Shown here: in pieces, positions 1 through 64,000 of the stretch
Numbering within the stretch: the stretch's first letter is position 1
Layout of the letters: each line of letters opens with the position of its first letter
Source: Polynucleobacter sp. AP-Melu-500A-A1
Lineage (GTDB): Bacteria > Pseudomonadota > Gammaproteobacteria > Burkholderiales > Burkholderiaceae
Direction of reading: 5' to 3'
Assembly: GCF_018882125.1 (NCBI RefSeq)
Contig: NZ_JACVOZ010000003.1
Coordinates: 372,001 to 436,000, forward strand
Length of the DNA: 64,000 nt
Notes under the pieces: generated by a model
Database searches by the model: none
The model's input: only the letters and a program-made list of their open reading frames with translations
Told to the model about the DNA's origin: nothing
Translations under genes and position numbers: made by a program

Positions 1-95
1 CCATTCTTCGCCAAGCGCTCAACTAAATCTTGATTCGTTAAACGCAGATCTGGAAGATAACTTCCTGTACCGGCCACTCTTGAGTAAATACTCAT
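1..95 (-). CDS. fabH: 3-oxoacyl-ACP synthase III, FabH (N-terminal fragment, runs off the left edge)
   Basis: Only the first 31 codons are in the window. The reverse strand reads [20 protein letters not shown], the usual opening of beta-ketoacyl-ACP synthase III, where a Gly-rich first strand is followed by the S-Y-L-P-x-x-x-x-T-N segment. The enzyme condenses acetyl-CoA with malonyl-ACP to start fatty-acid synthesis in the cytoplasm. Its ATG overlaps the plsX stop codon (ATGA), so the two genes are probably translationally coupled. The plsX-fabH order is common in proteobacteria. The catalytic Cys-His-Asn residues lie beyond the window, so the identification rests on the N-terminus and context. 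Confidence 0.85.
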
Positions 96-1105
96 TCTTT
101 TATCTCCGCTACAAAGGCTCCAGCAATGCGGTCAACCATACGATTCTTTGCAGCCTCATAGGCGCGATCCAAGGCAAAACCAAAGGCAAAACGATCTGCA
201 GAGCCATGGCTTTTAATCACACAGCCCCGTAAACCTAACAATACAGCACCGTTGTAACGACGATGATCGACGCGCTTGCGTACTCTCAATAATGGCACCA
301 TCGCACAAATTGCCATTAATTTAGTTAACAACGAGCGATTAAATTCTTCACGAATCATGCCGCTCATCATTTTTGCTAGACCTTCGCTTGCCTTCAAAAC
401 CACATTACCTACAAATCCATCACAGACTACGATATCGGTAGTGCCCTTAAAAATATCATTACCTTCTACGTTGCCATAAAAGTTTAAATTTGTTTGACGT
501 AATAGCTCGCTAGTTTGTTTGACGACCTCATTACCCTTGATCACCTCTTCACCAATATTCAAAAGGCCAATAGAAGGATTTTGTTTACCGTCCACTACTT
601 GGACCATGACATTGGCCATTTGAGCAAACTGTACTAGGTGCATGGGCTCACAGTCAGCATTCGCACCCAGATCAAGCATGGTGGTGCCCCCACCCAATTC
701 ATTTGGTATCGCAGTAGCAATAGCCGGACGATCAACTCCTTCAAGAGTTTTAAGAACATAGCGTGAAATCGCCATCAGAGCGCCGGTATTGCCCGAAGAA
801 ATGATGGCGTCAGCCGCGCCATCTTTTACTTGCTCGATAGCAACGCGCATTGACGAATCTTTTTTTCGACGCAAAGCTACCTCAATGGAATCATCCATTA
901 AAACGACTTCACTGGCGGAAATAATTTGAATGCGCTCAAGCGGCGCTTTAGGAAAATGACTCAGGGCTTGTTGGATTGCACTGGCATCACCTACCAATGT
1001 CATTTTCACATCGGCATGCTTTTCCAAAAAATCGCAGGCAGCCGGAACCGTAACGACGACTCCATGATCTCCGCCCATGGCATCAATAGCTAGAGTAACG
1101 CTCAT
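92..1105 (-). CDS. plsX: Phosphate acyltransferase PlsX
   Basis: This 337-residue protein converts acyl-ACP to acyl-phosphate, the first committed step of the PlsX/PlsY route to phosphatidic acid. The N-terminal signature [10 protein letters not shown] and the later segments [14 protein letters not shown] and [11 protein letters not shown] are typical of the family. An upstream in-frame Met at 1138 would add 11 residues. I prefer the Met at 1105 because [15 protein letters not shown] matches the usual family start. It lies downstream of rpmF and upstream of fabH on the same strand, the classic rpmF-plsX-fabH lipid operon. A terminator-like hairpin separates it from rpmF. Confidence 0.95.
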
Positions 1106-1135
1106 AAACTCATTGAATGCAGCAAGTGATTTATC

Positions 1136-1170
1136 CAAGAAAAAAGCGGCTTGTAGTGGAGCCGCTTCGA
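1136..1170 (-). terminator. Hairpin with T-run between rpmF and plsX
   Basis: On the minus strand an 8-bp stem (AAGCGGCT / AGCCGCTT) with an 8-nt loop is followed by a run of six T. This is a good intrinsic terminator shape. It sits just after rpmF and right above plsX, so it probably lowers read-through rather than fully separating the two genes. Confidence 0.6.
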
Positions 1171-1188
1171 TCTTTTTAGACTAAAAAA

Positions 1189-1368
1189 TTAGTCGTTTTT
1201 AGTTTTAACTACCTTACGACCACGATAGTAGCCGTTTGGTGAGATGTGGTGGCGCAAATGAGCCTCACCAGTTGTGGCTTCAACAGCCGTAGCAGGTGCG
1301 GTCAAAAAGTCGTGCGCACGGTGCATGCCACGTTTGGAAGGTGATTTTTTATTTTGTTGAACGGCCAT
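1189..1368 (-). CDS. rpmF: 50S ribosomal protein L32
   Basis: A 59-codon gene read from the raw sequence. It starts [20 protein letters not shown] and ends in a lysine-rich tail after GYYRGRKVV. This is the normal length and start for bacterial L32, a small component of the large ribosomal subunit. An AGGAG-type ribosome binding site (minus-strand AGGAGTTCA) precedes the ATG. Only an HxxH-like pattern is visible and no four-cysteine zinc ribbon, so this is the cysteine-free form. It lies between yceD and plsX, the order seen across proteobacteria. Confidence 0.95.
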
Positions 1369-1473
1369 ATTGAACTCCTAAGCAAGGCGATATTCTAACA
1401 TGGAAAAGCGTCTAAATGCTTGATTTAACTATAAACACTATGTAAAACAACATCCCCTAAAAAGCCTACTTTT

Positions 1474-2049
1474 TCAATTTTTCTTCATATTTTTCAATAC
1501 TTTAAAGGGATTTTCAGGTTTTCCAGCAGCCTCATCGGCATCCTCCACGCCAAAGCTTGAAGCATGGGGCTCGCAAAATCCATCAGGGTGCTTTGGAATC
1601 AAAGGCAGAGACAGCAAAATCTCATCTTCAAGGGTTTCTAGAAGGTTGAAATGCTGGCTGGCCACTAATGGCTCCTGCTCCTCATCCTCCATGGGGTAGT
1701 CGTCCGCCTCAACTTCGGAGGCCACCAGAACAAAACGACGCGTTTCGGCAAGATTCACGGCACAGTCTTGCAAGCAGCGCTGACAAACCAAATGAAGTCG
1801 CCCATTCAGCCCGATATCGAGGATTTGACGAGGCTCACTACCAGGCGAATCCTCAAAATGAGTCCGCATTTGCCAATCAAATCCATCGCCCGAATGGATC
1901 ACGGAAGCCTCCTCGGCAAGTCTTGGCAGATCGGAGATGCTTAAAAAGCCACCCCCTTGATAGGTCTGTGGGACACATAAATCGACCTTTTTTAAAGCGC
2001 TTAACTCTGCCGATAACTGAATTTGAGGTAAAACTTGATTACGATTCAT
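1474..2049 (-). CDS. yceD: YceD/DUF177 family protein (23S rRNA accumulation protein)
   Basis: This 191-residue protein is encoded directly upstream of rpmF, the conserved partner position of YceD. A cysteine cluster at residues 89-96 (CQRCLQDC) follows the short strand LNGRLHLV, which is the hallmark of the DUF177 family. The middle is acidic (EVEADDYPMEDEEQE). The C-terminal end carries another Cys-His patch and a lysine-rich tail. In E. coli the homologue is needed for normal 23S rRNA accumulation; the exact biochemical role is not established. It starts 43 bp from the divergent maf gene. Confidence 0.88.
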   Translation of the reverse strand: MNRNQVLPQIQLSAELSALKKVDLCVPQTYQGGGFLSISDLPRLAEEASVIHSGDGFDWQMRTHFEDSPGSEPRQILDIGLNGRLHLVCQRCLQDCAVNLAETRRFVLVASEVEADDYPMEDEEQEPLVASQHFNLLETLEDEILLSLPLIPKHPDGFCEPHASSFGVEDADEAAGKPENPFKVLKNMKKN

Positions 2050-2092
2050 GACATCAGTCTAAATCAAGCCCCCTTTGAAAGTACATTTAGTA

Positions 2093-2695
2093 ATGAGTAT
2101 TTCGACCAATCCCCTACTGATCCTGGCATCGACCTCGGTGTATCGCCGTGACCTTTTAAAGCGCTTACGTATCCCATTTGAAGTGATTTCCCCCAAGGTA
2201 GATGAAACACCACTGACTGGAGAAAGCACTCTCGACTTAGCAATGCGGCTGGCCAATGCCAAAGCCAAAGCTGTTGCTAATGAATATCCCCATGCGTGGG
2301 TAATTGGCTCCGATCAAGTTGCAGATCTTTGTGGGGCTGCCATTGGTAAGCCTGGTAATTTTGAGAGGGCCTTCGCGCAACTTCAACTGATGCGAGGTGC
2401 AACTGTCACTTTTCATACTGCGCTTTGTCTCATGAAAGGCAATGAGCAAACTACTTTGAGCGTGTCCACTGAAGTAACTTTTCGCAAACTGTCGGATGCG
2501 GAATTGGAATCGTATTTGCTAGCTGAGGAGCCCTATGATTGTGCTGGTAGCGCCAAGTCAGAAGGTTTGGGTATTAGTCTTTTGGAATCCATCAAAAGTG
2601 ATGATCCCACAGCACTCATTGGCTTACCGCTCATAGCATTAACAGGTTTATTACGGGATGCTGGCTTTACCATTCCGCCTCGCAGCGGAAAATAA
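2093..2695 (+). CDS. Maf-family nucleotide pyrophosphatase (YceF type, 7-methyl-GTP)
   Basis: This 200-residue Maf protein hydrolyses non-canonical nucleoside triphosphates. The N-terminal ASTSVYRRDLL motif and the GSDQVA segment carry the family's phosphate- and metal-binding residues. The segment YDCAGSAKSEGLG and the following DDPTALIGLPL resemble the YceF subgroup, which acts on 7-methyl-GTP. I chose the ATG at 2093 because it gives the standard N-terminus; a TTG six codons upstream is possible. No clear Shine-Dalgarno precedes it. The next gene starts three bases after its stop, so the pair is likely co-transcribed. Confidence 0.9.
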   Translation: MSISTNPLLILASTSVYRRDLLKRLRIPFEVISPKVDETPLTGESTLDLAMRLANAKAKAVANEYPHAWVIGSDQVADLCGAAIGKPGNFERAFAQLQLMRGATVTFHTALCLMKGNEQTTLSVSTEVTFRKLSDAELESYLLAEEPYDCAGSAKSEGLGISLLESIKSDDPTALIGLPLIALTGLLRDAGFTIPPRSGK

Positions 2696-2698
2696 TTG

Positions 2699-3469
2699 AT
2701 GAGTAAGCTTGGCACTCTTTATTTGGTTCCCAACACATTGGGTGATGAGGCTCGCACTGCGCAATTACCATGGGTACTTCCAAATGAAACGATTACCCAA
2801 GCCGCTAAGCTAAAGCACTGGATTGTTGAAGATGCCAAAACAGCACGCGCACTACTTAAAGCAATCGATAGCGTTTCTCCTTTAATTTGCAGTATTCAAG
2901 AAATGCAAATGGGTGAATGGCGTGGTACCGCCCGCAATGCTAAGTATGGTGATGACGTCAAGCCCACCGATCTTCTCAAACCCTTACTGGCTGGCAATGA
3001 TATGGGCCTCATGTCAGAAGCGGGAGTGCCCGGCGTTGCTGATCCTGGGGCAGAACTAGTATTGGCGGCCCACAAATTGGGAGCAATAGTAAAACCATTA
3101 ATTGGGCCTAGTTCAATCCTATTAGGCTTAATGGCTAGCGGCCTGAATGGTCAACGCTTTGCATTTCAAGGTTATCTACCGCAAGACATACATGAGCGTA
3201 GCGCCAAACTAAAACAACTCGAAGTGGAGTCGAGAAAATTTCAACAGACGCAAATATGGATTGAGACGCCTTATCGCAATACCACAATGCTCATGGCCTG
3301 CCTAAGCACTTTGGCACCGCAAACATTACTTTGTCTAAGCGTAGATTTAAGTTTGCCTGCAGAAATGATCCTCACCCTCTCAATTGCACAATGGCGCAAA
3401 CGCTATCCCAATGAAGCTGCGTGTAGCCCATTACAAAATAGGCCAACCGTATTTCTACTGCTGGCCTAG
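2699..3469 (+). CDS. RsmI-like SAM-dependent methyltransferase (tetrapyrrole methylase fold)
   Basis: A 256-residue protein. The opening GTLYLVPNTLGD is a divergent form of the start of 16S rRNA 2'-O-methyltransferase RsmI. The block MSEAGVPGVADPGAELV, followed by GPSSILLGLMASG, matches the SAM-binding core of that family. A later ETPYRN segment is also conserved. It is clearly related to RsmI but shorter and more divergent, and the C-terminal region is reduced. I therefore would not assert the same C1402 substrate. It lies directly behind the Maf pyrophosphatase with a 3-bp gap. The methyltransferase class is sure; the substrate is not. Confidence 0.78.
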   Translation: MSKLGTLYLVPNTLGDEARTAQLPWVLPNETITQAAKLKHWIVEDAKTARALLKAIDSVSPLICSIQEMQMGEWRGTARNAKYGDDVKPTDLLKPLLAGNDMGLMSEAGVPGVADPGAELVLAAHKLGAIVKPLIGPSSILLGLMASGLNGQRFAFQGYLPQDIHERSAKLKQLEVESRKFQQTQIWIETPYRNTTMLMACLSTLAPQTLLCLSVDLSLPAEMILTLSIAQWRKRYPNEAACSPLQNRPTVFLLLA

Positions 3470-3505
3470 ATGTGATTATTGAATCTTCTTTTGGATTTGT
3501 ATTTT

Positions 3506-4453
3506 TTACTTCAAATCTGGAGCTTTAATTAAAGCCTTACCAGCCGCCGCACCAGCTTCAGCACCAAAGCGCTTAGCAACACGCTCGGCAAAGTTTTCTT
3601 TCATGGTGTAGTCCAAGATATCTGGGGCCTTAAAGACATCACGCGCTACCGTTTCTACTGTTCCGTAGCCATCCACTAGACCGATCTTAATAGCCTGCTC
3701 GCCATTCCAAACACGGCCAGAAAATAAGTCTGGCGTCTCTTTTAAGCGTGAACCACGGCCCTCTTTCACCACTGCAATGAATTGCTGGTGAATTTCATCG
3801 ATCATGGTTTTAATCATTTCCACTTGCTTTGGATTTTCTTTACTAAACGGATCCAGCATGCCCTTGTTGGACCCTGCTGTGATCATGCGACGGGTCACGC
3901 CCAATTTATCCATGAGACCCGTAAAACCAAAGCCTTCCATAATGACACCGATGGATCCAACCAAACTCGCTTTATCTACCAAGATTTGGTCTGCAGCAAC
4001 CGCTACGTAGTAGCCTCCAGAGGCACAGATATCCTCAACTACTACATAAAAAGGCTTCTTCGGGTAGAGCTTACGCAAACGATGAATTTCATCATTGATC
4101 ATGCCTGCTTGAACTGGTGATCCACCAGGACTATTAATACGCAGGACAACGCCAGCACTATTCTCATTCTCAAAAGCAGAAACGAGCGAAGAATTGATAT
4201 CCAACGCATTGGCCATCGAGCTAGAGGAAATTTCACCATCCAAAGTCACCATCGCAGTATGTTTTTCCACTCCCATACCTCGACCAGGAATATGAAAATC
4301 AAATACAGCGATCACTATGGCTACGATGACCAACAAAGTGAGGACGCGCAATACAGCCTTCCAACGACGTGCCTTACGTGTTTCTTTTAAGTTCTCTAGC
4401 AACAAGTGCTCGAGCGCCTGACGTTCCCAATTTGGGTTAGGGTTATTTTCCAT
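3506..4453 (-). CDS. sppA: S49 family signal peptide peptidase (SppA short form)
   Basis: A 315-residue membrane-anchored serine protease that degrades cleaved signal peptides. The cytosolic N-terminus is followed by one transmembrane helix at about residues 34-52. The catalytic serine is Ser145 in CASGGYYVA and the general-base lysine is Lys197 in GSNKGML. Their spacing of 52 equals that of the short Bacillus SppA dyad. The oxyanion glycines are visible in RINSPGGSP. The length matches the half-size SppA rather than the duplicated E. coli enzyme. The HAD hydrolase gene lies upstream on the same strand with a 55-bp gap. Confidence 0.92.
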   Translation of the reverse strand: MENNPNPNWERQALEHLLLENLKETRKARRWKAVLRVLTLLVIVAIVIAVFDFHIPGRGMGVEKHTAMVTLDGEISSSSMANALDINSSLVSAFENENSAGVVLRINSPGGSPVQAGMINDEIHRLRKLYPKKPFYVVVEDICASGGYYVAVAADQILVDKASLVGSIGVIMEGFGFTGLMDKLGVTRRMITAGSNKGMLDPFSKENPKQVEMIKTMIDEIHQQFIAVVKEGRGSRLKETPDLFSGRVWNGEQAIKIGLVDGYGTVETVARDVFKAPDILDYTMKENFAERVAKRFGAEAGAAAGKALIKAPDLK

Positions 4454-4508
4454 TTTGCAAATTCCTTAGCAATACATTTTCAAATTGAAGGTCTATAAAG
4501 AGCTTAGT

Positions 4509-5195
4509 TTAAGTAGAAACGGTAAGATTTTCTTTGAGCCATTTCGATAACTGAGCTACATCATCCACATGGGCCAAAGAGGATGATTCTTTAAGGGTCT
4601 CCGGGGGATGTGCGCCATAAGTCACCGCGACTGCATCCACACCAGCATTAGCGGCCATATCTAAATCATGCGTAGTGTCGCCAATCATCAATATACGACG
4701 CGTTGGCACCTGAGTAACATCCGATAACTCCAGCAACATGCCTGGATGAGGTTTAGAAAAAGACTCGTCAGCAGTTCGCGTTTCATGAAACAAATGCCCT
4801 ATCTGGTGATGTTTCAGAGAGCGATCTAATCCAACACGAGATTTTCCAGTAGCAACCCCTAATAAATACTTATCGGCACGCAAACTTTCTAACAACTCAC
4901 GAATCCCAACAAATAAATCTAACTCATGGTCTTTGGCTAAATAGTGGAAACGAAAACGGTCTGTTAGTTTTTGAAAGTGCACTGGATCGACCCAAGGAAC
5001 TGCTCTGCGTAATGAGTCATGAATACCTAGCCCAATGACTGAGCTTGCCAAAGCATCGTCTGGTACTTGAAAACCTAAGTCACGACAAGACTGCTGAATA
5101 CAGTGAACAATAGTGGGCGTGGAATCCATAATAGTTCCATCCCAGTCCCACACAATCAGGTCATAGCGCCGATCTGCATTATTTGATTGAGGCAT
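4509..5195 (-). CDS. HAD-superfamily hydrolase, phosphoglycolate-phosphatase-like
   Basis: A 228-residue HAD phosphatase. The nucleophile motif is DWDGT, with Asp17 and Asp19. A Thr/Lys region (GVATGKSR) follows, and the magnesium motif is GDTTHDLDMA. The helical cap between residues of about 25 and 95 is of the Gph/PpaX type. The natural substrate cannot be told from sequence; a small phosphorylated metabolite is likely. It follows rluC with an 8-bp gap on the same strand, so the two are probably one transcript. The true gph-like gene of the genome is at 55031. Confidence 0.85.
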   Translation of the reverse strand: MPQSNNADRRYDLIVWDWDGTIMDSTPTIVHCIQQSCRDLGFQVPDDALASSVIGLGIHDSLRRAVPWVDPVHFQKLTDRFRFHYLAKDHELDLFVGIRELLESLRADKYLLGVATGKSRVGLDRSLKHHQIGHLFHETRTADESFSKPHPGMLLELSDVTQVPTRRILMIGDTTHDLDMAANAGVDAVAVTYGAHPPETLKESSSLAHVDDVAQLSKWLKENLTVST

Positions 5196-5203
5196 CTTGA
5201 GCT

Positions 5204-6226
5204 TTATTCGTTTTCATAAATAGTCTTCGGTAACTGCTCAAATGCATTCATCATCGCCGAAAATTCAGCAGGTAGTGGCGATTCAATCCGCATTTTTTCG
5301 CCAGTTCTTGGATGGGTAAATCCTGCTAAATGAGCATGCAAATAGAGTCTTTTGGATTTAATTTGTTTATCTTGATCTTCAAAACCATATTTATCATCAC
5401 CCAAAATAGCATGCCCTAACTTTTGCAAGTGCACGCGAATCTGATGTGTGCGTCCTGTTTTTAACTGCGCTTCTGCCAGAGTAATGGCAACCTCCTCACG
5501 TTGAAAGGTTTTCGTCACGCGCAAAGCAGTATGACTTGGTAGACCATCTGGATCAACCCGTACACGGCGTTCACCATTAGCTAGCAAGTACTTATGCAGT
5601 GGGAACTTGAGTTGCATTACCTGAGCACCCTGAGCAATCTCTCCATGCGCCAGTAGGTAATAGCGCTTATCGGTATGCCCTTCCCGAATCTGTCGGTGCA
5701 TCTCTACCAGAGCACTTCGTTTTTTAGCCAGTAGTAATACACCAGAGGTATCGCGATCTAAGCGGTGAACTAGTTCCAAAAATTTGAGTTCGGGACGCGT
5801 AATCCGCAAAGTTTCAATCACCCCCAGAGCTATTCCTGAGCCACCATGGACTGCCAGACCAGCGGGCTTATCCACAATTAAAAGCGCCTCGTCCTCAAAC
5901 AGGATTGGCATTTTGTCTGAATAGCCTTGAGCCCGAGATTTGGTTTGGGCGGTACTGACTGCCGCCATCTGAGCAGGTTCAGCGATCCGTACCGGTGGAA
6001 CTCGGACTACATCACCCTCAATCAATCGAGTGGTGGGTTCAGCCCGTTTCTTGTTTACTCGGACCTCTCCTGAACGAATAATTCGATAAACGTGACTTTT
6101 GGGTACGCCCTTGGCCCAGCGTAATAAATAGTTATCTAAGCGTTGTCCTGCCTCTTCTGGACCAATAGTCTGCAAATGGACTGCGGGGACTGCTTTTGGC
6201 TTGGATACTGGGTCGGATTTCATCAT
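5204..6226 (-). CDS. rluC: 23S rRNA pseudouridine synthase RluC
   Basis: A 340-residue RluA-family enzyme that makes pseudouridine in 23S rRNA. An N-terminal S4 RNA-binding domain (about residues 26-75) is followed by the catalytic domain. The signature HRLDRDTSG gives the catalytic Asp157. Later blocks LKTGRTHQIRVH and LGHAILGDDKYG are typical of RluC and RluD. The S4 domain plus the position next to rne, divergently transcribed, favours RluC as in other proteobacteria. Two Met codons open the ORF; either could be the start. Confidence 0.92.
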   Translation of the reverse strand: MMKSDPVSKPKAVPAVHLQTIGPEEAGQRLDNYLLRWAKGVPKSHVYRIIRSGEVRVNKKRAEPTTRLIEGDVVRVPPVRIAEPAQMAAVSTAQTKSRAQGYSDKMPILFEDEALLIVDKPAGLAVHGGSGIALGVIETLRITRPELKFLELVHRLDRDTSGVLLLAKKRSALVEMHRQIREGHTDKRYYLLAHGEIAQGAQVMQLKFPLHKYLLANGERRVRVDPDGLPSHTALRVTKTFQREEVAITLAEAQLKTGRTHQIRVHLQKLGHAILGDDKYGFEDQDKQIKSKRLYLHAHLAGFTHPRTGEKMRIESPLPAEFSAMMNAFEQLPKTIYENE

Positions 6227-6279
6227 TCATCTCTCTGTCCACCTCCATATGGGGCGTCAAGGGACTCAACAATACCCCA

Positions 6280-6305
6280 TTGTCATTCAACTTGTGCCGT
6301 ATAAT
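6280..6305 (+). promoter_or_regulatory. Candidate rne promoter
   Basis: A perfect TATAAT lies at 6300-6305 in the rluC/rne divergent gap. A TTGTCA sits upstream at 6280-6285, but the 14-bp spacing is short of the 17 bp optimum. Transcription from here would give an rne leader of about 375 nt. Confidence 0.4.
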
Positions 6306-6311
6306 CAATGC

Positions 6312-6686
6312 TCTAGCCAATTTATTGGCTTGATCCCAACCTAATTCAGGTTTGTATCGTGGAGCTTGGAGTCGCCCTTTAAATGACTCCCGGGGTTGCC
6401 CCTCCCCCGTTGTAATGAGGCGCAGGGTTGGTGTGCCGTATGCCGCGACCCGCGATTAGAAGACAGTTTTCAGGCGCGCGCCTGCATTGATGACCTAAAG
6501 GAGGTCTCTGCGGCGATCGTCAAGTGTGGCACTAATCTAACCGAAGGTTATGTTGGTGAACTAGGCAAAAGTAGTCTAGATATGCATGATCCACACTCAT
6601 AAACCGCCTCGGGCTTTGTCCTAAGTGGTATCTAACCTGTCCCCTAACGCAGCGCGCAGCGACGCCCTCCCCCATAGGAGAGTGTT
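6312..6686 (+). promoter_or_regulatory. Long structured 5' leader of rne
   Basis: This gene-free stretch above rne is rich in short perfect hairpins. GGAGTC pairs with GACTCC (6368-6373 with 6385-6390). GGGG pairs with CCCC around a 3-nt loop (6392-6402). GACCT pairs with AGGTC (6492-6506), and this last hairpin contains AAAGGAGG. It is visibly more GC-rich than the flanks and lacks convincing codon structure. In E. coli RNase E binds its own leader for feedback control; a comparable role here is an inference. The ATG of rne follows an AGGAGAG ribosome binding site. Confidence 0.6.
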
Positions 6687-9296
6687 ATGAAACGCATGTT
6701 ATTTAATGCAACTCAACAAGAAGAGTTGCGAGTTGCCATCGTTGATGGTCAAAAACTCATTGATATCGATATCGAAGCTGCCGGCCGTGAACAACGCAAA
6801 GGCAATATCTACAAAGGTGTCATTACCCGCATTGAACCCTCGCTTGAGGCTTGCTTTGTCAATTACGGCGAAGAACGCCACGGCTTCTTACCATTTAAAG
6901 AAGTGGCTCGAACCTACTTTAAAGAAGGTGTAGATGTTCGTAACGCCTCTATTAAAGATGCCTTGCGTGAAGGCCAAGAAATTATTGTTCAGGTAGAAAA
7001 AGAAGAGCGAGGCCAAAAAGGTGCTGCTCTGACCTCCTTTGTCTCCCTGGCAGGTCGCTATTTAGTATTAATGCCAAATAACCCGCGTGGTGGTGGCGTC
7101 TCTCGCCGTATTGAAGGCGAAGATCGCCAAGAACTCCGTGAAGCCATGTCGCAATTAGAAGTGCCAGATGGCATGAGCATCATTGCGCGTACTGCTGGAA
7201 TTGGCCGCGATGCCACTGAACTCCAGTGGGACTTAAGCTATTTAATGCAGTTATGGAAAGCGATTGATGAAGCTGCTAAAGGCAACTCAGCACCCCTGCT
7301 GATTTACCTCGAGTCCAGTCTCGTTATTCGTGCAATTCGGGATTATTTCCAACCAGATATTGGTGAGATCCTCATCGACACCGATGACATCTACGAACAA
7401 GCTGCTGCCTTCATGTCAGTAGTGATGCCGGATAACCTGCCAAGAGTAAAGCGCTATCAAGATGATGTGCCTTTGTTCTCCCGTTTCCAAATTGAGCATC
7501 AGATTGAAACTGCCTATTCACGTACAGTACCGCTTCCATCTGGCGGTGCTATTGTGATTGATCATACTGAAGCGCTCGTTTCAGTAGACGTTAACTCTGC
7601 ACGGGCAACACGTGGCTCTGATATTGAAGAGACTGCGACCCGTACTAACTTAGAAGCTGCAGATGAAATCGCTCGACAAGCGCGTTTACGCGACTTGGGT
7701 GGCTTGATCGTGATTGACTTCATCGATATGGAGTCCAGCAAAGCTCAGAAGGATGTCGAGAATCGTTTGCGCGATGCGTTGCGTCATGATCGTGCACGCG
7801 TGCAAATGGGCAAGATTTCCAAGTTTGGCTTAATGGAGATGTCTCGCCAACGCCTGCGCCCAGCCCTTTCCGAAGGCAGCCATGTGACTTGCCCACGTTG
7901 TAACGGCACTGGCCATATTCGTGATACCGAATCTTCTGCATTACAAGTACTACGCATTATTCAAGAAGAGGCAATGAAAGAGAATACAGCGGCAATTCAT
8001 ACTCAAGTACCAGTTGAAGTAGCTGCTTTCCTCTTGAATGAAAAACGTGCAGAAGTCATCAAGATTGAGACACGTTTTAAAGTCAATGTCTTAATGGTTC
8101 CAAATAAGCATCTAGAAACGCCGCATTACAAACTAGAGCGTTTGCGTCATGACGATCCTCGTCTTGATGACCAAAAGGCTAGCTATGTCATGGCTGAAGA
8201 GGCTGCTCGCGAATTAGAAACGGATACGACGGTTAGCCGTAAGGATGCTGAAGTCAAAGTGCGTCCTGAAGCAGCTGTTAAAGGCATTACGCCAACTCAA
8301 CCTGCGCCTATTAGCCAACCTCGCCCTGCTCGCACTGAAACAGTGGCTGTAGAAAGTTCTGGTGGATTATTTGGCTTTATTAAACGCATCTTCTCCACAG
8401 CACCTGCGGTAGAAGAGAAGCCAGCGCCAACGAATAGTCGTGGTCGCAATCAGGGTCGTAATGGTGATCGCAATAATCGTAACCGCGGTCGTCGTGGCGA
8501 TAGAGGAGATCGTGCAGAACGTCCTGCGGTAACTGCTGCTGAAGGCGCACCTGCCGAAGGTAGTAATAACAACCGTAACGGTAATCGCAACAATCGTAAC
8601 GGTAATCGCAACAATCAAAATGGTCCGAAACCAGAACGTCAAGAGGGCGCTCGCAATCAAGTTACTCCTGCTGCAGTAACACCAGCAACAGAGGCTGCCC
8701 CTGGTAGTGAAGTAGCTACAAATGCTGATGGTGAAGAGCGTCGTGGTCGTGGTCGCAATCGTCGTGGTCGTGGTCGTGGTCAACGCGAACGTGGCGAAAA
8801 TACTGAGACAACAGCTGATGTACCTGCCGCTGTAGCTGCAAGTACTCCAACTTTCTCAGGACCTCCCGTTGGAATGGCTGGTGCATCTGCAAGCATGCCA
8901 ATCCAAAATATTACGAACAGTTTTGCTACCGCCAAGCCTGCAATGGAAAAGCAAGAAAGAGCACCTCGTGCTCCACGTGCCCCGCGTCCTACTCAAGCGG
9001 CAACACCAGCTCCAGTAGTGGCAGTAGCTACCGCGATTGAAATCATTGCCAAGCCAATGCCTGAACTTCCTAAAGTAGCCTTCCAGGCGCTTGAAGAAAA
9101 GCCACTGCATAGCGTTGTGCAATCTGCAGGAATGATCTGGGTAGCAACGGACTCTGGCAAACATGCTGAGGTTCAAGGTCAGATTCAGGCGGAGCCAACA
9201 AAAGAAAATTTGGGTAGAAGCCCAAAACCTGCAGCTAGCCTGCCAGATGGTCCAATGGTTATAGTTGAAACCGGCGGCCAAGAAAAAACGGTTTAA
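6687..9296 (+). CDS. rne: Ribonuclease E
   Basis: An 869-residue endoribonuclease of the RNA degradosome, cutting mRNA and rRNA precursors at single-stranded AU-rich sites. An S1 domain lies at about residues 36-120. The catalytic DNase I-like region has Asp301 (VDVNSARATRG) and Asp344 (VIDFIDM). The zinc-link CPRCNGTG has Cys402 and Cys405, used for tetramer assembly. From about residue 560 the tail is low-complexity: Arg/Asn/Gly-rich blocks, then Pro/Ala. It is expected to be disordered and to bind RNA or partner proteins. A 21-bp tandem repeat lies in this tail. Confidence 0.97.
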   Translation: MKRMLFNATQQEELRVAIVDGQKLIDIDIEAAGREQRKGNIYKGVITRIEPSLEACFVNYGEERHGFLPFKEVARTYFKEGVDVRNASIKDALREGQEIIVQVEKEERGQKGAALTSFVSLAGRYLVLMPNNPRGGGVSRRIEGEDRQELREAMSQLEVPDGMSIIARTAGIGRDATELQWDLSYLMQLWKAIDEAAKGNSAPLLIYLESSLVIRAIRDYFQPDIGEILIDTDDIYEQAAAFMSVVMPDNLPRVKRYQDDVPLFSRFQIEHQIETAYSRTVPLPSGGAIVIDHTEALVSVDVNSARATRGSDIEETATRTNLEAADEIARQARLRDLGGLIVIDFIDMESSKAQKDVENRLRDALRHDRARVQMGKISKFGLMEMSRQRLRPALSEGSHVTCPRCNGTGHIRDTESSALQVLRIIQEEAMKENTAAIHTQVPVEVAAFLLNEKRAEVIKIETRFKVNVLMVPNKHLETPHYKLERLRHDDPRLDDQKASYVMAEEAARELETDTTVSRKDAEVKVRPEAAVKGITPTQPAPISQPRPARTETVAVESSGGLFGFIKRIFSTAPAVEEKPAPTNSRGRNQGRNGDRNNRNRGRRGDRGDRAERPAVTAAEGAPAEGSNNNRNGNRNNRNGNRNNQNGPKPERQEGARNQVTPAAVTPATEAAPGSEVATNADGEERRGRGRNRRGRGRGQRERGENTETTADVPAAVAASTPTFSGPPVGMAGASASMPIQNITNSFATAKPAMEKQERAPRAPRAPRPTQAATPAPVVAVATAIEIIAKPMPELPKVAFQALEEKPLHSVVQSAGMIWVATDSGKHAEVQGQIQAEPTKENLGRSPKPAASLPDGPMVIVETGGQEKTV
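8574..8615 (+). repeat. 21-bp tandem duplication in the rne tail
   Basis: Two perfect back-to-back copies of a 21-bp unit (8574-8594 and 8595-8615) encode an Arg-Asn-Gly-Asn-Arg-Asn-Asn heptad twice. A degenerate third copy follows. It preserves the reading frame. Confidence 0.9.
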
Positions 9297-9380
9297 AGCT
9301 TTTTCTCCAGACTGCCATTTATCCCACAAGGATATTTGGTGGTTTGGCAGAAACCCCGTTTCACATCCATAATTCAGAAT

Positions 9381-10496
9381 ATGGTTGAAAAAGTAATCCC
9401 GATTCGGATCGACGAAGGCAAAGGCCTTGTGCCGTCTATTCCTGAGCAGCTAGTAGCACCTCATGCTCATACCCAAGATGCGCGTGGTCGAACCTTACGC
9501 GACCTACGAATATCAGTAACGGATCGCTGCAACTTTCGCTGCACTTATTGCATGCCCAAAGAAGTCTTTGATCAAAGCTACCCTTATCTTTCTCATCAAG
9601 AATTACTTAGCTTTGAAGAAATTACACGCCTTAGCTCAATCTTTACAAGTTTAGGTGTTGAAAAGATCCGTCTTACTGGTGGCGAGCCCTTGCTCCGCAA
9701 AAATTTAGAAGTTCTTATTGGCATGCTGGCACAACTGCATACCCCTGAAGGCAAGCCTCTAGATCTGACTTTAACTACCAATGGCAGCATCTTGCGCAAA
9801 AAAGCGGCTGCACTCAAAGCGGCTGGTTTGCAAAGGCTCACTATTAGCCTTGATGGTCTGAATGATGAGGCCTTTAAGAAAATGAATGATGTTGATTTTC
9901 CAGTAGCCGATGTATTGGATGGCATCCTAGCTGCACAAGAAGTTGGCTTTGAAAATATCAAGGTCAATATGGTGGTTAAAAAAGGATGTAATGATCACGA
10001 AATTATTGCGATGGCGAAACACTTCAAGAATACCGGCATCATCCTGCGATTCATTGAGTTCATGGATGTTGGCAGCTCTAATGGCTGGAATATGGCCCAA
10101 GTACTCCCCTCCAAAGAAGTGATTGCTCAGATCAATGAAGTTTTCCCACTAGAACCTATAGAAGCGAATTACTCTGGTGAAGTCGCTCAGCGCTGGCGCT
10201 ATCTCGATGGATCGGGAGAAATCGGCGTCATCTCTAGTGTGACCCAAACTTTCTGTCACGAATGCACTCGTGCCCGCATCTCTACAGACGGTCAAATGTA
10301 TCAATGCTTGTTTGCCAATCAAGGATATGATTTCAAAACCATGATGCGCTCTGGACGTAGCGATTTAGAAATTGCCAATGCCATTATGAATACTTGGGCA
10401 GCTCGCGATGATCACTACTCTGAAATTCGAGGATCTAATACTGCCAACCCATCGACCGGTAGTCGCAAAGTCGAAATGTCTTACATCGGCGGCTAA
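9381..10496 (+). CDS. moaA: GTP 3',8-cyclase MoaA (molybdenum cofactor synthesis)
   Basis: A 371-residue radical-SAM enzyme for the first step of molybdopterin synthesis, GTP to 3',8-cyclo-GTP. The radical-SAM cluster uses Cys50, Cys54 and Cys57 in [20 protein letters not shown] is the SAM-binding GGE motif. The C-terminal second cluster lies around [14 protein letters not shown] with a further Cys in YQCLF. The chain ends in the essential Gly-Gly. An upstream GTG/ATG would extend it by 15 residues; [11 protein letters not shown] is the better start. It overlaps mobA by one base. Confidence 0.95.
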
Positions 10497-11101
10497 TGAT
10501 TGCGGCGGATCTTATTACTGGACTGATCCTTGCTGGTGGGAGAGCGCAACGAATGGGTGGGATCGATAAAGGACTGATTCCATTTTTAGGTAAACCGCTG
10601 ATTGCCTCCGCAATTGCTCGTCTTCAGAATCAAGTTGGTCCTATCCTCATTAATGCCAATCGTAATATCACCAAATATGCGATTTATGGATATCCTGTAG
10701 TGATGGATGAAACCCCAGATTTTTCCGGACCACTAGCGGGATTTTCTGCTGGACTTAAAGCATGTAAAACGCCGTATATGCTCACCTCTCCATGCGACTC
10801 ACCCCTACTTCCCTTGGAGCTTGCATCAGAGCTTACTCATGAAATGGAACGTGGTGATTTTCAGCTAGTCTTTGCATCAAGCCAAGAGCCTGATGGCAAG
10901 GTTTGGGCGCAACCCGTTTTCTGTTTAATGCGAACAGATGTACTAGAGTCTCTTGAGCAATTTTTACAAAAAGGAGATTTCAAAATTGACCGCTGGTTTA
11001 AAGAGTTACGTTCGAGCACCATCATTTTTAATGATGCCAATGCCTTTGCAAATGTCAATACTTTGCAAGAGCTGCAGAACTTAGAGAAAATATCTCAATG
11101 A
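10496..11101 (+). CDS. mobA: Molybdenum cofactor guanylyltransferase MobA
   Basis: This 201-residue nucleotidyltransferase adds GMP to molybdenum cofactor to form the MGD dinucleotide. The N-terminal signature LAGGRAQRMGGIDKG carries the GTP-binding loop and the catalytic Lys. The metal-binding SPCDSPLLP motif follows. The start ATG overlaps the moaA stop (TAATG) and the stop overlaps the moeA start (ATGA), so the three genes are translationally coupled. The presence of MobA implies that the cell uses MGD-type molybdoenzymes, none of which is in this window. Confidence 0.93.
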   Translation: MIAADLITGLILAGGRAQRMGGIDKGLIPFLGKPLIASAIARLQNQVGPILINANRNITKYAIYGYPVVMDETPDFSGPLAGFSAGLKACKTPYMLTSPCDSPLLPLELASELTHEMERGDFQLVFASSQEPDGKVWAQPVFCLMRTDVLESLEQFLQKGDFKIDRWFKELRSSTIIFNDANAFANVNTLQELQNLEKISQ

Positions 11102-12414
11102 AACACTCTCCTAACAGTCCGATTCTTCTGAGCTCATCTTTGCATGTAGATGAGGCTCGCAAAGCGATTGCGCAAATGGTCAATGAGCTCGTTGCCGAAT
11201 CGAAGGCTCTCAATAATCCTGCTGATATCGAGACTGTTTCTTTAGATCAAGCGATTAATCGAATTTTGGCAGCAGATGTTTTATCTCCGATTGATGTGCC
11301 ATCAGCTGATAACTCAGCTATGGATGGCTTTGCTTTTCATAGTCAATGCCTTGATACCAGCTCTCCCGAAATTGAACTTTCGGTAGTTGGCACTGCGTTT
11401 GCTGGCAAGCCTTATGAAGGCAAGGTGGTTGCTGGTCAATGCCTCAAAATCATGACTGGTGCCCTGATGCCGCCTGACTGCGATACGGTGATACCGCAAG
11501 AATTCACAGAATCAGTCGATAACTTACAGATTCGCTTTAAACAAAATCAAGTGAGGCCTGGGGAGAATCGTCGCTTACGTGGTGAAGACTTGCAAAAAGA
11601 TAAGCCAGCAATTCTTGCGGGTCGTCTATTACGCCCCTCTGATTTAGGCTTAGCGGCATCTCTTGGCATTGCCTCCCTCAATGTAAACCGTAAACTGAAG
11701 GTGGCTATTCTGTCTTCAGGAGACGAACTGAGGGCGCTGGGTCAACCGTTAGACAGTGGGAGTATTTACGACAGTAACCGCTATAGCCTAACCGGACTAC
11801 TCAATCGCCTTAACTTAGACATTATTGACTGTGGCATTGTGCGCGACGATCCCACCTCGCTGAAAGAGGCTTTCTGCCAAGCGGCAAAAGAGGCTGATGT
11901 TCTCATTTCTTCGGGAGGGGTCTCAGTAGGAGAGGCAGATTTCACTAAACAAATCATGCAAGAGTTAGGGGATGTTGGATTTTGGAAGATTGCTATGAGG
12001 CCAGGACGTCCAATGGCATTTGGCATGCTCAAGCCTGTTCCTGGAAAATCTCCAGCACGCAAAACACTATTTTTTGGATTGCCCGGTAATCCCGTAGCAG
12101 TGATGGTGACTTTCTACCAATTTGTTCGAGGGGCTCTTTTGCAACTCAATGGTGCCAAGCAAACCGAACCTGCTTTAACCCAAGCGATTTCCGAGTTGCC
12201 GATTCGCAAGAAACCTGGTCGTACCGAATTTCAACGCGCTATATTGGGACGCGGTCCTGATGGCAAGCCAACCGTGAAGCTGACTGGTAGCCAAGGTGCC
12301 GGCATTCTGCGTTCGATGAGCGAAGCTAATTGCTTTGTGATCCTGCATCAGGATCAGGGAAATATAGCTGCTGGTGAATGGGTAGATGTAGCGCTTTTTG
12401 ATGGACTGCTTTAA
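11098..12414 (+). CDS. moeA: Molybdopterin molybdenumtransferase MoeA
   Basis: A 438-residue enzyme that inserts molybdate into adenylated molybdopterin. Conserved blocks are PSADNSAMDGFA, KIMTGALMPPDCDTV, LSSGDEL, SSGGVSVGEADF and FGLPGNPVAVMV, in the family's normal order. Length is slightly above the usual 400-410 residues because of a longer N-terminus. It is the last gene of the moaA-mobA-moeA operon. mogA, which makes its substrate, lies separately at 19128. Confidence 0.95.
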   Translation: MKHSPNSPILLSSSLHVDEARKAIAQMVNELVAESKALNNPADIETVSLDQAINRILAADVLSPIDVPSADNSAMDGFAFHSQCLDTSSPEIELSVVGTAFAGKPYEGKVVAGQCLKIMTGALMPPDCDTVIPQEFTESVDNLQIRFKQNQVRPGENRRLRGEDLQKDKPAILAGRLLRPSDLGLAASLGIASLNVNRKLKVAILSSGDELRALGQPLDSGSIYDSNRYSLTGLLNRLNLDIIDCGIVRDDPTSLKEAFCQAAKEADVLISSGGVSVGEADFTKQIMQELGDVGFWKIAMRPGRPMAFGMLKPVPGKSPARKTLFFGLPGNPVAVMVTFYQFVRGALLQLNGAKQTEPALTQAISELPIRKKPGRTEFQRAILGRGPDGKPTVKLTGSQGAGILRSMSEANCFVILHQDQGNIAAGEWVDVALFDGLL

Positions 12415-12426
12415 GATTGCGTCATC

Positions 12427-12720
12427 ATGAAACTCACCAAAAAAGAACTCGTCTTCCTTGACCCTATGCATACAGCCAAAACTCTAGTTTTGGTCTACCT
12501 GTGCTTCTCTGTCCCCATCGTTTTATTGGCACTCTTTGTTGCCTTCATTCGAGATGGTGCAATCCCAGGATTTACAGTGTTATCTGCACTCATCCTCAAT
12601 GCTTTGCTTGGCTTTGGATTGCTATGGATTGCCTGTAAAGTGTATAACTGGGTAGCCGGTAAATTTGGTGGCATTGAATTAGCTCTGCGCGAACTCCCCG
12701 AAGAAATCGAAGCTGAATAA
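12427..12720 (+). CDS. Small two-helix membrane protein of unknown function
   Basis: A 97-residue protein with two predicted transmembrane segments at about residues 18-42 and 50-70. They are separated by a short loop with RDGAIPG. The C-terminal segment KVYNWVAGKFGGIELAL, followed by an acidic end, resembles a family of small inner-membrane proteins ending in a YNxxAxxxGGIE pattern. I do not recognise a defined function. It begins 12 bp after moeA and is followed by a strong terminator, so it is the last gene of the molybdenum-cofactor transcript. Confidence 0.7.
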   Translation: MKLTKKELVFLDPMHTAKTLVLVYLCFSVPIVLLALFVAFIRDGAIPGFTVLSALILNALLGFGLLWIACKVYNWVAGKFGGIELALRELPEEIEAE

Positions 12721-12740
12721 ATAGTATCTCAAAAACATTA

Positions 12741-12774
12741 AGCCGAACTGAGTAAAACGCAGTTCGGCTTTTTT
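12741..12774 (+). terminator. Intrinsic terminator after the moaA operon
   Basis: A perfect 10-bp stem (AGCCGAACTG / CAGTTCGGCT) with a 9-nt loop is followed by six T. The minus strand also has T-rich sequence downstream, so it may serve the converging hydroxyacid dehydrogenase gene too. Confidence 0.9.
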
Positions 12775-12799
12775 ACTTTTGACTTGTATGAAGTGCTTC

Positions 12800-13792
12800 T
12801 TAAGCTTTCAATAATTCAGTATTAATTAAGCTGGGTGGCTTCTTGCCCGCTAATGCAGCGCGCAAGTTATCAATCGCTAGGTCCACCATTGCTCTACGCG
12901 TCTTTTCTGTGGCGCTGGCAATATGGGGAGCCAATACGACATTGCTCAATTTAAGTAACTCTGAATGCACATTTGGCTCGCCCTCAAATACATCTAGACC
13001 GGCAGCAAAGATCTTATTTGCTTTAAGGGCTTGAGCTAGAGCTGCATCATCCACTATCCCACCCCGAGCAATGTTTACAAGGGTTGCAGTCGGTTTCATG
13101 AGTGCAATTTCTTTGGCGCCAATGGTATGGTGATTCTCTGTTGTATAGGGCAACACCAAGACCACATGGTCAGCAGTTTGTAATAACTCATTTTTTGAAA
13201 CATATTTTGCGCCGCAAGCTTTTTCATCAGACTCAGCTAGACGACTGCGATTGTAATAAATCACATTCATACCAAAACCTAAGGCACGCTTTGCAATTCC
13301 CTGACCTATACGACCCATACCAATAATGCCTATGGTGCTGTGATGTAAATCTACACCTAGTGGGTTATTCACAATCGACCACTTATCCCAATGCCCGTTT
13401 CTTACCCAATGCTCTGACTCTGTTATTCGGCGAGCTGTTGCCATCAGTAATGCAAAACCAAAATCAGCCGTAGTGTCAGTTAATACATCAGGCGTGTTAG
13501 TCGCCATTACGCCAGCTGCTGTCATTGCGGGCACATCAAAATTGTTATAACCCACCGAAATATTGGCTACGACCTTCAAATCTTTTGCATTGGCTAAAGC
13601 GCTTGCATCAATGCGTTCGCTACCAGTTACTAATGCCCCTACTACGCTTGCAAGCTCTTTTTGCAGCTCTTCTGGAGTAATGATCTGATCCGCCTGATTC
13701 GAGCGAACCTCAAAAGACTCCTCCAATTTGGCCAAAGCCTCAGGGAATATGGCCCTGGCAATCAGGATTTTAGGTTTGATCTGAGTATTCAT
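12800..13792 (-). CDS. D-2-hydroxyacid dehydrogenase (glyoxylate/hydroxypyruvate reductase type)
   Basis: A 330-residue NAD(P)-dependent dehydrogenase that reduces 2-keto acids such as glyoxylate or hydroxypyruvate. The Rossmann motif is GIIGMGRIGQGIA, followed by the basic YYNRSR, which suggests NADP preference. The catalytic Arg is in NIARGGIVDD, the Glu in the DVFEGEP segment, and the His in LAPHIASAT. The overall pattern is that of the GyaR/GRHPR group; the precise substrate is inferred. It converges on the moaA operon and is divergent from fdxA. Confidence 0.88.
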   Translation of the reverse strand: MNTQIKPKILIARAIFPEALAKLEESFEVRSNQADQIITPEELQKELASVVGALVTGSERIDASALANAKDLKVVANISVGYNNFDVPAMTAAGVMATNTPDVLTDTTADFGFALLMATARRITESEHWVRNGHWDKWSIVNNPLGVDLHHSTIGIIGMGRIGQGIAKRALGFGMNVIYYNRSRLAESDEKACGAKYVSKNELLQTADHVVLVLPYTTENHHTIGAKEIALMKPTATLVNIARGGIVDDAALAQALKANKIFAAGLDVFEGEPNVHSELLKLSNVVLAPHIASATEKTRRAMVDLAIDNLRAALAGKKPPSLINTELLKA

Positions 13793-13909
13793 AGGGGAGA
13801 CTTTACCTCAATTAAATTGACCCTTTTGCCTGAAAAATAGGCTATTTCGGCTAAAATAATATTTTTACCATCTGCCGCATCAATCTTAAGACTCTTGAAA
13901 TAGAACATC

Positions 13910-14233
13910 ATGACTTACGTTGTTACTGAATCCTGCATCCGTTGTAAATACACTGACTGCGTTGACGTTTGCCCAGTGGATTGCTTTCGCGAAGGCCCAA
14001 ACTTCTTAGTGATCGATCCTGATGAATGTATTGACTGCGCCGTCTGCGTGCCAGAGTGCCCAGTAAACGCAATCTACGCTGAAGATGATGTGCCAGGTGA
14101 TCAACAAGCATTTATTAAATTAAATGCTGATCTCTCTCCTGGCTGGACATCTATTACCAAGTCTAGAGCCGCCCTTCCTGATGCAGACGAATGGAAAGAC
14201 GTGAAGAGCAAGCTTGATCAGTTGGTGAAGTAA
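13910..14233 (+). CDS. fdxA: 7Fe-8S ferredoxin FdxA
   Basis: A 107-residue ferredoxin. The cluster ligands are in [18 protein letters not shown] and [15 protein letters not shown]. The extra spacing in the first set is that of a [3Fe-4S]/[4Fe-4S] protein. The C-terminal extension with [16 protein letters not shown] is typical of proteobacterial FdxA. It is followed 25 bp later by a ferredoxin-NADP reductase, its likely electron donor. Length and start are normal for the family. Confidence 0.95.
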
Positions 14234-14258
14234 GCCTTCCTCAACTGCTCGAGAATTC

Positions 14259-15305
14259 GTGTCGCACTCACCCACCCAAACCGACGCGGTCATCATTGGT
14301 GCCGGTCCAGTAGGTCTCTTCCAGGTCTTTGAACTCGGACTTCTGGAAATTAATGCGCATGTGATTGATTCATTGCCAGAGGTAGGGGGTCAATGTATTG
14401 AGCTTTATCCTGATAAGCCAATCTACGACATACCCGCTATCCCGGTATGCACGGGACGGGAGCTAACCAATAATCTTCTCCTACAAATTAAGCCGATGGG
14501 CGCTCAGTTTCATTTAGACCAAGAGGTAACAGAGCTCAAGCAACAAGCCGATGGGCGCTTTTTAATTAGCACCTCAAAAGATGAGCACTTTCTTAGCAAA
14601 ACCATCTTCATTGCCGCAGGGGTCGGCGCCTTCCAGCCACGCATTCTGAATCTGGACGGTCTATCAGCCTTTGACGACCAACAAGTCTTTTATCGCGTCA
14701 AACATCCTGAGCAATTTGCAGATAAAAATTTGGTGATTTGCGGTGGCGGTGATGCAGCTCTAGACTGGGTGCTTCACTTTGCGGATAGGGCTGCTAACGT
14801 CACCCTCATTCATCGCCGTGATGAATTTAAAGCCGCTCCTCTTGCTATTAAAAAAATGCGTGAGCTTTGTACGTCTAATAAGATGCGTCTACTCATTGGT
14901 CAAATTACTGGCTTTGAGACTCATGACAATCGCCTTTCTGAAATTGTTGTTACCGATATCGATGGCAAAACAAAATTGCTCCCATTGGACGATTTACTCA
15001 TCTTTTTTGGTCTTTCTCCAAAGCTTGGCCCCATTGCTGACTGGGGTCTGGAGATTGATCGCAAACAAATTGCCGTTGACACTCAAAAATTTGAGACCAG
15101 CACCCCTGGGATTTATGCAGTGGGCGATATCAATGTTTATCCTGGAAAGAAAAAACTCATTCTGTCGGGCTTTCATGAAGCTGCATTAGCAGCTTTTGCT
15201 GCGGCTGAATACCTGAATCCTGAAAAGCAGATTCAACTTCAATACACCACCACCTCCCCTAAGCTGCATAAGGTTCTTGGGGTAAAGCCAAACATATCCG
15301 AGTAA
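14259..15305 (+). CDS. Ferredoxin-NADP reductase, thioredoxin-reductase-like
   Basis: A 348-residue FAD/NAD(P) oxidoreductase with a GTG start. The FAD-binding Rossmann motif is [11 protein letters not shown] at the N-terminus, with the [18 protein letters not shown] segment. The NADPH site is [10 protein letters not shown]. The C-terminal FAD contact is [19 protein letters not shown]. There is no redox CxxC, so it is a type-2 ferredoxin/flavodoxin reductase, not a true thioredoxin reductase. Its position next to fdxA supports shuttling electrons between NADPH and ferredoxin. Confidence 0.9.
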
Positions 15306-15341
15306 GTTATCCTATAGCTATTCATTTTTAGCGAATTTTTT

Positions 15342-16136
15342 ATGCGCCAATACCACGATCTTATGAAAGAAGTTCTAGCCAAGGGCGTCCAAAAGTCCGA
15401 TAGGACTGGTACCGGAACTATCTCCGTATTTGGATATCAGATGCGCTTTAATTTGGCTAATGGCTTTCCGATGGTGACTACAAAAAAACTGCACCTCAAG
15501 TCCATCATTTATGAATTGCTCTGGTTCCTTAAGGGAAGCACTAATAACAACTGGCTTAAAGAGCGTGGCGTCTCCATCTGGAATGAATGGGCAGCACCTG
15601 ATGGTGAGTTAGGCCCCATTTACGGTTATCAATGGCGTTCATGGCCAGCACCAAACGGTCAACACATTGATCAGATTGCTGAAGTGATTGAAACCATCAA
15701 AAAAAATCCTGACTCACGCAGAATTATTGTTTCAGCTTGGAACGTTGCCGATATACCTCGCATGGCCCTAGCCCCTTGTCATGCCTTCTTTCAGTTCTAT
15801 GTAGCTGATGGCAAGCTTTCCTGTCAGCTCTATCAACGTAGCGCGGATATTTTTTTGGGCGTTCCTTTTAATATTGCTAGCTATGCATTGCTTACCCACA
15901 TGGTGGCGCAACAATGCAATCTAGAGCTTGGCGACTTCATCTGGACAGGCGGCGATTGCCATCTGTATAGCAACCATCTTGAGCAAGTAGATCTTCAGCT
16001 CTCCAGAGATTTCCTTCCGCTACCTAAACTCAACATTCTGCGTAAACCAGATTCTATTTTTGATTATGAGTTTGAGGATTTTGAGATCTCCGGCTACGAA
16101 TCTCATCCACACATTAAAGCTCCAGTAGCAATTTAA
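15342..16136 (+). CDS. thyA: Thymidylate synthase
   Basis: A 264-residue enzyme that methylates dUMP to dTMP with methylene-tetrahydrofolate. The catalytic Cys146 sits in [10 protein letters not shown], at the same position as in E. coli. The phosphate-binding Arg21 is in SDRTGTGT, and the [13 protein letters not shown] substrate-binding block is intact. folA follows 15 bp downstream and regenerates the tetrahydrofolate that ThyA oxidises, so the pair is a functional operon. Confidence 0.98.
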
Positions 16137-16151
16137 GAGAGTTTTCATAAT

Positions 16152-16640
16152 ATGACTCAACCCGCTATTTCTATGATCGTTGCGCGCTCGCGTAATCATG
16201 TCATTGGTCGTGATAATCAAATGCCCTGGAAGATTTCAGCAGATCTGCAATTCTTTAAACGTATCACTATGGGCTTTCCGGTCATCATGGGCCGTAAGAC
16301 TTGGGAGTCCATTGGTCGTCCTCTTCCGGGTCGTCGCAATATTGTTGTGAGCCGTAATGCCGATCTCAGGCTTGCTGGCGCTGAAGTTGCCGGCTCATTA
16401 GATGAAGCGCTTGATCGCTTAAGTGAAAGCCCTCGCGTCTTTGTGATTGGCGGAGAACAACTCTTTAAACAAGCCTTTGATAGAACAGATCGATTATTCA
16501 TTACTGAAATTGATCTGGATATTGAAGGTGGTGACACCTTCTTTGAGGTACCCAATCTAAGTCAATGGCAAGAAGTCGAACGCACCCCAGGCTCAGAAGG
16601 TGAAATTACTTTCAATTTCATCACGCTAGAGCGCAAATAG
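16152..16640 (+). CDS. folA: Dihydrofolate reductase
   Basis: A 162-residue enzyme reducing dihydrofolate with NADPH. Conserved blocks are MPWKISADLQFF (with the catalytic acidic residue), VIMGRKTWESIGRPLPGR and FVIGGEQLF. Length and start are typical. The gene ends at 16640 and the converging TRAP gene ends at 16641, so the two stop codons abut with no intergenic base and there is no room for a terminator. Confidence 0.97.
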   Translation: MTQPAISMIVARSRNHVIGRDNQMPWKISADLQFFKRITMGFPVIMGRKTWESIGRPLPGRRNIVVSRNADLRLAGAEVAGSLDEALDRLSESPRVFVIGGEQLFKQAFDRTDRLFITEIDLDIEGGDTFFEVPNLSQWQEVERTPGSEGEITFNFITLERK

Positions 16641-17723
16641 TTACAGTTTTTTAGAAAAACTGTACTGAGCAAAAGCCTCTTCTGCTAAACCAAACCATTG
16701 CGCTTCCATGTTTCTGAAAACTCGATAGTCCTCAAAGATTTTCTTAAATTGCGGATTCTTTGCAGCTTCTTCAGCATACGTCTCTTCGGATGCCTTGAAG
16801 CATGCATCAAGTACTGAAGAATTAAATTTACGTAAGACAGCCCCGTTTTGCACTAAGCGTTGTAGTGCTGGAGGATTCAGAGCATCGTACTTAGCACCCA
16901 TATCAGTATGGGCAAATAATGCAGCTGCCTCCCAAGCAGCCTGATATGAAGGCGGTAGAGCATCCCATTGCTTTTTATTTACCAAGAATGAAAGTGATGC
17001 GGCACCTTCCCAGAAGGCAGGGTAATAATAATTTTTAGCTACTTTTGCCAGGCCCAATTTTTCATCGTCATACGGTCCAACAAACTCTGCTGCGTCAATC
17101 GTGCCCTTTTCTAGAGCTGAGTAAATCTCGCCCGCAGGAAGCTGTTGAGGCACTACACCTAACTTAGTTAACACTTGTCCAGCAAAACCAGCAATACGAA
17201 ATTTAAGGCCCTTTAAATCCGCAGGAGATTTAATTTCTTTCCGAAACCATCCGCCCATTTGCGTACCGGTTTGACCACCTAAAAAATTCACAATGTTATA
17301 ACTTGCATACAACTCGCGCATTAACTTCATGCCATTACCTTGCAGCATCCAAGCTGTCTGTTGGCGTGCTGTCATCCCAAATGGAGCGGCTGTATCAAAA
17401 ATAAAAGCACTGTTTTTTCCAAGATAGTAATAACTGGCAGTGTGCCCACACTCCACTGTCCCATTTTGAACAGCATCTAATACTTGGAGAGCGGGAACTA
17501 CTTCTCCTGCAGCAAATACTTTGATGTTGAACTTTCCATCTGTTGCTTTGCGTAATGCATTGGCGAAGATTTCAGGCGTGCCATACAAAGTATCTAAGGA
17601 TTTGGGAAAGCTAGAAACCAGGCGCCAGTTCAGCGTTGGCAAACTTTGACCTATAGCTGGAGCCGCAAGAGTAGCAGCGCCAGCACCTAAAGTGGCTTTC
17701 TTTAAAAAGGAACGTCTTTGCAT
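16641..17723 (-). CDS. TRAP transporter periplasmic solute-binding protein (DctP family)
   Basis: A 360-residue periplasmic binding protein. The start at 17723 gives a twin-arginine signal, RRSFLKKATLGAGAA, ending near AIGQS. The conserved core includes the segments QQLPAGEIYSALEKGTIDAAE and EFVGPYDDEKLGL, typical of the DctP7/TakP-like group that often binds keto acids or lactate. Neither DctQ nor DctM membrane genes are nearby, so its partner permease is elsewhere. A longer ORF starting at 17768 would overlap pmbA and lacks the signal at its start, so I rejected it. Confidence 0.88.
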   Translation of the reverse strand: MQRRSFLKKATLGAGAATLAAPAIGQSLPTLNWRLVSSFPKSLDTLYGTPEIFANALRKATDGKFNIKVFAAGEVVPALQVLDAVQNGTVECGHTASYYYLGKNSAFIFDTAAPFGMTARQQTAWMLQGNGMKLMRELYASYNIVNFLGGQTGTQMGGWFRKEIKSPADLKGLKFRIAGFAGQVLTKLGVVPQQLPAGEIYSALEKGTIDAAEFVGPYDDEKLGLAKVAKNYYYPAFWEGAASLSFLVNKKQWDALPPSYQAAWEAAALFAHTDMGAKYDALNPPALQRLVQNGAVLRKFNSSVLDACFKASEETYAEEAAKNPQFKKIFEDYRVFRNMEAQWFGLAEEAFAQYSFSKKL

Positions 17724-17754
17724 TTTTACTCCTCTGCAGTCTTGAATGTCCGCC

Positions 17755-19101
17755 TTATTTTCCGCCAACCGTCATTGATCTAATCAAGATCGAGCCGGTT
17801 TCTTTGGTGCCCCGAATCAAGGTATCGCTTCCAATCATTTCAATATCTAAAAGCATGTCACGTAAATTACCCGCAATCGTGAGCTCTTCGACGGGATACT
17901 GTATTTCGCCATTCTCAACCCAGTAACCAAATGCTCCGCGTGAATAATCGCCCGTGACATAGTTCACGCCCTGACCCATTAATTCAGTGACCAGCAAACC
18001 AGTACCCATCTCTTTGAGCAAAGCAGGCAAGCCACCCTTAGGCGTTTTTTTACTCTGTAAAGTCAGATTGTGAGATCCGCCTGCATTTCCAGTGGTTTGC
18101 ATTCCCAATTTACGTGCAGAGTAGGTTGATAAAAAGTAACCCTCCAAAATACCCTTATTGACTACTGTCCGAGCAGAAGTTTTGACGCCCTCCTCGTCAA
18201 ACGGTGCGCTACCCGTCATCGACTTCAAGTGAGGGTCTTCAAAGAGACTGATGTGTTTTGGTAGCACTTGCTTGCCCAAGCTATCCAGTAAGAAGCTGGA
18301 ACGGCGATATAAAGCGCCACCTGAAACCGCCTGCACCAATCCGCCGAGCAAGCCAGCAGACAGAGGTGCTTCAAAAATGACAGGGCAACGACGCGTGGTG
18401 ATCGGCCTTGCTTTGAGGCGAGATAGGGCGCGCTCTGCAGCGTACTTACCAATCGCCGCAGGATCAGCCAACTCCTCAGGTATGCGTGAGCTGCTGTACC
18501 AGTCATCTCGTTGCATGCGGGCTTGCTTACCTTTTTCAGTCGCAATCGGTGCGCAAGAAATGTAATGTCTTGAAAAGGGATATCCGCCCATGAAGCCATG
18601 CGAAGTTCCCATCATGAAATGCGCATGATGTGCTGAGACAGAAGCGCCATCACTATTTTGAATTTGTTTACTCACTGAAAAAGCGCTGCCCTCAGCAATG
18701 CGAGCTATTTCTACCGCGTGCGCAGCGTCAATATTCCATGGATGAAATAAATCTAAATCCATGGGATTTTTTTCTAAGAGCTTGCGCTCTGCAGGACCAG
18801 CGCAATTATCTTCAGCTGTATGCTGGGCAATATGGTATGCAGCTTCCACAGTTGCCTTAAGAGATTCCTTTGAAAAATCACTTGTGCTGGCATTGCCGCG
18901 ACGGTGCCCCAAAAAAACCGTCACTCCAACCTGTTTATCGAGACTTTGCTCAATGGTCTCTACTTCGCCCTTGCGAACCGTCACCGAGAGCCCCTGACCC
19001 TCAGAAATCTCCGCTATTGCATCTGAGGCACCCCTTCTTTTGGCCTCTTTGAGCATGAAATCGACAATTTCTTGAAACTGGTTTGATGTATATGTAAACA
19101 T
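17755..19101 (-). CDS. pmbA: Metalloprotease PmbA (TldE family)
   Basis: A 448-residue protein of the TldD/PmbA family. It forms a heterodimer with TldD that degrades unfolded peptides and processes modified peptides. Recognisable features are the central GLLGGLVQAVSGGALYR, the TGNAGGSHNL block and GVNYVTGDYSRGAFGYW near the C-terminus. As in other PmbA chains, the HExxxH metal site that TldD carries is absent. tldD is not in this window. It is divergent from mogA with a 26-bp gap. Confidence 0.92.
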   Translation of the reverse strand: MFTYTSNQFQEIVDFMLKEAKRRGASDAIAEISEGQGLSVTVRKGEVETIEQSLDKQVGVTVFLGHRRGNASTSDFSKESLKATVEAAYHIAQHTAEDNCAGPAERKLLEKNPMDLDLFHPWNIDAAHAVEIARIAEGSAFSVSKQIQNSDGASVSAHHAHFMMGTSHGFMGGYPFSRHYISCAPIATEKGKQARMQRDDWYSSSRIPEELADPAAIGKYAAERALSRLKARPITTRRCPVIFEAPLSAGLLGGLVQAVSGGALYRRSSFLLDSLGKQVLPKHISLFEDPHLKSMTGSAPFDEEGVKTSARTVVNKGILEGYFLSTYSARKLGMQTTGNAGGSHNLTLQSKKTPKGGLPALLKEMGTGLLVTELMGQGVNYVTGDYSRGAFGYWVENGEIQYPVEELTIAGNLRDMLLDIEMIGSDTLIRGTKETGSILIRSMTVGGK

Positions 19102-19115
19102 GCCCTAATAATAGC

Positions 19116-19121
19116 TAGAAT
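19116..19121 (+). promoter_or_regulatory. Candidate -10 element close to the mogA start
   Basis: TAGAAT lies 7 bp before the mogA ATG in a 26-bp divergent gap. If used, transcription would start at or next to the ATG. No Shine-Dalgarno is visible between them. Confidence 0.3.
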
Positions 19122-19127
19122 AGAAAC

Positions 19128-19751
19128 ATGAAGCATACCGAAGCTTGGAAACGTAAGACCCCAAATGAAATCAAAATTGGCTTGATCTCAGTCTCTGATC
19201 GAGCCAGTAAGGGCGTTTATCAGGATGAAGGAATTCCAGCCCTACAGGGCTGGCTCATGAAGGCAATTAGCAACCCCAGCGTCTTCCATGAAAGGCTTAT
19301 TGCTGATGAGGCTGAAGTCGTCACTGAAACTATTGTGGAGCTAGTAGATGACCTGGGGTGCGATTTAGTCTTCACCACAGGCGGTACAGGCCCATCCCGC
19401 CGTGATGTGACCCCTGAAGCCACGCTTGATGCTGGCACTCGCAGAATGCCTGGATTTGGCGAGCAAATGCGCCAAATTAGTCTTCATTTTGTACCAACAG
19501 CAATATTATCTCGCCAAACCGCTGTTCTTCGTGAAATTGATGGTCATGCAGCCTTAGTGATTAATTTGCCAGGTCAACCTAAAGCCATTGCAGAAACCCT
19601 AGAAGGCCTCAAAGATGCAGAGGGAAAATCGCTCGTCCCAGGAATCTTTGCTGCTGTTCCCTACTGTATCGATTTAATCGGCGGCCCGTATATAGAAACT
19701 AACGAGGCAGTTATTAGAGCTTTTAGACCCAAAAGCGCCATCAAAAAATAA
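19128..19751 (+). CDS. mogA: Molybdopterin adenylyltransferase MogA
   Basis: A 207-residue enzyme that adenylates molybdopterin before MoeA inserts molybdenum. The motifs GLISVSDRASKGVYQD and FTTGGTGPSRRDVTPEA are diagnostic of MogA, and the later LPGQPKAIAETL is also conserved. It lies about 6.7 kb from moeA and is transcribed from its own position, not in the moaA operon. No Shine-Dalgarno is evident; the start is set by the usual family N-terminus. Confidence 0.94.
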   Translation: MKHTEAWKRKTPNEIKIGLISVSDRASKGVYQDEGIPALQGWLMKAISNPSVFHERLIADEAEVVTETIVELVDDLGCDLVFTTGGTGPSRRDVTPEATLDAGTRRMPGFGEQMRQISLHFVPTAILSRQTAVLREIDGHAALVINLPGQPKAIAETLEGLKDAEGKSLVPGIFAAVPYCIDLIGGPYIETNEAVIRAFRPKSAIKK

Positions 19752-19759
19752 ATTGAGTT

Positions 19760-20356
19760 TTATTCCGGTAGAGGAACAATAAATTTCTCGCGGTAATACT
19801 TTAGCTCTTCAATCGATTCTTCAATATCAGCCAAAGCTGTATGGGCCTGGTTCTTCGTAAAGCCCTTCACTAATTCTGGATGCCAACGTTTGCATAACTC
19901 TTTTAAAGTAGAGACATCGATATTTCGATAATGAAAGTATGCTTCTAACTTTGGCATGTACTTAGCCATGAAACGCCGATCTTGACCAATGGTGTTACCG
20001 CACATCGGCGCAATTCCCGCCTTAATATATTTCTTTAAAAAGGCAATGCATTCTGCCTCGACAGTAGCCTCGTCCTGGGTTGACGCCTTTACCTTATCAA
20101 TCAAACCCGAGCGCCCATGAGTACCTTTATTCCAAGCATCCATAGCATCCAAAAGGGCATCTTCTTGATGCACTACCCAAACAGGGGCAGTAGCAATGGT
20201 ATTGAGATGCGCGTCTGTAACAATGATGGCAATCTCCAAAATACGCTCAGTTTCAGGGTTTAAACCTGACATTTCCATATCTACCCAGATCAGGTGCTCA
20301 TTGGAAGGCGCCACCTTTGCTGATGGGGGGTGCGTCGTGTTAGTTTGTTCGCTCAT
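19760..20356 (-). CDS. orn: Oligoribonuclease
   Basis: A 198-residue DEDDh 3'-5' exonuclease that degrades two- to five-nucleotide RNAs and linearised cyclic-di-GMP (pGpG). The first acidic motif is [12 protein letters not shown], then ILEIAI. The last motif is [15 protein letters not shown], with the conserved His and Asp. The N-terminus is about 20 residues longer than in E. coli. It is convergent with mogA (8 bp) and divergent from an M48 protease, with 15 bp between the two start codons. Confidence 0.96.
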
Positions 20357-20359
20357 ATC

Positions 20360-20365
20360 TATAAT
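20360..20365 (+). promoter_or_regulatory. Candidate -10 element at the M48 protease start
   Basis: A perfect TATAAT lies 6 bp before the protease ATG at 20372, inside the 15-bp gap from orn. Its predicted start site falls on or next to the ATG. The matching -35 position is weak. Confidence 0.35.
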
Positions 20366-20371
20366 GATCTC

Positions 20372-21622
20372 ATGACATTCACAATTGTTTTTCTAATCGC
20401 TTTTATCGCTAGCTTTGGCTTACGCCACTGGCTTTCCCAACGCCAAATTCGCTTTGTTGCGCGACATCGAGACAGCGTGCCAGCTGAATTTGCTGAAAAG
20501 GTAACTTTAGCGGAGCATCAAAAGGCTGCAGATTACACGATTGCCAAATTACGACTAGGCATTTTAGAAAATGGGGTTAGCGCTATTATTTTAATTGGCT
20601 TCACCTTATTGGGTGGCTTAGAAATTCTCAATATTGCGTTATTGCAATTATTGGGCGATGGTATCCCCCAGCAAATTGCTCTACTGGCTTCCATTGTCAT
20701 CATCTCCGGAATCATTGATATCCCCTTCTCTTGGTATAAACAATTCCATCTTGAAGAGCGCTTTGGCTTTAATCGGATGACTAAAAAATTATTCTTTAGC
20801 GATATGTTCAAGGGGATTGGCATTGGTGGGGCGATTGGCATTCCCTTGCTATGGATCATTCTCTCTTTAATGGCTAAAGCAGGAGATCTCTGGTGGCTTT
20901 GGGCATGGGGCGTTCTCACAGCATTTAGCTTGCTCATGCAATGGATTTTTCCAACCTTGATAGCGCCACTCTTTAATAAGTTTGTTGCGCTAGATGATGG
21001 TCCGCTCAAAACCCAAATTGAAGCCTTATTAAAGCGTTGTGATTTTGCAAGCCAAGGATTGTTTGTGATGGATGGCAGCAAACGTAGCGCCCATGGAAAT
21101 GCCTTTTTTGCTGGCATGGGTAAAGCAAAACGGATAGTCTTTTTTGACACTCTCATCGAAAAACTAAACCCTGGCGAAGTTGAAGCAGTGCTTGCACACG
21201 AATTAGGTCATTTCAAATGTAAGCATATTCGCAAGCGCTTGTTTGTTTCCTTTCTACTGAGCTTTGCCATGTTTGCATTACTAGGTTGGATCAGCACTAA
21301 AGTCTGGTTTTATACCGACCTTGGTGTCATGCCTAACCTCAATGGCTATAACGGTGGCTTAGCTTTGGCATTGTTCATGCTGGTCTCGCCCGTGTTTAGT
21401 TTTTTCTTGACACCGCTAGGGAGCTTGGCTTCACGTAAACATGAATATGAAGCTGATGGCTTCGCTGCAGAAAAATCTTCCGCAAAAGATTTAATCTCCG
21501 CCCTGGTTAAGCTATATCAAGATAATGCGTCGACCTTAACGCCCGATCCCATCTATACCGCATTTTATAGTTCGCATCCTCCCGCCCCATTGCGCATTGC
21601 CAATTTGCAACGATTTAAGTAA
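20372..21622 (+). CDS. M48 family membrane metallopeptidase (Ste24/CAAX-protease-like)
   Basis: A 416-residue multi-pass inner-membrane zinc protease. The zinc motif HELGH lies near residue 275 ([13 protein letters not shown]) and the third ligand Glu is in [10 protein letters not shown]. At least six hydrophobic segments are visible. This architecture matches the bacterial Ste24-type group that is common in Betaproteobacteria and is larger than HtpX. A role in membrane-protein quality control is likely but not proven. I used Met 20372; a 14-residue extension would run into orn. It is followed 4 bp later by rsgA. Confidence 0.88.
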
Positions 21623-21626
21623 GCCA

Positions 21627-22640
21627 ATGGAACGGTTTCTTGCGCTACTGACAGCTTCCTATGGAAGGCATTATTTAGCGCAGCGGATTACAAAAGATGA
21701 TCTAGGCAATCAAGTATTAGGGGAAGAGCTGATTCAGGTAAGTACCCCAGCCAAGCAACATGTAGGCGCAGTGGGTGATAAGCTCATGCTTGAAAGCACC
21801 TCAGTAGATCAGGCGCGTATTTTAGAAATTGAACCAAGAGAAAATTTACTCTATCGCTCTGATGCCTTTAAAAGTAAACTGATTGCTTCCAATGTTGATC
21901 AAATTCTGGTTGTTCTCGCAACCCAGCCCGCCTTCTCGCCCGATCTATTGGGCAGAGCCGTGGTTGCTGCTGAAACCAATCAAATTGGTCTGCATATCTT
22001 GCTCAATAAAAGCGATCTCAAGGTTAACTTAGCGCATGCTCGAAAAATCATTGAGCCCTATGTGCACATGGGCTATCCAGTCAGTGAAGTCTCTGCTAAA
22101 TTTGACTCCGCATCTATAGATGCACTCCGCCCTGCTCTACAAGGTAAGGTCTCGGTTTTTGTTGGTCAATCGGGCATGGGTAAATCTAGCTTACTCAATG
22201 CCTGGGTACCGAATGCTGCAGCGCTGACACAAGAATATTCAGTCCGACTGGATACGGGTAAACACACCACCACTGCCTGCCGCTATTTTGAGTTACCAGA
22301 ATCGTGGGGCAGAGATGCCGATGGTAAATTGGGTGCGCTGATTGATTCACCGGGATTTCAAGAATTTGGTTTGGCCCATATGTCAGTCAGCGAGCTACAA
22401 CATGCCTTTAGAGAATTTCAAGACCTCTTAGGTAAATGCCGTTTTTATAATTGCGCTCATCAGGCTGAGCCAGACTGTGCAGTGCGCGAAGCAGTCGAAA
22501 GAAACGAAATAGCGCCAGAAAGACTAGCGCTATTTAGACAACTGCGTTCGGATTCAAAAACTGCGGATACGCAATTGCAAGGAATTACCCAAGCCAAACA
22601 GCGATGGTCAGCATTAGCAACAAAGCCATCCAAGCGATAA
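21627..22640 (+). CDS. rsgA: Ribosome small-subunit biogenesis GTPase RsgA
   Basis: A 337-residue circularly permuted GTPase that checks late 30S assembly. The nucleotide motifs occur in permuted order: LNKSD (G4), then GQSGMGKSSLLN (G1), then DSPGFQEFG (G3). The C-terminal zinc knuckle is CRFYNCAHQAEPDC. An OB-fold forms the N-terminus. The start at 21627 follows the protease stop by four bases; an earlier in-frame start would overlap that gene. Its last 56 bases overlap antisense the end of the CobD/CbiB-like gene. Confidence 0.95.
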   Translation: MERFLALLTASYGRHYLAQRITKDDLGNQVLGEELIQVSTPAKQHVGAVGDKLMLESTSVDQARILEIEPRENLLYRSDAFKSKLIASNVDQILVVLATQPAFSPDLLGRAVVAAETNQIGLHILLNKSDLKVNLAHARKIIEPYVHMGYPVSEVSAKFDSASIDALRPALQGKVSVFVGQSGMGKSSLLNAWVPNAAALTQEYSVRLDTGKHTTTACRYFELPESWGRDADGKLGALIDSPGFQEFGLAHMSVSELQHAFREFQDLLGKCRFYNCAHQAEPDCAVREAVERNEIAPERLALFRQLRSDSKTADTQLQGITQAKQRWSALATKPSKR

Positions 22641-23544
22641 CTAGGCGCCATACCAAGCCCACTGCTGAACGCATCGTCCGCTCGGTAGGCTCCATACCTA
22701 CTTCGTAGACTAAAGGCTCACCTGCTTCTGCCATCCGCAAGGCCTCATCACTATCCGGCTCACTTAAAGGCTCACCTAAACGTACGCCAAGTGCACCACT
22801 ACCGGATGCCAAGATCACGCTGGATAAAGAGTCTGGCCACTTCTGAGTAAGGTAGCGCCAGCCATAGGCGGCGCCTTCGAAGTTACCAACAATCGCAAAG
22901 CCCATCGCCGTGATGCGGGCCGGAATCCAATCGAGTACATAGAAGAAATGGCGTGCCGCTTCGCTCAAGTTAAAGTCTCCACGCTCCGACCAGCGCTGCG
23001 CAGCAATATCCGCTAAGCGATAAAGAACAACGCCCGCAGGACCCATTGGCATTAAGAACCAGAAGAGTACGCCAAAGACATGGCGATGAGATCCAATGAT
23101 TGCCCGCTCTAAGGCTAATGAAATTACCTCTGTCTCAGTTAATTGAGAAGTATCTAACTCTGGACCATACCACTCCCCTAGCGCAGCACGTGCCGCAGGT
23201 AAGTCATGACTTTCGATAGCTTCATGAACCAAAGTAAATGAATGGCTGAACTGACGAAACCCAAAGAAGAGATATGCAATGATGATGTTCCAGATGAAAC
23301 CTAAGATTGGGTAGGTCACCATGCAAACAACATAGATTACAAATACCAAAAAGGTGGGGAGAATGAATGCTACTAAACAAGCCATGCGAGCACCCACTGG
23401 GCTTGCCCCTGCATCCGTCTTGCCACCGAATTCACCAGCAACCCAATCTAACCAGCGAGCACTCACACGAGCAATCCAATGGCTAGAGGTTACTGGGCGA
23501 TATTGCTCAGCAATGAGGGCGAAGAGGATGGAAAAGAAAGTCAT
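22585..23544 (-). CDS. CobD/CbiB-family membrane protein
   Basis: A 319-residue membrane protein with hydrophobic segments near residues 55-80, 85-100, 160-180 and at the C-terminal end. It resembles the divergent CobD/CbiB-like proteins of Betaproteobacteria. The AIESHDLPAARAALGEW segment recalls the CbiB cytoplasmic loop. No other cobalamin genes are nearby, so a cobinamide-phosphate synthase role is doubtful. An AmpE-like envelope function is equally possible. Its start overlaps the NUDIX stop by four bases (ATGA), so the two are coupled. Confidence 0.7.
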   Translation of the reverse strand: MTFFSILFALIAEQYRPVTSSHWIARVSARWLDWVAGEFGGKTDAGASPVGARMACLVAFILPTFLVFVIYVVCMVTYPILGFIWNIIIAYLFFGFRQFSHSFTLVHEAIESHDLPAARAALGEWYGPELDTSQLTETEVISLALERAIIGSHRHVFGVLFWFLMPMGPAGVVLYRLADIAAQRWSERGDFNLSEAARHFFYVLDWIPARITAMGFAIVGNFEGAAYGWRYLTQKWPDSLSSVILASGSGALGVRLGEPLSEPDSDEALRMAEAGEPLVYEVGMEPTERTMRSAVGLVWRLVIAWMALLLMLTIAVWLG

Positions 23545-24278
23545 ACTTTTAATAGATGATAAAGGTTACGTAACATTCCGGCAGTAGCGCCCCAGATAAA
23601 GCGATTCTCGTAAGGCATGGCATAAAAACGGCGACTGCCCTGCTCGCTTTGCCACATTCTTACTTGATGGTTTGCTGGATCCATCAAAAACTCCAGAGGT
23701 ACCTCAAAGACATCTGCCACTTCAAACTCGTCTAGTACGTATTCTGCCTGAGCTTGGACTAATCCAACCACCGGCGTCACGCTATATCCAGAAACCGTAA
23801 GGTATTGAGGCATATGTCCAATAATCTCAACTCGATTTCGATCCAAACCAATTTCTTCTTCACTCTCACGTAAAGCAGTGTCATTGGGACCACTATCACC
23901 AGGATCCATTCTGCCTCCTGGAAAACTAATCTGACCAGCATGGTCGCGCAAATGATTTGTTCTTTGGGTTAATAAAACCGATAAACCCTCTTCCCTCTGC
24001 AATAAGGGGACCAATACTGCTGCTTGCGTTACCTTTCCTGCAGCTTGACGCTTGGCAATAATATTAGAAGCAATTACCTGACGATTCTCATCAGTAATCT
24101 CTGGCTGCCAAATCGGAGGATCCCGAAAGCGTCCTCTCAACGCATTTGCCTGTAAGGAAAATAACGATACTTTTGCCTGATCATCACAAACCGCATAAAT
24201 GGGTACTGCTCGAGCATCAAAACCAGGCGGTGCTGCGACATTTATCGCATCTTCTTCAGGCTTTGGGATCTTGGTCAT
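23541..24278 (-). CDS. NUDIX hydrolase, coenzyme A diphosphatase type
   Basis: A 245-residue NUDIX protein. The CoA-specific signature precedes the NUDIX box: LLTQRTNHLRDHAGQISF, then PGG. The box itself is GGRMDPGDSGPNDTALRESE followed by EEIGL. This combination marks the UPF0035 group, such as E. coli NudL, that splits coenzyme A or its derivatives into phosphopantetheine and 3',5'-ADP. The substrate is inferred from the motif. An extended N-terminus of about 80 residues precedes the domain. It follows rplS after a terminator. Confidence 0.87.
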   Translation of the reverse strand: MTKIPKPEEDAINVAAPPGFDARAVPIYAVCDDQAKVSLFSLQANALRGRFRDPPIWQPEITDENRQVIASNIIAKRQAAGKVTQAAVLVPLLQREEGLSVLLTQRTNHLRDHAGQISFPGGRMDPGDSGPNDTALRESEEEIGLDRNRVEIIGHMPQYLTVSGYSVTPVVGLVQAQAEYVLDEFEVADVFEVPLEFLMDPANHQVRMWQSEQGSRRFYAMPYENRFIWGATAGMLRNLYHLLKV

Positions 24279-24297
24279 AGATATATTCTAAGGTAAC

Positions 24298-24322
24298 AAA
24301 AAAGGCGACCTAGGCCGCCTTT
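24298..24322 (-). terminator. Intrinsic terminator after rplS
   Basis: On the minus strand an AAAGGCG / CGCCTTT stem with an inner CCTAGG pairing is followed by six T. It closes the S16/RimM/TrmD/L19 operon. Confidence 0.82.
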
Positions 24323-24343
24323 ATTTGTCTGCAGCGAAGCAAA

Positions 24344-24739
24344 TTATTCAGCAGCTGGAGCCGCTACTGCTTTGGTGCGCGCTTGTAACTTCTCTTTGAT
24401 ACGTGCTGACTTACCAGAACGATCACGCAAGTAGTACAACTTAGCACGACGTACGTCACCACGACGCTTTACTTCAACGCTAGCGATCAATGGTGAATAG
24501 GTTTGGAAAGTCCGCTCAACGCCTTCACCAGAAGAAATCTTACGCACGATAAAGCTGGAATTGAGTCCGCGATTACGCTTAGCAATCACAACGCCTTCAA
24601 AGGCCTGAGCACGCTTACGCGTACCTTCAACAACGTTCACACTAACAACCACTGTATCGCCAGGAGCAAAGCTTGGCAAAGTTTTGTTAGCAGTTAAGCG
24701 AGCAATTTCTTCTTGCTCAATTTTTTCTATCAAATTCAT
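24344..24739 (-). CDS. rplS: 50S ribosomal protein L19
   Basis: A 131-residue protein located at the 30S-50S interface. Motifs are [32 protein letters not shown] and [20 protein letters not shown], all standard. The C-terminal Ala/Pro tail is a little longer than in E. coli. It is the last gene of rpsP-rimM-trmD-rplS, 136 bp after trmD. That gap may hold its own regulatory signal, but I see no clear structure in it. Confidence 0.97.
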
Positions 24740-24875
24740 TTTTAATCCTTAAACATCTTGTTAGCGTTTAATCCCGTGATCTTCATCAACGGACCTAACA
24801 GAGGATGCAGTTAAAACCATTTCACTAAACCAAAAACTAAACCTTTAAATCACCACTGAGTATTACTAACAGTAT

Positions 24876-25622
24876 TTACAGTGTGCGAAGAAATTGTTCA
24901 TCTTCTCGGGTTAGCAACCCATTGACTCTTGCCGATTCAATTAAGTCCGGCCTTAGCCTTAACGTCAGCTCTAGAGACTTCTGCCGACGCCAATCTGCTA
25001 TTTTAGCGTGATGTCCACTTAAAAGCACGTCTGGGACAGATAAATTTTCATATATTTCAGGGCGAGTGTAGTGTGGATGGTCTAAAAGACCATTCATAAA
25101 GCTATCTTGGGCAGCTGATTCGCCATCCCCCAGGGCTCCTGGAATCAGGCGAATAACGGCATCCATCATGGCCATAGCGGGTATTTCACCGCCAGAAAGC
25201 ACAAAATCCCCGATAGAAAGCTGAATATCGACACTTCGATCCACAAATCGTTGGTCAATAGCCTCATAACGACCACAGATGAAGCTCAAATTACCGTAAC
25301 TGAGGATGTCTGTCGCAATCTTTTGAGAAAAACGCTCACCTTGGGGCGCCAAGAGGCAAATTGGACCACTTTTGATATTTGCCGCTAGATGAGCCGCTTT
25401 AATACCAGCAACAATGTCTTCCAAGGGCTTGACCATCATGACCATGCCTGGACCCCCACCATAAGCGCGATCATCCACCGTCTTACGTGGATCTGAACAA
25501 AAATCCCGTGGATTCCATAAATGAATACTCGCTAAGGATTGTTCGCAAGCGCGTCCAGTAATGCCCCACTGCGTGAGTGCAGAGAACATCTCTGGAAATA
25601 AGGTCACGACATCAAAGCGCAT
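24876..25622 (-). CDS. trmD: tRNA (guanine-37-N1)-methyltransferase TrmD
   Basis: A 248-residue SPOUT (trefoil-knot) enzyme that methylates G37 next to the anticodon and prevents frameshifting. The N-terminus MRFDVVTLFPEMF, the loop AYGGGPGMVMM, the knot segment ICGRYEAIDQRF and SIGDFVLSGGEIPAM are all intact. It lies 15 bp after rimM in the standard operon order. Confidence 0.97.
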   Translation of the reverse strand: MRFDVVTLFPEMFSALTQWGITGRACEQSLASIHLWNPRDFCSDPRKTVDDRAYGGGPGMVMMVKPLEDIVAGIKAAHLAANIKSGPICLLAPQGERFSQKIATDILSYGNLSFICGRYEAIDQRFVDRSVDIQLSIGDFVLSGGEIPAMAMMDAVIRLIPGALGDGESAAQDSFMNGLLDHPHYTRPEIYENLSVPDVLLSGHHAKIADWRRQKSLELTLRLRPDLIESARVNGLLTREDEQFLRTL

Positions 25623-25637
25623 ATTTTATTTTCTGGT

Positions 25638-26204
25638 TTATTGCCAGTCTGATTGCCAATCAAGCGTAATCACTTTATTTGGCAAGTCAACCTTTTGTAC
25701 CACTTCTTTTACAAAGGGTACAAGATATTTAGTTTCTTTAGAAGAGCTATCACCTATAGCAATCACGCCATGTGCACCATTTTCAGTGACATCGATTACT
25801 TCGCCTAGCATCTCATTTTGTAAATTGATCGCATGGCAACCAATGAGATCAATCCAATAATAAGAATCGCTTTCTGCTTTTGGAAATGCGTCGCGCGCTA
25901 CCAAGATGCGAGCGCCTTTGAGTGCCAAGGCTTGATCACGATCAGTCACACCATCCAATGTCATCACGACATTGCCACTATGCATCTTGGCACTCTTGAC
26001 CTTGTATTGCGTCAAAGAGGCTTGCTCTATAGAGGCAGCAACGCCAGCATCCCTGCGCGGGATGAGAGATAGCCAGACTGCTTTAGAAGATAGAAGTGCT
26101 ACAGGTTCGCTTGAGTGAGGTCTTACCTTCACTTGACCCTGCAATCCTTGCGCCTCAGAGATGGCGCCAAGTTCAATCAAATCATTTAGGGAAGGTGTAC
26201 TCAT
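25638..26204 (-). CDS. rimM: 16S rRNA processing protein RimM
   Basis: A 188-residue 30S assembly factor that binds S19. It has an N-terminal RimM barrel (GAISEAQGLQGQVKVRPHS) and a C-terminal PRC barrel (YYWIDLIGCHAINL to LVPFVKEVV). It is in the standard place between rpsP and trmD. The segment RDAGVAASIEQASLT inside the first barrel is a small insertion relative to short RimM proteins. Confidence 0.95.
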   Translation of the reverse strand: MSTPSLNDLIELGAISEAQGLQGQVKVRPHSSEPVALLSSKAVWLSLIPRRDAGVAASIEQASLTQYKVKSAKMHSGNVVMTLDGVTDRDQALALKGARILVARDAFPKAESDSYYWIDLIGCHAINLQNEMLGEVIDVTENGAHGVIAIGDSSSKETKYLVPFVKEVVQKVDLPNKVITLDWQSDWQ

Positions 26205-26298
26205 TTGAAAGCCACCTTATTTTCCCGAAATAGAACTACTGATAAATCCTGCTTCTAAAAACCGCATCCTAAAGATGAAGTTTTTAGTTAAACAATAT

Positions 26299-26544
26299 TT
26301 AGACAGCAGGATTGTTTTTGATTAAACGAACAACCGTTGGAGATACTTGTGCGCCAACACCAGTCCAGTAAGTCAAACGATCTTGAGCAATGCGCATGGC
26401 TTGCTCAGATTCAGCTGCTTGTGGATTGAAATAACCAATGCGCTCGATAAAGTTCGAGTCACGACGGTTGCGCTTATCAGTAGCAACGATGCTGTAAAAA
26501 GGGCGCTTCTTAGAGCCGCCGCGTGCCAGTCGAATGACGACCAT
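26299..26544 (-). CDS. rpsP: 30S ribosomal protein S16
   Basis: An 81-residue ribosomal protein starting [20 protein letters not shown], with [11 protein letters not shown] and the [13 protein letters not shown] segment, all typical. It is the first gene of the S16/RimM/TrmD/L19 operon. The 223-bp gap to the divergent META-domain gene should contain its promoter; I could not pick one with confidence. Confidence 0.97.
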
Positions 26545-26767
26545 ACTTATTCCTTAAAATCTAAAATGAAAACAGGTTGATTACAACCCAATGAAATTTC
26601 TACAAAAAATCTTGGGCTCCAACTCACCAGGCAAATGCAAGGTAGAGCGGAAAACCTCATATTCTAGACGAAAACCCCCACTTCTTCCACCTATTTAAGT
26701 GTTTAAGCCATTAGAATAGAAAATTCCAATATGTGAAATATTCATATAAATCAATAACTTATAAAAA

Positions 26768-27298
26768 ATGGCTGCCAAAATAGTGCTCTCCAACCCCTTC
26801 AAAAGTAGCTTAAATAGCCTATTGATAACGATTTCTTGCCTAGCTTTGTCTCTTTTGACAGCCTGTGCCAATGTAATCCCCCCTTGTGGCGCAAAAACCA
26901 GCCCTCCGAGTAGTGAACTGCGAAATACTAAATGGGAATTGACCCGATGGAATCTTCCTCCCAATGCCAATGGGGAAGTTCGTACTCGCCAGATCCCCCA
27001 AGGCGAGAGCAGTAATCCCATTCAAATCACCTTCGATAGCAAGGGTGATCGGGTGAGCGGCTCTACAGGATGCAATCGATTTACTGCCAGTCTAGATGAA
27101 GATGCAAAAGGCTTTACCTTCAAACAAATTACGAGCACAAAAATGTCATGCTCCTCTGCGCGCATGGAACTCGAAAATGATTTTCTATATGAACTAAATG
27201 ACTACCGCAATATTGTGCGCAATGGCGATCAATTACTGATGATTGGCACGGACCGAGAAGTATTGAGCTTTACACAACGAAGCCTTACTAGCAAATAA
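26768..27298 (+). CDS. META-domain lipoprotein
   Basis: A 176-residue exported protein. A hydrophobic N-terminal signal ends in the lipobox LLTAC. A META-type domain follows: NTKWELTRW near the start, then DRVSGSTGCNRFTASL and FKQITSTKMSCSSARMELEN. The family (HslJ-like) is linked to heat-induced or novobiocin-related envelope stress in other bacteria, but no biochemical activity is known. It lies 27 bp before a small membrane-protein gene and may share its transcript. Confidence 0.82.
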   Translation: MAAKIVLSNPFKSSLNSLLITISCLALSLLTACANVIPPCGAKTSPPSSELRNTKWELTRWNLPPNANGEVRTRQIPQGESSNPIQITFDSKGDRVSGSTGCNRFTASLDEDAKGFTFKQITSTKMSCSSARMELENDFLYELNDYRNIVRNGDQLLMIGTDREVLSFTQRSLTSK

Positions 27299-27325
27299 GA
27301 AAATGATTTGGCCTCTGATAGATTC

Positions 27326-27772
27326 ATGAAAAACTCAAAACTCCTTTTTTGCGCGCTTGGCTTATTCTTTCCTGGTACGGGCTTAAATTGCTTTTACTTA
27401 CAAGGTCTCAAATCTTTTTGGGCCTGGATTCAATTGATTGCCTTGCTTGGCGGTATTGCAGGTTGGGGCCTACTAAAGGCGGCCCACTTTCACTCGGCCC
27501 CTGGATGGGTAATGATCACTTTTGGCTTTATTGCAGTCGAAGCCAGTTGGTTAACAACGATAGCTTTTGGTTTACGTCCAGATGACAAATGGGATGCCCA
27601 ATTTAATCCTGGAATTGATGAGGCTAAACGGACACGCTCTGGCTGGCCAGCGATCCTGACAGTGATTTTCTCTTTGGTACTTGGTGCCGGCGTGATGATG
27701 ACCTTCCTAGCTATTTCGTTTGAGCAATTCTTTATTTCTCAAATTTACGAAGCGAAAAAGCTATCTCAGTAA
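27326..27772 (+). CDS. Membrane protein of unknown function, three to four helices
   Basis: A 148-residue protein with hydrophobic segments at about residues 7-20, 30-50, 60-80 and 112-135. The beginning, LFFPGTGLNCFYLQGLKSFW, has the glycine and aromatic spacing of TM2-type domains, which suggests a distant relative, but I do not assign a function. An upstream TTG would add six residues. A bidirectional terminator overlaps the end of the gene. Confidence 0.65.
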   Translation: MKNSKLLFCALGLFFPGTGLNCFYLQGLKSFWAWIQLIALLGGIAGWGLLKAAHFHSAPGWVMITFGFIAVEASWLTTIAFGLRPDDKWDAQFNPGIDEAKRTRSGWPAILTVIFSLVLGAGVMMTFLAISFEQFFISQIYEAKKLSQ

Positions 27773-27788
27773 TTGCAGATAGCTTTTA
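27753..27788. terminator. Bidirectional terminator between two converging genes
   Basis: An 11-bp perfect inverted repeat (AAAAGCTATCT / AGATAGCTTTT) with a 10-nt loop has A-runs on the left and T-runs on the right, so it works in both directions. It overlaps the last codons of the upstream gene and faces the acyl-CoA dehydrogenase gene. Confidence 0.75.
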
Positions 27789-27821
27789 GATTGCCTCAAC
27801 ACTCTAGATAAAAAGATTGCT

Positions 27822-29609
27822 CTAGAACTGCTCTAACGCCAACGCATTCGTAGAGTGCCCACTTTCAATAATCGAGGTGGCCAAAGCCTGCGCTTGTGGC
27901 AATAAATTTTCAGCAAAGAAACGTGCAGTAGCAATCTTGGCATCATAGAAACTTGGATCACCGTCACGCAAACGTTGCGCTGCTAAAAGGGCTCTAGCCA
28001 TTTGCCAAGCTCCAAGCACCAATCCACACAAACGTAAGTAAGCAAAGCTTCCTGCATATACTGCTTTCACATCGGTTTTTGCGTTAGCCAAGATATAAGC
28101 AACAGCTGCTTCAAAAGCTGCACGACCAGCACTTAATTGCTTGAGAACCGCTTTAGCATCAGTGGTGCCGCTAGCCGCCAAATCTTTTTCAGTTTGAGCA
28201 ATTCTCTCTGCCAATATTTTTGCTATTGCGCCACCATCACGCACCGTTTTTCTACCAACCAGATCATTTGCCTGAATGGCAGTAGTACCTTCATAGATTG
28301 TCAAGATACGGGCATCACGATAATGTTGTGCGGCACCCGTCTCTTCAATAAATCCCATACCACCATGAACTTGTACACCTAAACTAGCAACCTCAATGGA
28401 CATCTCAGTTGAGAAGCCCTTCACAATAGGTACCAAGAACTCGTAGATGGCTTGGTTCGCTTTCTGATCTGTTTCATTTGGCGCTGCATGTTGCGCATCG
28501 TAGGCTGCAGCTGCGTAATAAGCTAATGCACGACAGGCTTCTGTATAGGCCCGCATCGTCATCAACATCCGTTTCACATCCGGATGATGAATAATCGCAA
28601 CAGGAGCAGAGGAGCCGGCTAAGTCACGACTTTGAACGCGATCTTTTGCATACTGTGCCGCTTTTTGATATGCGCGTTCAGCTACTGCAACGCCTTGCAT
28701 GCCCACAGCAAATCGGGCGGCGTTCATCATCACAAACATGTACTCCAGGCCACGGTTTTCTTCACCAACCAAATAGCCAGTAGCACCGCCATGATCACCA
28801 AACTGTAAAACCGCCGTTGGACTAGCCTTGATTCCTAGCTTATGTTCAATCGATACGCAGAACACATCGTTACGCTCATCCAATGAACCGTCACTATTGA
28901 CTAAGAACTTAGGCACTACAAATAATGAAATACCTTTGACACCCTCTGGGGCATCTGGAGTTCTTGCCAGCACTAAATGGACAATATTCTTTGCCATGTC
29001 GTGTTCACCATACGTGATGTAAATCTTTGTGCCAAAAATCTTATAGACGCCATCGCCTTCTGGAACAGCTTTTGCACGCACCATTGAAAGGTCTGAGCCC
29101 GCCTGTGGTTCGGTGAGACACATCGAGCCTGTCCACTCACCAGAAATCATCTGAGGAACAAATTTCTCTTGGAGTTCGGGACTTGCAGCTGTGAGCAATG
29201 CTTCAATTGCGCCATCAGTCAACATAGGGCATAAGGCAAACGAAAGACTTGCTGAGTGGACCATTTCAAAGCAAGCAGTGGCAATGAGTTTTGGTAAACC
29301 TTGCCCACCAAACTCCGCTGGATGAACTACACCTTGCCAACCAGCTGCGCCAAATTGCTTAAACGCATCTTTAAAGCCAGGGGTGGTCGTAACGACTCCA
29401 TCCTTTAAACAACTGGGAGTCTGGTCACCAGGCCAATTCAGGGGTGCAATAACATCTTGATTAAATTTGGCTGACTCTTCCAAGATGGCAGGAGCCAAAT
29501 CAACATCTACACCAGCTTCTGCATAGGCAGGATAAGCAACCACTTCTGATAGTCCCGCTAATTCATTCATCACAAACAACATGTCTTTGACCGGGGCTAC
29601 ATATGGCAT
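27822..29609 (-). CDS. Acyl-CoA dehydrogenase (long form with C-terminal extension)
   Basis: A 595-residue flavoprotein that oxidises acyl-CoA to enoyl-CoA and passes electrons to ETF. FAD/substrate motifs are MCLTEPQAGSDLS and HGGMGFIEETGAAQHYRD. The catalytic Glu is in YEGTTAIQANDL. After the core, about 130 residues of helical C-terminal domain follow, as in the long DmdC-type subgroup. Chain-length preference is not evident. The ETF genes lie 34 bp upstream on the same strand, fitting its electron acceptor. Confidence 0.93.
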   Translation of the reverse strand: MPYVAPVKDMLFVMNELAGLSEVVAYPAYAEAGVDVDLAPAILEESAKFNQDVIAPLNWPGDQTPSCLKDGVVTTTPGFKDAFKQFGAAGWQGVVHPAEFGGQGLPKLIATACFEMVHSASLSFALCPMLTDGAIEALLTAASPELQEKFVPQMISGEWTGSMCLTEPQAGSDLSMVRAKAVPEGDGVYKIFGTKIYITYGEHDMAKNIVHLVLARTPDAPEGVKGISLFVVPKFLVNSDGSLDERNDVFCVSIEHKLGIKASPTAVLQFGDHGGATGYLVGEENRGLEYMFVMMNAARFAVGMQGVAVAERAYQKAAQYAKDRVQSRDLAGSSAPVAIIHHPDVKRMLMTMRAYTEACRALAYYAAAAYDAQHAAPNETDQKANQAIYEFLVPIVKGFSTEMSIEVASLGVQVHGGMGFIEETGAAQHYRDARILTIYEGTTAIQANDLVGRKTVRDGGAIAKILAERIAQTEKDLAASGTTDAKAVLKQLSAGRAAFEAAVAYILANAKTDVKAVYAGSFAYLRLCGLVLGAWQMARALLAAQRLRDGDPSFYDAKIATARFFAENLLPQAQALATSIIESGHSTNALALEQF

Positions 29610-29643
29610 TACAACTCCTCTGGATTCAAATCAAGTAGCTCAA

Positions 29644-30585
29644 TCACGATGAGCCTAGCGCTTTAGTTAACTCAGGTACCGCAGTAAACAAATCAGCCAC
29701 TAAACCGTAGTCTGCGACGCTAAAGATTGGCGCCTCGGGATCTTTGTTGATAGCAACGATTACTTTAGAGTCTTTCATTCCAGCTAAATGCTGAATAGCC
29801 CCTGAGATACCTACTGCTACATACAACTGTGGTGCGACAATCTTGCCAGTTTGGCCCACTTGATAATCATTCGGTACATAACCTGCATCTACTGCAGCAC
29901 GTGAGGCACCCAGAGCAGCACCCAACTTATCTGCCAAAGGGGCAATGAACTCTTGATATTTTTCTCCAGAGCCAAGACCACGTCCACCAGAAACAATAAT
30001 CTTGGCAGCGGTCAGCTCTGGGCGATCCGATTTGGTTAACTCACGACCTACAAAAGCTGATTTACCTGCGCTCTCAGCGGCAGCTTGTTTTTCAATGCTT
30101 GCAGTGCCACCAGTAGCAGCCACTGGATCAAATCCAGTTGTACGCACAGTAATCACTTTGACTGGGTCTGAACTTTGCACAGTCGCAATGGCATTACCAG
30201 CATAAATAGGACGCTCAAAAGTATCAGTACTTACCACTTTAGTAATTTCAGATAACTGGGCAACATCTAACTTAGCAGCAACCCGTGGCATCACGTTCTT
30301 ACCACTTGCAGTTGCAGGAGCTAAGAGGTGACCATAGCCACTAGCAATAGACAGAATCTGGGCAGCTAAAGATTCGGCTAACTGATCTGCTAAAGCAGGG
30401 GCATCTATTTGAATCACTTTACGTACTCCGGCAATTTGAGCTGCTGCCTCTGCAGCTGTATCAGCACCGCTACCAGCAACCAAGATATCAACTTCCGGGG
30501 AGCATTGGAGAGCCGCCGCTACAGCATTGAGCGTTGCTACTTTTAAAGATTGATTGTCGTGTTCAGCAATAACAAGAGCAGCCAT
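29644..30585 (-). CDS. etfA: Electron transfer flavoprotein alpha subunit
   Basis: A 313-residue subunit that, with EtfB, carries electrons from acyl-CoA dehydrogenases to ETF-quinone oxidoreductase. The C-terminal FAD domain has VSGGRGLGSGEKYQEF, GASRAAVDAGYVPN, QVGQTGKIVAPQLYVA and INKDPEAPIFSVADYG. The N-terminal domain is the usual ETF fold. The start directly abuts the etfB stop with no gap. Confidence 0.95.
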   Translation of the reverse strand: MAALVIAEHDNQSLKVATLNAVAAALQCSPEVDILVAGSGADTAAEAAAQIAGVRKVIQIDAPALADQLAESLAAQILSIASGYGHLLAPATASGKNVMPRVAAKLDVAQLSEITKVVSTDTFERPIYAGNAIATVQSSDPVKVITVRTTGFDPVAATGGTASIEKQAAAESAGKSAFVGRELTKSDRPELTAAKIIVSGGRGLGSGEKYQEFIAPLADKLGAALGASRAAVDAGYVPNDYQVGQTGKIVAPQLYVAVGISGAIQHLAGMKDSKVIVAINKDPEAPIFSVADYGLVADLFTAVPELTKALGSS

Positions 30586-31335
30586 TTAGATCACCTTCGC
30601 TTCATTTTTCAATTTTTCAACAAGGGCTGCTACATCAGCAACCATGACACCAGCAGAGCGCTTCGGTGGCTCTTCAACCTTAAGAGTCTTGAGTCGCGGG
30701 GCTATATCAACACCGAGCTCATCGGGTTTCACAATCTCCAGCGTCTTTTTCTTAGCCTTCATAATGTTCGGCAAAGTGACATACCGCGGCTCGTTAAGAC
30801 GTAAGTCAGTAGTAATCACTGCTGGTAGAGACAGTGCAATAGTCTCTAATCCACCATCAACTTCACGAGTTACTGTTGCTTTGCCATCGGCTATCACTAC
30901 TTTAGAAGCAAAGGTTGCTTGTGGAATATCTAACAAACTTGCCAACATCTGACCTGTTTGATTGCTATCGTCATCAATCGCTTGTTTACCAAGAATAATC
31001 ATTTGAGCATTTTCTTTATCAGAAAGTGCTTTGAGAATTTTTGCGACTGCTAAAGGCTGTAATTCAGTATCAGTCTCTACTAATATGGCTCGATCGGCAC
31101 CAATGGCTAAAGCAGTACGTAATGTTTCTTGACACTGAGCAACACCAGCAGTAACAACTACCACTTCAGTCGCTATGCCAGCCTCTTTGAGGCGAACTGC
31201 TTCTTCAACAGCAATTTCATCAAAAGGGTTCATGCTCATTTTGACGTTCGCAATATCAACGCCAGTATTATCCGATTTAACACGCACCTTAACGTTGTAA
31301 TCGACAACGCGTTTAACAGCTACTAAGATTTTCAT
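30586..31335 (-). CDS. etfB: Electron transfer flavoprotein beta subunit
   Basis: A 249-residue partner of EtfA that binds AMP. Conserved segments are [54 protein letters not shown] and [20 protein letters not shown] with the following MKAKKK. It is the first gene of etfB-etfA-acyl-CoA dehydrogenase. The 137-bp upstream gap holds a perfect inverted repeat that might be an operator. Confidence 0.96.
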
Positions 31336-31406
31336 CTGGAATTCTCAATGTATATAAAACGATTACAAAAACAAAATTTGGGTTTTTCTGCTGGCCGACC
31401 ACTTAT

Positions 31407-31435
31407 AGACAGATAAGTAGTTATTTTATCTGTCT
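31407..31435. repeat. Perfect inverted repeat upstream of etfBA
   Basis: A 10-bp arm AGACAGATAA is repeated in reverse complement (TTATCTGTCT) after a 9-nt spacer, about 70-100 bp before the etfB ATG. No T-run follows on either strand. It could be an operator or a weak terminator of the acyl-CoA synthetase gene. Confidence 0.6.
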
Positions 31436-31472
31436 TAGATGGCTTAGGCGCGGCTTATTCCATTTGATGGAA

Positions 31473-33128
31473 TCAAACATCAATAGCAGCTGCGGAGCCA
31501 GCCTGCTTACGAAGCTCAAACTTTTGGATTTTTCCAGTAGAAGTCTTCGGCAGCTCACCAAATACAATGGCCTTAGGGACCTTAAATCCCGCCAAGTGCT
31601 GCTTGCAGTGGGCAATAATTTCAGCGGCCGTCACCTCTACCCCGGGCTTAATTTCTAAGAAAGCGCAGGGAGTCTCACCCCACTTTGGATCAGGTTTAGC
31701 CACTACTGCCGCAGCAATCACTGCTGGATGACGATAGAGGACATCTTCCACCTCAATGGAAGAGATGTTCTCGCCACCAGAAATAATGATGTCCTTACTG
31801 CGGTCTTTTATTTTGATGTAGCCATCAGGATTCATGACGGCCAAGTCGCCAGAATGAAACCAGCCCCCTTCAAATGCTTCTTGGGTAGCTTTGTCATTCT
31901 TTAAATATCCCTTCATGGCGATATTGCCCTTGAACATAATCTCACCCATAGTTTCACCATCGGCTGGCACAGGCTCCATAGTCTGGGAATTTAAAACCGC
32001 AATAGCTTGTTGCATGTGATAACGCACACCTTGACGTGCATTTAAGCGAGCACGCTCACCAATATCTAGATCATTCCATTCATCTTGCTTGACACAAACT
32101 GCTGCGGGCCCATAAACCTCAGTTAAGCCATAGACGTGGGTCAAATCAAAACCTAACTTTTCCATACCTTCAATAATGGAAGCAGGAGGGGCAGCGCCAG
32201 CAATCAAGCCCTTCACTCCTTTAGGCACACCCACTTTTAATTCATCAGGAGCATTAACTAAAAGGTTATGTACGATAGGCGCGGCACAGTAATGCGTCAC
32301 GCCATACTCTTTGATAGCTGCAAAAATATGTTGGGCATCAACACGCCGTAAGCAAACATTCACGCCTGCACGGGCAGCAATCGTCCATGGAAAGCACCAG
32401 CCGTTGCAATGAAACATCGGTAGCGTCCATAAATACACTGGATGTTTGTTGATGTCCCAATCAAGCACATTAGATACAGCATTAATAGCAGCGCCGCGAT
32501 GGTGATACACCACCCCTTTAGGGTTACCCGTAGTACCGGAGGTATAGTTCAAGCAAATGGCTTGCCATTCATCAGCAGGAACTTGCCAGACAAAGTTAGG
32601 GTCACCTTCAGAGAGTAATTTTTCATAAGTCAACTTACCCAATTTTTCACCGGGTACATCAAACTCTTTTTCTTCAACATCAATAACTAAAATATCTCGA
32701 CCACTTTCTTTCTTAGCAATTTCTATGGCTTTTTTCATCACGCTAGAGAACTCTGGATCCACAATCACCACTTTTGCTTCACCATGATTCAACATAAAAG
32801 CAACCGACTCTGGATCAAGACGAGTATTGAGCGCATTTAAAACTGCCCCTGCCATGGGAATCCCAAAATGCGCTTCAACCATCGGCGGCGTATTCGGCAA
32901 CATTACTGCCACTGTGTCGCCCAAGCCAATACCGTGCTTTTGCAATGCGCTAGCAAGACGGCGGCAGCGTTCGTAAGTTTGCATCCACGTTTGACGTAAT
33001 TTTCCATGAATAACTGCTACGCGATTTGGGTAAACCTGCGCTGATCTTTCCAAAAATAAGAGCGGGGTAATAGGCGTATGGTTAGCAGCATTACGATCCA
33101 AACCTTGCTCATAAATATTGGCCATCAT
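31473..33128 (-). CDS. Acyl-CoA synthetase (AMP-forming)
   Basis: A 551-residue adenylate-forming ligase that activates a carboxylic acid to its CoA thioester. The P-loop is YTSGTTGNPKGVVYHH. The A5 motif lies in HVYGLTEVYGP and the hinge region in WFHSGDLAVMNPDGYIKIKD. The A10 lysine is in PKTSTGKIQKF. The overall pattern is that of the medium-chain or FadD3/acs-like group (N-terminal YEQGLDRNAANHTPITPL). The chain length is not decided by sequence. It lies upstream of etfB on the same strand and presumably feeds the acyl-CoA dehydrogenase. Confidence 0.92.
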   Translation of the reverse strand: MMANIYEQGLDRNAANHTPITPLLFLERSAQVYPNRVAVIHGKLRQTWMQTYERCRRLASALQKHGIGLGDTVAVMLPNTPPMVEAHFGIPMAGAVLNALNTRLDPESVAFMLNHGEAKVVIVDPEFSSVMKKAIEIAKKESGRDILVIDVEEKEFDVPGEKLGKLTYEKLLSEGDPNFVWQVPADEWQAICLNYTSGTTGNPKGVVYHHRGAAINAVSNVLDWDINKHPVYLWTLPMFHCNGWCFPWTIAARAGVNVCLRRVDAQHIFAAIKEYGVTHYCAAPIVHNLLVNAPDELKVGVPKGVKGLIAGAAPPASIIEGMEKLGFDLTHVYGLTEVYGPAAVCVKQDEWNDLDIGERARLNARQGVRYHMQQAIAVLNSQTMEPVPADGETMGEIMFKGNIAMKGYLKNDKATQEAFEGGWFHSGDLAVMNPDGYIKIKDRSKDIIISGGENISSIEVEDVLYRHPAVIAAAVVAKPDPKWGETPCAFLEIKPGVEVTAAEIIAHCKQHLAGFKVPKAIVFGELPKTSTGKIQKFELRKQAGSAAAIDV

Positions 33129-33148
33129 TTACTTTCAGTTTTCAATTT

Positions 33149-34069
33149 TCAAATATCGGCTAGTGCTTTAACGTGGGCGACGACGCTGCGACCCAATGCG
33201 GATAGGTTATAGCCACCCTCTAAGCAGCTGACGATGCGCCCTTGCGCGTAGTCTTTAGCAATTTCTTTGAGACGCTGAGTTATCCAGACATAGTCATCTT
33301 CAACTAATCCCATCTGACCCAAGTCATCCTCTCGGTGCGCATCAAAACCGGCAGAAATAATAATGAGCTGCGGCTCAAAATTGCGCAAAGCAGGAAGCCA
33401 GCGCTCTTCCACAATAGAGCGAACTACATCTCCGCGAGTAGATGCTGGTAAAGGAACATTAACCATATTATTCGCATGATCTAAACCGCTATAGGGATAA
33501 AACGGGTGCTGGAAAAAACTGCACATCAGCACATTAGGTTCATTGAAAAAAGCCGCTTCGGTTCCGTTCCCGTGATGCACATCAAAATCAATAATAGCGA
33601 CACGCTCAATGCCATAGGTTTCCATCGCATAACGAGCAGCAATCGCCACATTATCAAAAAGACAAAAACCCATAGACCGAGTTGGCTCAGCATGATGCCC
33701 AGGAGGTCTTACCGCACAAAAGACATTTTCAACTTCACCTTTCATTACTGCATCTACCCCTGCGATCGCTGCACCTGCAGCACGCAAAGCGGCTCTGTAG
33801 GTATGGGGATTCATAATCGTATCGCCATCGAGCATGAAATAACCCGTCTCGGGAGCGCTATCTCGAACAAAGCTAACATGCTCGGGGCTATGAACCAGCT
33901 CTAGCTGATCTTCGCTTGCCAATGGCGCATCTAAATGATGTAAAAAGTGGTCGACACCGCTGCGGATCAACTGATCATTGATCGCCTGAATTCTTTCTGG
34001 GCACTCTGGGTGATGGCTTCCCATCTCATGTTTCAGAAAGTCTGGATGAGTTATGTATCCTGTTGTCAT
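33149..34069 (-). CDS. Histone-deacetylase-family hydrolase
   Basis: A 306-residue class II HDAC-like zinc hydrolase. Active-site residues are visible: PPGHHAEPTRSMGFCLFDN (charge-relay His pair), IDFDVHHGNGTEAAF (zinc Asp and His), and the second zinc Asp in SAGFDAHREDDLGQ. In bacteria the family acts on acetylated polyamines, acetoin-type or other acylated small molecules. The substrate here is unknown. It is 20 bp upstream of the acyl-CoA synthetase gene on the same strand. Confidence 0.92.
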   Translation of the reverse strand: MTTGYITHPDFLKHEMGSHHPECPERIQAINDQLIRSGVDHFLHHLDAPLASEDQLELVHSPEHVSFVRDSAPETGYFMLDGDTIMNPHTYRAALRAAGAAIAGVDAVMKGEVENVFCAVRPPGHHAEPTRSMGFCLFDNVAIAARYAMETYGIERVAIIDFDVHHGNGTEAAFFNEPNVLMCSFFQHPFYPYSGLDHANNMVNVPLPASTRGDVVRSIVEERWLPALRNFEPQLIIISAGFDAHREDDLGQMGLVEDDYVWITQRLKEIAKDYAQGRIVSCLEGGYNLSALGRSVVAHVKALADI

Positions 34070-34103
34070 TACTCGAAATCCTTAATAGCAAAACTGTAAT
34101 TTT

Positions 34104-34109
34104 TATAAT
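34104..34109 (+). promoter_or_regulatory. Candidate -10 element close to the mltB start
   Basis: A perfect TATAAT lies 11 bp before the mltB ATG. A TSS 6-8 nt downstream would leave a leader of only about five bases. A weak TTAATA sits 16 bp upstream as the -35. Confidence 0.45.
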
Positions 34110-34120
34110 CTAATCTCGAT

Positions 34121-35374
34121 ATGAATTATCGCGTCTCCCACCTACTCATTTCTCTGCTTTTAGGAGCATGCTCAAGTGCCCCTATACAAACCAACAACCA
34201 AGCCACGCCAGCCCCACAGCCCATCGTAAACCAAGTCGACGATGCAGCCTCTGAAGCCCGTTTTAGCCAAAACCTGAATGAACTGATGAGCCAGGTTTCT
34301 CAAACCCAGCAAATCCCTTTAGCCAGCCTTGAATCAGGTTTCTTAGATGCTAAAACGATTCCATCGATCCGCAAATTGGTATTACCCCCATCGGCTACAT
34401 TTAAGAAAAATTGGGTGGTTTATCGTCAACGCTTTATCGAGCCTGTCCGCCTCAAGGCTGGTAAGGCCTTCTGGAATCAGAACCAGGCCTTTTTAAGCCA
34501 AACGGAACAGGCCTCAGGGGTTCCCGCCGAACTGATCGTTGCCATCATTGGCATCGAAACGATCTATGGGCGCCAAACGGGCACTTTTAGAGTAAAGGAT
34601 GTACTTTCTACATTAGCCTTTAGTTATCCAGATACCCCAAACAAACCCGCTCGAGAACAGCTTTTTAAAGATCAGCTCAAGGAACTCATTCTCTTGTGCT
34701 GGAGCGAGGCCGGGGGGATGCTTCCTGCAAAAAATAATACGCAAGGAGTAAATCAAGTCCGATTCAATGCATGTCTAAATCAAAATAGCTCTTATGCAGG
34801 TGCGATTGGTTTGCCCCAATTTATGCCCAGCAGCATTCGTAGCTTTGCAGTGGATGGCGATGGAGATGGGCGTATTGATTTAAGACTTAGTGCAAAGGAT
34901 GCTATCGCTAGTGTTGCCAACTTTATGAAGATGCACGGCTGGCAAACAGGAATGCCAATTTATTTTCCAATACAAGAAAAAGCAATCCTAGCTGCAAGGG
35001 CGCTGGCTGATGGCGAGCCTCAACTAAAATACACTGTGCAGGAATTGATTGAAAAAGAAATTCTGACTGCACAACAGGGTGATTTACAAAATGGTGGTGT
35101 TGAACCCCAAAGCAGAGCCATGATCGTTGATCTACCCTATCCTGATAAAGATGGCAATGACCAAGTTCATTACGTGGTGGGCTTAAATAATTTTCTGTCG
35201 ATTGTTCAATACAACCGCAGTTACTTTTATGCACAAAGCGTTGCTGAGTTTGCGCAAGAGCTTGGCTATAAAAACCAAAGCGTGGTTCCGATATTGAGTT
35301 CCGCCAATCCTGTAGATCACGGCAGTGTAAAACCTAAGTCTAAGAAAACTAAAGCAAAGAAAAAAACTAAATAG
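34121..35374 (+). CDS. mltB: Membrane-bound lytic murein transglycosylase B
   Basis: A 417-residue outer-membrane lipoprotein that cleaves peptidoglycan to 1,6-anhydro-muropeptides. The signal ends in LLLGAC with Cys17 as the lipid-anchored residue. The catalytic Glu is in IIGIETIYGRQTG. The segment YAGAIGLPQFMPSSIRSFA and the aspartate-rich AVDGDGDGRIDL are hallmark MltB elements. The C-terminus is strongly lysine-rich (residues after 400). Its stop is one base from the converging cysM stop. Confidence 0.95.
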   Translation: MNYRVSHLLISLLLGACSSAPIQTNNQATPAPQPIVNQVDDAASEARFSQNLNELMSQVSQTQQIPLASLESGFLDAKTIPSIRKLVLPPSATFKKNWVVYRQRFIEPVRLKAGKAFWNQNQAFLSQTEQASGVPAELIVAIIGIETIYGRQTGTFRVKDVLSTLAFSYPDTPNKPAREQLFKDQLKELILLCWSEAGGMLPAKNNTQGVNQVRFNACLNQNSSYAGAIGLPQFMPSSIRSFAVDGDGDGRIDLRLSAKDAIASVANFMKMHGWQTGMPIYFPIQEKAILAARALADGEPQLKYTVQELIEKEILTAQQGDLQNGGVEPQSRAMIVDLPYPDKDGNDQVHYVVGLNNFLSIVQYNRSYFYAQSVAEFAQELGYKNQSVVPILSSANPVDHGSVKPKSKKTKAKKKTK

Positions 35375-35375
35375 C

Positions 35376-36287
35376 TTAAGCTGGAAACACCCCAGTAGAT
35401 AAGTAGCGGTCGCCTCGATCGCAAACGATAAAGACAATGGTGGCATTTTCCACTTGACGGGCTACCCGCAAAGCCACGACTAGAGCTCCCCCAGCCGAAA
35501 TACCACAGAAGATCCCCTCTTGTGCAGCCAAACGACGAGCCATTTCTTCAGCTTCCGCTTGGGTGACATATTCGATGAGATCAACCCTATCGCCTTCATA
35601 AATCTTTGGCAGATATGCTGGCGCCCACTTACGTATTCCGGGGATTTGCGAACCCTCTTCAGGCTGGGCACCAATAATCTGAATATTGGGATTCATGGAC
35701 TTGAGATAAGTTGAAACTCCTGTAATGGTGCCAGTAGTTCCCATTGCCGATATGAAATGGGTAATCTGTCCATCCGTGTCGCGCCAAATTTCAGGGCCGG
35801 TAGTTTCAATATGTGCTCGAGGATTATCGGGATTTGCAAATTGATCAAGCAATCTACCGCGCCCTTCTCGCTGAAGTTGCAGCGCATAATCTCTTGCAAA
35901 TTCCATTCCACCAGTTGCAGCTGTCAGAATCAATTCAGCGCCGTATGCTGCCATGCTCTGACGTCGCTCGATGCTTTGATTTTCGGGCATTACCAAGATC
36001 ATCTTATAACCCAACATCGCCGCAGTCATTGCGAGAGCAATGCCAGTATTGCCACTAGTTGCTTCTATTAGGGTATCGCCAGGTGTAATTTCACCACGCT
36101 CTTGTGCGCGCATGATCATTGACAGCGCAGGTCGGTCTTTCACCGACCCGGCTGGATTGTTACCTTCCAACTTACCTAAGATCACATTATTGCGAGCTTC
36201 ATTCTCTTTCCCGGGGATGCGCTGTAAACGCACCAAGGGGGTATTACCCACAGTTTGTGAAATTGTTAAATAAGTTGGTTTGCTCAT
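35376..36287 (-). CDS. cysM: Cysteine synthase B
   Basis: A 303-residue PLP enzyme that makes cysteine from O-acetylserine and sulfide, or S-sulfocysteine from thiosulfate. The PLP lysine is in EGNNPAGSVKDRPAL. The substrate loop EATSGNTGIALAM and the phosphate loop AMGTTGTITG are intact. The GNNPAGSVKDR form and the short length point to CysM rather than CysK. It converges on mltB with a one-base gap. Confidence 0.94.
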   Translation of the reverse strand: MSKPTYLTISQTVGNTPLVRLQRIPGKENEARNNVILGKLEGNNPAGSVKDRPALSMIMRAQERGEITPGDTLIEATSGNTGIALAMTAAMLGYKMILVMPENQSIERRQSMAAYGAELILTAATGGMEFARDYALQLQREGRGRLLDQFANPDNPRAHIETTGPEIWRDTDGQITHFISAMGTTGTITGVSTYLKSMNPNIQIIGAQPEEGSQIPGIRKWAPAYLPKIYEGDRVDLIEYVTQAEAEEMARRLAAQEGIFCGISAGGALVVALRVARQVENATIVFIVCDRGDRYLSTGVFPA

Positions 36288-36328
36288 GAAGCCATTTTAG
36301 CCATAAGCACCGCTAAGTGCGAAAGGGC

Positions 36329-36757
36329 TTAATTTCTGCGCCCGCCTCCCGCACGATCCTGCTGATAGCGATTACTATTTTGAGTACGAGAATTACGTCT
36401 GCCAGAGGTGCCGCCATCCTTTTGCGTCCTGCCATTAGGCTCCCGAAAGGAACCAGGAGCTTCAATACTTAAGCCGTTATCTACCATTTTTTCTACTGAC
36501 TTCATACCAATACCCCGAACACGCTTTTGCAAATCGTTGGCATCTTGAAAATGTCCGCCATCTAAGCGTTCTGCAATGATAGTCTTTGCCTTTGCAGGAC
36601 CAATACCCTTAATGCTCTCAAGCTCTGATTGTGTGGCTGTATTCACATTGATCGATTGGGCTGCTGCAATACCCAAACTTCCCAGTGCCAATAATGCAGA
36701 AAATGCTAAAGCCTTAGCAAAACCAAGGGCTGTATTAAAACCGAAGTATTGAGTCAT
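36329..36757 (-). CDS. ComEA-like exported helix-hairpin-helix protein
   Basis: A 142-residue protein. A signal-like hydrophobic stretch (AFSALLALGSLGIAAAQS) precedes an HhH domain: INVNTATQSELESIKGIGPA and later VRGIGMKSVEKMV. The C-terminal part is rich in Arg, Asn and Gly and should be disordered. The HhH fold binds DNA non-specifically, as in ComEA, the periplasmic DNA receptor for natural transformation. I chose the Met at 36757 because AGGAGAAAG lies just before it; a 10-residue extension is less likely. Confidence 0.82.
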   Translation of the reverse strand: MTQYFGFNTALGFAKALAFSALLALGSLGIAAAQSINVNTATQSELESIKGIGPAKAKTIIAERLDGGHFQDANDLQKRVRGIGMKSVEKMVDNGLSIEAPGSFREPNGRTQKDGGTSGRRNSRTQNSNRYQQDRAGGGRRN

Positions 36758-36777
36758 TCTTTCTCCTGAGGTAAATG

Positions 36778-36806
36778 AAAAATCCACACAAGAAGCTTGT
36801 GTGGAT
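36778..36806 (-). terminator. Terminator after the secreted hydrolase gene
   Basis: A perfect 11-bp stem (ATCCACACAAG / CTTGTGTGGAT) with a 3-nt loop is followed by TTTTT on the minus strand. It lies between the alpha/beta hydrolase and the ComEA-like gene, 20 bp above the latter's start. Confidence 0.8.
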
Positions 36807-36869
36807 CACTTACAACGAAGAGAAAAAATGGATGTTGACTTGTTTGCTCGGACTACAAGCAAATCAGTA

Positions 36870-37613
36870 TTAATGACTCAGGATAAAGTTAGCTGCCCTT
36901 TTGACAAATTCAGCTTCAGTTTCATTAAAGCCATGATAGGCAAAAGATTGACATACATCCCCTTCCGAAATGCCACCCTCAATCAATTCAAGCTTTGATA
37001 CTAATTTGAGGGATCTGCTATCAATAATTCTGGCTGAGGCATTAACTGGTGTACCTGAACAAGCATCATTTTGATGGTGGATTGCCAATACTGGCAATGT
37101 GACGTCATCATCTAAGGAAGCTGTACGAATCGTGCCAGCAATAATAATTCCCGTAAGATTCTTTTTAGTTTGATCAATTTCATTTGCATAATAGGTTGCC
37201 GTTGAGCTCCCCATGCTATGCCCAAAGATCCATATTGGTAGTTTCAACTTTGCCTTATAAAAGTTCACTACCTCATCGACTCGAGTGAGATGGTCTTTGC
37301 GAGAACGTAAATTACCGCGCTTCTGATCGCCTAAGTCGTATGGTGTATCTACTAAAACAGCATCAATTCCATACTGAGCCCACATATCCATTGAACGTAT
37401 AAAGGTGTGCTTACTTTTGATTGAGCCATTATCAAAAATACCGGCCATTCCACCGCCGCCGGGGAAAAGAAGCACCAAAGCTCGAGGCTTGACCGTCTCA
37501 ATGAGTAATGTTCTGGTGGGGGCTTCTTCCTGATGAGGAATATCAAAGACCTGAGCTATCGAATAAGTACTAAGAGCCCAACAAGTAAGCGTTAAAAGTA
37601 ACTTACTTACCAT
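36870..37613 (-). CDS. Exported alpha/beta hydrolase of unknown substrate
   Basis: A 247-residue protein with a signal peptide (cleavage probably near STYSIAQ). The nucleophile elbow is FGHSMGSSTA, giving the catalytic Ser. An oxyanion loop FPGGGG lies early in the chain and the general Asp/His appear in HHQNDACSGT and SFAYHGFNETE. It has the alpha/beta hydrolase fold and periplasmic location, but the substrate cannot be named. It begins 5 bp after hldD and is probably the last gene of the heptose transcript, followed by a terminator. Confidence 0.78.
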   Translation of the reverse strand: MVSKLLLTLTCWALSTYSIAQVFDIPHQEEAPTRTLLIETVKPRALVLLFPGGGGMAGIFDNGSIKSKHTFIRSMDMWAQYGIDAVLVDTPYDLGDQKRGNLRSRKDHLTRVDEVVNFYKAKLKLPIWIFGHSMGSSTATYYANEIDQTKKNLTGIIIAGTIRTASLDDDVTLPVLAIHHQNDACSGTPVNASARIIDSRSLKLVSKLELIEGGISEGDVCQSFAYHGFNETEAEFVKRAANFILSH

Positions 37614-37618
37614 GAAGC

Positions 37619-38647
37619 TTATTTAGCGTCTAAAGGATTAGCTAAAAATCCTGCGTTGGCTTCTAACCACTCAATATAACGACTGACACCCTGCTCCACG
37701 TTGAGGAAGGGTTCTTTATATCCTGCTGCACGCAGTTTTGTTAAATCAGCCTGAGTAAAGCACTGGTATTTGCCCTTAAGCGCATCTGGAAAAGGAATGT
37801 ATTCAATCACCTCTTGTTTAACCAATTGTGCAAGACTTACTGGCTCTGCTTTATCTAGCTTCCGCATGGTATTGGCAACGGCAAATGCTACATCATTAAA
37901 CGGCTGTGCAAGACCAGTACCTAAATTAAAGATACCGCTAATTTCTGGATGATCTAAGAAAAAAAGATTCACCTTTACTACGTCCTCAACCGAAACAAAG
38001 TCACGACTTTGCTCGCCTGAGCCATAACCACCATATTCACCAAATAACTTCACTTGGCCATTCGCCTTGTACTGGTGATACTGATGAAAGGCGACTGAAG
38101 CCATGCGGCTCTTATGGGACTCACGCGGCCCATATACATTGAAATACCGAAAACCGACCACTTGAGCTGTATTTGCATTTTCTGCAAAACGTTTACGCAT
38201 CACTTGATCAAAGAGGAATTTAGAGTAGCCGTAAATATTAAGTGGCTTCTCATGCTCACGACTTTCTTCAAAAACATCTGAGCCGCCATAAGTAGCAGCA
38301 GAAGATGCATATAGCAATTGAACTTTTTGAGCAGTACAAATATCGAGCAAATCCATCGTGTAGCGATAGTTGTTAGCCATCATGAAGATGCCATCTGTTT
38401 CCATGGTGTCTGAACAAGCCCCCTCATGAAAAACTGCTTTTACTTTACCAAACCGACCGCTTCGGAAGGCTTCCAAGAATTCATCTTTATCGAGATAGTC
38501 AATGATGTCTAAATCAGCAAGATTGCGATATTTATCTGCGGGCCGAAGATCATCCACTGCGATAATATTTTTTTCGCCCCGGGCATTGAGTGCCTGAACA
38601 ATATTGGCGCCAATAAAGCCGGCCGCACCAGTTACGATAATAGTCAC
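37619..38647 (-). CDS. hldD: ADP-L-glycero-D-manno-heptose 6-epimerase
   Basis: A 342-residue short-chain dehydrogenase-like epimerase that makes ADP-L-glycero-heptose for the LPS inner core. The NADP-binding motif is [16 protein letters not shown]. The YGYSKFLFD segment contains the catalytic Tyr and Lys, and [19 protein letters not shown] is a family block. Its start overlaps the hldE1 stop (ATGA). The kinase and epimerase act in the same pathway. Confidence 0.95.
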
Positions 38648-39573
38648 TGTAACTCCTCTGAAGTCACGGTTGCAGTACCCAACTTACCAACCACAATACC
38701 ACCTGCGCGATTGGCCAGTGCCATCGCTTTTTCAATAGGCCATCCAGCAGCCAAGGCGACTGCGAGAGTAGCAATGACTGTGTCTCCTGCACCAGAAACG
38801 TCAAATACCTCTCTGGCCTGCGCTTTAACGTGGCTAACACCTTGCTCCGAAAATAAACTCATTCCTTCTTCTGAGCGTGTCAAAAGTAATGCCTGCAGGT
38901 TTAAGGAGCGACGTAAATCCTGAGCTCTACGCGTAAGATCTTCCTCACTAGTCCATTGACCAATGACTTGACGCAACTCACTACGGTTCGGGGTTAACAC
39001 GGTGGCACCACGATATTTCTCGTAATCTTCCCCCTTAGGGTCGACCAATATAACTTTGTTCTGTGCGCGCGCCTGTTCAATCATGAGAGTTACTTGACCT
39101 AGGGCACCTTTACCGTAGTCAGACAAAATCACAACATCAGCACTACCTACGAGTTTTTCAAAGCGCTCTAATTTATGTGCCAATGCTTTTTCACTAGGTG
39201 CTTCTTCAAAATCCAAACGAATCAGTTGTTGTTGACGTGCAATTACACGCAACTTCACTATCGTAGGCACCTTTGCATCGATTTCCAACTGGCTATCAAC
39301 ACCGCTTGCTTTGAGAAGATCCACAACGCGCTTACCAGGCTCATCATCACCAGCAATTCCCAGAATGGTAGTTTGTGCACCTAAAGCAGCTACGTTACGT
39401 GCTACGTTAGCAGCGCCACCAAGACGCTCATCAATCTTACCTACTTGAACTACTGGCACAGGTGCCTCAGGAGAAATGCGATTCGTATCACCAAACCAAT
39501 AGCGATCCAGCATGACGTCACCGACTACTAGTAGACGTGTTTTAGAGAACTGTGCTCGGTTAGCTTTTTCCAC
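38644..39573 (-). CDS. hldE: D-glycero-beta-D-manno-heptose-7-phosphate kinase (HldE1 / RfaE domain I)
   Basis: A 309-residue PfkB-family kinase that makes heptose 1,7-bisphosphate for LPS. It starts with [15 protein letters not shown] and has the PfkB signatures [16 protein letters not shown] and [15 protein letters not shown], with the catalytic Asp. In E. coli HldE also has an adenylyltransferase domain. Here the chain stops after domain I, so a separate HldE2 must be encoded elsewhere. The coupled downstream gene is hldD. Confidence 0.93.
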
Positions 39574-39617
39574 GGAAGACTTTTCTATCTGTCGATTTTA
39601 GTAATGAAGCAATATGC

Positions 39618-40982
39618 TTAATTATGTCGCCCAATGCCCTGGTACTCAATACCTAACTCTTGCATTGCGCCAGGTTCATAGAGATTTCGGCCATCAAAGA
39701 CAATTGGGTTCTTGAGTTTTTGCTTTACCAAATCAAAATCAGGGCTGCGGAAAGCCTTCCACTCAGTCACAATCACGAGCGCGTCACAACCATCTAAAGC
39801 AGTCATGGGATCACTTACCATGGAAACCTTTTGAAGTCCCTCAGGATTAGCTTTGAAGTCTACATCTAGACAATGCTGAGCCTCTTTCATGGCAACCGGA
39901 TCATGTGCAACTACCTGGGCCCCACGTTTTACTAATTCACTAATAATGACCCGACTTGGAGCCTCACGCATGTCATCGGTATTAGGCTTAAATGCCAAAC
40001 CCCAAAGCGCAAACTTCATGCCTTTCAAATCTTTACCGAATCGCTTTTCAATCTTTTCAACAAGCGTGTATTTTTGTGCCTCATTCACTGCTTCAACAGC
40101 TTGCAAGATCTTGAGGTCTCTGCCATGTTCAATCGCAGTCTTAGAGAGGGCAGATACATCTTTAGGAAAGCAAGATCCACCATAACCAGTGCCCGGATAC
40201 AAGAAACCAAATCCAATTCGAGAATCTGAACCAATTCCTTGGCGGACTGCTTCAATATCTGCACCAACCAAATCAGCTAAGTTCGCCAATTCATTCATAA
40301 AGGAGATACGGGTTGCCAGCATGGCATTAGCAGCGTACTTGGTTAGCTCTGCACTCTTTACATCCATGTAATAAGTGCGCTCATGATGGCGATTAAATGG
40401 TGCATATAGCTTACGCATCTGCTCCTTAGCTCGTAAACCTGCCGGACTATTCTCAGTTCCAATCACAATACGATCAGGCCGCATAAAGTCTTCGACTGCA
40501 GCACCTTCTTTCAAGAATTCAGGGTTTGACACCACCGAGCAAAGATCAGAAGACAAATGACGCTTTTCTAACTCTTCGGTAATGGCTGCAGAAACTTTAT
40601 CTGCAGTACCAACTGGCACAGTCGATTTATCTACGACCACTTTGGGAGTAGTTGCATGGCGGCCAATATTACGAGCGGCAGCGACAACATACTGAAGATC
40701 AGCAGAGCCGTCCTCATCTGGAGGAGTGCCTACTGCAATGAATTGAATATCACCATGAGCTACTGATGCTGCAATATCCATTGAGAACTGCAAACGACCA
40801 GCAGCACGGTTGCGCTCAATCATCTCTTTTAAGCCAGGCTCATAAATAGGAACGCCGCCAGAATTCAGAATCTCAATCTTTTTAGGGTCAAGGTCAAGGC
40901 AGAAAACATTGTTACCCTGCTCAGCCAGACAAGCGCCTGTAACTAAGCCTACGTAACCGCTGCCGATGATAGTAACTTTCAA
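39618..40982 (-). CDS. ugd: UDP-glucose 6-dehydrogenase
   Basis: A 454-residue enzyme that oxidises UDP-glucose to UDP-glucuronate for surface polysaccharide or LPS sugars. The NAD motif is [19 protein letters not shown]. The catalytic Cys is in [16 protein letters not shown]. The third motif [18 protein letters not shown] is complete. It lies between lapB and the heptose genes on the same strand, indicating an envelope-polysaccharide cluster. Confidence 0.95.
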
Positions 40983-41019
40983 AATAGATCCCTATAAAAA
41001 ATTGTTGCGGTAGATAGTA

Positions 41020-42231
41020 TTACATCGAAGGGCCGCTCGGAGCGACGCCTTCACTTCGCCTTGGGGAGTATGCCTCCCAATTATTACAGCCTGGACACTG
41101 CCAATAAAAACGTCTAGCCCTAAAGCCGCAATTACCGCAGGTATAGCGCGCCAAGCTAGTAGTGCGCTGGCGTAAGAGGTGCAAAATCGACGTCAACTCT
41201 AAAATTCTTTCGGGGTTTGCGTTGCCTTCTTCTAAGGCCAATCTTGTTTCAGCTAATTTTGATAAGGCACTTAAGCTTGGTGAATGCTGCATCACTTCAG
41301 AGAGCATTGCATTGGCAGCCTGTAGGCCTCGAATGTTCATCACTTGCTTATGAACAACATCCAAAAGCTCGCCTGATGCTTGCGTGTTTAATAAGTCACA
41401 CAACCGCTCTAACCCTTCAGCACCCTGATCTATATCGGTATGAGCCTTCATCCAACGATCAGCAATCAAATGCATATAAGCTGGATGAGAAGTAGCAACA
41501 ATTCTCCAGGCTTCGATCGCTTGCGCTGGTTGCCCTAGAGCCATTAAATAATCACCTTGTAAGATCAGTGCTCGTGTATGGTTTGGAACTACGTGCAAAG
41601 CTTCCTGAATAGAGCGCTCAGCACTCACTAAATCCTTCGCATTAAGCGCCTCTTGCCCCAGCTCACAATGAAACTGCGCAATTTCAGTGTGATGCGATTT
41701 CCCTTGAAGCATTTCAAGCTCTGTAGCCGCAATGATGGCTTTTGTCCAATCGCGCTCAATCTGATACATCTCTAGAAGACTTTCTTTGGCAGGTGCCGCA
41801 AACTTGCCTTGTCCAACTCGAATTAATGATGCTTCTGCACGGTCTAATAATCCAGCTCGTAAAAAATCTCGGCCCAATTCATAGGCAGCATGATCTCGGT
41901 CGCGTGGCTTTAAATCATCTCGGTTCGCCAAATGTTGGTGCACACGAATTGCACGCTCAGTCTCACCACGTCGACGGAATAAATTACCCAAGGAAAAATG
42001 TAGCTCAATTGTCTCTGGATCTAACTGGGCAATCTTGACGAGTGTCTCAATGGCCTGATCAGGCTGTTCATTGAGCAGTAAACTTAACCCTTTAAAGGTC
42101 GAACGCTGCTGACGCATTCGCTCGCGCTCATCCATACGATTTTCAAGGCGTAAATCCCAGCGCGAAGCCAGCCATCCAATCCCAAACATGACTGGCAAAA
42201 GTAATAACCAAGCAGTGCCTATCTGAATCAT
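41020..42231 (-). CDS. lapB: LPS assembly protein LapB
   Basis: A 403-residue inner-membrane protein. One N-terminal transmembrane helix (TAWLLLLPVMFGIGWLAS) is followed by several TPR repeats at about residues 40-330. A C-terminal rubredoxin-like zinc module (CGNCGFRAR, then CPGCNNWEAYSP) completes it. In E. coli LapB recruits FtsH to degrade LpxC, controlling LPS synthesis. Its neighbours ugd, hldE1 and hldD support the LPS link. It is separated from ihfB by a terminator. Confidence 0.93.
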   Translation of the reverse strand: MIQIGTAWLLLLPVMFGIGWLASRWDLRLENRMDERERMRQQRSTFKGLSLLLNEQPDQAIETLVKIAQLDPETIELHFSLGNLFRRRGETERAIRVHQHLANRDDLKPRDRDHAAYELGRDFLRAGLLDRAEASLIRVGQGKFAAPAKESLLEMYQIERDWTKAIIAATELEMLQGKSHHTEIAQFHCELGQEALNAKDLVSAERSIQEALHVVPNHTRALILQGDYLMALGQPAQAIEAWRIVATSHPAYMHLIADRWMKAHTDIDQGAEGLERLCDLLNTQASGELLDVVHKQVMNIRGLQAANAMLSEVMQHSPSLSALSKLAETRLALEEGNANPERILELTSILHLLRQRTTSLARYTCGNCGFRARRFYWQCPGCNNWEAYSPRRSEGVAPSGPSM

Positions 42232-42249
42232 GATGTACAGACTTTAAAT

Positions 42250-42272
42250 AAAAAAATGGTCCTGATGGACCA
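42250..42272 (-). terminator. Intrinsic terminator after ihfB
   Basis: On the minus strand TGGTCC-ATCA-GGACCA is followed by seven T. It separates ihfB from lapB. Confidence 0.85.
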
Positions 42273-42291
42273 CTGAGGATGAGCCTGAATG

Positions 42292-42636
42292 CTAGGCACC
42301 TGAACCCTCTTTAGGGCCCGCCTGTTTCAACGGCTTGTAATCCACACGCTCACGCAATTCTTTACCTGGCTTAAAGTGTGGAACGCGTTTTTCTGGAATC
42401 AATACCTTCTCGCCTGACTTGGGATTACGACCAGTACGCGAAGGACGGTGATGAAGTACAAAGCTGCCAACGCCCCGCAACTCGATACGCTTACCTTCAG
42501 CTAAAGCCTGGGTCATCGTGTCTAGCAAAGTTTTTACCGCCAACTCAACATCCCTAGGCAGAAGCTGCGGAAATTGTTCCGCTAGACTCTCCACTAGTTC
42601 GGAGCGAGTAATCGCTAGTTGCTCTTGATCTGTCAT
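42292..42636 (-). CDS. ihfB: Integration host factor subunit beta
   Basis: A 114-residue DNA-bending protein that pairs with IHF alpha. The core is [18 protein letters not shown], then [19 protein letters not shown], with the proline-tipped arm [19 protein letters not shown]. It has about seven extra N-terminal residues (MTDQEQL) and a longer C-terminal tail (EGSGA end) than E. coli. Terminator-shaped hairpins lie on both sides, so it may be made mostly as a single-gene message. No good Shine-Dalgarno is just above the ATG, so the start is not certain. Confidence 0.93.
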
Positions 42637-42647
42637 GATCTATCAAT

Positions 42648-42682
42648 AAAAAATCGCCGCCCTCCTAATGGAAAGCGGCGAT
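42648..42682 (-). terminator. Hairpin with T-run between rpsA and ihfB
   Basis: On the minus strand an 8-bp stem (ATCGCCGC / GCGGCGAT) with a 14-nt loop is followed by six T. The loop contains AGGAGG. It lies between the rpsA stop and the ihfB start. Confidence 0.8.
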
Positions 42683-42688
42683 ATTGAT

Positions 42689-44362
42689 TTAGCCTTGATT
42701 GTCCATTTTTGCTTTTAACAAAGCACCCAAATTAGTGGTACCAGACTGGGCATCACCTTGGAGCTTGCTCATCGCATCTTGTTGATCAGAGCTGTCTTTT
42801 GCTTTAATTGAAAGATTGATTACACGTGACTTGCGATCAATGTTAATGATCATGGCAGTAACGCTATCGCCTTCTTTCAATACATTGCGTGCATCTTCAA
42901 CACGATCTGTTGAGATCTCAGATGCACGTAAATAGGCTTCAACCTCATCAGCTAAGTGAATAGTTGCACCCTTTGCATCAACTGCTTTCACAGTGCCAGT
43001 TACAAGACTACCCTTGTCGCTAACAGATGTGTAGTTGTTGAATGGGTCACCAGACAATTGTTTGATACCGAGAGAGATACGCTCTTTCTCAACATCAATT
43101 GCCAATACAGTGGCTTCAATTTCATCACCTTTTTTGTATTTCTTAACAGCCTCTTCACCTGGCTCATTCCATGAAAGGTCTGAGAGGTGAACTAAACCGT
43201 CGATACCGCCAGGCAAGCCAATAAAGACACCAAAGTCAGTAATAGACTTAATTGCACCAGTCAGCTTGTCGCCTTTTTGCTGTGCACGTGAGAACTCTTC
43301 CCATGGATTTGCTTTGCACTGCTTGATACCTAAGCTAATACGACGCTTGTCTTCATCAATATCTAGAACCATCACTTCAACTTCGGTTCCTAGTGCAGTT
43401 GCTTTACTTGGAGCAACGTTCTTGTTGGTCCAGTCCATTTCAGAAACGTGAACTAAACCTTCGATACCCGATTCGATTTCAACGAACGCACCGTAGTCGG
43501 TCAAGTTAGTTACTTTGCCGAATAAACGGGTATTAGGTGGGTAACGACGTGCGATACCAACCCATGGATCATCCCCAAGCTGCTTCACGCCGAGTGAAAC
43601 ACGGTTCTTTTCTTGATCGAACTTCAAAATCTTCGCGGTAACTTCTTGACCAACAGTCAACATTTCGCTTGGATGACGTACGCGACGCCATGCCAAATCG
43701 GTAATGTGCAAGAGCCCATCGATACCACCGAGGTCAACGAATGCACCGTAATCAGTGATGTTCTTCACCAGGCCAGTAACTACTGCGCCTTCTTTAAGGT
43801 TAGACATCAACTTAGCACGCTCTTCACCTTGGCTAGCTTCAACAACCGCACGACGTGACAACACTACGTTGTTACGCTTACGGTCAAGCTTGATAACCTT
43901 AAACTCCATAGTCTTACCTTCGTAAGGACTAGTGTCTTTAATTGGACGTGTATCAACGAGTGATCCAGGCAAGAATGCGCGGATACCGTTTACCATCACA
44001 GTCAAGCCGCCTTTAACCTTACCAGTAACAGTACCAGTAACGATCTCAGCTTGCTCAAGTGCTTTTTCCAAATTCATCCATGATGCCAAGCGCTTCGCTT
44101 TATCACGGGAAAGGATGGTGTCGCCATAGCCATTTTCAAGGGCATCGATCGCCACAGAAACGAAATCGCCTGGAGCTACTTCAATCTCGCCAGCGTCGTT
44201 ATGGAATTCTTCAACAGGAATAAACGCTTCAGACTTTAAGCCAGCGTTAACAACGACGAAGTTATGGTCGATGCGAAGAACTTCAGCCGAAATAACTTGG
44301 CCGGTCTTCATATTCGATCGGGTTAATGATTCTTCAAATAATTCTGCAAATGATTCAGACAT
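42689..44362 (-). CDS. rpsA: 30S ribosomal protein S1
   Basis: A 557-residue protein with six S1 RNA-binding repeats, at about residues 20-90, 105-170, 190-260, 275-345, 362-432 and 449-520. The repeats 3-5 show the clearest [19 protein letters not shown] pattern. It holds mRNA on the 30S subunit during initiation. Length is normal. The 144-bp gap to cmk has no convincing hairpin but may hold its own leader. The cmk-rpsA-ihfB order matches other proteobacteria. Confidence 0.97.
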
Positions 44363-44506
44363 GTGTATTCACTTTGTGCCGTCAGAAGGCCCGACGGGTA
44401 AGGTTAAAAAAGCCCCAAGAAACACGCTGATGAAATGACCGCGTTGTAGAGTTCCTTAAGACGCCAAAACTACTCTTTACAGCTAACATCACTACTACTT
44501 ACAAAA

Positions 44507-45169
44507 CTAGGCAATCGAAGATTGATAGCAATCTAAAACTGTCTTAACTGCTTGATCTATCGATAAATCTGATGTTTCAAGCACTTTCGCATCCTTTGCA
44601 ATGATTAAAGGGGCTGCACCACGACTACTATCTCTGGCATCTCGCTCCTGCAAATCTTGCAGTAAGTCGGAAAGTTTAGCAGAAATTCCCTTAGCTATCA
44701 ATTGCTTATAACGACGCTCGGCTCTGGCAGAGGCAGTTGCCGTTAAAAAAACCTTTAAAACGGCGTCTGGAAATATGACACTTCCCATATCTCTACCATC
44801 GGCAACTAGACCAGGAGATTGCCGAAAACTGCGCTGGAGATCTACTAAAGCCAGCCTCACTTCAGGATGCACAGCCACAACGGAGGCTCTTAGACCAATA
44901 TTTTCAGTGCGTATGGTGTCAGTAACTTCTTCGCCATTGAGAAAAATCTGATGATTACTGAACGAAATCAATAACTTAGGAATTAACAGCCCCAATTCTG
45001 GTCCATTTTTGCTATCAATTCCTTGTTTTTCGCTAGCCAGAGCAACCAGGCGATACAGAGCCCCGCTATCCAAATAATGAAATCCGAGCTTTTGAGCAAC
45101 TAAGGAGGCAACAGTCCCTTTTCCCGAGGCAGTAGGTCCATCAATCGCAATAACTGGGGGTAGGCTCAT
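44507..45169 (-). CDS. cmk: Cytidylate kinase
   Basis: A 220-residue kinase that phosphorylates CMP and dCMP. The P-loop is [16 protein letters not shown]. The YLDSGALYR and [14 protein letters not shown] blocks and the RAERRYKQL segment are typical. It is a stand-alone gene 20 bp downstream of aroA, whereas in some relatives it is fused to AroA. Confidence 0.95.
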
Positions 45170-45189
45170 AAAAAATTAGCAGGCGAGTT

Positions 45190-46521
45190 TTAACTCACAA
45201 CCTTGGCAAACTCCACAAAGTACGTTGGGAAAGTTTTAGCAACGCAATTGGGATCATTGATCTTCAGTGCATTTGGACCAAAAGCAGCAAGAGAAAAACA
45301 CATGGCCATGCGATGGTCATCATAGGTGTCAATACCTTCGCTTGGCGCATTCCAATCATCTTGGGATGCTGGCGCCTGAACAACAATGTAGTCAGACCCC
45401 TCTTCAACGATGGCGCCTACTTTTTTTAATTCTTTGGCCATTGCGGCAATACGATCAGTCTCCTTAACACGCCAGCTCGCAATATTATTTAAGCGAGTGG
45501 GTCCTTCTGCAAATAACGCGGCAACTGCTAATGTCATTGCAGCATCTGGAATTTCTGTGCAATCGATCGTAATGCCATTGAGTTTTCCATTAGCATTTTT
45601 TATACCAGACACTTCGATCCAATCTTCCCCGGTAGTAATGTTGGCGCCCATCAAAGCAAGCGCATCCGCAAATGCCACATCACCTTGAATGCTGTCACGG
45701 CCTACGCCCATTACCCTTATAGGGCCCCCACCAATGGCACCAAGAGCCAAGAAGTAGGAAGCAGATGAGGCATCGCCTTCAACCGACAACTGACCTGGAC
45801 TTTTATAAATCGTATCAGATTTTTTGGCAGGGATGATGAATGAGTGCGCATCAGGACAATCAACGTCTATACCAAAACGTGACATCAGTTTCAAAGTAAT
45901 GTTTATATATGGACGTGAGATGAGCTCGCCGATGACTTCAATACGTACGGGCTCAGAGGCAACTAAAGGCAAAGCCATCAGAAGCGCCGTTAGGAATTGA
46001 CTAGAAACATCACCACGCACTTTAACGACATCTTTAATTTGAATATCAGCGTTAGAAATCTGGATTGGTGGATAACCTTCTTGTAACTCGTAATCTATCT
46101 TAGCGCCCACTTGACGCAAGCCATCCACTAAATCTCGGATAGGTCTTTCGTGCATGCGCGCTACCCCAGACAAGCGATAGTTACCACCTTGCATTGCCAG
46201 CGCTGCAGTTAATGGGCGCATCGCAGTACCTGCGTTACCCATAAAGAGATCGGCATCGCGTATGGGGAATTTGCCACCACAGCCCTCAAGTACGCAAATA
46301 TTGTCAGCTTTATCCGTTACGGTCAGGCCTAGCTGACGTAACGCATTTCGCATTACTTGTGTGTCATCAGCATCCAATAAATTCTGGAGAGTCGTTGTAC
46401 CTGTTGATAGGGCGGCTAATAACAAAGCCCGATTGGAAATACTCTTGGATCCTGGCAAAACGATCGAGCCCTGAGCTCGTGTGAATGGGCCAATCTGAAT
46501 ATCTGGCAAACCACTCATCAA
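45190..46521 (-). CDS. aroA: 3-phosphoshikimate 1-carboxyvinyltransferase (EPSP synthase)
   Basis: A 443-residue enzyme of the shikimate pathway. Motifs are [66 protein letters not shown] and [14 protein letters not shown]. The GNAGTAMRP loop shows the ordinary class I, glyphosate-sensitive form by family comparison. The start overlaps the tyrA stop by four bases (ATGA). Confidence 0.96.
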
Positions 46522-47399
46522 AGCACATCCAGATCTTGGCGAGCCTTACTTGCCTTATTAAATAATTTTTCTAATCCAGAACCATCATTTTCTGCAATTA
46601 GTTTTCGCATGTGATTGACGATCAGCAAATACTGATCTAACTCTTTCAAAATAGCAGTGCGATTGCCTACGCAAATATCGCGCCACATTTCTGGGCTCGA
46701 TGCAGCAATCCGGGTGAAATCCTTAAAGCCTGCACCTACATGATCAAGCTTTTGCTCTGCATCTTCAGAGTTCACAACGCTTGCCATTAATGCATATGAA
46801 AGCAGATGCGGCAAATGGGATACTGCAGCATAAATAGCATCATGTTGAACGCTACCGATTTTTTTCACAGTTGACCCTACGGATTCCCAAAAGCCTGTAA
46901 TGAATGCTGTGTCTTCTGGAGAGTTCTCCTGCAAAGGGCAGATAATGGTTTGCTTACCCTTAAATAAATCAGCCTGAGCAGCACTAGCACCATGCTGAGC
47001 CCCACCCGCGATTGGGTGAGCAGGAATAAACTGGCAGGCTTTTTTACCCAAGACCTCTTTCGCTGCCAAGATCACATCACCCTTAGTACTTCCAGCATCA
47101 GTAATCATGGTTCTTGGCTCAAGGTGTGGCTCAATGACTTCAAAGGCAGCACGCATCTGTGCTACTGGTACACACAAAACAATCAGGTCCGATTTTTTTG
47201 CCGCTTCTACCAAATCGACTACACCATCTATCGCGCCCATCGTTTGCGCTTGATCTAAATTGTCTTTACTCCGACCAACTCCCAATACGGTTTTCACTAC
47301 ACCTGCTTGTTTAAGCGCTAGTCCAAGAGATGCACCAATCAAGCCAACACCAACGATGGTGACGGCTCCGTAGTTACTGTCTGGATGAATGATGGTCAT
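46518..47399 (-). CDS. tyrA: Prephenate dehydrogenase
   Basis: A 293-residue NAD(P)-dependent enzyme that makes the tyrosine precursor hydroxyphenylpyruvate, or arogenate-derived tyrosine. The N-terminal nucleotide motif is [15 protein letters not shown]. The catalytic segment [14 protein letters not shown] and [12 protein letters not shown] are conserved. It is a single-domain form without chorismate mutase; that activity is fused to PheA. It lies between hisC and aroA. Confidence 0.94.
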
Positions 47400-47426
47400 T
47401 AGCTTAGTAAATTTAAAATGTTGTAT

Positions 47427-48557
47427 TTAGGATTTACTCTGCGCCAGGATTTCGCCGAGCGCATCAATGAAAGCAGCATTCTCTTCAGGCAAACCAATAG
47501 AAATTCGGAGCCACTGAGGCAAGCCGTAGTTTCCAACAGGACGCACAATAATGCCTCGCTTTAGTAGGGCCAGATTAATGCGATTGCCTGCCTCATCATC
47601 ATCGCCCACCTTCACGAGTATAAAATTACCTGCAGAAGTGAGGTAGCTTAGATTTAATTTGTCAAATGCTTGAGTAAGTTGCTGATAGCCAGCGCGATTT
47701 AACTCAAAGCCTTTTTGCAAAAAGGCAGTATCTTGAAAAGCAGCAATCGCTGCTGCTTGAGCCAAACTATTCACATTAAATGGCTGACGAATACGATTCA
47801 GTAGATCCGTCACATGAGCTTGGGCAACACCATAACCAATCCGTAAGCCCGCCAAACCATATGCCTTAGAGAAACTCCGCGACAAAATCATATTCGGAAA
47901 ACGCTTCACCCAAGCGATCGCATCATAACGCTGCTCAGGAGTGAGATATTCGTTATAAGCCTCATCCAATACCACTACGATATTGCTAGGTACAGCCACT
48001 AAAAAATCTTCAATCTCTTTTGCGGTGAGGTAACTGCCTGTAGGATTATTGGGGTTAGCTATAAAAACCAATTTCGCCTTATCGCCTGAAGCCTTTATGG
48101 CAGATAACATCGCCGGCAAATCATGACCATACAGACTGGTTGGTGCAACTTCAATCGATCTTGCTCCAACAGCCTGAGTTGCCAAAGGATAAACAGCAAA
48201 GGCATGGCGAGAGAAAATAATCTCATCACCTGCCTGCGCAACTGCACGTGCAGCCAACTCCAAAATATCATTGCTACCATTACCCAAGGTCACCCAATCA
48301 GCAGGTATACCCAAACGCTCAGAGAGCAGCTTCTTTAATTCAAAACCGTTGGAATCAGGATAGCGACCTAAATCAGCAGCTGCTTTGATCATGGCATCTT
48401 GCGCAGACTGTGGCATCCCTAATGGATTTTCATTAGAAGCGAGTTTTACGATCTTAGTTTCATCTAGACCATAGTCACGTGCAACCTCGCTAATAGGACG
48501 CCCACCAATATAAGGTGCAATCGCATGAATGTGTTTTAAACCAATTTTTGAAGTCAT
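47427..48557 (-). CDS. hisC: Histidinol-phosphate aminotransferase
   Basis: A 376-residue class I/II PLP aminotransferase. Motifs are KLASNENPLGMP, GNGSNDILELAARA, FIANPNNPTGSYL and the PLP lysine in RSFSKAYGLAGLRIGYG. Being embedded between pheA and tyrA, it may act on aromatic keto acids such as phenylpyruvate as well as on imidazole-acetol phosphate. That is inferred from context, not from residues. Confidence 0.9.
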   Translation of the reverse strand: MTSKIGLKHIHAIAPYIGGRPISEVARDYGLDETKIVKLASNENPLGMPQSAQDAMIKAAADLGRYPDSNGFELKKLLSERLGIPADWVTLGNGSNDILELAARAVAQAGDEIIFSRHAFAVYPLATQAVGARSIEVAPTSLYGHDLPAMLSAIKASGDKAKLVFIANPNNPTGSYLTAKEIEDFLVAVPSNIVVVLDEAYNEYLTPEQRYDAIAWVKRFPNMILSRSFSKAYGLAGLRIGYGVAQAHVTDLLNRIRQPFNVNSLAQAAAIAAFQDTAFLQKGFELNRAGYQQLTQAFDKLNLSYLTSAGNFILVKVGDDDEAGNRINLALLKRGIIVRPVGNYGLPQWLRISIGLPEENAAFIDALGEILAQSKS

Positions 48558-48588
48558 TCTGGCTACAGTAAATTAAGCTTTTTAACTC

Positions 48589-49668
48589 TTAAGCAGAGTG
48601 AGGATAAGAACCAAGATTTTTATAGAAGGCCGCAGTCTCTTTTAATTCTTCTAGCGCCTTCACCACTTTTGCATCAGCTGCATGACCAGCTATGTCAATG
48701 TAAAAATGATATTCCCAAGTTCCCTTGCGCGCAGGACGAGACTCAAAACGATTCATCGATACCCCATGCTTGGCCAAAGGCGCAAGCAAGCGATGCACTG
48801 CACCTGGCTGATTATCAACAGAGAGCACTAAAGAAGTTTGATCTTTGCCAGTAGGCTGACATTCATATGTCCCAATCACCACAAAGCGAGTGCGATTATG
48901 CGCATCGTCTTGAACTTGAGCAGCGACAACTTGTAAACCATAAGCTAACTGTGCAGGATCTCCTGCAATGGCCGCCAGCGTAGGATCACTTGCTGCCAAA
49001 CGCGCAGCTTCAGCATTACTACTGACTGCCTGACGCTTTAAATGAGGTGCGTGCTGACTTAACCATTGTTGGCATTGCGCTAAAGCTTGTGCATGAGCAC
49101 AAACCGTGGTGACGCCATCTAAATTGCCACTCTTAGATAAGAGGTGATGATGAATAGGCAAGACCACTTCACCGCTAATATGCGTCGGTGAATCCAACAG
49201 CAAATCTAAGGTACGAGAAATGGCGCCTTCACTAGAATTTTCTACCGGTACTACGCCAAACTGTGCAGAACCCTTTTCTACTACCTTAAACACTTCATCA
49301 AGACTATTGCAAGGTAATCCAGTAATCGAGCTACCAAAATAAGTGTGCGCTGCTTGCTCAGAAAAAGTGCCGGCAGGTCCAAGATAGGCAATCGTCTGTC
49401 GCGCTTCCAAAGCCCTGCAAGCAGACATCACTTCTCGCCAAATTGCTGCAATACCATCTGGCAACAAGGGGCCTTGATTAATCTCTTGAAGTTTTGCAAC
49501 TACCTGACGCTCACGCTCAGGACGAAAGACTGGGGTAGAAAAGCCACCCTTCACGTGACCTACTTCTTGAGCCGCTTTAGCACGCTGTGTCAGTAAATCT
49601 AATATCTGTGAATCTAAGGAGTCAATTTTTTCACGCAAGGGAGCCAAACGCTGTTCTTCAGTACTCAT
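48589..49668 (-). CDS. pheA: Bifunctional chorismate mutase/prephenate dehydratase (P-protein)
   Basis: A 359-residue phenylalanine-pathway enzyme. An AroQ chorismate mutase domain (residues 7-85, LREKIDSLDSQILDLLTQRA) precedes a prephenate dehydratase domain (YLGPAGTFSEQAAHTYFG, FGVVPVENSSEGAISRTLD) and a C-terminal ACT domain. ESRPARKGTWEYHFYIDI is in the ACT domain, the site for phenylalanine feedback. The start overlaps the serC stop by one base (TAATG). Confidence 0.96.
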   Translation of the reverse strand: MSTEEQRLAPLREKIDSLDSQILDLLTQRAKAAQEVGHVKGGFSTPVFRPERERQVVAKLQEINQGPLLPDGIAAIWREVMSACRALEARQTIAYLGPAGTFSEQAAHTYFGSSITGLPCNSLDEVFKVVEKGSAQFGVVPVENSSEGAISRTLDLLLDSPTHISGEVVLPIHHHLLSKSGNLDGVTTVCAHAQALAQCQQWLSQHAPHLKRQAVSSNAEAARLAASDPTLAAIAGDPAQLAYGLQVVAAQVQDDAHNRTRFVVIGTYECQPTGKDQTSLVLSVDNQPGAVHRLLAPLAKHGVSMNRFESRPARKGTWEYHFYIDIAGHAADAKVVKALEELKETAAFYKNLGSYPHSA

Positions 49669-50765
49669 TAAGCCCGCCTTTCAAAGTCACACATAAATTC
49701 CACTAGGGCTTTTACGCCCTCCAAAGGCATAGCGTTGTAAATACTGGCGCGCATGCCACCAGCCGCTTTATGACCCCGCAAGGCAACTAGGCCAGCAGCA
49801 TTAGTTTGTGCCAAAAACTCTGCGTTTAGGTTCTCATCTTTTAGGAAAAAAGTCACGTTCATCCGTGAACGGTACTTCTTGGTGACGTCATTTCCATACA
49901 GACTGCTTTGATCTATAAAGTTATAGAGCAAATTCGCTTTTTCTTGATTACGCTTTTCGATCTCTTGAACGCCACCCTGCTTTAACAACCATTTAAAGCC
50001 CAAGCCAGCCATGTAGATTGAAAATGTAGGTGGTGTATTGATCATAGATTGGGTCTTAGCTTGCACAGCCCAATCCCAAATCGTTGGGGTGATACCCATG
50101 CTATGTCCGATTAAATCCCTACGGACGATCACGATGGTAACTCCAGAGGGGCCAATATTCTTTTGAGCGCCAGCAAACCATACAGCACACTTATTGATAT
50201 CCATTTTTTTGGAGAGAATGTTGCTAGAAATATCTGCAACCAATGGCGTATTCCCCACATCAGGAATGTCAGGGAATTCAACACCCCCAATGGTTTCATT
50301 CGCGCAGTAATGCACGTAAGCAGCATCCTGAGAAAGTTGCCAAGTAGATCTTGCAGGAATCGTATTAAATTTTTCTGCAGCTGAAGATGCTGCTAAATTT
50401 GCTGTCCCATATTTCTGAGCTTCTTTGAATGATTTCTCAGACCAAATACCAGTAACAATAAAATCCGCCTTAGGACTGTTCTTTGCCAAAGGCATTAAGT
50501 TCATCGGAATCGCAGCGTTTTGACCAAGACCGCCACCCTGCAACAGCAAGATTTCATAAGTATCGGGAATATTCATCAAGGAACGCAAATCTTGCAAAGT
50601 TTCTTCGTACACTGCCATGAATTCTTTGCTGCGATGGCTAATCTCCATCACACTCGTGCCAAGACCTTGCCAATTAAGCATTTCATCGGCCGCCTGCTTC
50701 AATACCGCCTCAGGCAAAGTAGCAGGTCCCGCAGCGAAATTAAAAATGCGGCGGTCAAAGGTCAT
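49668..50765 (-). CDS. serC: Phosphoserine aminotransferase
   Basis: A 365-residue PLP enzyme of serine and pyridoxine synthesis. The start FDRRIFNFAAGPATLPEAVL, the LLQGGG loop, VADISSNILSKKMD and the PLP lysine in VWFAGAQKNIGPSGV are all typical. gyrA lies 30 bp upstream on the same strand, and pheA overlaps downstream. This gyrA-serC-pheA order is common in Burkholderiales. Confidence 0.96.
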   Translation of the reverse strand: MTFDRRIFNFAAGPATLPEAVLKQAADEMLNWQGLGTSVMEISHRSKEFMAVYEETLQDLRSLMNIPDTYEILLLQGGGLGQNAAIPMNLMPLAKNSPKADFIVTGIWSEKSFKEAQKYGTANLAASSAAEKFNTIPARSTWQLSQDAAYVHYCANETIGGVEFPDIPDVGNTPLVADISSNILSKKMDINKCAVWFAGAQKNIGPSGVTIVIVRRDLIGHSMGITPTIWDWAVQAKTQSMINTPPTFSIYMAGLGFKWLLKQGGVQEIEKRNQEKANLLYNFIDQSSLYGNDVTKKYRSRMNVTFFLKDENLNAEFLAQTNAAGLVALRGHKAAGGMRASIYNAMPLEGVKALVEFMCDFERRA

Positions 50766-50795
50766 GATAATTGCTAGTCTTGAGGTGAGGCCAAA

Positions 50796-53510
50796 TTAGG
50801 CTTCACCTGCCGCATCAGTATTGGAATCGGTTGTTGGATCAGCAGATATATCGCCTTCTTCCGCATCATCAACATCACCCTCGTCATCGGAATCGCTTTC
50901 AGCAATTCGTTGTAAGCCAGACAAGCGAGTACCTGCATCCACATTAATCAAAGTAACACCTTGAGTGGCACGACCCATTTCACGAATTTCAGAAACGCGT
51001 GTACGAACCAAAACGCCGCCAGTAGTGATCAACATAATTTGATCCTCAGGAGATACTAAGGAAGCAGCAACTACTTTTCCATTGCGCTCTGATGTTTGAA
51101 TCGCAATCATGCCCTTAGTGCCACGACCATGACGGGTGTATTCAGCTATTGGAGTGCGTTTACCGTAACCATTCTCCGTAGCAGTTAATACGCTACTTGG
51201 AGCAGCGATTCCATTAGCATCGACATCTGCAGCCTCAGAACCCTCAGCAGCTTCTGCGGGAGCAACCAGCATTGCAATCACTTGGTGACCAACACCAAGA
51301 TTCATACCGCGGACACCGCGTGCTGTACGACCCATTGGACGAACATCATTTTCGTCAAAGCGCACTGCCTTACCTGCATCAGAGAACAACATCACATCAT
51401 ATTTTCCATCAGTAATTGCAGCGCCGACCAAGAAGTCGCCCTCATTTAGGTCAACCGCAATAATTCCGGCCTTGCGTGGATTAGAGAAGTCTGACAAACG
51501 CGTCTTCTTCACGGTACCCAAACTCGTTGCCATAAAGACATATTGATCGTCCTGATACCCCTTGATCGGGAGAATCACCGTAATCTTTTCGCCTTCAATC
51601 AAAGGGAACATATTGACAATCGGCTTGCCACGGGACGTGCGACTACCTTGTGGCACTTCCCAAACTTTCAACCAATACATCCGACCACGATCAGAGAAGC
51701 ACAAAATGGCGTCATGGGTATTTGCTATGAATAAAGTATCAATCCAATCTTCATCCTTAGTAGCAGCAGCTTGCTTGCCACGACCACCGCGTTTTTGCGC
51801 ACGGTACTCGCTCAAAGGTTGGCTCTTCATGTAACCAGTATGAGAAAGTGTAACTACCATATCTTGCGGTGTAATCAAATCTTCAGTGAAGAGTTCGGTT
51901 GCATTCATTTCAATAAATGAACGACGACCAGTGTCACCACCAGCAATACCAAACTCAGCTTGAACTTCTTTGAGCTCACTCTCAATCACAGAAGTGACGC
52001 GCTCTGGTTTTGCTAATAAATCTAACAAGTCAGAAATTTCTGCCATCACTTCTTTGTACTCATTCACAATCTTATCTTGCTCAAGGCCTGTCAAGCGTTG
52101 TAAACGCATCTGCAAAATTTCTTGCGCTTGACTATCTGATAAACGATATAAGCCAGTACTTTGCATGCCGTACTCAGGCAATAAGCCATCTGGGCGATAT
52201 GCATTGCGACCGCCAGGCGTATCAGTCTCAGCACGCGCCAACATCTCACGCACCATCGATGAATCCCAAGCTTTACCCATTAATTCTTGTTTAGCAATCA
52301 CTGGGTTTGCAGCAGCTTTGATAATGGCAATGAACTCATCAATATTTGCCAACGCAACAGCCAAACCTTCTAAGACATGTCCGCGCTCGCGCGCTTTCCG
52401 CAATTCAAAAATAGTGCGACGCGTTACTACTTCACGACGATGCTGCAAGAAGTACTCCAACATTTGCTTCAAGTTCAACAAGCGTGGTTGGTTATCCACC
52501 AAGGCCACCATGTTCATACCGAAGTTATCTTGTAGCTGAGTACTCTTATATAAATTATTGAGAACGACTTCAGGCACTTCACCGCGCTTCAATTCAATCA
52601 CAACGCGCATACCGGATTTATCTGACTCATCACGCAAATCAGAAATACCTTCTACTTTTTTCTCATTCACTAACTCAGCAATACGCTCGAGCAAGTTCTT
52701 TTTATTTACTTGATACGGCAACTCATCCACGATGATGGCTTGGCGAGCACCTTTATCAAGATCTTCAAAGTGAGTCTTAGCGCGCATCACTACACGGCCA
52801 CGACCCGTGCGATAACCTTCACGCACCCCTTGAACGCCGTAAATGATTCCGGCGGTTGGGAAATCTGGGGCTGGGATGATCTCAATAAGCTCATCAATCG
52901 TGCATTCTGGGTTGTGAAGCACGTGTAAACAGGCCGTAACGACCTCATCTAGGTTATGAGGGGGGATGTTAGTTGCCATACCCACCGCGATGCCTGAGCT
53001 ACCGTTAATCAGCAAATTAGGCACTTTTGCAGGAAGAATCAGGGGTTCCTTCTCGCTACCGTCGTAATTTGGCCCAAAATCAACGGTTTCCTTGTCCAAA
53101 TCCGCCAAAAGCTCATGAGCGATCTTGCGCAGACGGATCTCGGTATAACGCATTGCAGCAGCGTTATCGCCGTCTACAGAGCCAAAATTGCCCTGTCCGT
53201 CAATCAGCATATAGCGCAGAGAGAAATCCTGGGCCATTCGAACGATCGTGTCATACACCGCAGAATCACCGTGCGGATGGTATTTACCGATTACATCGCC
53301 AACTATACGGGCAGATTTTTTGTAAGCTCGGTTCCAATCGTTGTTTAATTCATACATAGCGAATAAGACTCGGCGGTGAACCGGCTTGAGGCCATCGCGT
53401 ACGTCTGGCAGGGCTCTGCCGACGATGACGCTCATTGCGTAGTCCAAATAGGACCTCCGCATTTCGTCTTCAAGGGATATTGGTAGTGTTTCTTTAGCGG
53501 CTTGTTCCAT
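50796..53510 (-). CDS. gyrA: DNA gyrase subunit A
   Basis: A 904-residue type II topoisomerase subunit that cuts and rejoins DNA. The active-site Tyr122 is in RYTEIRLRK. The quinolone-resistance positions carry the sensitive residues Ser83 and Asp87 ([13 protein letters not shown]). The C-terminal beta-pinwheel includes the GyrA-box QKRGGRGKQ. The end is strongly acidic ([12 protein letters not shown]). It is divergent from ompA across a 157-bp gap. Confidence 0.97.
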
Positions 53511-53667
53511 CTTGAAATAATATCATTTTGATGACAGAACCCCCCTATGCTAATATTCTGTCAGTTTGTACGAAATTGAGATGTATCGCTTTGCGGTCTT
53601 TTGCATCAATGTAGGGCGAATACGTTTAAGTTTGACTTTAATTAAAAGAGATTTTTGAGGACCAATA

Positions 53668-54249
53668 ATGAACAAAACCCTAAAACTGTTGCTCGCTTCT
53701 GTTATTACCGTTTCTGCAACTGCAGCAATGGCGTCTGACAATTGGCAAAATGGCGACGGCGCCCTGAACTGGAAAAATGGCGACGGCACATTGTGCTGGC
53801 GTGATAACAACTGGACACCTGCAACTGCTGCTAAGGGTTGTGATGGTGCTTTAGTACCTCCTGCTCCTGCTCCTGCTCCTGCTGGTGTTAGCCAAAGCAA
53901 AATCACTTTGCAAGCTGACACACTTTATGACTTCGACAAAGCTACATTGAAGCCAGAAGGTAAAGCTACTCTGGACACAATCGCGAGAGACTTGGGCAAA
54001 ATCAAGTTAGAAGTCATCATCGCTGTTGGTAACACAGATAGTATCGGTACTGATGCATACAACATGGCCCTCGGTCAGCGTCGTGCACAATCCGTTAAAG
54101 CTTACTTAGTAAGCAAAGGTGTTGACGGTAGCCGTATTTACACAGAATCAAAAGGCAAGAGCAATCCAGTTGCAAGCAATGCAACTGCTGAAGGCCGCGC
54201 TAAGAACCGCCGTACTGACATCGAAGTTGTTGGTACAGCAGCTAAGTAA
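53668..54249 (+). CDS. ompA: OmpA-family outer membrane protein (peptidoglycan-binding)
   Basis: A 193-residue exported protein with a signal peptide of about 22 residues. The mature N-terminus has two WxNGDG repeats and LCWRDNNWTPATAAKGCDGAL. A short Pro-Ala linker follows, then the OmpA C-terminal domain (TLYDFDKATLKPEGKATLD, NTDSIGTDAYNMALGQRRA, GRAKNRRTDIEV), which binds peptidoglycan. There is no room for an eight-strand barrel, so this is the short betaproteobacterial form. It has a GAGGA ribosome binding site. Confidence 0.92.
   Translation: MNKTLKLLLASVITVSATAAMASDNWQNGDGALNWKNGDGTLCWRDNNWTPATAAKGCDGALVPPAPAPAPAGVSQSKITLQADTLYDFDKATLKPEGKATLDTIARDLGKIKLEVIIAVGNTDSIGTDAYNMALGQRRAQSVKAYLVSKGVDGSRIYTESKGKSNPVASNATAEGRAKNRRTDIEVVGTAAK
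53860..53883 (+). repeat. (CCTGCT)4 microsatellite coding a Pro-Ala linker
   Basis: Four perfect 6-bp units encode alternating Pro and Ala between the N-terminal part and the OmpA domain. Slippage would change linker length by two residues without a frameshift. Confidence 0.9.
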
Positions 54250-54263
54250 TTCGCTTTATTTGT

Positions 54264-54292
54264 AAAAAAGCCCGCATCAGCGGGCTTTTTTA
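54264..54292 (+). terminator. Intrinsic terminator after ompA
   Basis: GCCCGC-ATCA-GCGGGC is followed by seven T's in the downstream sequence, with an A-run before the stem. It separates ompA from ubiG. Confidence 0.92.
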
Positions 54293-54344
54293 TTTCCGCT
54301 ATATTTGTAATCTTCCTAGTAGCCTCCAGATCGCCTAAACCAAT

Positions 54345-55034
54345 ATGAACGTCGACCCATCCGAAATTGCCAAATTTAGTGCCCTAGCCCATCGCTGGTG
54401 GGATCCCAATAGCGAATTTAAGCCCTTACATGCTATAAATCCCTTGAGATTGAACTGGATTAAATCTTTTGTGAATCTAGAAGGTAAGAAAGTGGTGGAT
54501 ATTGGTTGTGGTGGTGGCATTTTGGCTGAATCCATTGCTCAATCTGGCGCTGATACTACTGGTATCGATTTGTCAGAAAAAGCCCTCAAGGTTGCTGAAC
54601 TGCATGCCCTTGAAGTTGGTGCGAACCTTACCTATCGTGCGATTTCAGCTGAAGATTTAGCCCAAGAGCAGGCCGAGCAATATGACGTTGTTACTTGCAT
54701 GGAGATGCTAGAGCACGTTCCAGACCCAGCCTCTGTCGTACGCGCCTGCGCCGCATTATGCAAACCAGGAGGAACTTTATTTTTTAGCACGCTTAATCGC
54801 AATCCTAAGTCTTACCTATTTGCGATTATTGGAGCGGAATACGTTCTGCGACTTCTGCCAAAAGGGACACATGAATACGTCAAATTCATTAAGCCCTCTG
54901 AATTAGTTACTTTTACGCGAGATGCAAGATTAGATCTCTTGGGCATGAAGGGCCTAGGCTACAACCCCCTGACTCAGGTTTACAGCCTAAGTGAAAATGT
55001 TGACGTCAATTACATGATTGCAGTGCGAAAGTGA
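54345..55034 (+). CDS. ubiG: Ubiquinone biosynthesis O-methyltransferase
   Basis: A 229-residue SAM-dependent methyltransferase that catalyses both O-methylations in ubiquinone synthesis. The SAM motif is [20 protein letters not shown] and the later segments [18 protein letters not shown] and [16 protein letters not shown] are diagnostic. The start overlaps nothing upstream; the stop overlaps the gph GTG start, so the two are translationally coupled. Confidence 0.95.
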
Positions 55035-55723
55035 CTCAAAGTATCAATCTGCCATCAAGTCCCTATCACGGCGTTTTCTTTGATCTCGATGGTACGCTTG
55101 CAGACACAGCACCTGATTTAGTAGCTGCTACCAATAAATTATTACTGGCCCGCAACCTTTCTGCCAAGCCCTATGAATTATTAAGGCCCTATGCGTCTGC
55201 TGGTGCACGTGGTCTTCTTGAGGGTGCATTCGGCATTAGTCCAGATCACCCCGACTTTATTTCATTACGAGATGAGTTCTATGTGAACTACGAACAAGCA
55301 ATTCTGGTAGACAGCAAGTTATTCGATGGAATGAATGATCTGCTTAAACAAATGGAAAAGGCAAACCTTCCCTGGGGAATTGTTACCAACAAAAGTGAGC
55401 GCTTCACTAAACCACTGACAGATTTGATGGGATTGCGACATAGAGCCATCTCTACAGTTTCTGGAGATACCACACCCCATTCAAAACCCCATCCCGAGCC
55501 CATTCTGCACGCTGCCAGAATAGCTAATATCGACCCAACTAAATCCATTTATGTGGGTGACGACATACGTGATGTAATTGCAGGTAAAGCGGCTGGAATG
55601 CTTACCGTTGCAGCTGCTTACGGCTACTGTGGCTGTAAAGAACCACCTGAGGCATGGGGTGCAGATTATCTGATTCACCACCCACTTGAGTTAATGCCAA
55701 TCATCTTTCCCACTAAGGGATAA
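55031..55723 (+). CDS. gph: Phosphoglycolate phosphatase
   Basis: A 230-residue HAD phosphatase that clears 2-phosphoglycolate. Motifs are [15 protein letters not shown] (nucleophile Asp), [13 protein letters not shown] and [17 protein letters not shown]. It starts with GTG inside the ubiG stop region. The ompA-ubiG-gph order is the same in other Betaproteobacteria, which supports Gph over the related HAD at 4509. tmRNA follows after 71 bp. Confidence 0.92.
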
Positions 55724-55748
55724 GGACTTTTCCAAAAGATCTGCGCAA

Positions 55749-55771
55749 TTTAAGGCCAGCGGCCTTAAAAT
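55749..55771 (+). promoter_or_regulatory. Palindrome overlapping a candidate ssrA -10 element
   Basis: A perfect 9-bp inverted repeat (TTTAAGGCC / GGCCTTAAA, 3-nt spacer) overlaps TAAAAT at 55766-55771. This would give a start about 20 nt before tmRNA, leaving a short leader for RNase P. No good -35 is seen. It could also be a weak terminator for gph. Confidence 0.4.
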
Positions 55772-55794
55772 AGAGGCTCTTATGCATGAACTCC

Positions 55795-56153
55795 GGGGTC
55801 GACATGGTTTCGACGTGGATTACAAAGCATCAAGGGCATACCGAGGACCCGTTATCTCGTAAATCAATGGGAATGTAATAACTGCTAACGACGAACGTTA
55901 CGCACTAGCCGCTTAAATGCGGTTGCCCCTGAACTGATTCTCTCTTGGGTCAGGTAGCGCAAGCTACATCAGGGTCATTTACAAGAGATAAGACTATTTC
56001 GTGTCACGGGGAATAGTACGAAAACTTAGTGAATCGTCAGCGTGGAACATGTCAATCTGTGACTAGCCGACTAAATTAAATGATATGACTAAGTATGTAG
56101 AACTTGTTGTGGAGGATTTGCGGACGCGGGTTCGATTCCCGCCGACTCCACCA
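55795..56153 (+). ncRNA. ssrA: Transfer-messenger RNA (tmRNA)
   Basis: A single-piece 359-nt tmRNA. The 5' end GGGGTCG pairs with 3' CGACTCC next to the ACCA end to form the acceptor stem. The T-arm GGGTTCGATTCCC is intact. The tag frame at 55884-55916 reads ANDERYALAA followed by TAA, close to the E. coli tag ANDENYALAA. It rescues stalled ribosomes with SmpB. Its 3' end is the likely integration site of the neighbouring island. Confidence 0.97.
56131..56153 (+). other. Candidate integration site (att core) in the tmRNA 3' end
   Basis: The last 23 bases of tmRNA (T-arm to CCA) are the usual target of P4-type integrases. The integrase gene starts 175 bp beyond. The second att copy is not in the window, so the exact core cannot be fixed. 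Confidence 0.5.
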
Positions 56154-56183
56154 ATATTAGTATTAGCAGTACCCAGTAATAGC

Positions 56184-56223
56184 AAAAAACCCCTTATAGA
56201 ATAAAGACTTTAAGGGGTTTTTT
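56184..56223 (+). terminator. Intrinsic terminator after tmRNA
   Basis: CCCCTTA pairs with TAAGGGG (7 bp, 14-nt loop). An A-run precedes and a T-run follows, so it can also work on the other strand. If integration used the tmRNA 3' end, this terminator came with the island. Confidence 0.85.
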
Positions 56224-56266
56224 GTTGTCTATTGCCAACGCTAGAAATCACTAGTTTTGATAAATA

Positions 56267-56290
56267 TGGGGGTATTTCTGGGGGTACTTT
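56267..56290 (+). repeat. 12-bp tandem near-repeat before the integrase gene
   Basis: TGGGGGTATTTC is followed at once by TGGGGGTACTTT (10 of 12 identical), 39 bp before the integrase ATG. It is a possible arm-type binding site for the integrase or an excisionase. Confidence 0.6.
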
Positions 56291-56328
56291 AGAATAATCG
56301 AACTATCCAACGAAAAAGTTCCCCCATT

Positions 56329-57591
56329 ATGCTTACTGAAATCGCTTGCAAATCCGCCACATGCCCGCCTGATAAGGCTCTCAAGCGCTTTGCTGATTCA
56401 GAAGGTCTCTACCTAGAGGTGAGAAAAAATGGGGGTAAGTATTGGTTTTGGAAATATCGCATCCATAACAATGGCAAGCTGGTGGAAAAAAGGCTTGCCC
56501 TGGGGGTCTATCCCAAAGTACCCAAAGAAGAGGCTAGAGAAAAGCGTAATGAGGCTAAAAAGCTACTGGGACAAGGTAAAGATCCATCCCATCTCAAAAA
56601 GGTCGAGAAACAAGGTCGTCAAAGGGCTATTGGGGAAACATTTCAAGATATAGCGCTCGATTGGTACAAAACAAAGAAATCGGCCTGGAGTGATAGTCAT
56701 GCGGGTAGAACACTGCGTCAAATGGAGCGAGATCTATTCCCATGGATCGGCGATCGACCCATGAAAGAAATCACCGGCAATGAAATTCTCTTTGCCTTGA
56801 GAAAAGTAGAAGATCGTGGCGCAGTAGAAACCGCCGATCGAAACCTCATGATCTGTCGCCAAATTTGGGAGTACGTTGCGCTTGATGAAATTCCAGATGC
56901 CACTAGAGGAATCAAAGCAAAACTCAAACCTTATCGCGGCAAAACTCTTCCGGCCATCACCGACCCTAAACGCTTTGCACAGCTACTTGTAGCTATAGAT
57001 GGCTACTCAGGTACTCCAGTTGTTAAAGCAGCCTTGAAGCTCGCTCCCATCCTCTTCCAGCGGCCACTTAATTTGCGAACGATGCAATGGAGTCATCTCA
57101 ACTTAGAAGAAGGTATTTGGACCATTCCTTCGATGGAGATGAAGCGCGAAAAATATGAAAAAGAAAATGGTGAAGATCATTTAGTTCCGCTACCGAAACA
57201 AGCTATTGAGATTCTGAAAGAAGTAAAGCGCTACACGGGAAAAAGCATCTATGTATTTAGAGGTGAGCGAACCGCAAATAGCCCAATGAGTGATGGCACC
57301 ATCAACAAAGCCCTTCGCAGTCTAGGGTATGGCGATGAGCAATGCGGTCATGGATTTAGAGCAAGCGGCAGAACAATGCTCGATGAGGTTCTCAATAAAG
57401 ACTGGAGACACCTAGAGGCTCAACTTGCTCACGCAGTTAAAGACGTTAACGGCAAGAGCTATAACCGCACTCAATTTATAAAGCAGAGGGTTGAGTTAAT
57501 GCAGGATTGGGCAGACTATCTAGATAGGATAAAGTCAGAAAAAACAGAAGAAGAATTAAAGCTGTCAGAATATAAAAGTAATGCTCACTAA
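56329..57591 (+). CDS. Tyrosine-type integrase, P4 family (DUF4102 N-terminus)
   Basis: A 420-residue site-specific recombinase. The N-terminal DUF4102-like arm-binding domain (FADSEGLYLEVRKNGGKYW, ALGVYPKV) is followed by the core-binding domain and the catalytic domain. Catalytic residues: Arg in FQRPLNLRTMQW, the His-x-x-Arg pair in GHGFRASGRTML, a second His in LAHAVKDVNGKSYNR, and the nucleophile Tyr in SYNRTQF. The first box has RPLNLR where GmRpgE is commoner, a divergence, but the catalytic set looks complete. Position next to the tmRNA 3' end fits its role in island integration. Confidence 0.92.
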   Translation: MLTEIACKSATCPPDKALKRFADSEGLYLEVRKNGGKYWFWKYRIHNNGKLVEKRLALGVYPKVPKEEAREKRNEAKKLLGQGKDPSHLKKVEKQGRQRAIGETFQDIALDWYKTKKSAWSDSHAGRTLRQMERDLFPWIGDRPMKEITGNEILFALRKVEDRGAVETADRNLMICRQIWEYVALDEIPDATRGIKAKLKPYRGKTLPAITDPKRFAQLLVAIDGYSGTPVVKAALKLAPILFQRPLNLRTMQWSHLNLEEGIWTIPSMEMKREKYEKENGEDHLVPLPKQAIEILKEVKRYTGKSIYVFRGERTANSPMSDGTINKALRSLGYGDEQCGHGFRASGRTMLDEVLNKDWRHLEAQLAHAVKDVNGKSYNRTQFIKQRVELMQDWADYLDRIKSEKTEEELKLSEYKSNAH

Positions 57592-57609
57592 AAAATTACA
57601 TAGCAAATT

Positions 57610-57990
57610 ATGACTAAACCTTGCCCCTTTTGCACTTTGCCACCCGAACGAATTATTGACTCTAACGAGTATGGCTTAACAATTCGTGATGGCTTTCCAG
57701 TTTCAACTGGTCATACTTTAATTATTCCCAAAAGACATATTGGCTCATGGTTTGAGATTGACGTTGAAGAGCAGCTTGGCTTATTGGATCTTCTTACTAG
57801 GGCAAAAATAACATTGCAGGATGAATTAAATCCTGATGGTTACAACCTAGGTATTAATGATGGTACTGCAGCTGGTCAAACCGTGCCCCACCTACACATG
57901 CATCTCATCCCCAGATACAAAGGCGACCAAGAAGATCCTAGGGGCGGCGTGAGATGGATTATTCCTGAAAAAGCGAAGTATTGGGAATGA
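57610..57990 (+). CDS. HIT-family nucleotide hydrolase, coupled to the HNH nuclease
   Basis: A 126-residue HIT protein. The N-terminal CPFC pair (PCPFCTLP) could bind zinc. The histidine triad is VPHLHMHLIPRY, with the nucleophile His as the middle residue. The DGFPVSTGHTLIIPKRH segment is typical of HIT hydrolases of the HINT/AP4A-like branch. These act on nucleotide phosphoramidates or dinucleotide polyphosphates. Its TGA overlaps the ATG of the next gene (ATGA), indicating translational coupling with the endonuclease. It starts 18 bp after the integrase stop. A role in the same defence module is an inference. Confidence 0.88.
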   Translation: MTKPCPFCTLPPERIIDSNEYGLTIRDGFPVSTGHTLIIPKRHIGSWFEIDVEEQLGLLDLLTRAKITLQDELNPDGYNLGINDGTAAGQTVPHLHMHLIPRYKGDQEDPRGGVRWIIPEKAKYWE

Positions 57991-59396
57991 CTAATTCTGA
58001 AATCCTCAAACTCTTTAGCTCAATTAATTGTGCAAGACTAGGTGATAGTTATGCGCCGCACAAGCCAATTCTGATTTTGTTATTGCTTGAAAGAATTCTG
58101 AACGGCCATTCCAATAGCTTTTCATTTACAGAGCTTGATCATGATCTCAAAAAATGGCTTGAGAAGTATGGCTCTAACAATGCCTCAAATACCCGTAATG
58201 AGCCCTTCTGGCGCTTAAAGAATGATGGGGTATGGGATATCACTGCACCATCTGAGTTGAGCTCACTGAGTGGCACCCCCACCCCCAAGCAACTGATTGA
58301 AGCTAATGTCTCCGCACAACTTAAAGATGACCTTTATCAGGGAATCAGAAACAACCCAGAACTGATTGCGGAGATTGCCAAGGCCCTTGTCACTCAGTTT
58401 ATATCTGAGCCCTTACAGCCAACCTTACTAGCTGATGCTGCACCAACAATAAAACTACTAGATCGGCAATATTGGTGGGTCAGTCAAAATCAAACCTACA
58501 AGCATGAAGTTCCAGGGAACTTCATGTGGTCACCCAAAACAAATTCAAGGGGTGGCAGAGTTCCTTCATATGACTTTATGGAAGAAATGAAGGTAGGAGA
58601 TATCGTATTTTCATTTGCCGATACCTATATCAAAGCAATTGGGGTGGTAACCAGCCCCGCACAGTCCAGTGTTAAACCTGACTTTGGTAGTGCAGGTGCT
58701 AATTGGTCGGATGATGGCTGGCTAGTAGATGTTGCATTTCAAGAATTGGGTATGGCGCAATTTAGACCTAGAGAGCATATGGGACTGTTAAGCCCTACGC
58801 TGCCTGATTTACTCTCACCCATTCGTCCCGATGGATCTGGTAACCAAATTTATTTGGCAAAGATTTCAGGGGAGATGGCTGATGTACTAATAGCCCTGTC
58901 TAGAGGCGTGGGAGATTCGATTGTTGATGAGTTATCTCAAAATCTAGATTTTGTTCCCCCCAACGATGAAATCGCAGAAGTTGATGAAATCATCATGAGA
59001 ACCGATATTGGTCCAACTCAAAAAACCCAAATTATTAATTCAAGACGTGGCCAGGGGGTTTTCAAAGCACAAGTCAGACAAATTGAGAGAGTTTGCAGGG
59101 TTACTAAAGTAGCAAATCCAAGGCACCTCATTGCAAGCCACATTAAGCCGTGGAAAAAGTCAAATGATGCTGAAAAAATTAGTGGGTATAACGGCCTACT
59201 GTTGGCGCCACATATAGATCACTTATTTGATAAGGGTTTTATTTCTTTTGAGGGAAATGGCAATTTAATTCTTTCGAGCCAATTAGACAATTCTGTTCTA
59301 GATAAATGGTGTATTGATAAGAACATCAATGTAGGTAGCTTTAGGAATGAGCAGCAACAGTTTTTGGAGTACCACAGGGATGTGGTTATGGTATGA
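57987..59396 (+). CDS. Three-domain HNH endonuclease (predicted modification-dependent, type IV)
   Basis: A 469-residue protein with an ATG start coupled to the HIT gene. Residues 8-140 contain YAPHKPILILLLLERIL and an FWRLKNDGVW segment, which resemble the sulfur-binding domain of ScoMcrA-type nucleases. Residues 160-300 look like an EVE/PUA-like modified-base reader (QYWWVSQNQTYKHEVPGNF, MKVGDIVFSF, YLAKISGEMADVLIAL). Residues 355-425 are an HNH_2 nuclease domain with His385 (ASHIKPW), Asn402 and His412 (HIDHLFDKG). This suggests cutting of foreign modified DNA. Domain assignments are by pattern recall, not by search; the HNH call is the surest. Confidence 0.8.
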   Translation: MTNSEILKLFSSINCARLGDSYAPHKPILILLLLERILNGHSNSFSFTELDHDLKKWLEKYGSNNASNTRNEPFWRLKNDGVWDITAPSELSSLSGTPTPKQLIEANVSAQLKDDLYQGIRNNPELIAEIAKALVTQFISEPLQPTLLADAAPTIKLLDRQYWWVSQNQTYKHEVPGNFMWSPKTNSRGGRVPSYDFMEEMKVGDIVFSFADTYIKAIGVVTSPAQSSVKPDFGSAGANWSDDGWLVDVAFQELGMAQFRPREHMGLLSPTLPDLLSPIRPDGSGNQIYLAKISGEMADVLIALSRGVGDSIVDELSQNLDFVPPNDEIAEVDEIIMRTDIGPTQKTQIINSRRGQGVFKAQVRQIERVCRVTKVANPRHLIASHIKPWKKSNDAEKISGYNGLLLAPHIDHLFDKGFISFEGNGNLILSSQLDNSVLDKWCIDKNINVGSFRNEQQQFLEYHRDVVMV

Positions 59397-59435
59397 CGCA
59401 AAAGCTCATTATCTCCAAACCACTAAATATGCTTG

Positions 59436-59882
59436 TTAGGCTCTAGCCCTTAAATAACGGACAACAGTTTCCCAGTCAGGAAACTCAGGGGTGGCAAAGT
59501 GAATATGCTCACCCTTGAATCGATCTACCCCATTCTTAAGACGATCATCCACCAAGAAATCTCCATCATTCAGATTCTTATGGTGGCTTAGGATTAAGCG
59601 TTTATATGCTGGCTTACCCAGATAGTCTTTCACCCATAGCAGCTTATCGGACCATGCACTTGGGTTATCCCATGGTGCAGTTGAAAGAATATAGGTGTCG
59701 AACATGGTAGCCAACTCTTCGTACGCAGCAATTGCACCCGGGATTGGATCCATTAAATAGAAGATGCCAGGGACTTCATCCAATCGATCTTCGTACTGAT
59801 CTTGTATATGCTCAGGGGTTCTTGCGATTCCTGATGGAAAATCCACCAATACATTATCCATATCTATGTAGAGTGTTTTCAT
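59436..59882 (-). CDS. HAD-type 5'-nucleotidase (deoxyribonucleotidase-like)
   Basis: A 148-residue HAD hydrolase. The catalytic start is YIDMDNVLVDFPSG, with two Asp residues in DMDNV, and the STAPWDNP segment supplies the second motif. FLVDDRLKNGVDRF gives the acidic metal motif. The family (NT5C / YorS-like) dephosphorylates nucleoside or deoxynucleoside monophosphates. It is the last gene of the leftward block after hsdR and the YgjP-like peptidase, 15 bp behind the latter. Participation in the restriction system is possible but unproven. Confidence 0.8.
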   Translation of the reverse strand: MKTLYIDMDNVLVDFPSGIARTPEHIQDQYEDRLDEVPGIFYLMDPIPGAIAAYEELATMFDTYILSTAPWDNPSAWSDKLLWVKDYLGKPAYKRLILSHHKNLNDGDFLVDDRLKNGVDRFKGEHIHFATPEFPDWETVVRYLRARA

Positions 59883-59897
59883 CCTTTAACCTCCGAG

Positions 59898-60614
59898 TTA
59901 ATATGCCCAGCTCTCATGCCTCACTGGCAAACTATTTAGTAACTGTCGATGAGACTGCCACTTAGGCATATAGTGATCCATTAACTGGATAAATCGATCG
60001 TTATGCGACGGCTCTAACAAATGAACCAGCTCGTGAACAACAACATATTCTAAGCACTCTCGGGGCTTTTTTGCCAAATCCGTATTCAATCGAATGGTTC
60101 TGGCATGGGGATTACAACTACCCCATTTAGTTTTCATGCGTCTCACAAAAAAACCATTCACCTGAACACCAATTTTCTTTTCCCACTTCTGTAAGATGCC
60201 CGGGAGAGCTTCAGCAAGTTGAACCCTATACCAAGAATCAAGCAATTCATGCTTCTTATCTTCATGCCAGGCCGGACGAACCCGAACAATTATGTGCTTA
60301 TTATTTAGCGAGATTGACGCTGCAACATCGCTTTTAATCACTTTCATCAAATAGCGTTCGCCCCATACATAATGACTTTCGCGATTGATAATTTCACGTG
60401 GCGTCTCGCGATCTTGTGACTTCATTAGTGCCTGCTGTTGACGAATCCAGCCGACCTTGGCAACAGCAAATATGCGAATGGTATCCAGCTCCATGTGCAT
60501 TGGGGCCGAAATAGTAACGCGCCCAATGGGTGGATGCACGCTAAGGTGCACATTCTTAATATTTTTACGGACAACTTCCACAGCCATCTCACCAATTTGA
60601 ATCTGCGATTTCAT
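59898..60614 (-). CDS. YgjP-like (SprT/DUF45) zinc metallopeptidase
   Basis: A 238-residue protein. The metal site HELVHLLEPSHNDRF has HExxH with a further downstream His. The preceding block TKWGSCNPHARTIRLNTDL is typical of DUF45. These peptidases are often encoded next to type I restriction genes; the function there is not established. Its ATG overlaps the hsdR stop by one base (TGATG), so the two are translationally coupled. Confidence 0.87.
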   Translation of the reverse strand: MKSQIQIGEMAVEVVRKNIKNVHLSVHPPIGRVTISAPMHMELDTIRIFAVAKVGWIRQQQALMKSQDRETPREIINRESHYVWGERYLMKVIKSDVAASISLNNKHIIVRVRPAWHEDKKHELLDSWYRVQLAEALPGILQKWEKKIGVQVNGFFVRRMKTKWGSCNPHARTIRLNTDLAKKPRECLEYVVVHELVHLLEPSHNDRFIQLMDHYMPKWQSHRQLLNSLPVRHESWAY

Positions 60615-63600
60615 CAGTATTCAGTCTGGGCAACAATGATAGAAAAAATACGCTCTACTTCAGCCTGGTCATTCCCAAGAATGGGCATAAGCGCTGCCTT
60701 TATTACCCTCTCCTTGGCCAAATTTCCCCGGAAGGAGTCGGGTCGAACATGCTTCACCATCGCATCAATTTGGAGTGCCAGCGCTTCATTGCCGCCTAGG
60801 TTATTAAATAAGGCTCTTTTACCGGCGGTGTTAAGTGCAATCGGAGTATCTTTCGCTGCACCAACCTGAACTTGCTTAGCAATATCAGCAATCCGCTTTA
60901 AAAATTCCTCATAACTTATCTGTTGCTGGCGTAAATGATCCAAGACTTCTATCAATAAGACTGACATCTTGTCGTAGAACGCCGGGTCATTGAGGTGTTT
61001 TTTTATAATTTTGCTTCGAATATTATTAGCAATGGTTTCCGAAACTGACTGTGAATTTTTCTTAATGCCTTTTGGTAGATTATTAATGGCTTCAGCGATT
61101 CCACTTTTAACGATCAGATCTAGAAGGCCCGTTTCGCCAAAATCAGATATTTCTCTCGGCTCTGAAGCCTCAATATATGTGTCAATTAAATGGCGCATAT
61201 CTGCCTCATACGCCTTTAGGTCAATAGTTTCGCCGCTAGCCTGGCGAATAATCTCGCGCAACTTCAAATAGACATCGATTTCACGTTTAATCTTCTCGAT
61301 TTCAGTTTGGGTATAGCCTGCCTTAGACATTTCATCCGCAATATTCGCATATGCACGAACCAATGCTACCGTCGCCTGATAGAGTGCAACGCGTTGTGGT
61401 TCTGTAGCCTTGAGATCATCGACTTTTTCAGTATTCCCGCAAAAGTAGTGAATATGCTCCAACTCCCCTTGGGGTGGCTGCACTGGCTCGCACAATAATG
61501 CAATTCCTTCTAAGGCTCCATCCAGTCGTTGACGACCTTTCTTTAACCGATCTTGCAAAATGATATCGGGACTGCCTCCCCCCGCATCATCATGATCAAC
61601 TTCTGAGGTGTATACAGAAATTGCACCCTGTACTTTATTAAACAAATCTTTGTAATCGACAATATAGCCAAAGGGCTTATCGTCTCCATCGAGACGATTA
61701 GTTCGACAAATAGCTTGGAATAAGCCATGGTCTTGCATGGATTTATCGATATACAGATAGGTGCAATGTGGAGCGTCAAACCCGGTAAGCAATTTATCCA
61801 CCACAATCAATAAGCACATATTCGCAGGCTGATCTTTGAATAAATTCTTAGCCCAGTCCTCGTAGGTCTCGGTTTTACTCTTGTTGGAGGCTGGCTCAAC
61901 TTCTTTAAGTAGCGCAGTGTAAGTGTTATACAAAAACTGCTTATCCGTCTCGCTATTTGCCCCGGTCTCTTCTAGAGTCACATCCTGAGCTTGAGGGTTG
62001 TAAGAGGTGATAACTGCGCATTTTCCTTTAAATACTGTCTTTTGAAATAGTTCGTAGTACTTACAGGCATCGTAAATACTTGCCGCTACAAGAATTGCGT
62101 TACCTCTCTCGCTTGATAATCGCGGCTTAACACCAAAATCAAATACGATGTCGCTTACTATTCGCTCCATTCGTGAACGCGAGCTAACTACGTTTTGCAT
62201 TGTTCCCCACTGATTACGCAACGCAGCTTTCTGCCAATTATTTAGCCCCTTAGTCTTCGCCTCAAACCATGCATCAACTTTGTCTTGAGAGCCAAGACTT
62301 TGCTCAACATCACGGGCTTCATAAATAAGATCAAGTACGACCCCGTCCTCTACCCCCTCATCAAACTTATAGGTGTGGATATAACCGCCAAAAACCTCAA
62401 GAGTTGTCGCCTTGTCTTCCTTAAGCAATGGTGTACCAGTAAAACCAATAAAGACTGCTCCGGGTAGCATCGCTTTCATAAGCTGATTTAGCTTTCCGCT
62501 TTGCGTGCGGTGGCATTCATCCACGAAAACAAATAGCTCACCCACAGCAAGGGGTGGCTGCTTCTTTAACTCTTCAATGAAAGCATCGAAATTTTCAACA
62601 CCCTGCTTACCAAACTTATGTACAAGAGAACAAAGCAATCGAGGCTTAGCCTGCCCCAGCTGCTTCATTAGATCCTGACCGCTATTGGTGCGGTGAATAT
62701 CTTCACCGCTGCCTTTGAATACGCCCTCAATCTGCTTGTCTAGCTCATCCCGATCTGTCAATATCAGAATACGAGCATTAGGCTTATTCTCAAGTATCCA
62801 TTTCGCCAGCAATACCATCACAATGCTCTTACCGCTACCTTGCGTATGCCAAATAATGCCGCTCTTATAGGAGTTGACATTGATTTGCGCAGCCTTGATA
62901 CCAAAATATTGGTGAACACGAGGCAGCTTTTTAATGCCACCATCAAAAAGAACAAAGTCGTGAATCAGCTCGAGCAAGCGCTGTTTAGAACACATCTTAA
63001 GCAGATATTTATCCAACTTAAAGAGCTTGTTATCAGCCTCATCCTCTTTCCAGCCTAAAAAGAACTTCTCTTCTGTGCCGATTGTTCCGTAACGAAGTCC
63101 TTCGGAATCATTTCCAGCGAAGACGATTTGCACTGTTGAGAAAAACCACTCATTGAAGTCTTTTCTCTGATTGGAGAGTAATTGTCGAATACCATCGCCA
63201 ATGGATGTGCGACTATTTTTTAGCTCAATAACTCCAACTGCTATGCCATTAACATACAAGACTAAATCTGGGCGACGCTCTAAATTGCCCCGTAAGGTAA
63301 CTTCCTCAGCTATCGAGAAATCATTATTTTCTGGATGGCTCCAGTCAATGAATTTAACTGTATCTGAAACAGAGCTAGCGTCGACCTTAACGTCAACACC
63401 GTAGCGCAATAAGCTGTAGACCGCTTTATTGTTGTCATACAGACTGCGGTTTGGATTATTTGCTTCGGCTCTTAAAAAATATATTGCGCGACTAATTTGA
63501 TCAGCAGTGTAACCGCGAGATATGAGATGGGGGACAAGCAAATCTTCCTCAATATTGCTATTTGTTTGATCACTTTTATCACCAAGATATCTGTAACCCA

Positions 63601-63667
63601 GTTCTCTTTTAAATAGCGAAACAACTCTGTTTTGCGTAGCCCTCTCTGGCAATCCAATGGTACTCAT
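60614..63667 (-). CDS. hsdR: Type I restriction endonuclease subunit R
   Basis: A 1017-residue motor-nuclease. The N-terminal nuclease has PDLVLYVNGIAVGVIELKN (PD...ExK type). The helicase has Walker A HTQGSGKSIVMVLL, the DEAD-like box VFVDECHRTQSGK and motif III FIGFTGTPLL, then motif VI in ICRTNRLDGDDKPFG. A long C-terminal helical region binds the methyltransferase core. It translocates DNA and cuts at random sites in unmethylated DNA. Its start overlaps the hsdS stop by four bases (ATGA). Confidence 0.95.
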   Translation of the reverse strand: MSTIGLPERATQNRVVSLFKRELGYRYLGDKSDQTNSNIEEDLLVPHLISRGYTADQISRAIYFLRAEANNPNRSLYDNNKAVYSLLRYGVDVKVDASSVSDTVKFIDWSHPENNDFSIAEEVTLRGNLERRPDLVLYVNGIAVGVIELKNSRTSIGDGIRQLLSNQRKDFNEWFFSTVQIVFAGNDSEGLRYGTIGTEEKFFLGWKEDEADNKLFKLDKYLLKMCSKQRLLELIHDFVLFDGGIKKLPRVHQYFGIKAAQINVNSYKSGIIWHTQGSGKSIVMVLLAKWILENKPNARILILTDRDELDKQIEGVFKGSGEDIHRTNSGQDLMKQLGQAKPRLLCSLVHKFGKQGVENFDAFIEELKKQPPLAVGELFVFVDECHRTQSGKLNQLMKAMLPGAVFIGFTGTPLLKEDKATTLEVFGGYIHTYKFDEGVEDGVVLDLIYEARDVEQSLGSQDKVDAWFEAKTKGLNNWQKAALRNQWGTMQNVVSSRSRMERIVSDIVFDFGVKPRLSSERGNAILVAASIYDACKYYELFQKTVFKGKCAVITSYNPQAQDVTLEETGANSETDKQFLYNTYTALLKEVEPASNKSKTETYEDWAKNLFKDQPANMCLLIVVDKLLTGFDAPHCTYLYIDKSMQDHGLFQAICRTNRLDGDDKPFGYIVDYKDLFNKVQGAISVYTSEVDHDDAGGGSPDIILQDRLKKGRQRLDGALEGIALLCEPVQPPQGELEHIHYFCGNTEKVDDLKATEPQRVALYQATVALVRAYANIADEMSKAGYTQTEIEKIKREIDVYLKLREIIRQASGETIDLKAYEADMRHLIDTYIEASEPREISDFGETGLLDLIVKSGIAEAINNLPKGIKKNSQSVSETIANNIRSKIIKKHLNDPAFYDKMSVLLIEVLDHLRQQQISYEEFLKRIADIAKQVQVGAAKDTPIALNTAGKRALFNNLGGNEALALQIDAMVKHVRPDSFRGNLAKERVIKAALMPILGNDQAEVERIFSIIVAQTEY

Positions 63668-64000
63668 ATCAAGCGTGTCTTTCCTGTGAGTAATTCTTGC
63701 ATCATGCCCTGTTTGAGGTTGAACGTTTTACTCCTCAGAGCCTCAAGCGATGCAACTTCAATATCCATATCAGTAAGAATCTCAGCAATAGCATCTTGTT
63801 CGGGTAACTCAGGCATCGAAAACGCCAGAGATTCAATGCTACTAGGCTTTAAATTATTGATACTAGATCCAGCTAGAAGATTATTAATGTAATTACGATA
63901 TAAGCCTGTCTGAAATAGATAAAAGATAAATTTTGGATTTGCCTCGGTATATATGGAGCGAAAGCAGGCCATAAAGGAGCCAAACGTATATTCATAACCA
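63664..64000 (-). CDS. hsdS: Type I restriction specificity subunit S (C-terminal part, runs off the right edge)
   Basis: About 111 codons are present, open to the window edge (GYEYTFGSFMACFRSIYTEA read from the end). This is the closing part of the second target-recognition domain (FGSFMACFR), then INNLKPSSIESLAFSMPELP and a coiled-coil C-terminal helix (ILTDMDIEVASLEALRSKTF with MQELLTGKTRL). This is a standard HsdS end. It sets the recognition sequence. The methyltransferase gene hsdM should lie to the right of the window. Confidence 0.9.
   Translation of the reverse strand, partial: GYEYTFGSFMACFRSIYTEANPKFIFYLFQTGLYRNYINNLLAGSSINNLKPSSIESLAFSMPELPEQDAIAEILTDMDIEVASLEALRSKTFNLKQGMMQELLTGKTRLI

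What the first reader, a model, noticed from the sequence alone, without database searches (positions are those of the whole stretch)
57610..59396. HIT hydrolase translationally fused in operon with a dual-reader HNH nuclease
The two genes overlap by ATGA within an integrase-bearing island. The nuclease appears to combine a sulfur-binding-like region, an EVE/PUA-like reader and an HNH_2 domain, a modification-dependent restriction plan. Pairing it with a HIT nucleotide hydrolase is not a partnership I know. The HIT protein might supply, remove or sense a nucleotide signal, or undo adenylylation by a repair-like intermediate. This is the best candidate for an undescribed defence pair.
Basis: partly seen in the sequence, partly recalled or inferred. 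Interest (0 to 1): 0.68.

Follow-up and report, generated by a model that had tools for sequence, protein, structure and literature searches.

The report
HIT hydrolase paired with dual-reader nuclease
A bacterium carries a small nucleotide-hydrolysing enzyme whose gene overlaps that of a DNA-cutting enzyme with two different sensors for chemically modified DNA, and this partnership recurs in other bacteria, which points to a two-gene form of defence against modified foreign DNA whose second enzyme has no known role yet.

Summary
A HIT gene (57610-57990) overlaps by ATGA a 469-aa nuclease gene (57987-59396). The nuclease is a phosphorothioate-type sulfur-binding domain (SBD, residues 1-152) joined to a complete VcaM4I-like EVE-HNH endonuclease (161-467). 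The published EVE-pocket and HNH catalytic residues are conserved, as are the SBD His/Lys/Pro (not its Tyr lid).

The pair recurs. The 4 other full-length SBD-EVE-HNH loci found in 186 genomes of the genus all have the HIT gene. HIT sits beside 25 of 80 SBD loci kept from a genome-collection scan. In whole-genome searches it lies near 10 of 17 SBD-bearing loci against 1 of 53 without SBD (0 of 11 with EVE but no SBD). HIT also pairs with an unrelated HNH_4 nuclease family and occurs fused to HNH_5 and to PLD-helicase proteins.

Best reading: a two-gene modification-dependent (type IV) restriction cassette. The nuclease's role is well supported by homology. The HIT role is inferred: I favour clean-up of nucleoside 5'-phosphorothioates or other odd nucleotides, since human HINT1 does that chemistry, but its other partners weaken a sulfur-only reading. 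My searches found no paper on the pair or on SBD-EVE-HNH. New variant of a known kind.

The parts
57610..57990 (+). HIT-family nucleotide hydrolase/transferase gene, 126 aa, triad motif HLHMHLIP starting at residue 94
   Evidence: Pfam PF01230 1.5e-22; PADLOC ThsC 1.2e-10; PDB HIT chains, best 2eo4 1.2e-17; motif position
57987..57990 (+). ATGA overlap of the HIT stop and the nuclease start
   Evidence: sequence; same 4-bp spacing attainable in 26 of 35 HIT-SBD pairs, taking for each pair the in-frame start nearest to that spacing
57987..59396 (+). SBD-EVE-HNH endonuclease gene, 469 aa
57987..58442 (+). sulfur-binding domain, residues 1-152; H25, K26 and P73 match ScoMcrA H116, R117 and P165; E72 stands where ScoMcrA has the lid Y164
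   Evidence: NF045808 1.1e-33, 5zmo 1.9e-7, alignments, AF2 model pLDDT 89.0 and Foldseek, residues from PMC6224610 passages
58464..58907 (+). EVE domain, about residues 160-307; Q169 T170 E174 W181 P183 W240 Q287 Y289 match VcaM4I Q10 T11 E15 W22 P24 W82 Q128 Y130
   Evidence: phmmer alignment to 6yex, residues from PMC7897488 passages, positions checked
59004..59393 (+). HNH_2 nuclease domain, about residues 340-469; H385 N402 D411 D415 match VcaM4I H224 N241 D250 D254
   Evidence: PF13391 2e-10; 6yex alignment; PMC7897488 passages; positions
56329..57591 (+). integrase gene just upstream, beside tmRNA: context, not part of the pair
   Evidence: Pfam Phage_integrase 1.7e-10 and Arm-DNA-bind_3 9e-22; tmRNA 55795-56153

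Best explanation
[quoted passage not shown] The nuclease is the sensor and the cutter: SBD reads a phosphorothioate (PT) linkage, EVE flips out and reads 5mC/5hmC, and the HNH dimer cuts incoming DNA carrying such marks (inferred from homology to solved and tested enzymes; about 0.85 that it is a modification-dependent endonuclease). HIT is co-translated with it and serves it (about 0.7 that the link is functional). My best guess for HIT is nucleotide clean-up: when cut PT-DNA is degraded to mononucleotides, the sulfur ends up on nucleoside 5'-phosphorothioates, and a HIT enzyme can turn these into normal dNMP plus sulfide, keeping the pool usable and free of sulfur nucleotides; a wider form of the same idea is hydrolysis of other unusual nucleotides (about 0.3 for HIT as such a clean-up enzyme). 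Shown here: the domains, the conserved residues, the recurrence and tight gene coupling. Inferred: the DNA marks recognised, restriction in vivo, and everything about the HIT substrate.
For: Domains and folds; eight of eight published EVE pocket/intercalation residues and four of four HNH residues conserved. HIT within 1.5 kb of 10 of 17 SBD-bearing loci vs 1 of 53 without SBD, Fisher p 5e-7 (five of the ten are congeners), and 25 of 80 SBD loci in the collection scan. HIT stays with the SBD although the rest of the nuclease differs: SBD-HNH in most, SBD-EVE-HNH in this genus, while EVE-HNH without SBD has HIT in 0 of 11. HIT and SBD distances correlate, r 0.50 over 31 pairs and 0.55 over 27, 0 of 5000 permutations as high. 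Human HINT1 hydrolyses dGMPS to dGMP and H2S (PMC8775712, passages). Some SBD-HNH genes of this family lie beside Ssp-type PT-writer genes, which supports PT as their mark.
Against: No activity was measured. 55 of 80 SBD loci have no HIT beside them. HIT pairs equally tightly with HNH_4 nucleases that show no similarity to SBD (hhalign probability 0.2%) and is fused to a PLD-helicase of the type IV kind, so sulfur cannot be the whole story. HINT1 is slow on dGMPS: kcat 0.023 per second, about 13 against 274 pmol/min/ug for GMPS. The window SBD lacks the Tyr lid and the RGRR recognition loop of ScoMcrA. HITs 57-62% identical to this one also sit at sites with no nuclease that I recognised.
Confidence: 0.35

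Rival explanations
1. HIT is a regulator or signal enzyme: it makes, removes or senses a nucleotide signal, or de-adenylylates the nuclease, and so switches the nuclease on or off.
For: HIT proteins act on nucleotides generally; the HIT protein matches PADLOC's ThsC, which that model's authors suggest may tune the Thoeris signal (PMC8565338 passages). It would explain pairing with SBD-HNH, HNH_4 and a PLD-helicase alike.
Against: I found no signal-making enzyme in the pair, and the Pfam matches of the five proteins flanking it show none. VcaM4I and EcoWI work as single proteins in the passages read.
Confidence: 0.2
2. HIT acts on DNA ends, like aprataxin: it removes AMP from 5' ends left by aborted ligation at HNH cuts and so influences repair of the cut DNA.
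For: What its partners share is an endonuclease, not a particular reader; the HIT domain of aprataxin removes 5'-AMP from DNA (abstract of PMC4530458 in the listing).
Against: The 126-aa protein is a bare HIT domain with no DNA-binding extension among its Pfam matches; 11 of 11 EVE-HNH loci without SBD lack it.
Confidence: 0.12
3. No working link: a mobile HIT gene travels with nucleases in islands, kept for another purpose or by chance.
For: HIT also occurs without a recognised nuclease next to it: 20 of 30 HIT loci from the order search. Most SBD-HNH genes lack it (55 of 80). In one betaproteobacterial clade a methyltransferase gene sits in its place.
Against: The genes overlap and keep their order over large divergence: 4-bp spacing in 26 of 35 pairs, at least 9 changes of HIT on the SBD tree; fusions with nucleases; the flanks change while the pair stays.
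Confidence: 0.2
4. The SBD no longer reads sulfur and merely helps DNA binding; EVE is the only modification reader, and the enzyme restricts 5mC/5hmC DNA like VcaM4I.
For: Lid Tyr replaced by Glu (E72) and no RGRR loop. The EVE pocket is fully conserved.
Against: H25, K26 and P73, the residues that PMC6224610 reports as most conserved or critical, are invariant in 30 aligned SBDs; the same paper reports the lid Tyr in only 7 of 23 homologues.
Confidence: 0.3

Closest known systems
VcaM4I (EVE-HNH type IV endonuclease, PDB 6yex; PMC7897488)
   Same: whole EVE-linker-HNH architecture, E 2.2e-83 over residues 161-467; pocket and catalytic residues conserved
   Different: the window protein carries an extra N-terminal SBD and has a HIT partner gene; in the 11 loci with an EVE match and no SBD, HIT was absent
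SBD-HNH phosphorothioate-dependent endonucleases (EcoWI group, NF045808; PMC7461809, PMC6224610)
   Same: the N-terminal SBD and its His/Lys/Pro
   Different: the window enzyme has EVE and a VcaM4I-type HNH in place of the SBD-HNH type; it scores under the NF045808 cut-off. E. coli genes of this group have no HIT beside them in the two annotated records seen
ScoMcrA (SBD-SRA-HNH, PDB 5zmm)
   Same: the plan of two readers (SBD plus a base-flipping PUA-superfamily reader) ahead of HNH
   Different: EVE instead of SRA; HIT beside ScoMcrA itself was not examined
Thoeris type II ThsC (HIT protein)
   Same: a HIT protein encoded with a defence system; PADLOC ThsC model match 1.2e-10
   Different: no Thoeris gene among the family matches of the flanking proteins; the partner is an endonuclease
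Human HINT1 (histidine triad hydrolase; PMC8775712)
   Same: HIT fold and triad; HINT1 desulfurates dGMPS
   Different: remote homologue (PDB chains of HINT1 at about 1e-8); activity of the window protein unknown

Membership tests
EVE-HNH modification-dependent endonucleases (VcaM4I) | EVE pocket and intercalating residues Q10 T11 E15 W22 P24 W82 Q128 Y130 | tested here: met
   8 of 8 identical in the alignment
EVE-HNH modification-dependent endonucleases (VcaM4I) | HNH residues H224 N241 D250 D254 | tested here: met
   4 of 4 identical
EVE-HNH modification-dependent endonucleases (VcaM4I) | cuts 5mC/5hmC DNA and restricts phage T4gt | not testable with these tools
   needs protein or cells
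SBD-HNH phosphorothioate-dependent endonucleases (NF045808) | SBD fold | tested here: met
   AF2 model pLDDT 89.0; the 15 Foldseek matches at E <= 0.001 are all SBD structures
SBD-HNH phosphorothioate-dependent endonucleases (NF045808) | sulfur pocket: H116, R/K117, P165 and lid Y164 of ScoMcrA | tested here: inconclusive
   H25, K26, P73 present; Y164 is E72; Tyr is not general in the family
SBD-HNH phosphorothioate-dependent endonucleases (NF045808) | whole-protein score over the curated cut-off of 180 bits | tested here: not met
   116.6 bits; only the N-terminal domain belongs to this family
HIT superfamily | HIT domain with histidine triad | tested here: met
   PF01230 1.5e-22; HLHMHLIP at residue 94; the full triad is conserved in 30 of the 31 paired HITs aligned, L087 having Gln at the first His
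Thoeris type II (ThsC) | ThsA/ThsB genes next to the HIT gene | tested here: not met
   none among the Pfam and PADLOC matches of the flanking proteins scanned
Type IV restriction system | no methyltransferase of its own | tested here: inconclusive
   the pair has none; a separate type I R-M operon (hsdR, hsdS seen) lies downstream on the other strand

The most novel reading that the evidence does not exclude
HIT is a dedicated desulfurase of nucleoside 5'-phosphorothioates coupled to a PT-reading restriction enzyme: a restriction system that carries its own enzyme for removing the sulfur from the DNA it destroys. In this genus the system has gained a second reader for modified cytosine. In other lineages the same HIT module, serving other odd nucleotides, accompanies HNH_4, HNH_5 and PLD-helicase nucleases, so that nucleotide clean-up is a general and overlooked accessory of restriction.
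Probability: 0.2. Interest if true: 0.8.

Novelty: new variant of a known kind. Interest (0 to 1): 0.58.

Why it matters
SBD-HNH and EVE-HNH enzymes are studied as one-protein systems in the papers seen here. A second, co-translated enzyme that recurs beside SBD nucleases, and beside another HNH family, would mean that these systems have an overlooked partner. The HINT1 precedent gives a definite test: does this HIT act on nucleoside 5'-phosphorothioates, and does it matter when PT-DNA is restricted? The SBD-EVE-HNH protein is also a natural candidate for a reader of DNA that bears both a backbone and a base mark.

Tried and rejected
A link of HIT to EVE: rejected, 0 of 11 EVE loci without SBD have HIT within 1.5 kb.

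A strictly sulfur-linked role for HIT: weakened. The HNH_4 partner family (L156, L160, L167, L172, L200, L201, L202, L205) is not detectably related to SBD (probability 0.2%, E 0.35).

Avoidance of self-restriction as evidence: in the four well-assembled genomes with the nuclease (G000, G303, G304, G341) DndC and C5-methylase PF00145 are absent; the fifth (G465, 78% complete) has two PF00145 genes and a DndC-like match under cut-off. PF00145 occurs in only 42 of 186 genomes of the genus, so the absence in four proves nothing. Other PT writers were not searched in these genomes.

A nucleotidase as a second clean-up partner: in E. coli a 5'-nucleotidase gene lies beside an EcoWI-like gene, but the EcoWI-like gene is held (80% or more) by 182 of 5426 genomes and the two-gene stretch by 46, so it is optional cargo. 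The NT5C-like gene beside the window pair is shared only with G304 among the five congener loci, by eye from ORF lists.

Structure of the whole nuclease: the model is poor past residue 155 (mean pLDDT 53.7) for lack of EVE relatives in the permitted alignment; the sequence match to 6yex stands in for it.

Viral contigs: the nuclease query gave 6 pattern matches and no relative; the HIT query gave 15 loci, of which L186 is an HNH_5-HIT fusion; I saw no nuclease partner in the other 14 (ORFs by eye). Phage records: 3 partial matches. Plasmids: 84 records, none covering 80% of the nuclease.

Searches return only their best loci, with 1.5 kb flanks often cut by contig ends. One search covers L001-L041 and L045-L074 with L050 dropped as a duplicate; L035, a gene cut by the contig end, counts among the 53 without SBD. 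Profile A1 was built partly from these loci. Searches left out L050, L155, L157, L159 and L098 as duplicates; one search also dropped one SBD fragment under 100 aa and includes L158, which came from the HIT-side search. Of the 25 HIT loci, L088 is split by a frameshift, L117 is damaged and L119 is a C-terminal remnant.

Literature: searches found no paper on a HIT-HNH pair or an SBD-EVE-HNH protein; the library lacks most subscription journals. Papers were seen as passages (PMC7897488, PMC6224610, PMC7461809, PMC8775712, PMC8565338, PMC10853773, PMC13092281, PMC9521924, PMC8281217, PMC6429109, PMC12707154), as passages and section 9 (PMC7641849), as outline and abstract (PMC12923530), or as a listing abstract (PMC4530458).

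Full report
What is there. The HIT gene (57610-57990) and the nuclease gene (57987-59396) overlap by ATGA. They follow an integrase gene that sits just after tmRNA. Downstream, on the other strand, lie an NT5C-like gene, a YgjP-like metallopeptidase gene and hsdR and hsdS of a type I R-M system.

The nuclease. Residues 1-152 are a sulfur-binding domain: NF045808 1.1e-33 (116.6 bits, below its whole-protein cut-off of 180) and ScoMcrA SBD 1.9e-7. An AF2 model from 30 aligned SBDs has pLDDT 89.0 and pTM 0.85, and its 15 Foldseek matches at E <= 0.001 are all SBD structures (SprMcrA, ScoMcrA, Hga). H25, K26 and P73 stand where ScoMcrA has H116, R117 and P165 and are invariant in the 30 sequences. 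The lid Y164 is E72, and the RGRR loop is absent. Residues 161-467 match VcaM4I at 2.2e-83. All eight EVE residues and all four HNH residues named in the passages of PMC7897488 are identical. So the protein is a complete VcaM4I-type enzyme with an SBD in front. SBD and EVE in one reading frame were seen only in this genus: in the window and four congeners; none of the 80 SBD loci has an EVE match.

Recurrence in the genus. Of 186 genomes (window's included), four others hold the full-length protein at 68-93% identity, and all four have the HIT gene upstream at 79-85% identity. The surroundings change: G304 shares the right flank of the window (NT5C, YgjP, HsdR); G341, G303 and G465 do not (ORFs by eye). 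The pair therefore moves as a unit.

Recurrence beyond the genus. In loci from three whole-genome searches not selected on HIT (70 loci), HIT lies within 1.5 kb of 10 of 17 SBD-bearing loci and 1 of 53 others, the one being an HNH_5-HIT fusion (L038); Fisher p 5e-7. Five of the ten are from the window's genus, so the loci are not all independent. EVE without SBD: 0 of 11. In the genome-contig scan with an SBD alignment that held both HIT-bearing and HIT-lacking members, 25 of the 80 loci kept have HIT upstream, mostly in betaproteobacteria; 55 do not, among them the Poribacteria, Pontibacter and most Planctomycetes loci. On the SBD tree (99 rows, 35 with HIT) HIT presence changes at least 9 times, and 26 of the 35 pairs can have the 4-bp overlap (the in-frame start nearest that spacing was taken). 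HIT and SBD distances correlate (r 0.50, 31 pairs; 0.55, 27 pairs; 0 of 5000 permutations as high), without correction for species relatedness.

From the HIT side. Of 300 genomes of the order, 46 have a HIT at E <= 1e-25. Of the 30 loci returned, 4 are next to SBD nucleases (the window's included), 5 next to an HNH_4 nuclease (L156, L160, L162, L167, L172) and 1 (L184) is fused to a PLD-helicase that matches PADLOC's type IV restriction models at 6.7e-73. I recognised no nuclease next to the other 20, without scanning all their neighbours against a library. The HNH_4 family, searched on its own, gave 8 loci, 4 of them with HIT. On plasmids, 12 of 18 HIT-bearing records were looked at: 4 have a nuclease of this family beside HIT (L200 Polaromonas, L201 Aromatoleum, and with the gene order reversed L202 Hymenobacter and L205 Persicobacter; the last two placed in the family by alignment only). 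The HNH_4 family shows no relation to SBD. HITs of the partner classes mix on a weakly supported HIT tree (5 of 55 inner branches starred). So the durable theme is a HIT module with a restriction-type nuclease, SBD-HNH being the commonest partner seen here.

How it may work. The nuclease should act as a modification-dependent endonuclease. For HIT I weighed four ideas. Clean-up of odd nucleotides fits the SBD link chemically: degradation of PT-DNA to 5'-mononucleotides would leave sulfur on the 5'-phosphate (inference), and HINT1 converts dGMPS to dGMP and H2S (PMC8775712, passages), though slowly. Some SBD-HNH genes lie beside Ssp-type PT-writer genes (representatives SspD 5.3e-116 and SspC 1125 bits), which supports PT as the mark for the family. 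Against a sulfur-only role stand the HNH_4 and PLD-helicase partners and the 55 SBD loci without HIT. Signal control, repair of adenylated ends and mere hitch-hiking remain open.

Self-avoidance gives no help: absence of DndC and of C5-methylases in the four well-assembled carriers is expected when only 42 of 186 congeners have PF00145.

Known and new. SBD-HNH, EVE-HNH and SBD-SRA-HNH enzymes are known (PMC7461809, PMC7897488, PMC6224610; passages). A HIT protein (ThsC) is known from 167 Thoeris systems (PMC8565338, passages). I found neither SBD-EVE-HNH nor a HIT-HNH pair in the library. Verdict: a new variant of type IV restriction with an unexplained, recurrent nucleotide-hydrolase partner.

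Noticed in passing
L108, L109, L113, L122, L126, L132, L142, L154; L103, L120, L122, L132, L142: SBD-HNH genes (seven loci titled Poribacteria, one Gemmatimonadetes) within 3.5 kb of a PAPS-reductase-like gene; the representative (L132) matches SspD at 5.3e-116. Five loci have a large P-loop gene whose representative (L120) matches SspC (1125 bits). An Ssp-type PT writer with an SBD-HNH nuclease; only the representatives were scanned.
   Followed up: partly
L086, L089, L100, L102: In one betaproteobacterial SBD-HNH clade without HIT, a SAM methyltransferase gene lies directly upstream where HIT is in its relatives (Pfam for L089 and L102; L086 and L100 by eye).
   Followed up: partly
L042:6954-7919 and E. 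coli genomes: A 5'-nucleotidase gene that matches PADLOC candidate PDC-S08 (4.6e-134) lies beside an EcoWI-like gene; the two-gene stretch is in 46 of 5426 E. coli genomes, the EcoWI-like gene in 182.
   Followed up: yes
L038:363-1361 and L186:2356-3387: HNH_5-HIT fusion proteins, one in a genome of the window's genus and one in a viral contig.
   Followed up: partly
L184:1486-3366: HIT domain fused to a PLD-helicase resembling type IV (mREase_IV) models; the reading frame runs past the locus end.
   Followed up: partly
window 59436-63999 (-): NT5C-like nucleotidase, YgjP-like metallopeptidase, hsdR and hsdS in a row; the first three recur in the same order in G304 next to the pair (L223).
   Followed up: partly
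L202:4847-6354 (Hymenobacter canadensis plasmid): Beside an HNH-HIT pair lies a Nudix-type pyrophosphohydrolase gene followed by a DEAD/DEAH helicase gene: a second nucleotide enzyme next to a defence-like gene (annotation only).
   Followed up: no
L119:5570-5935: A remnant of the C-terminal part of HIT upstream of an SBD-HNH gene in a Myxococcales contig, suggesting a lost partner.
   Followed up: no
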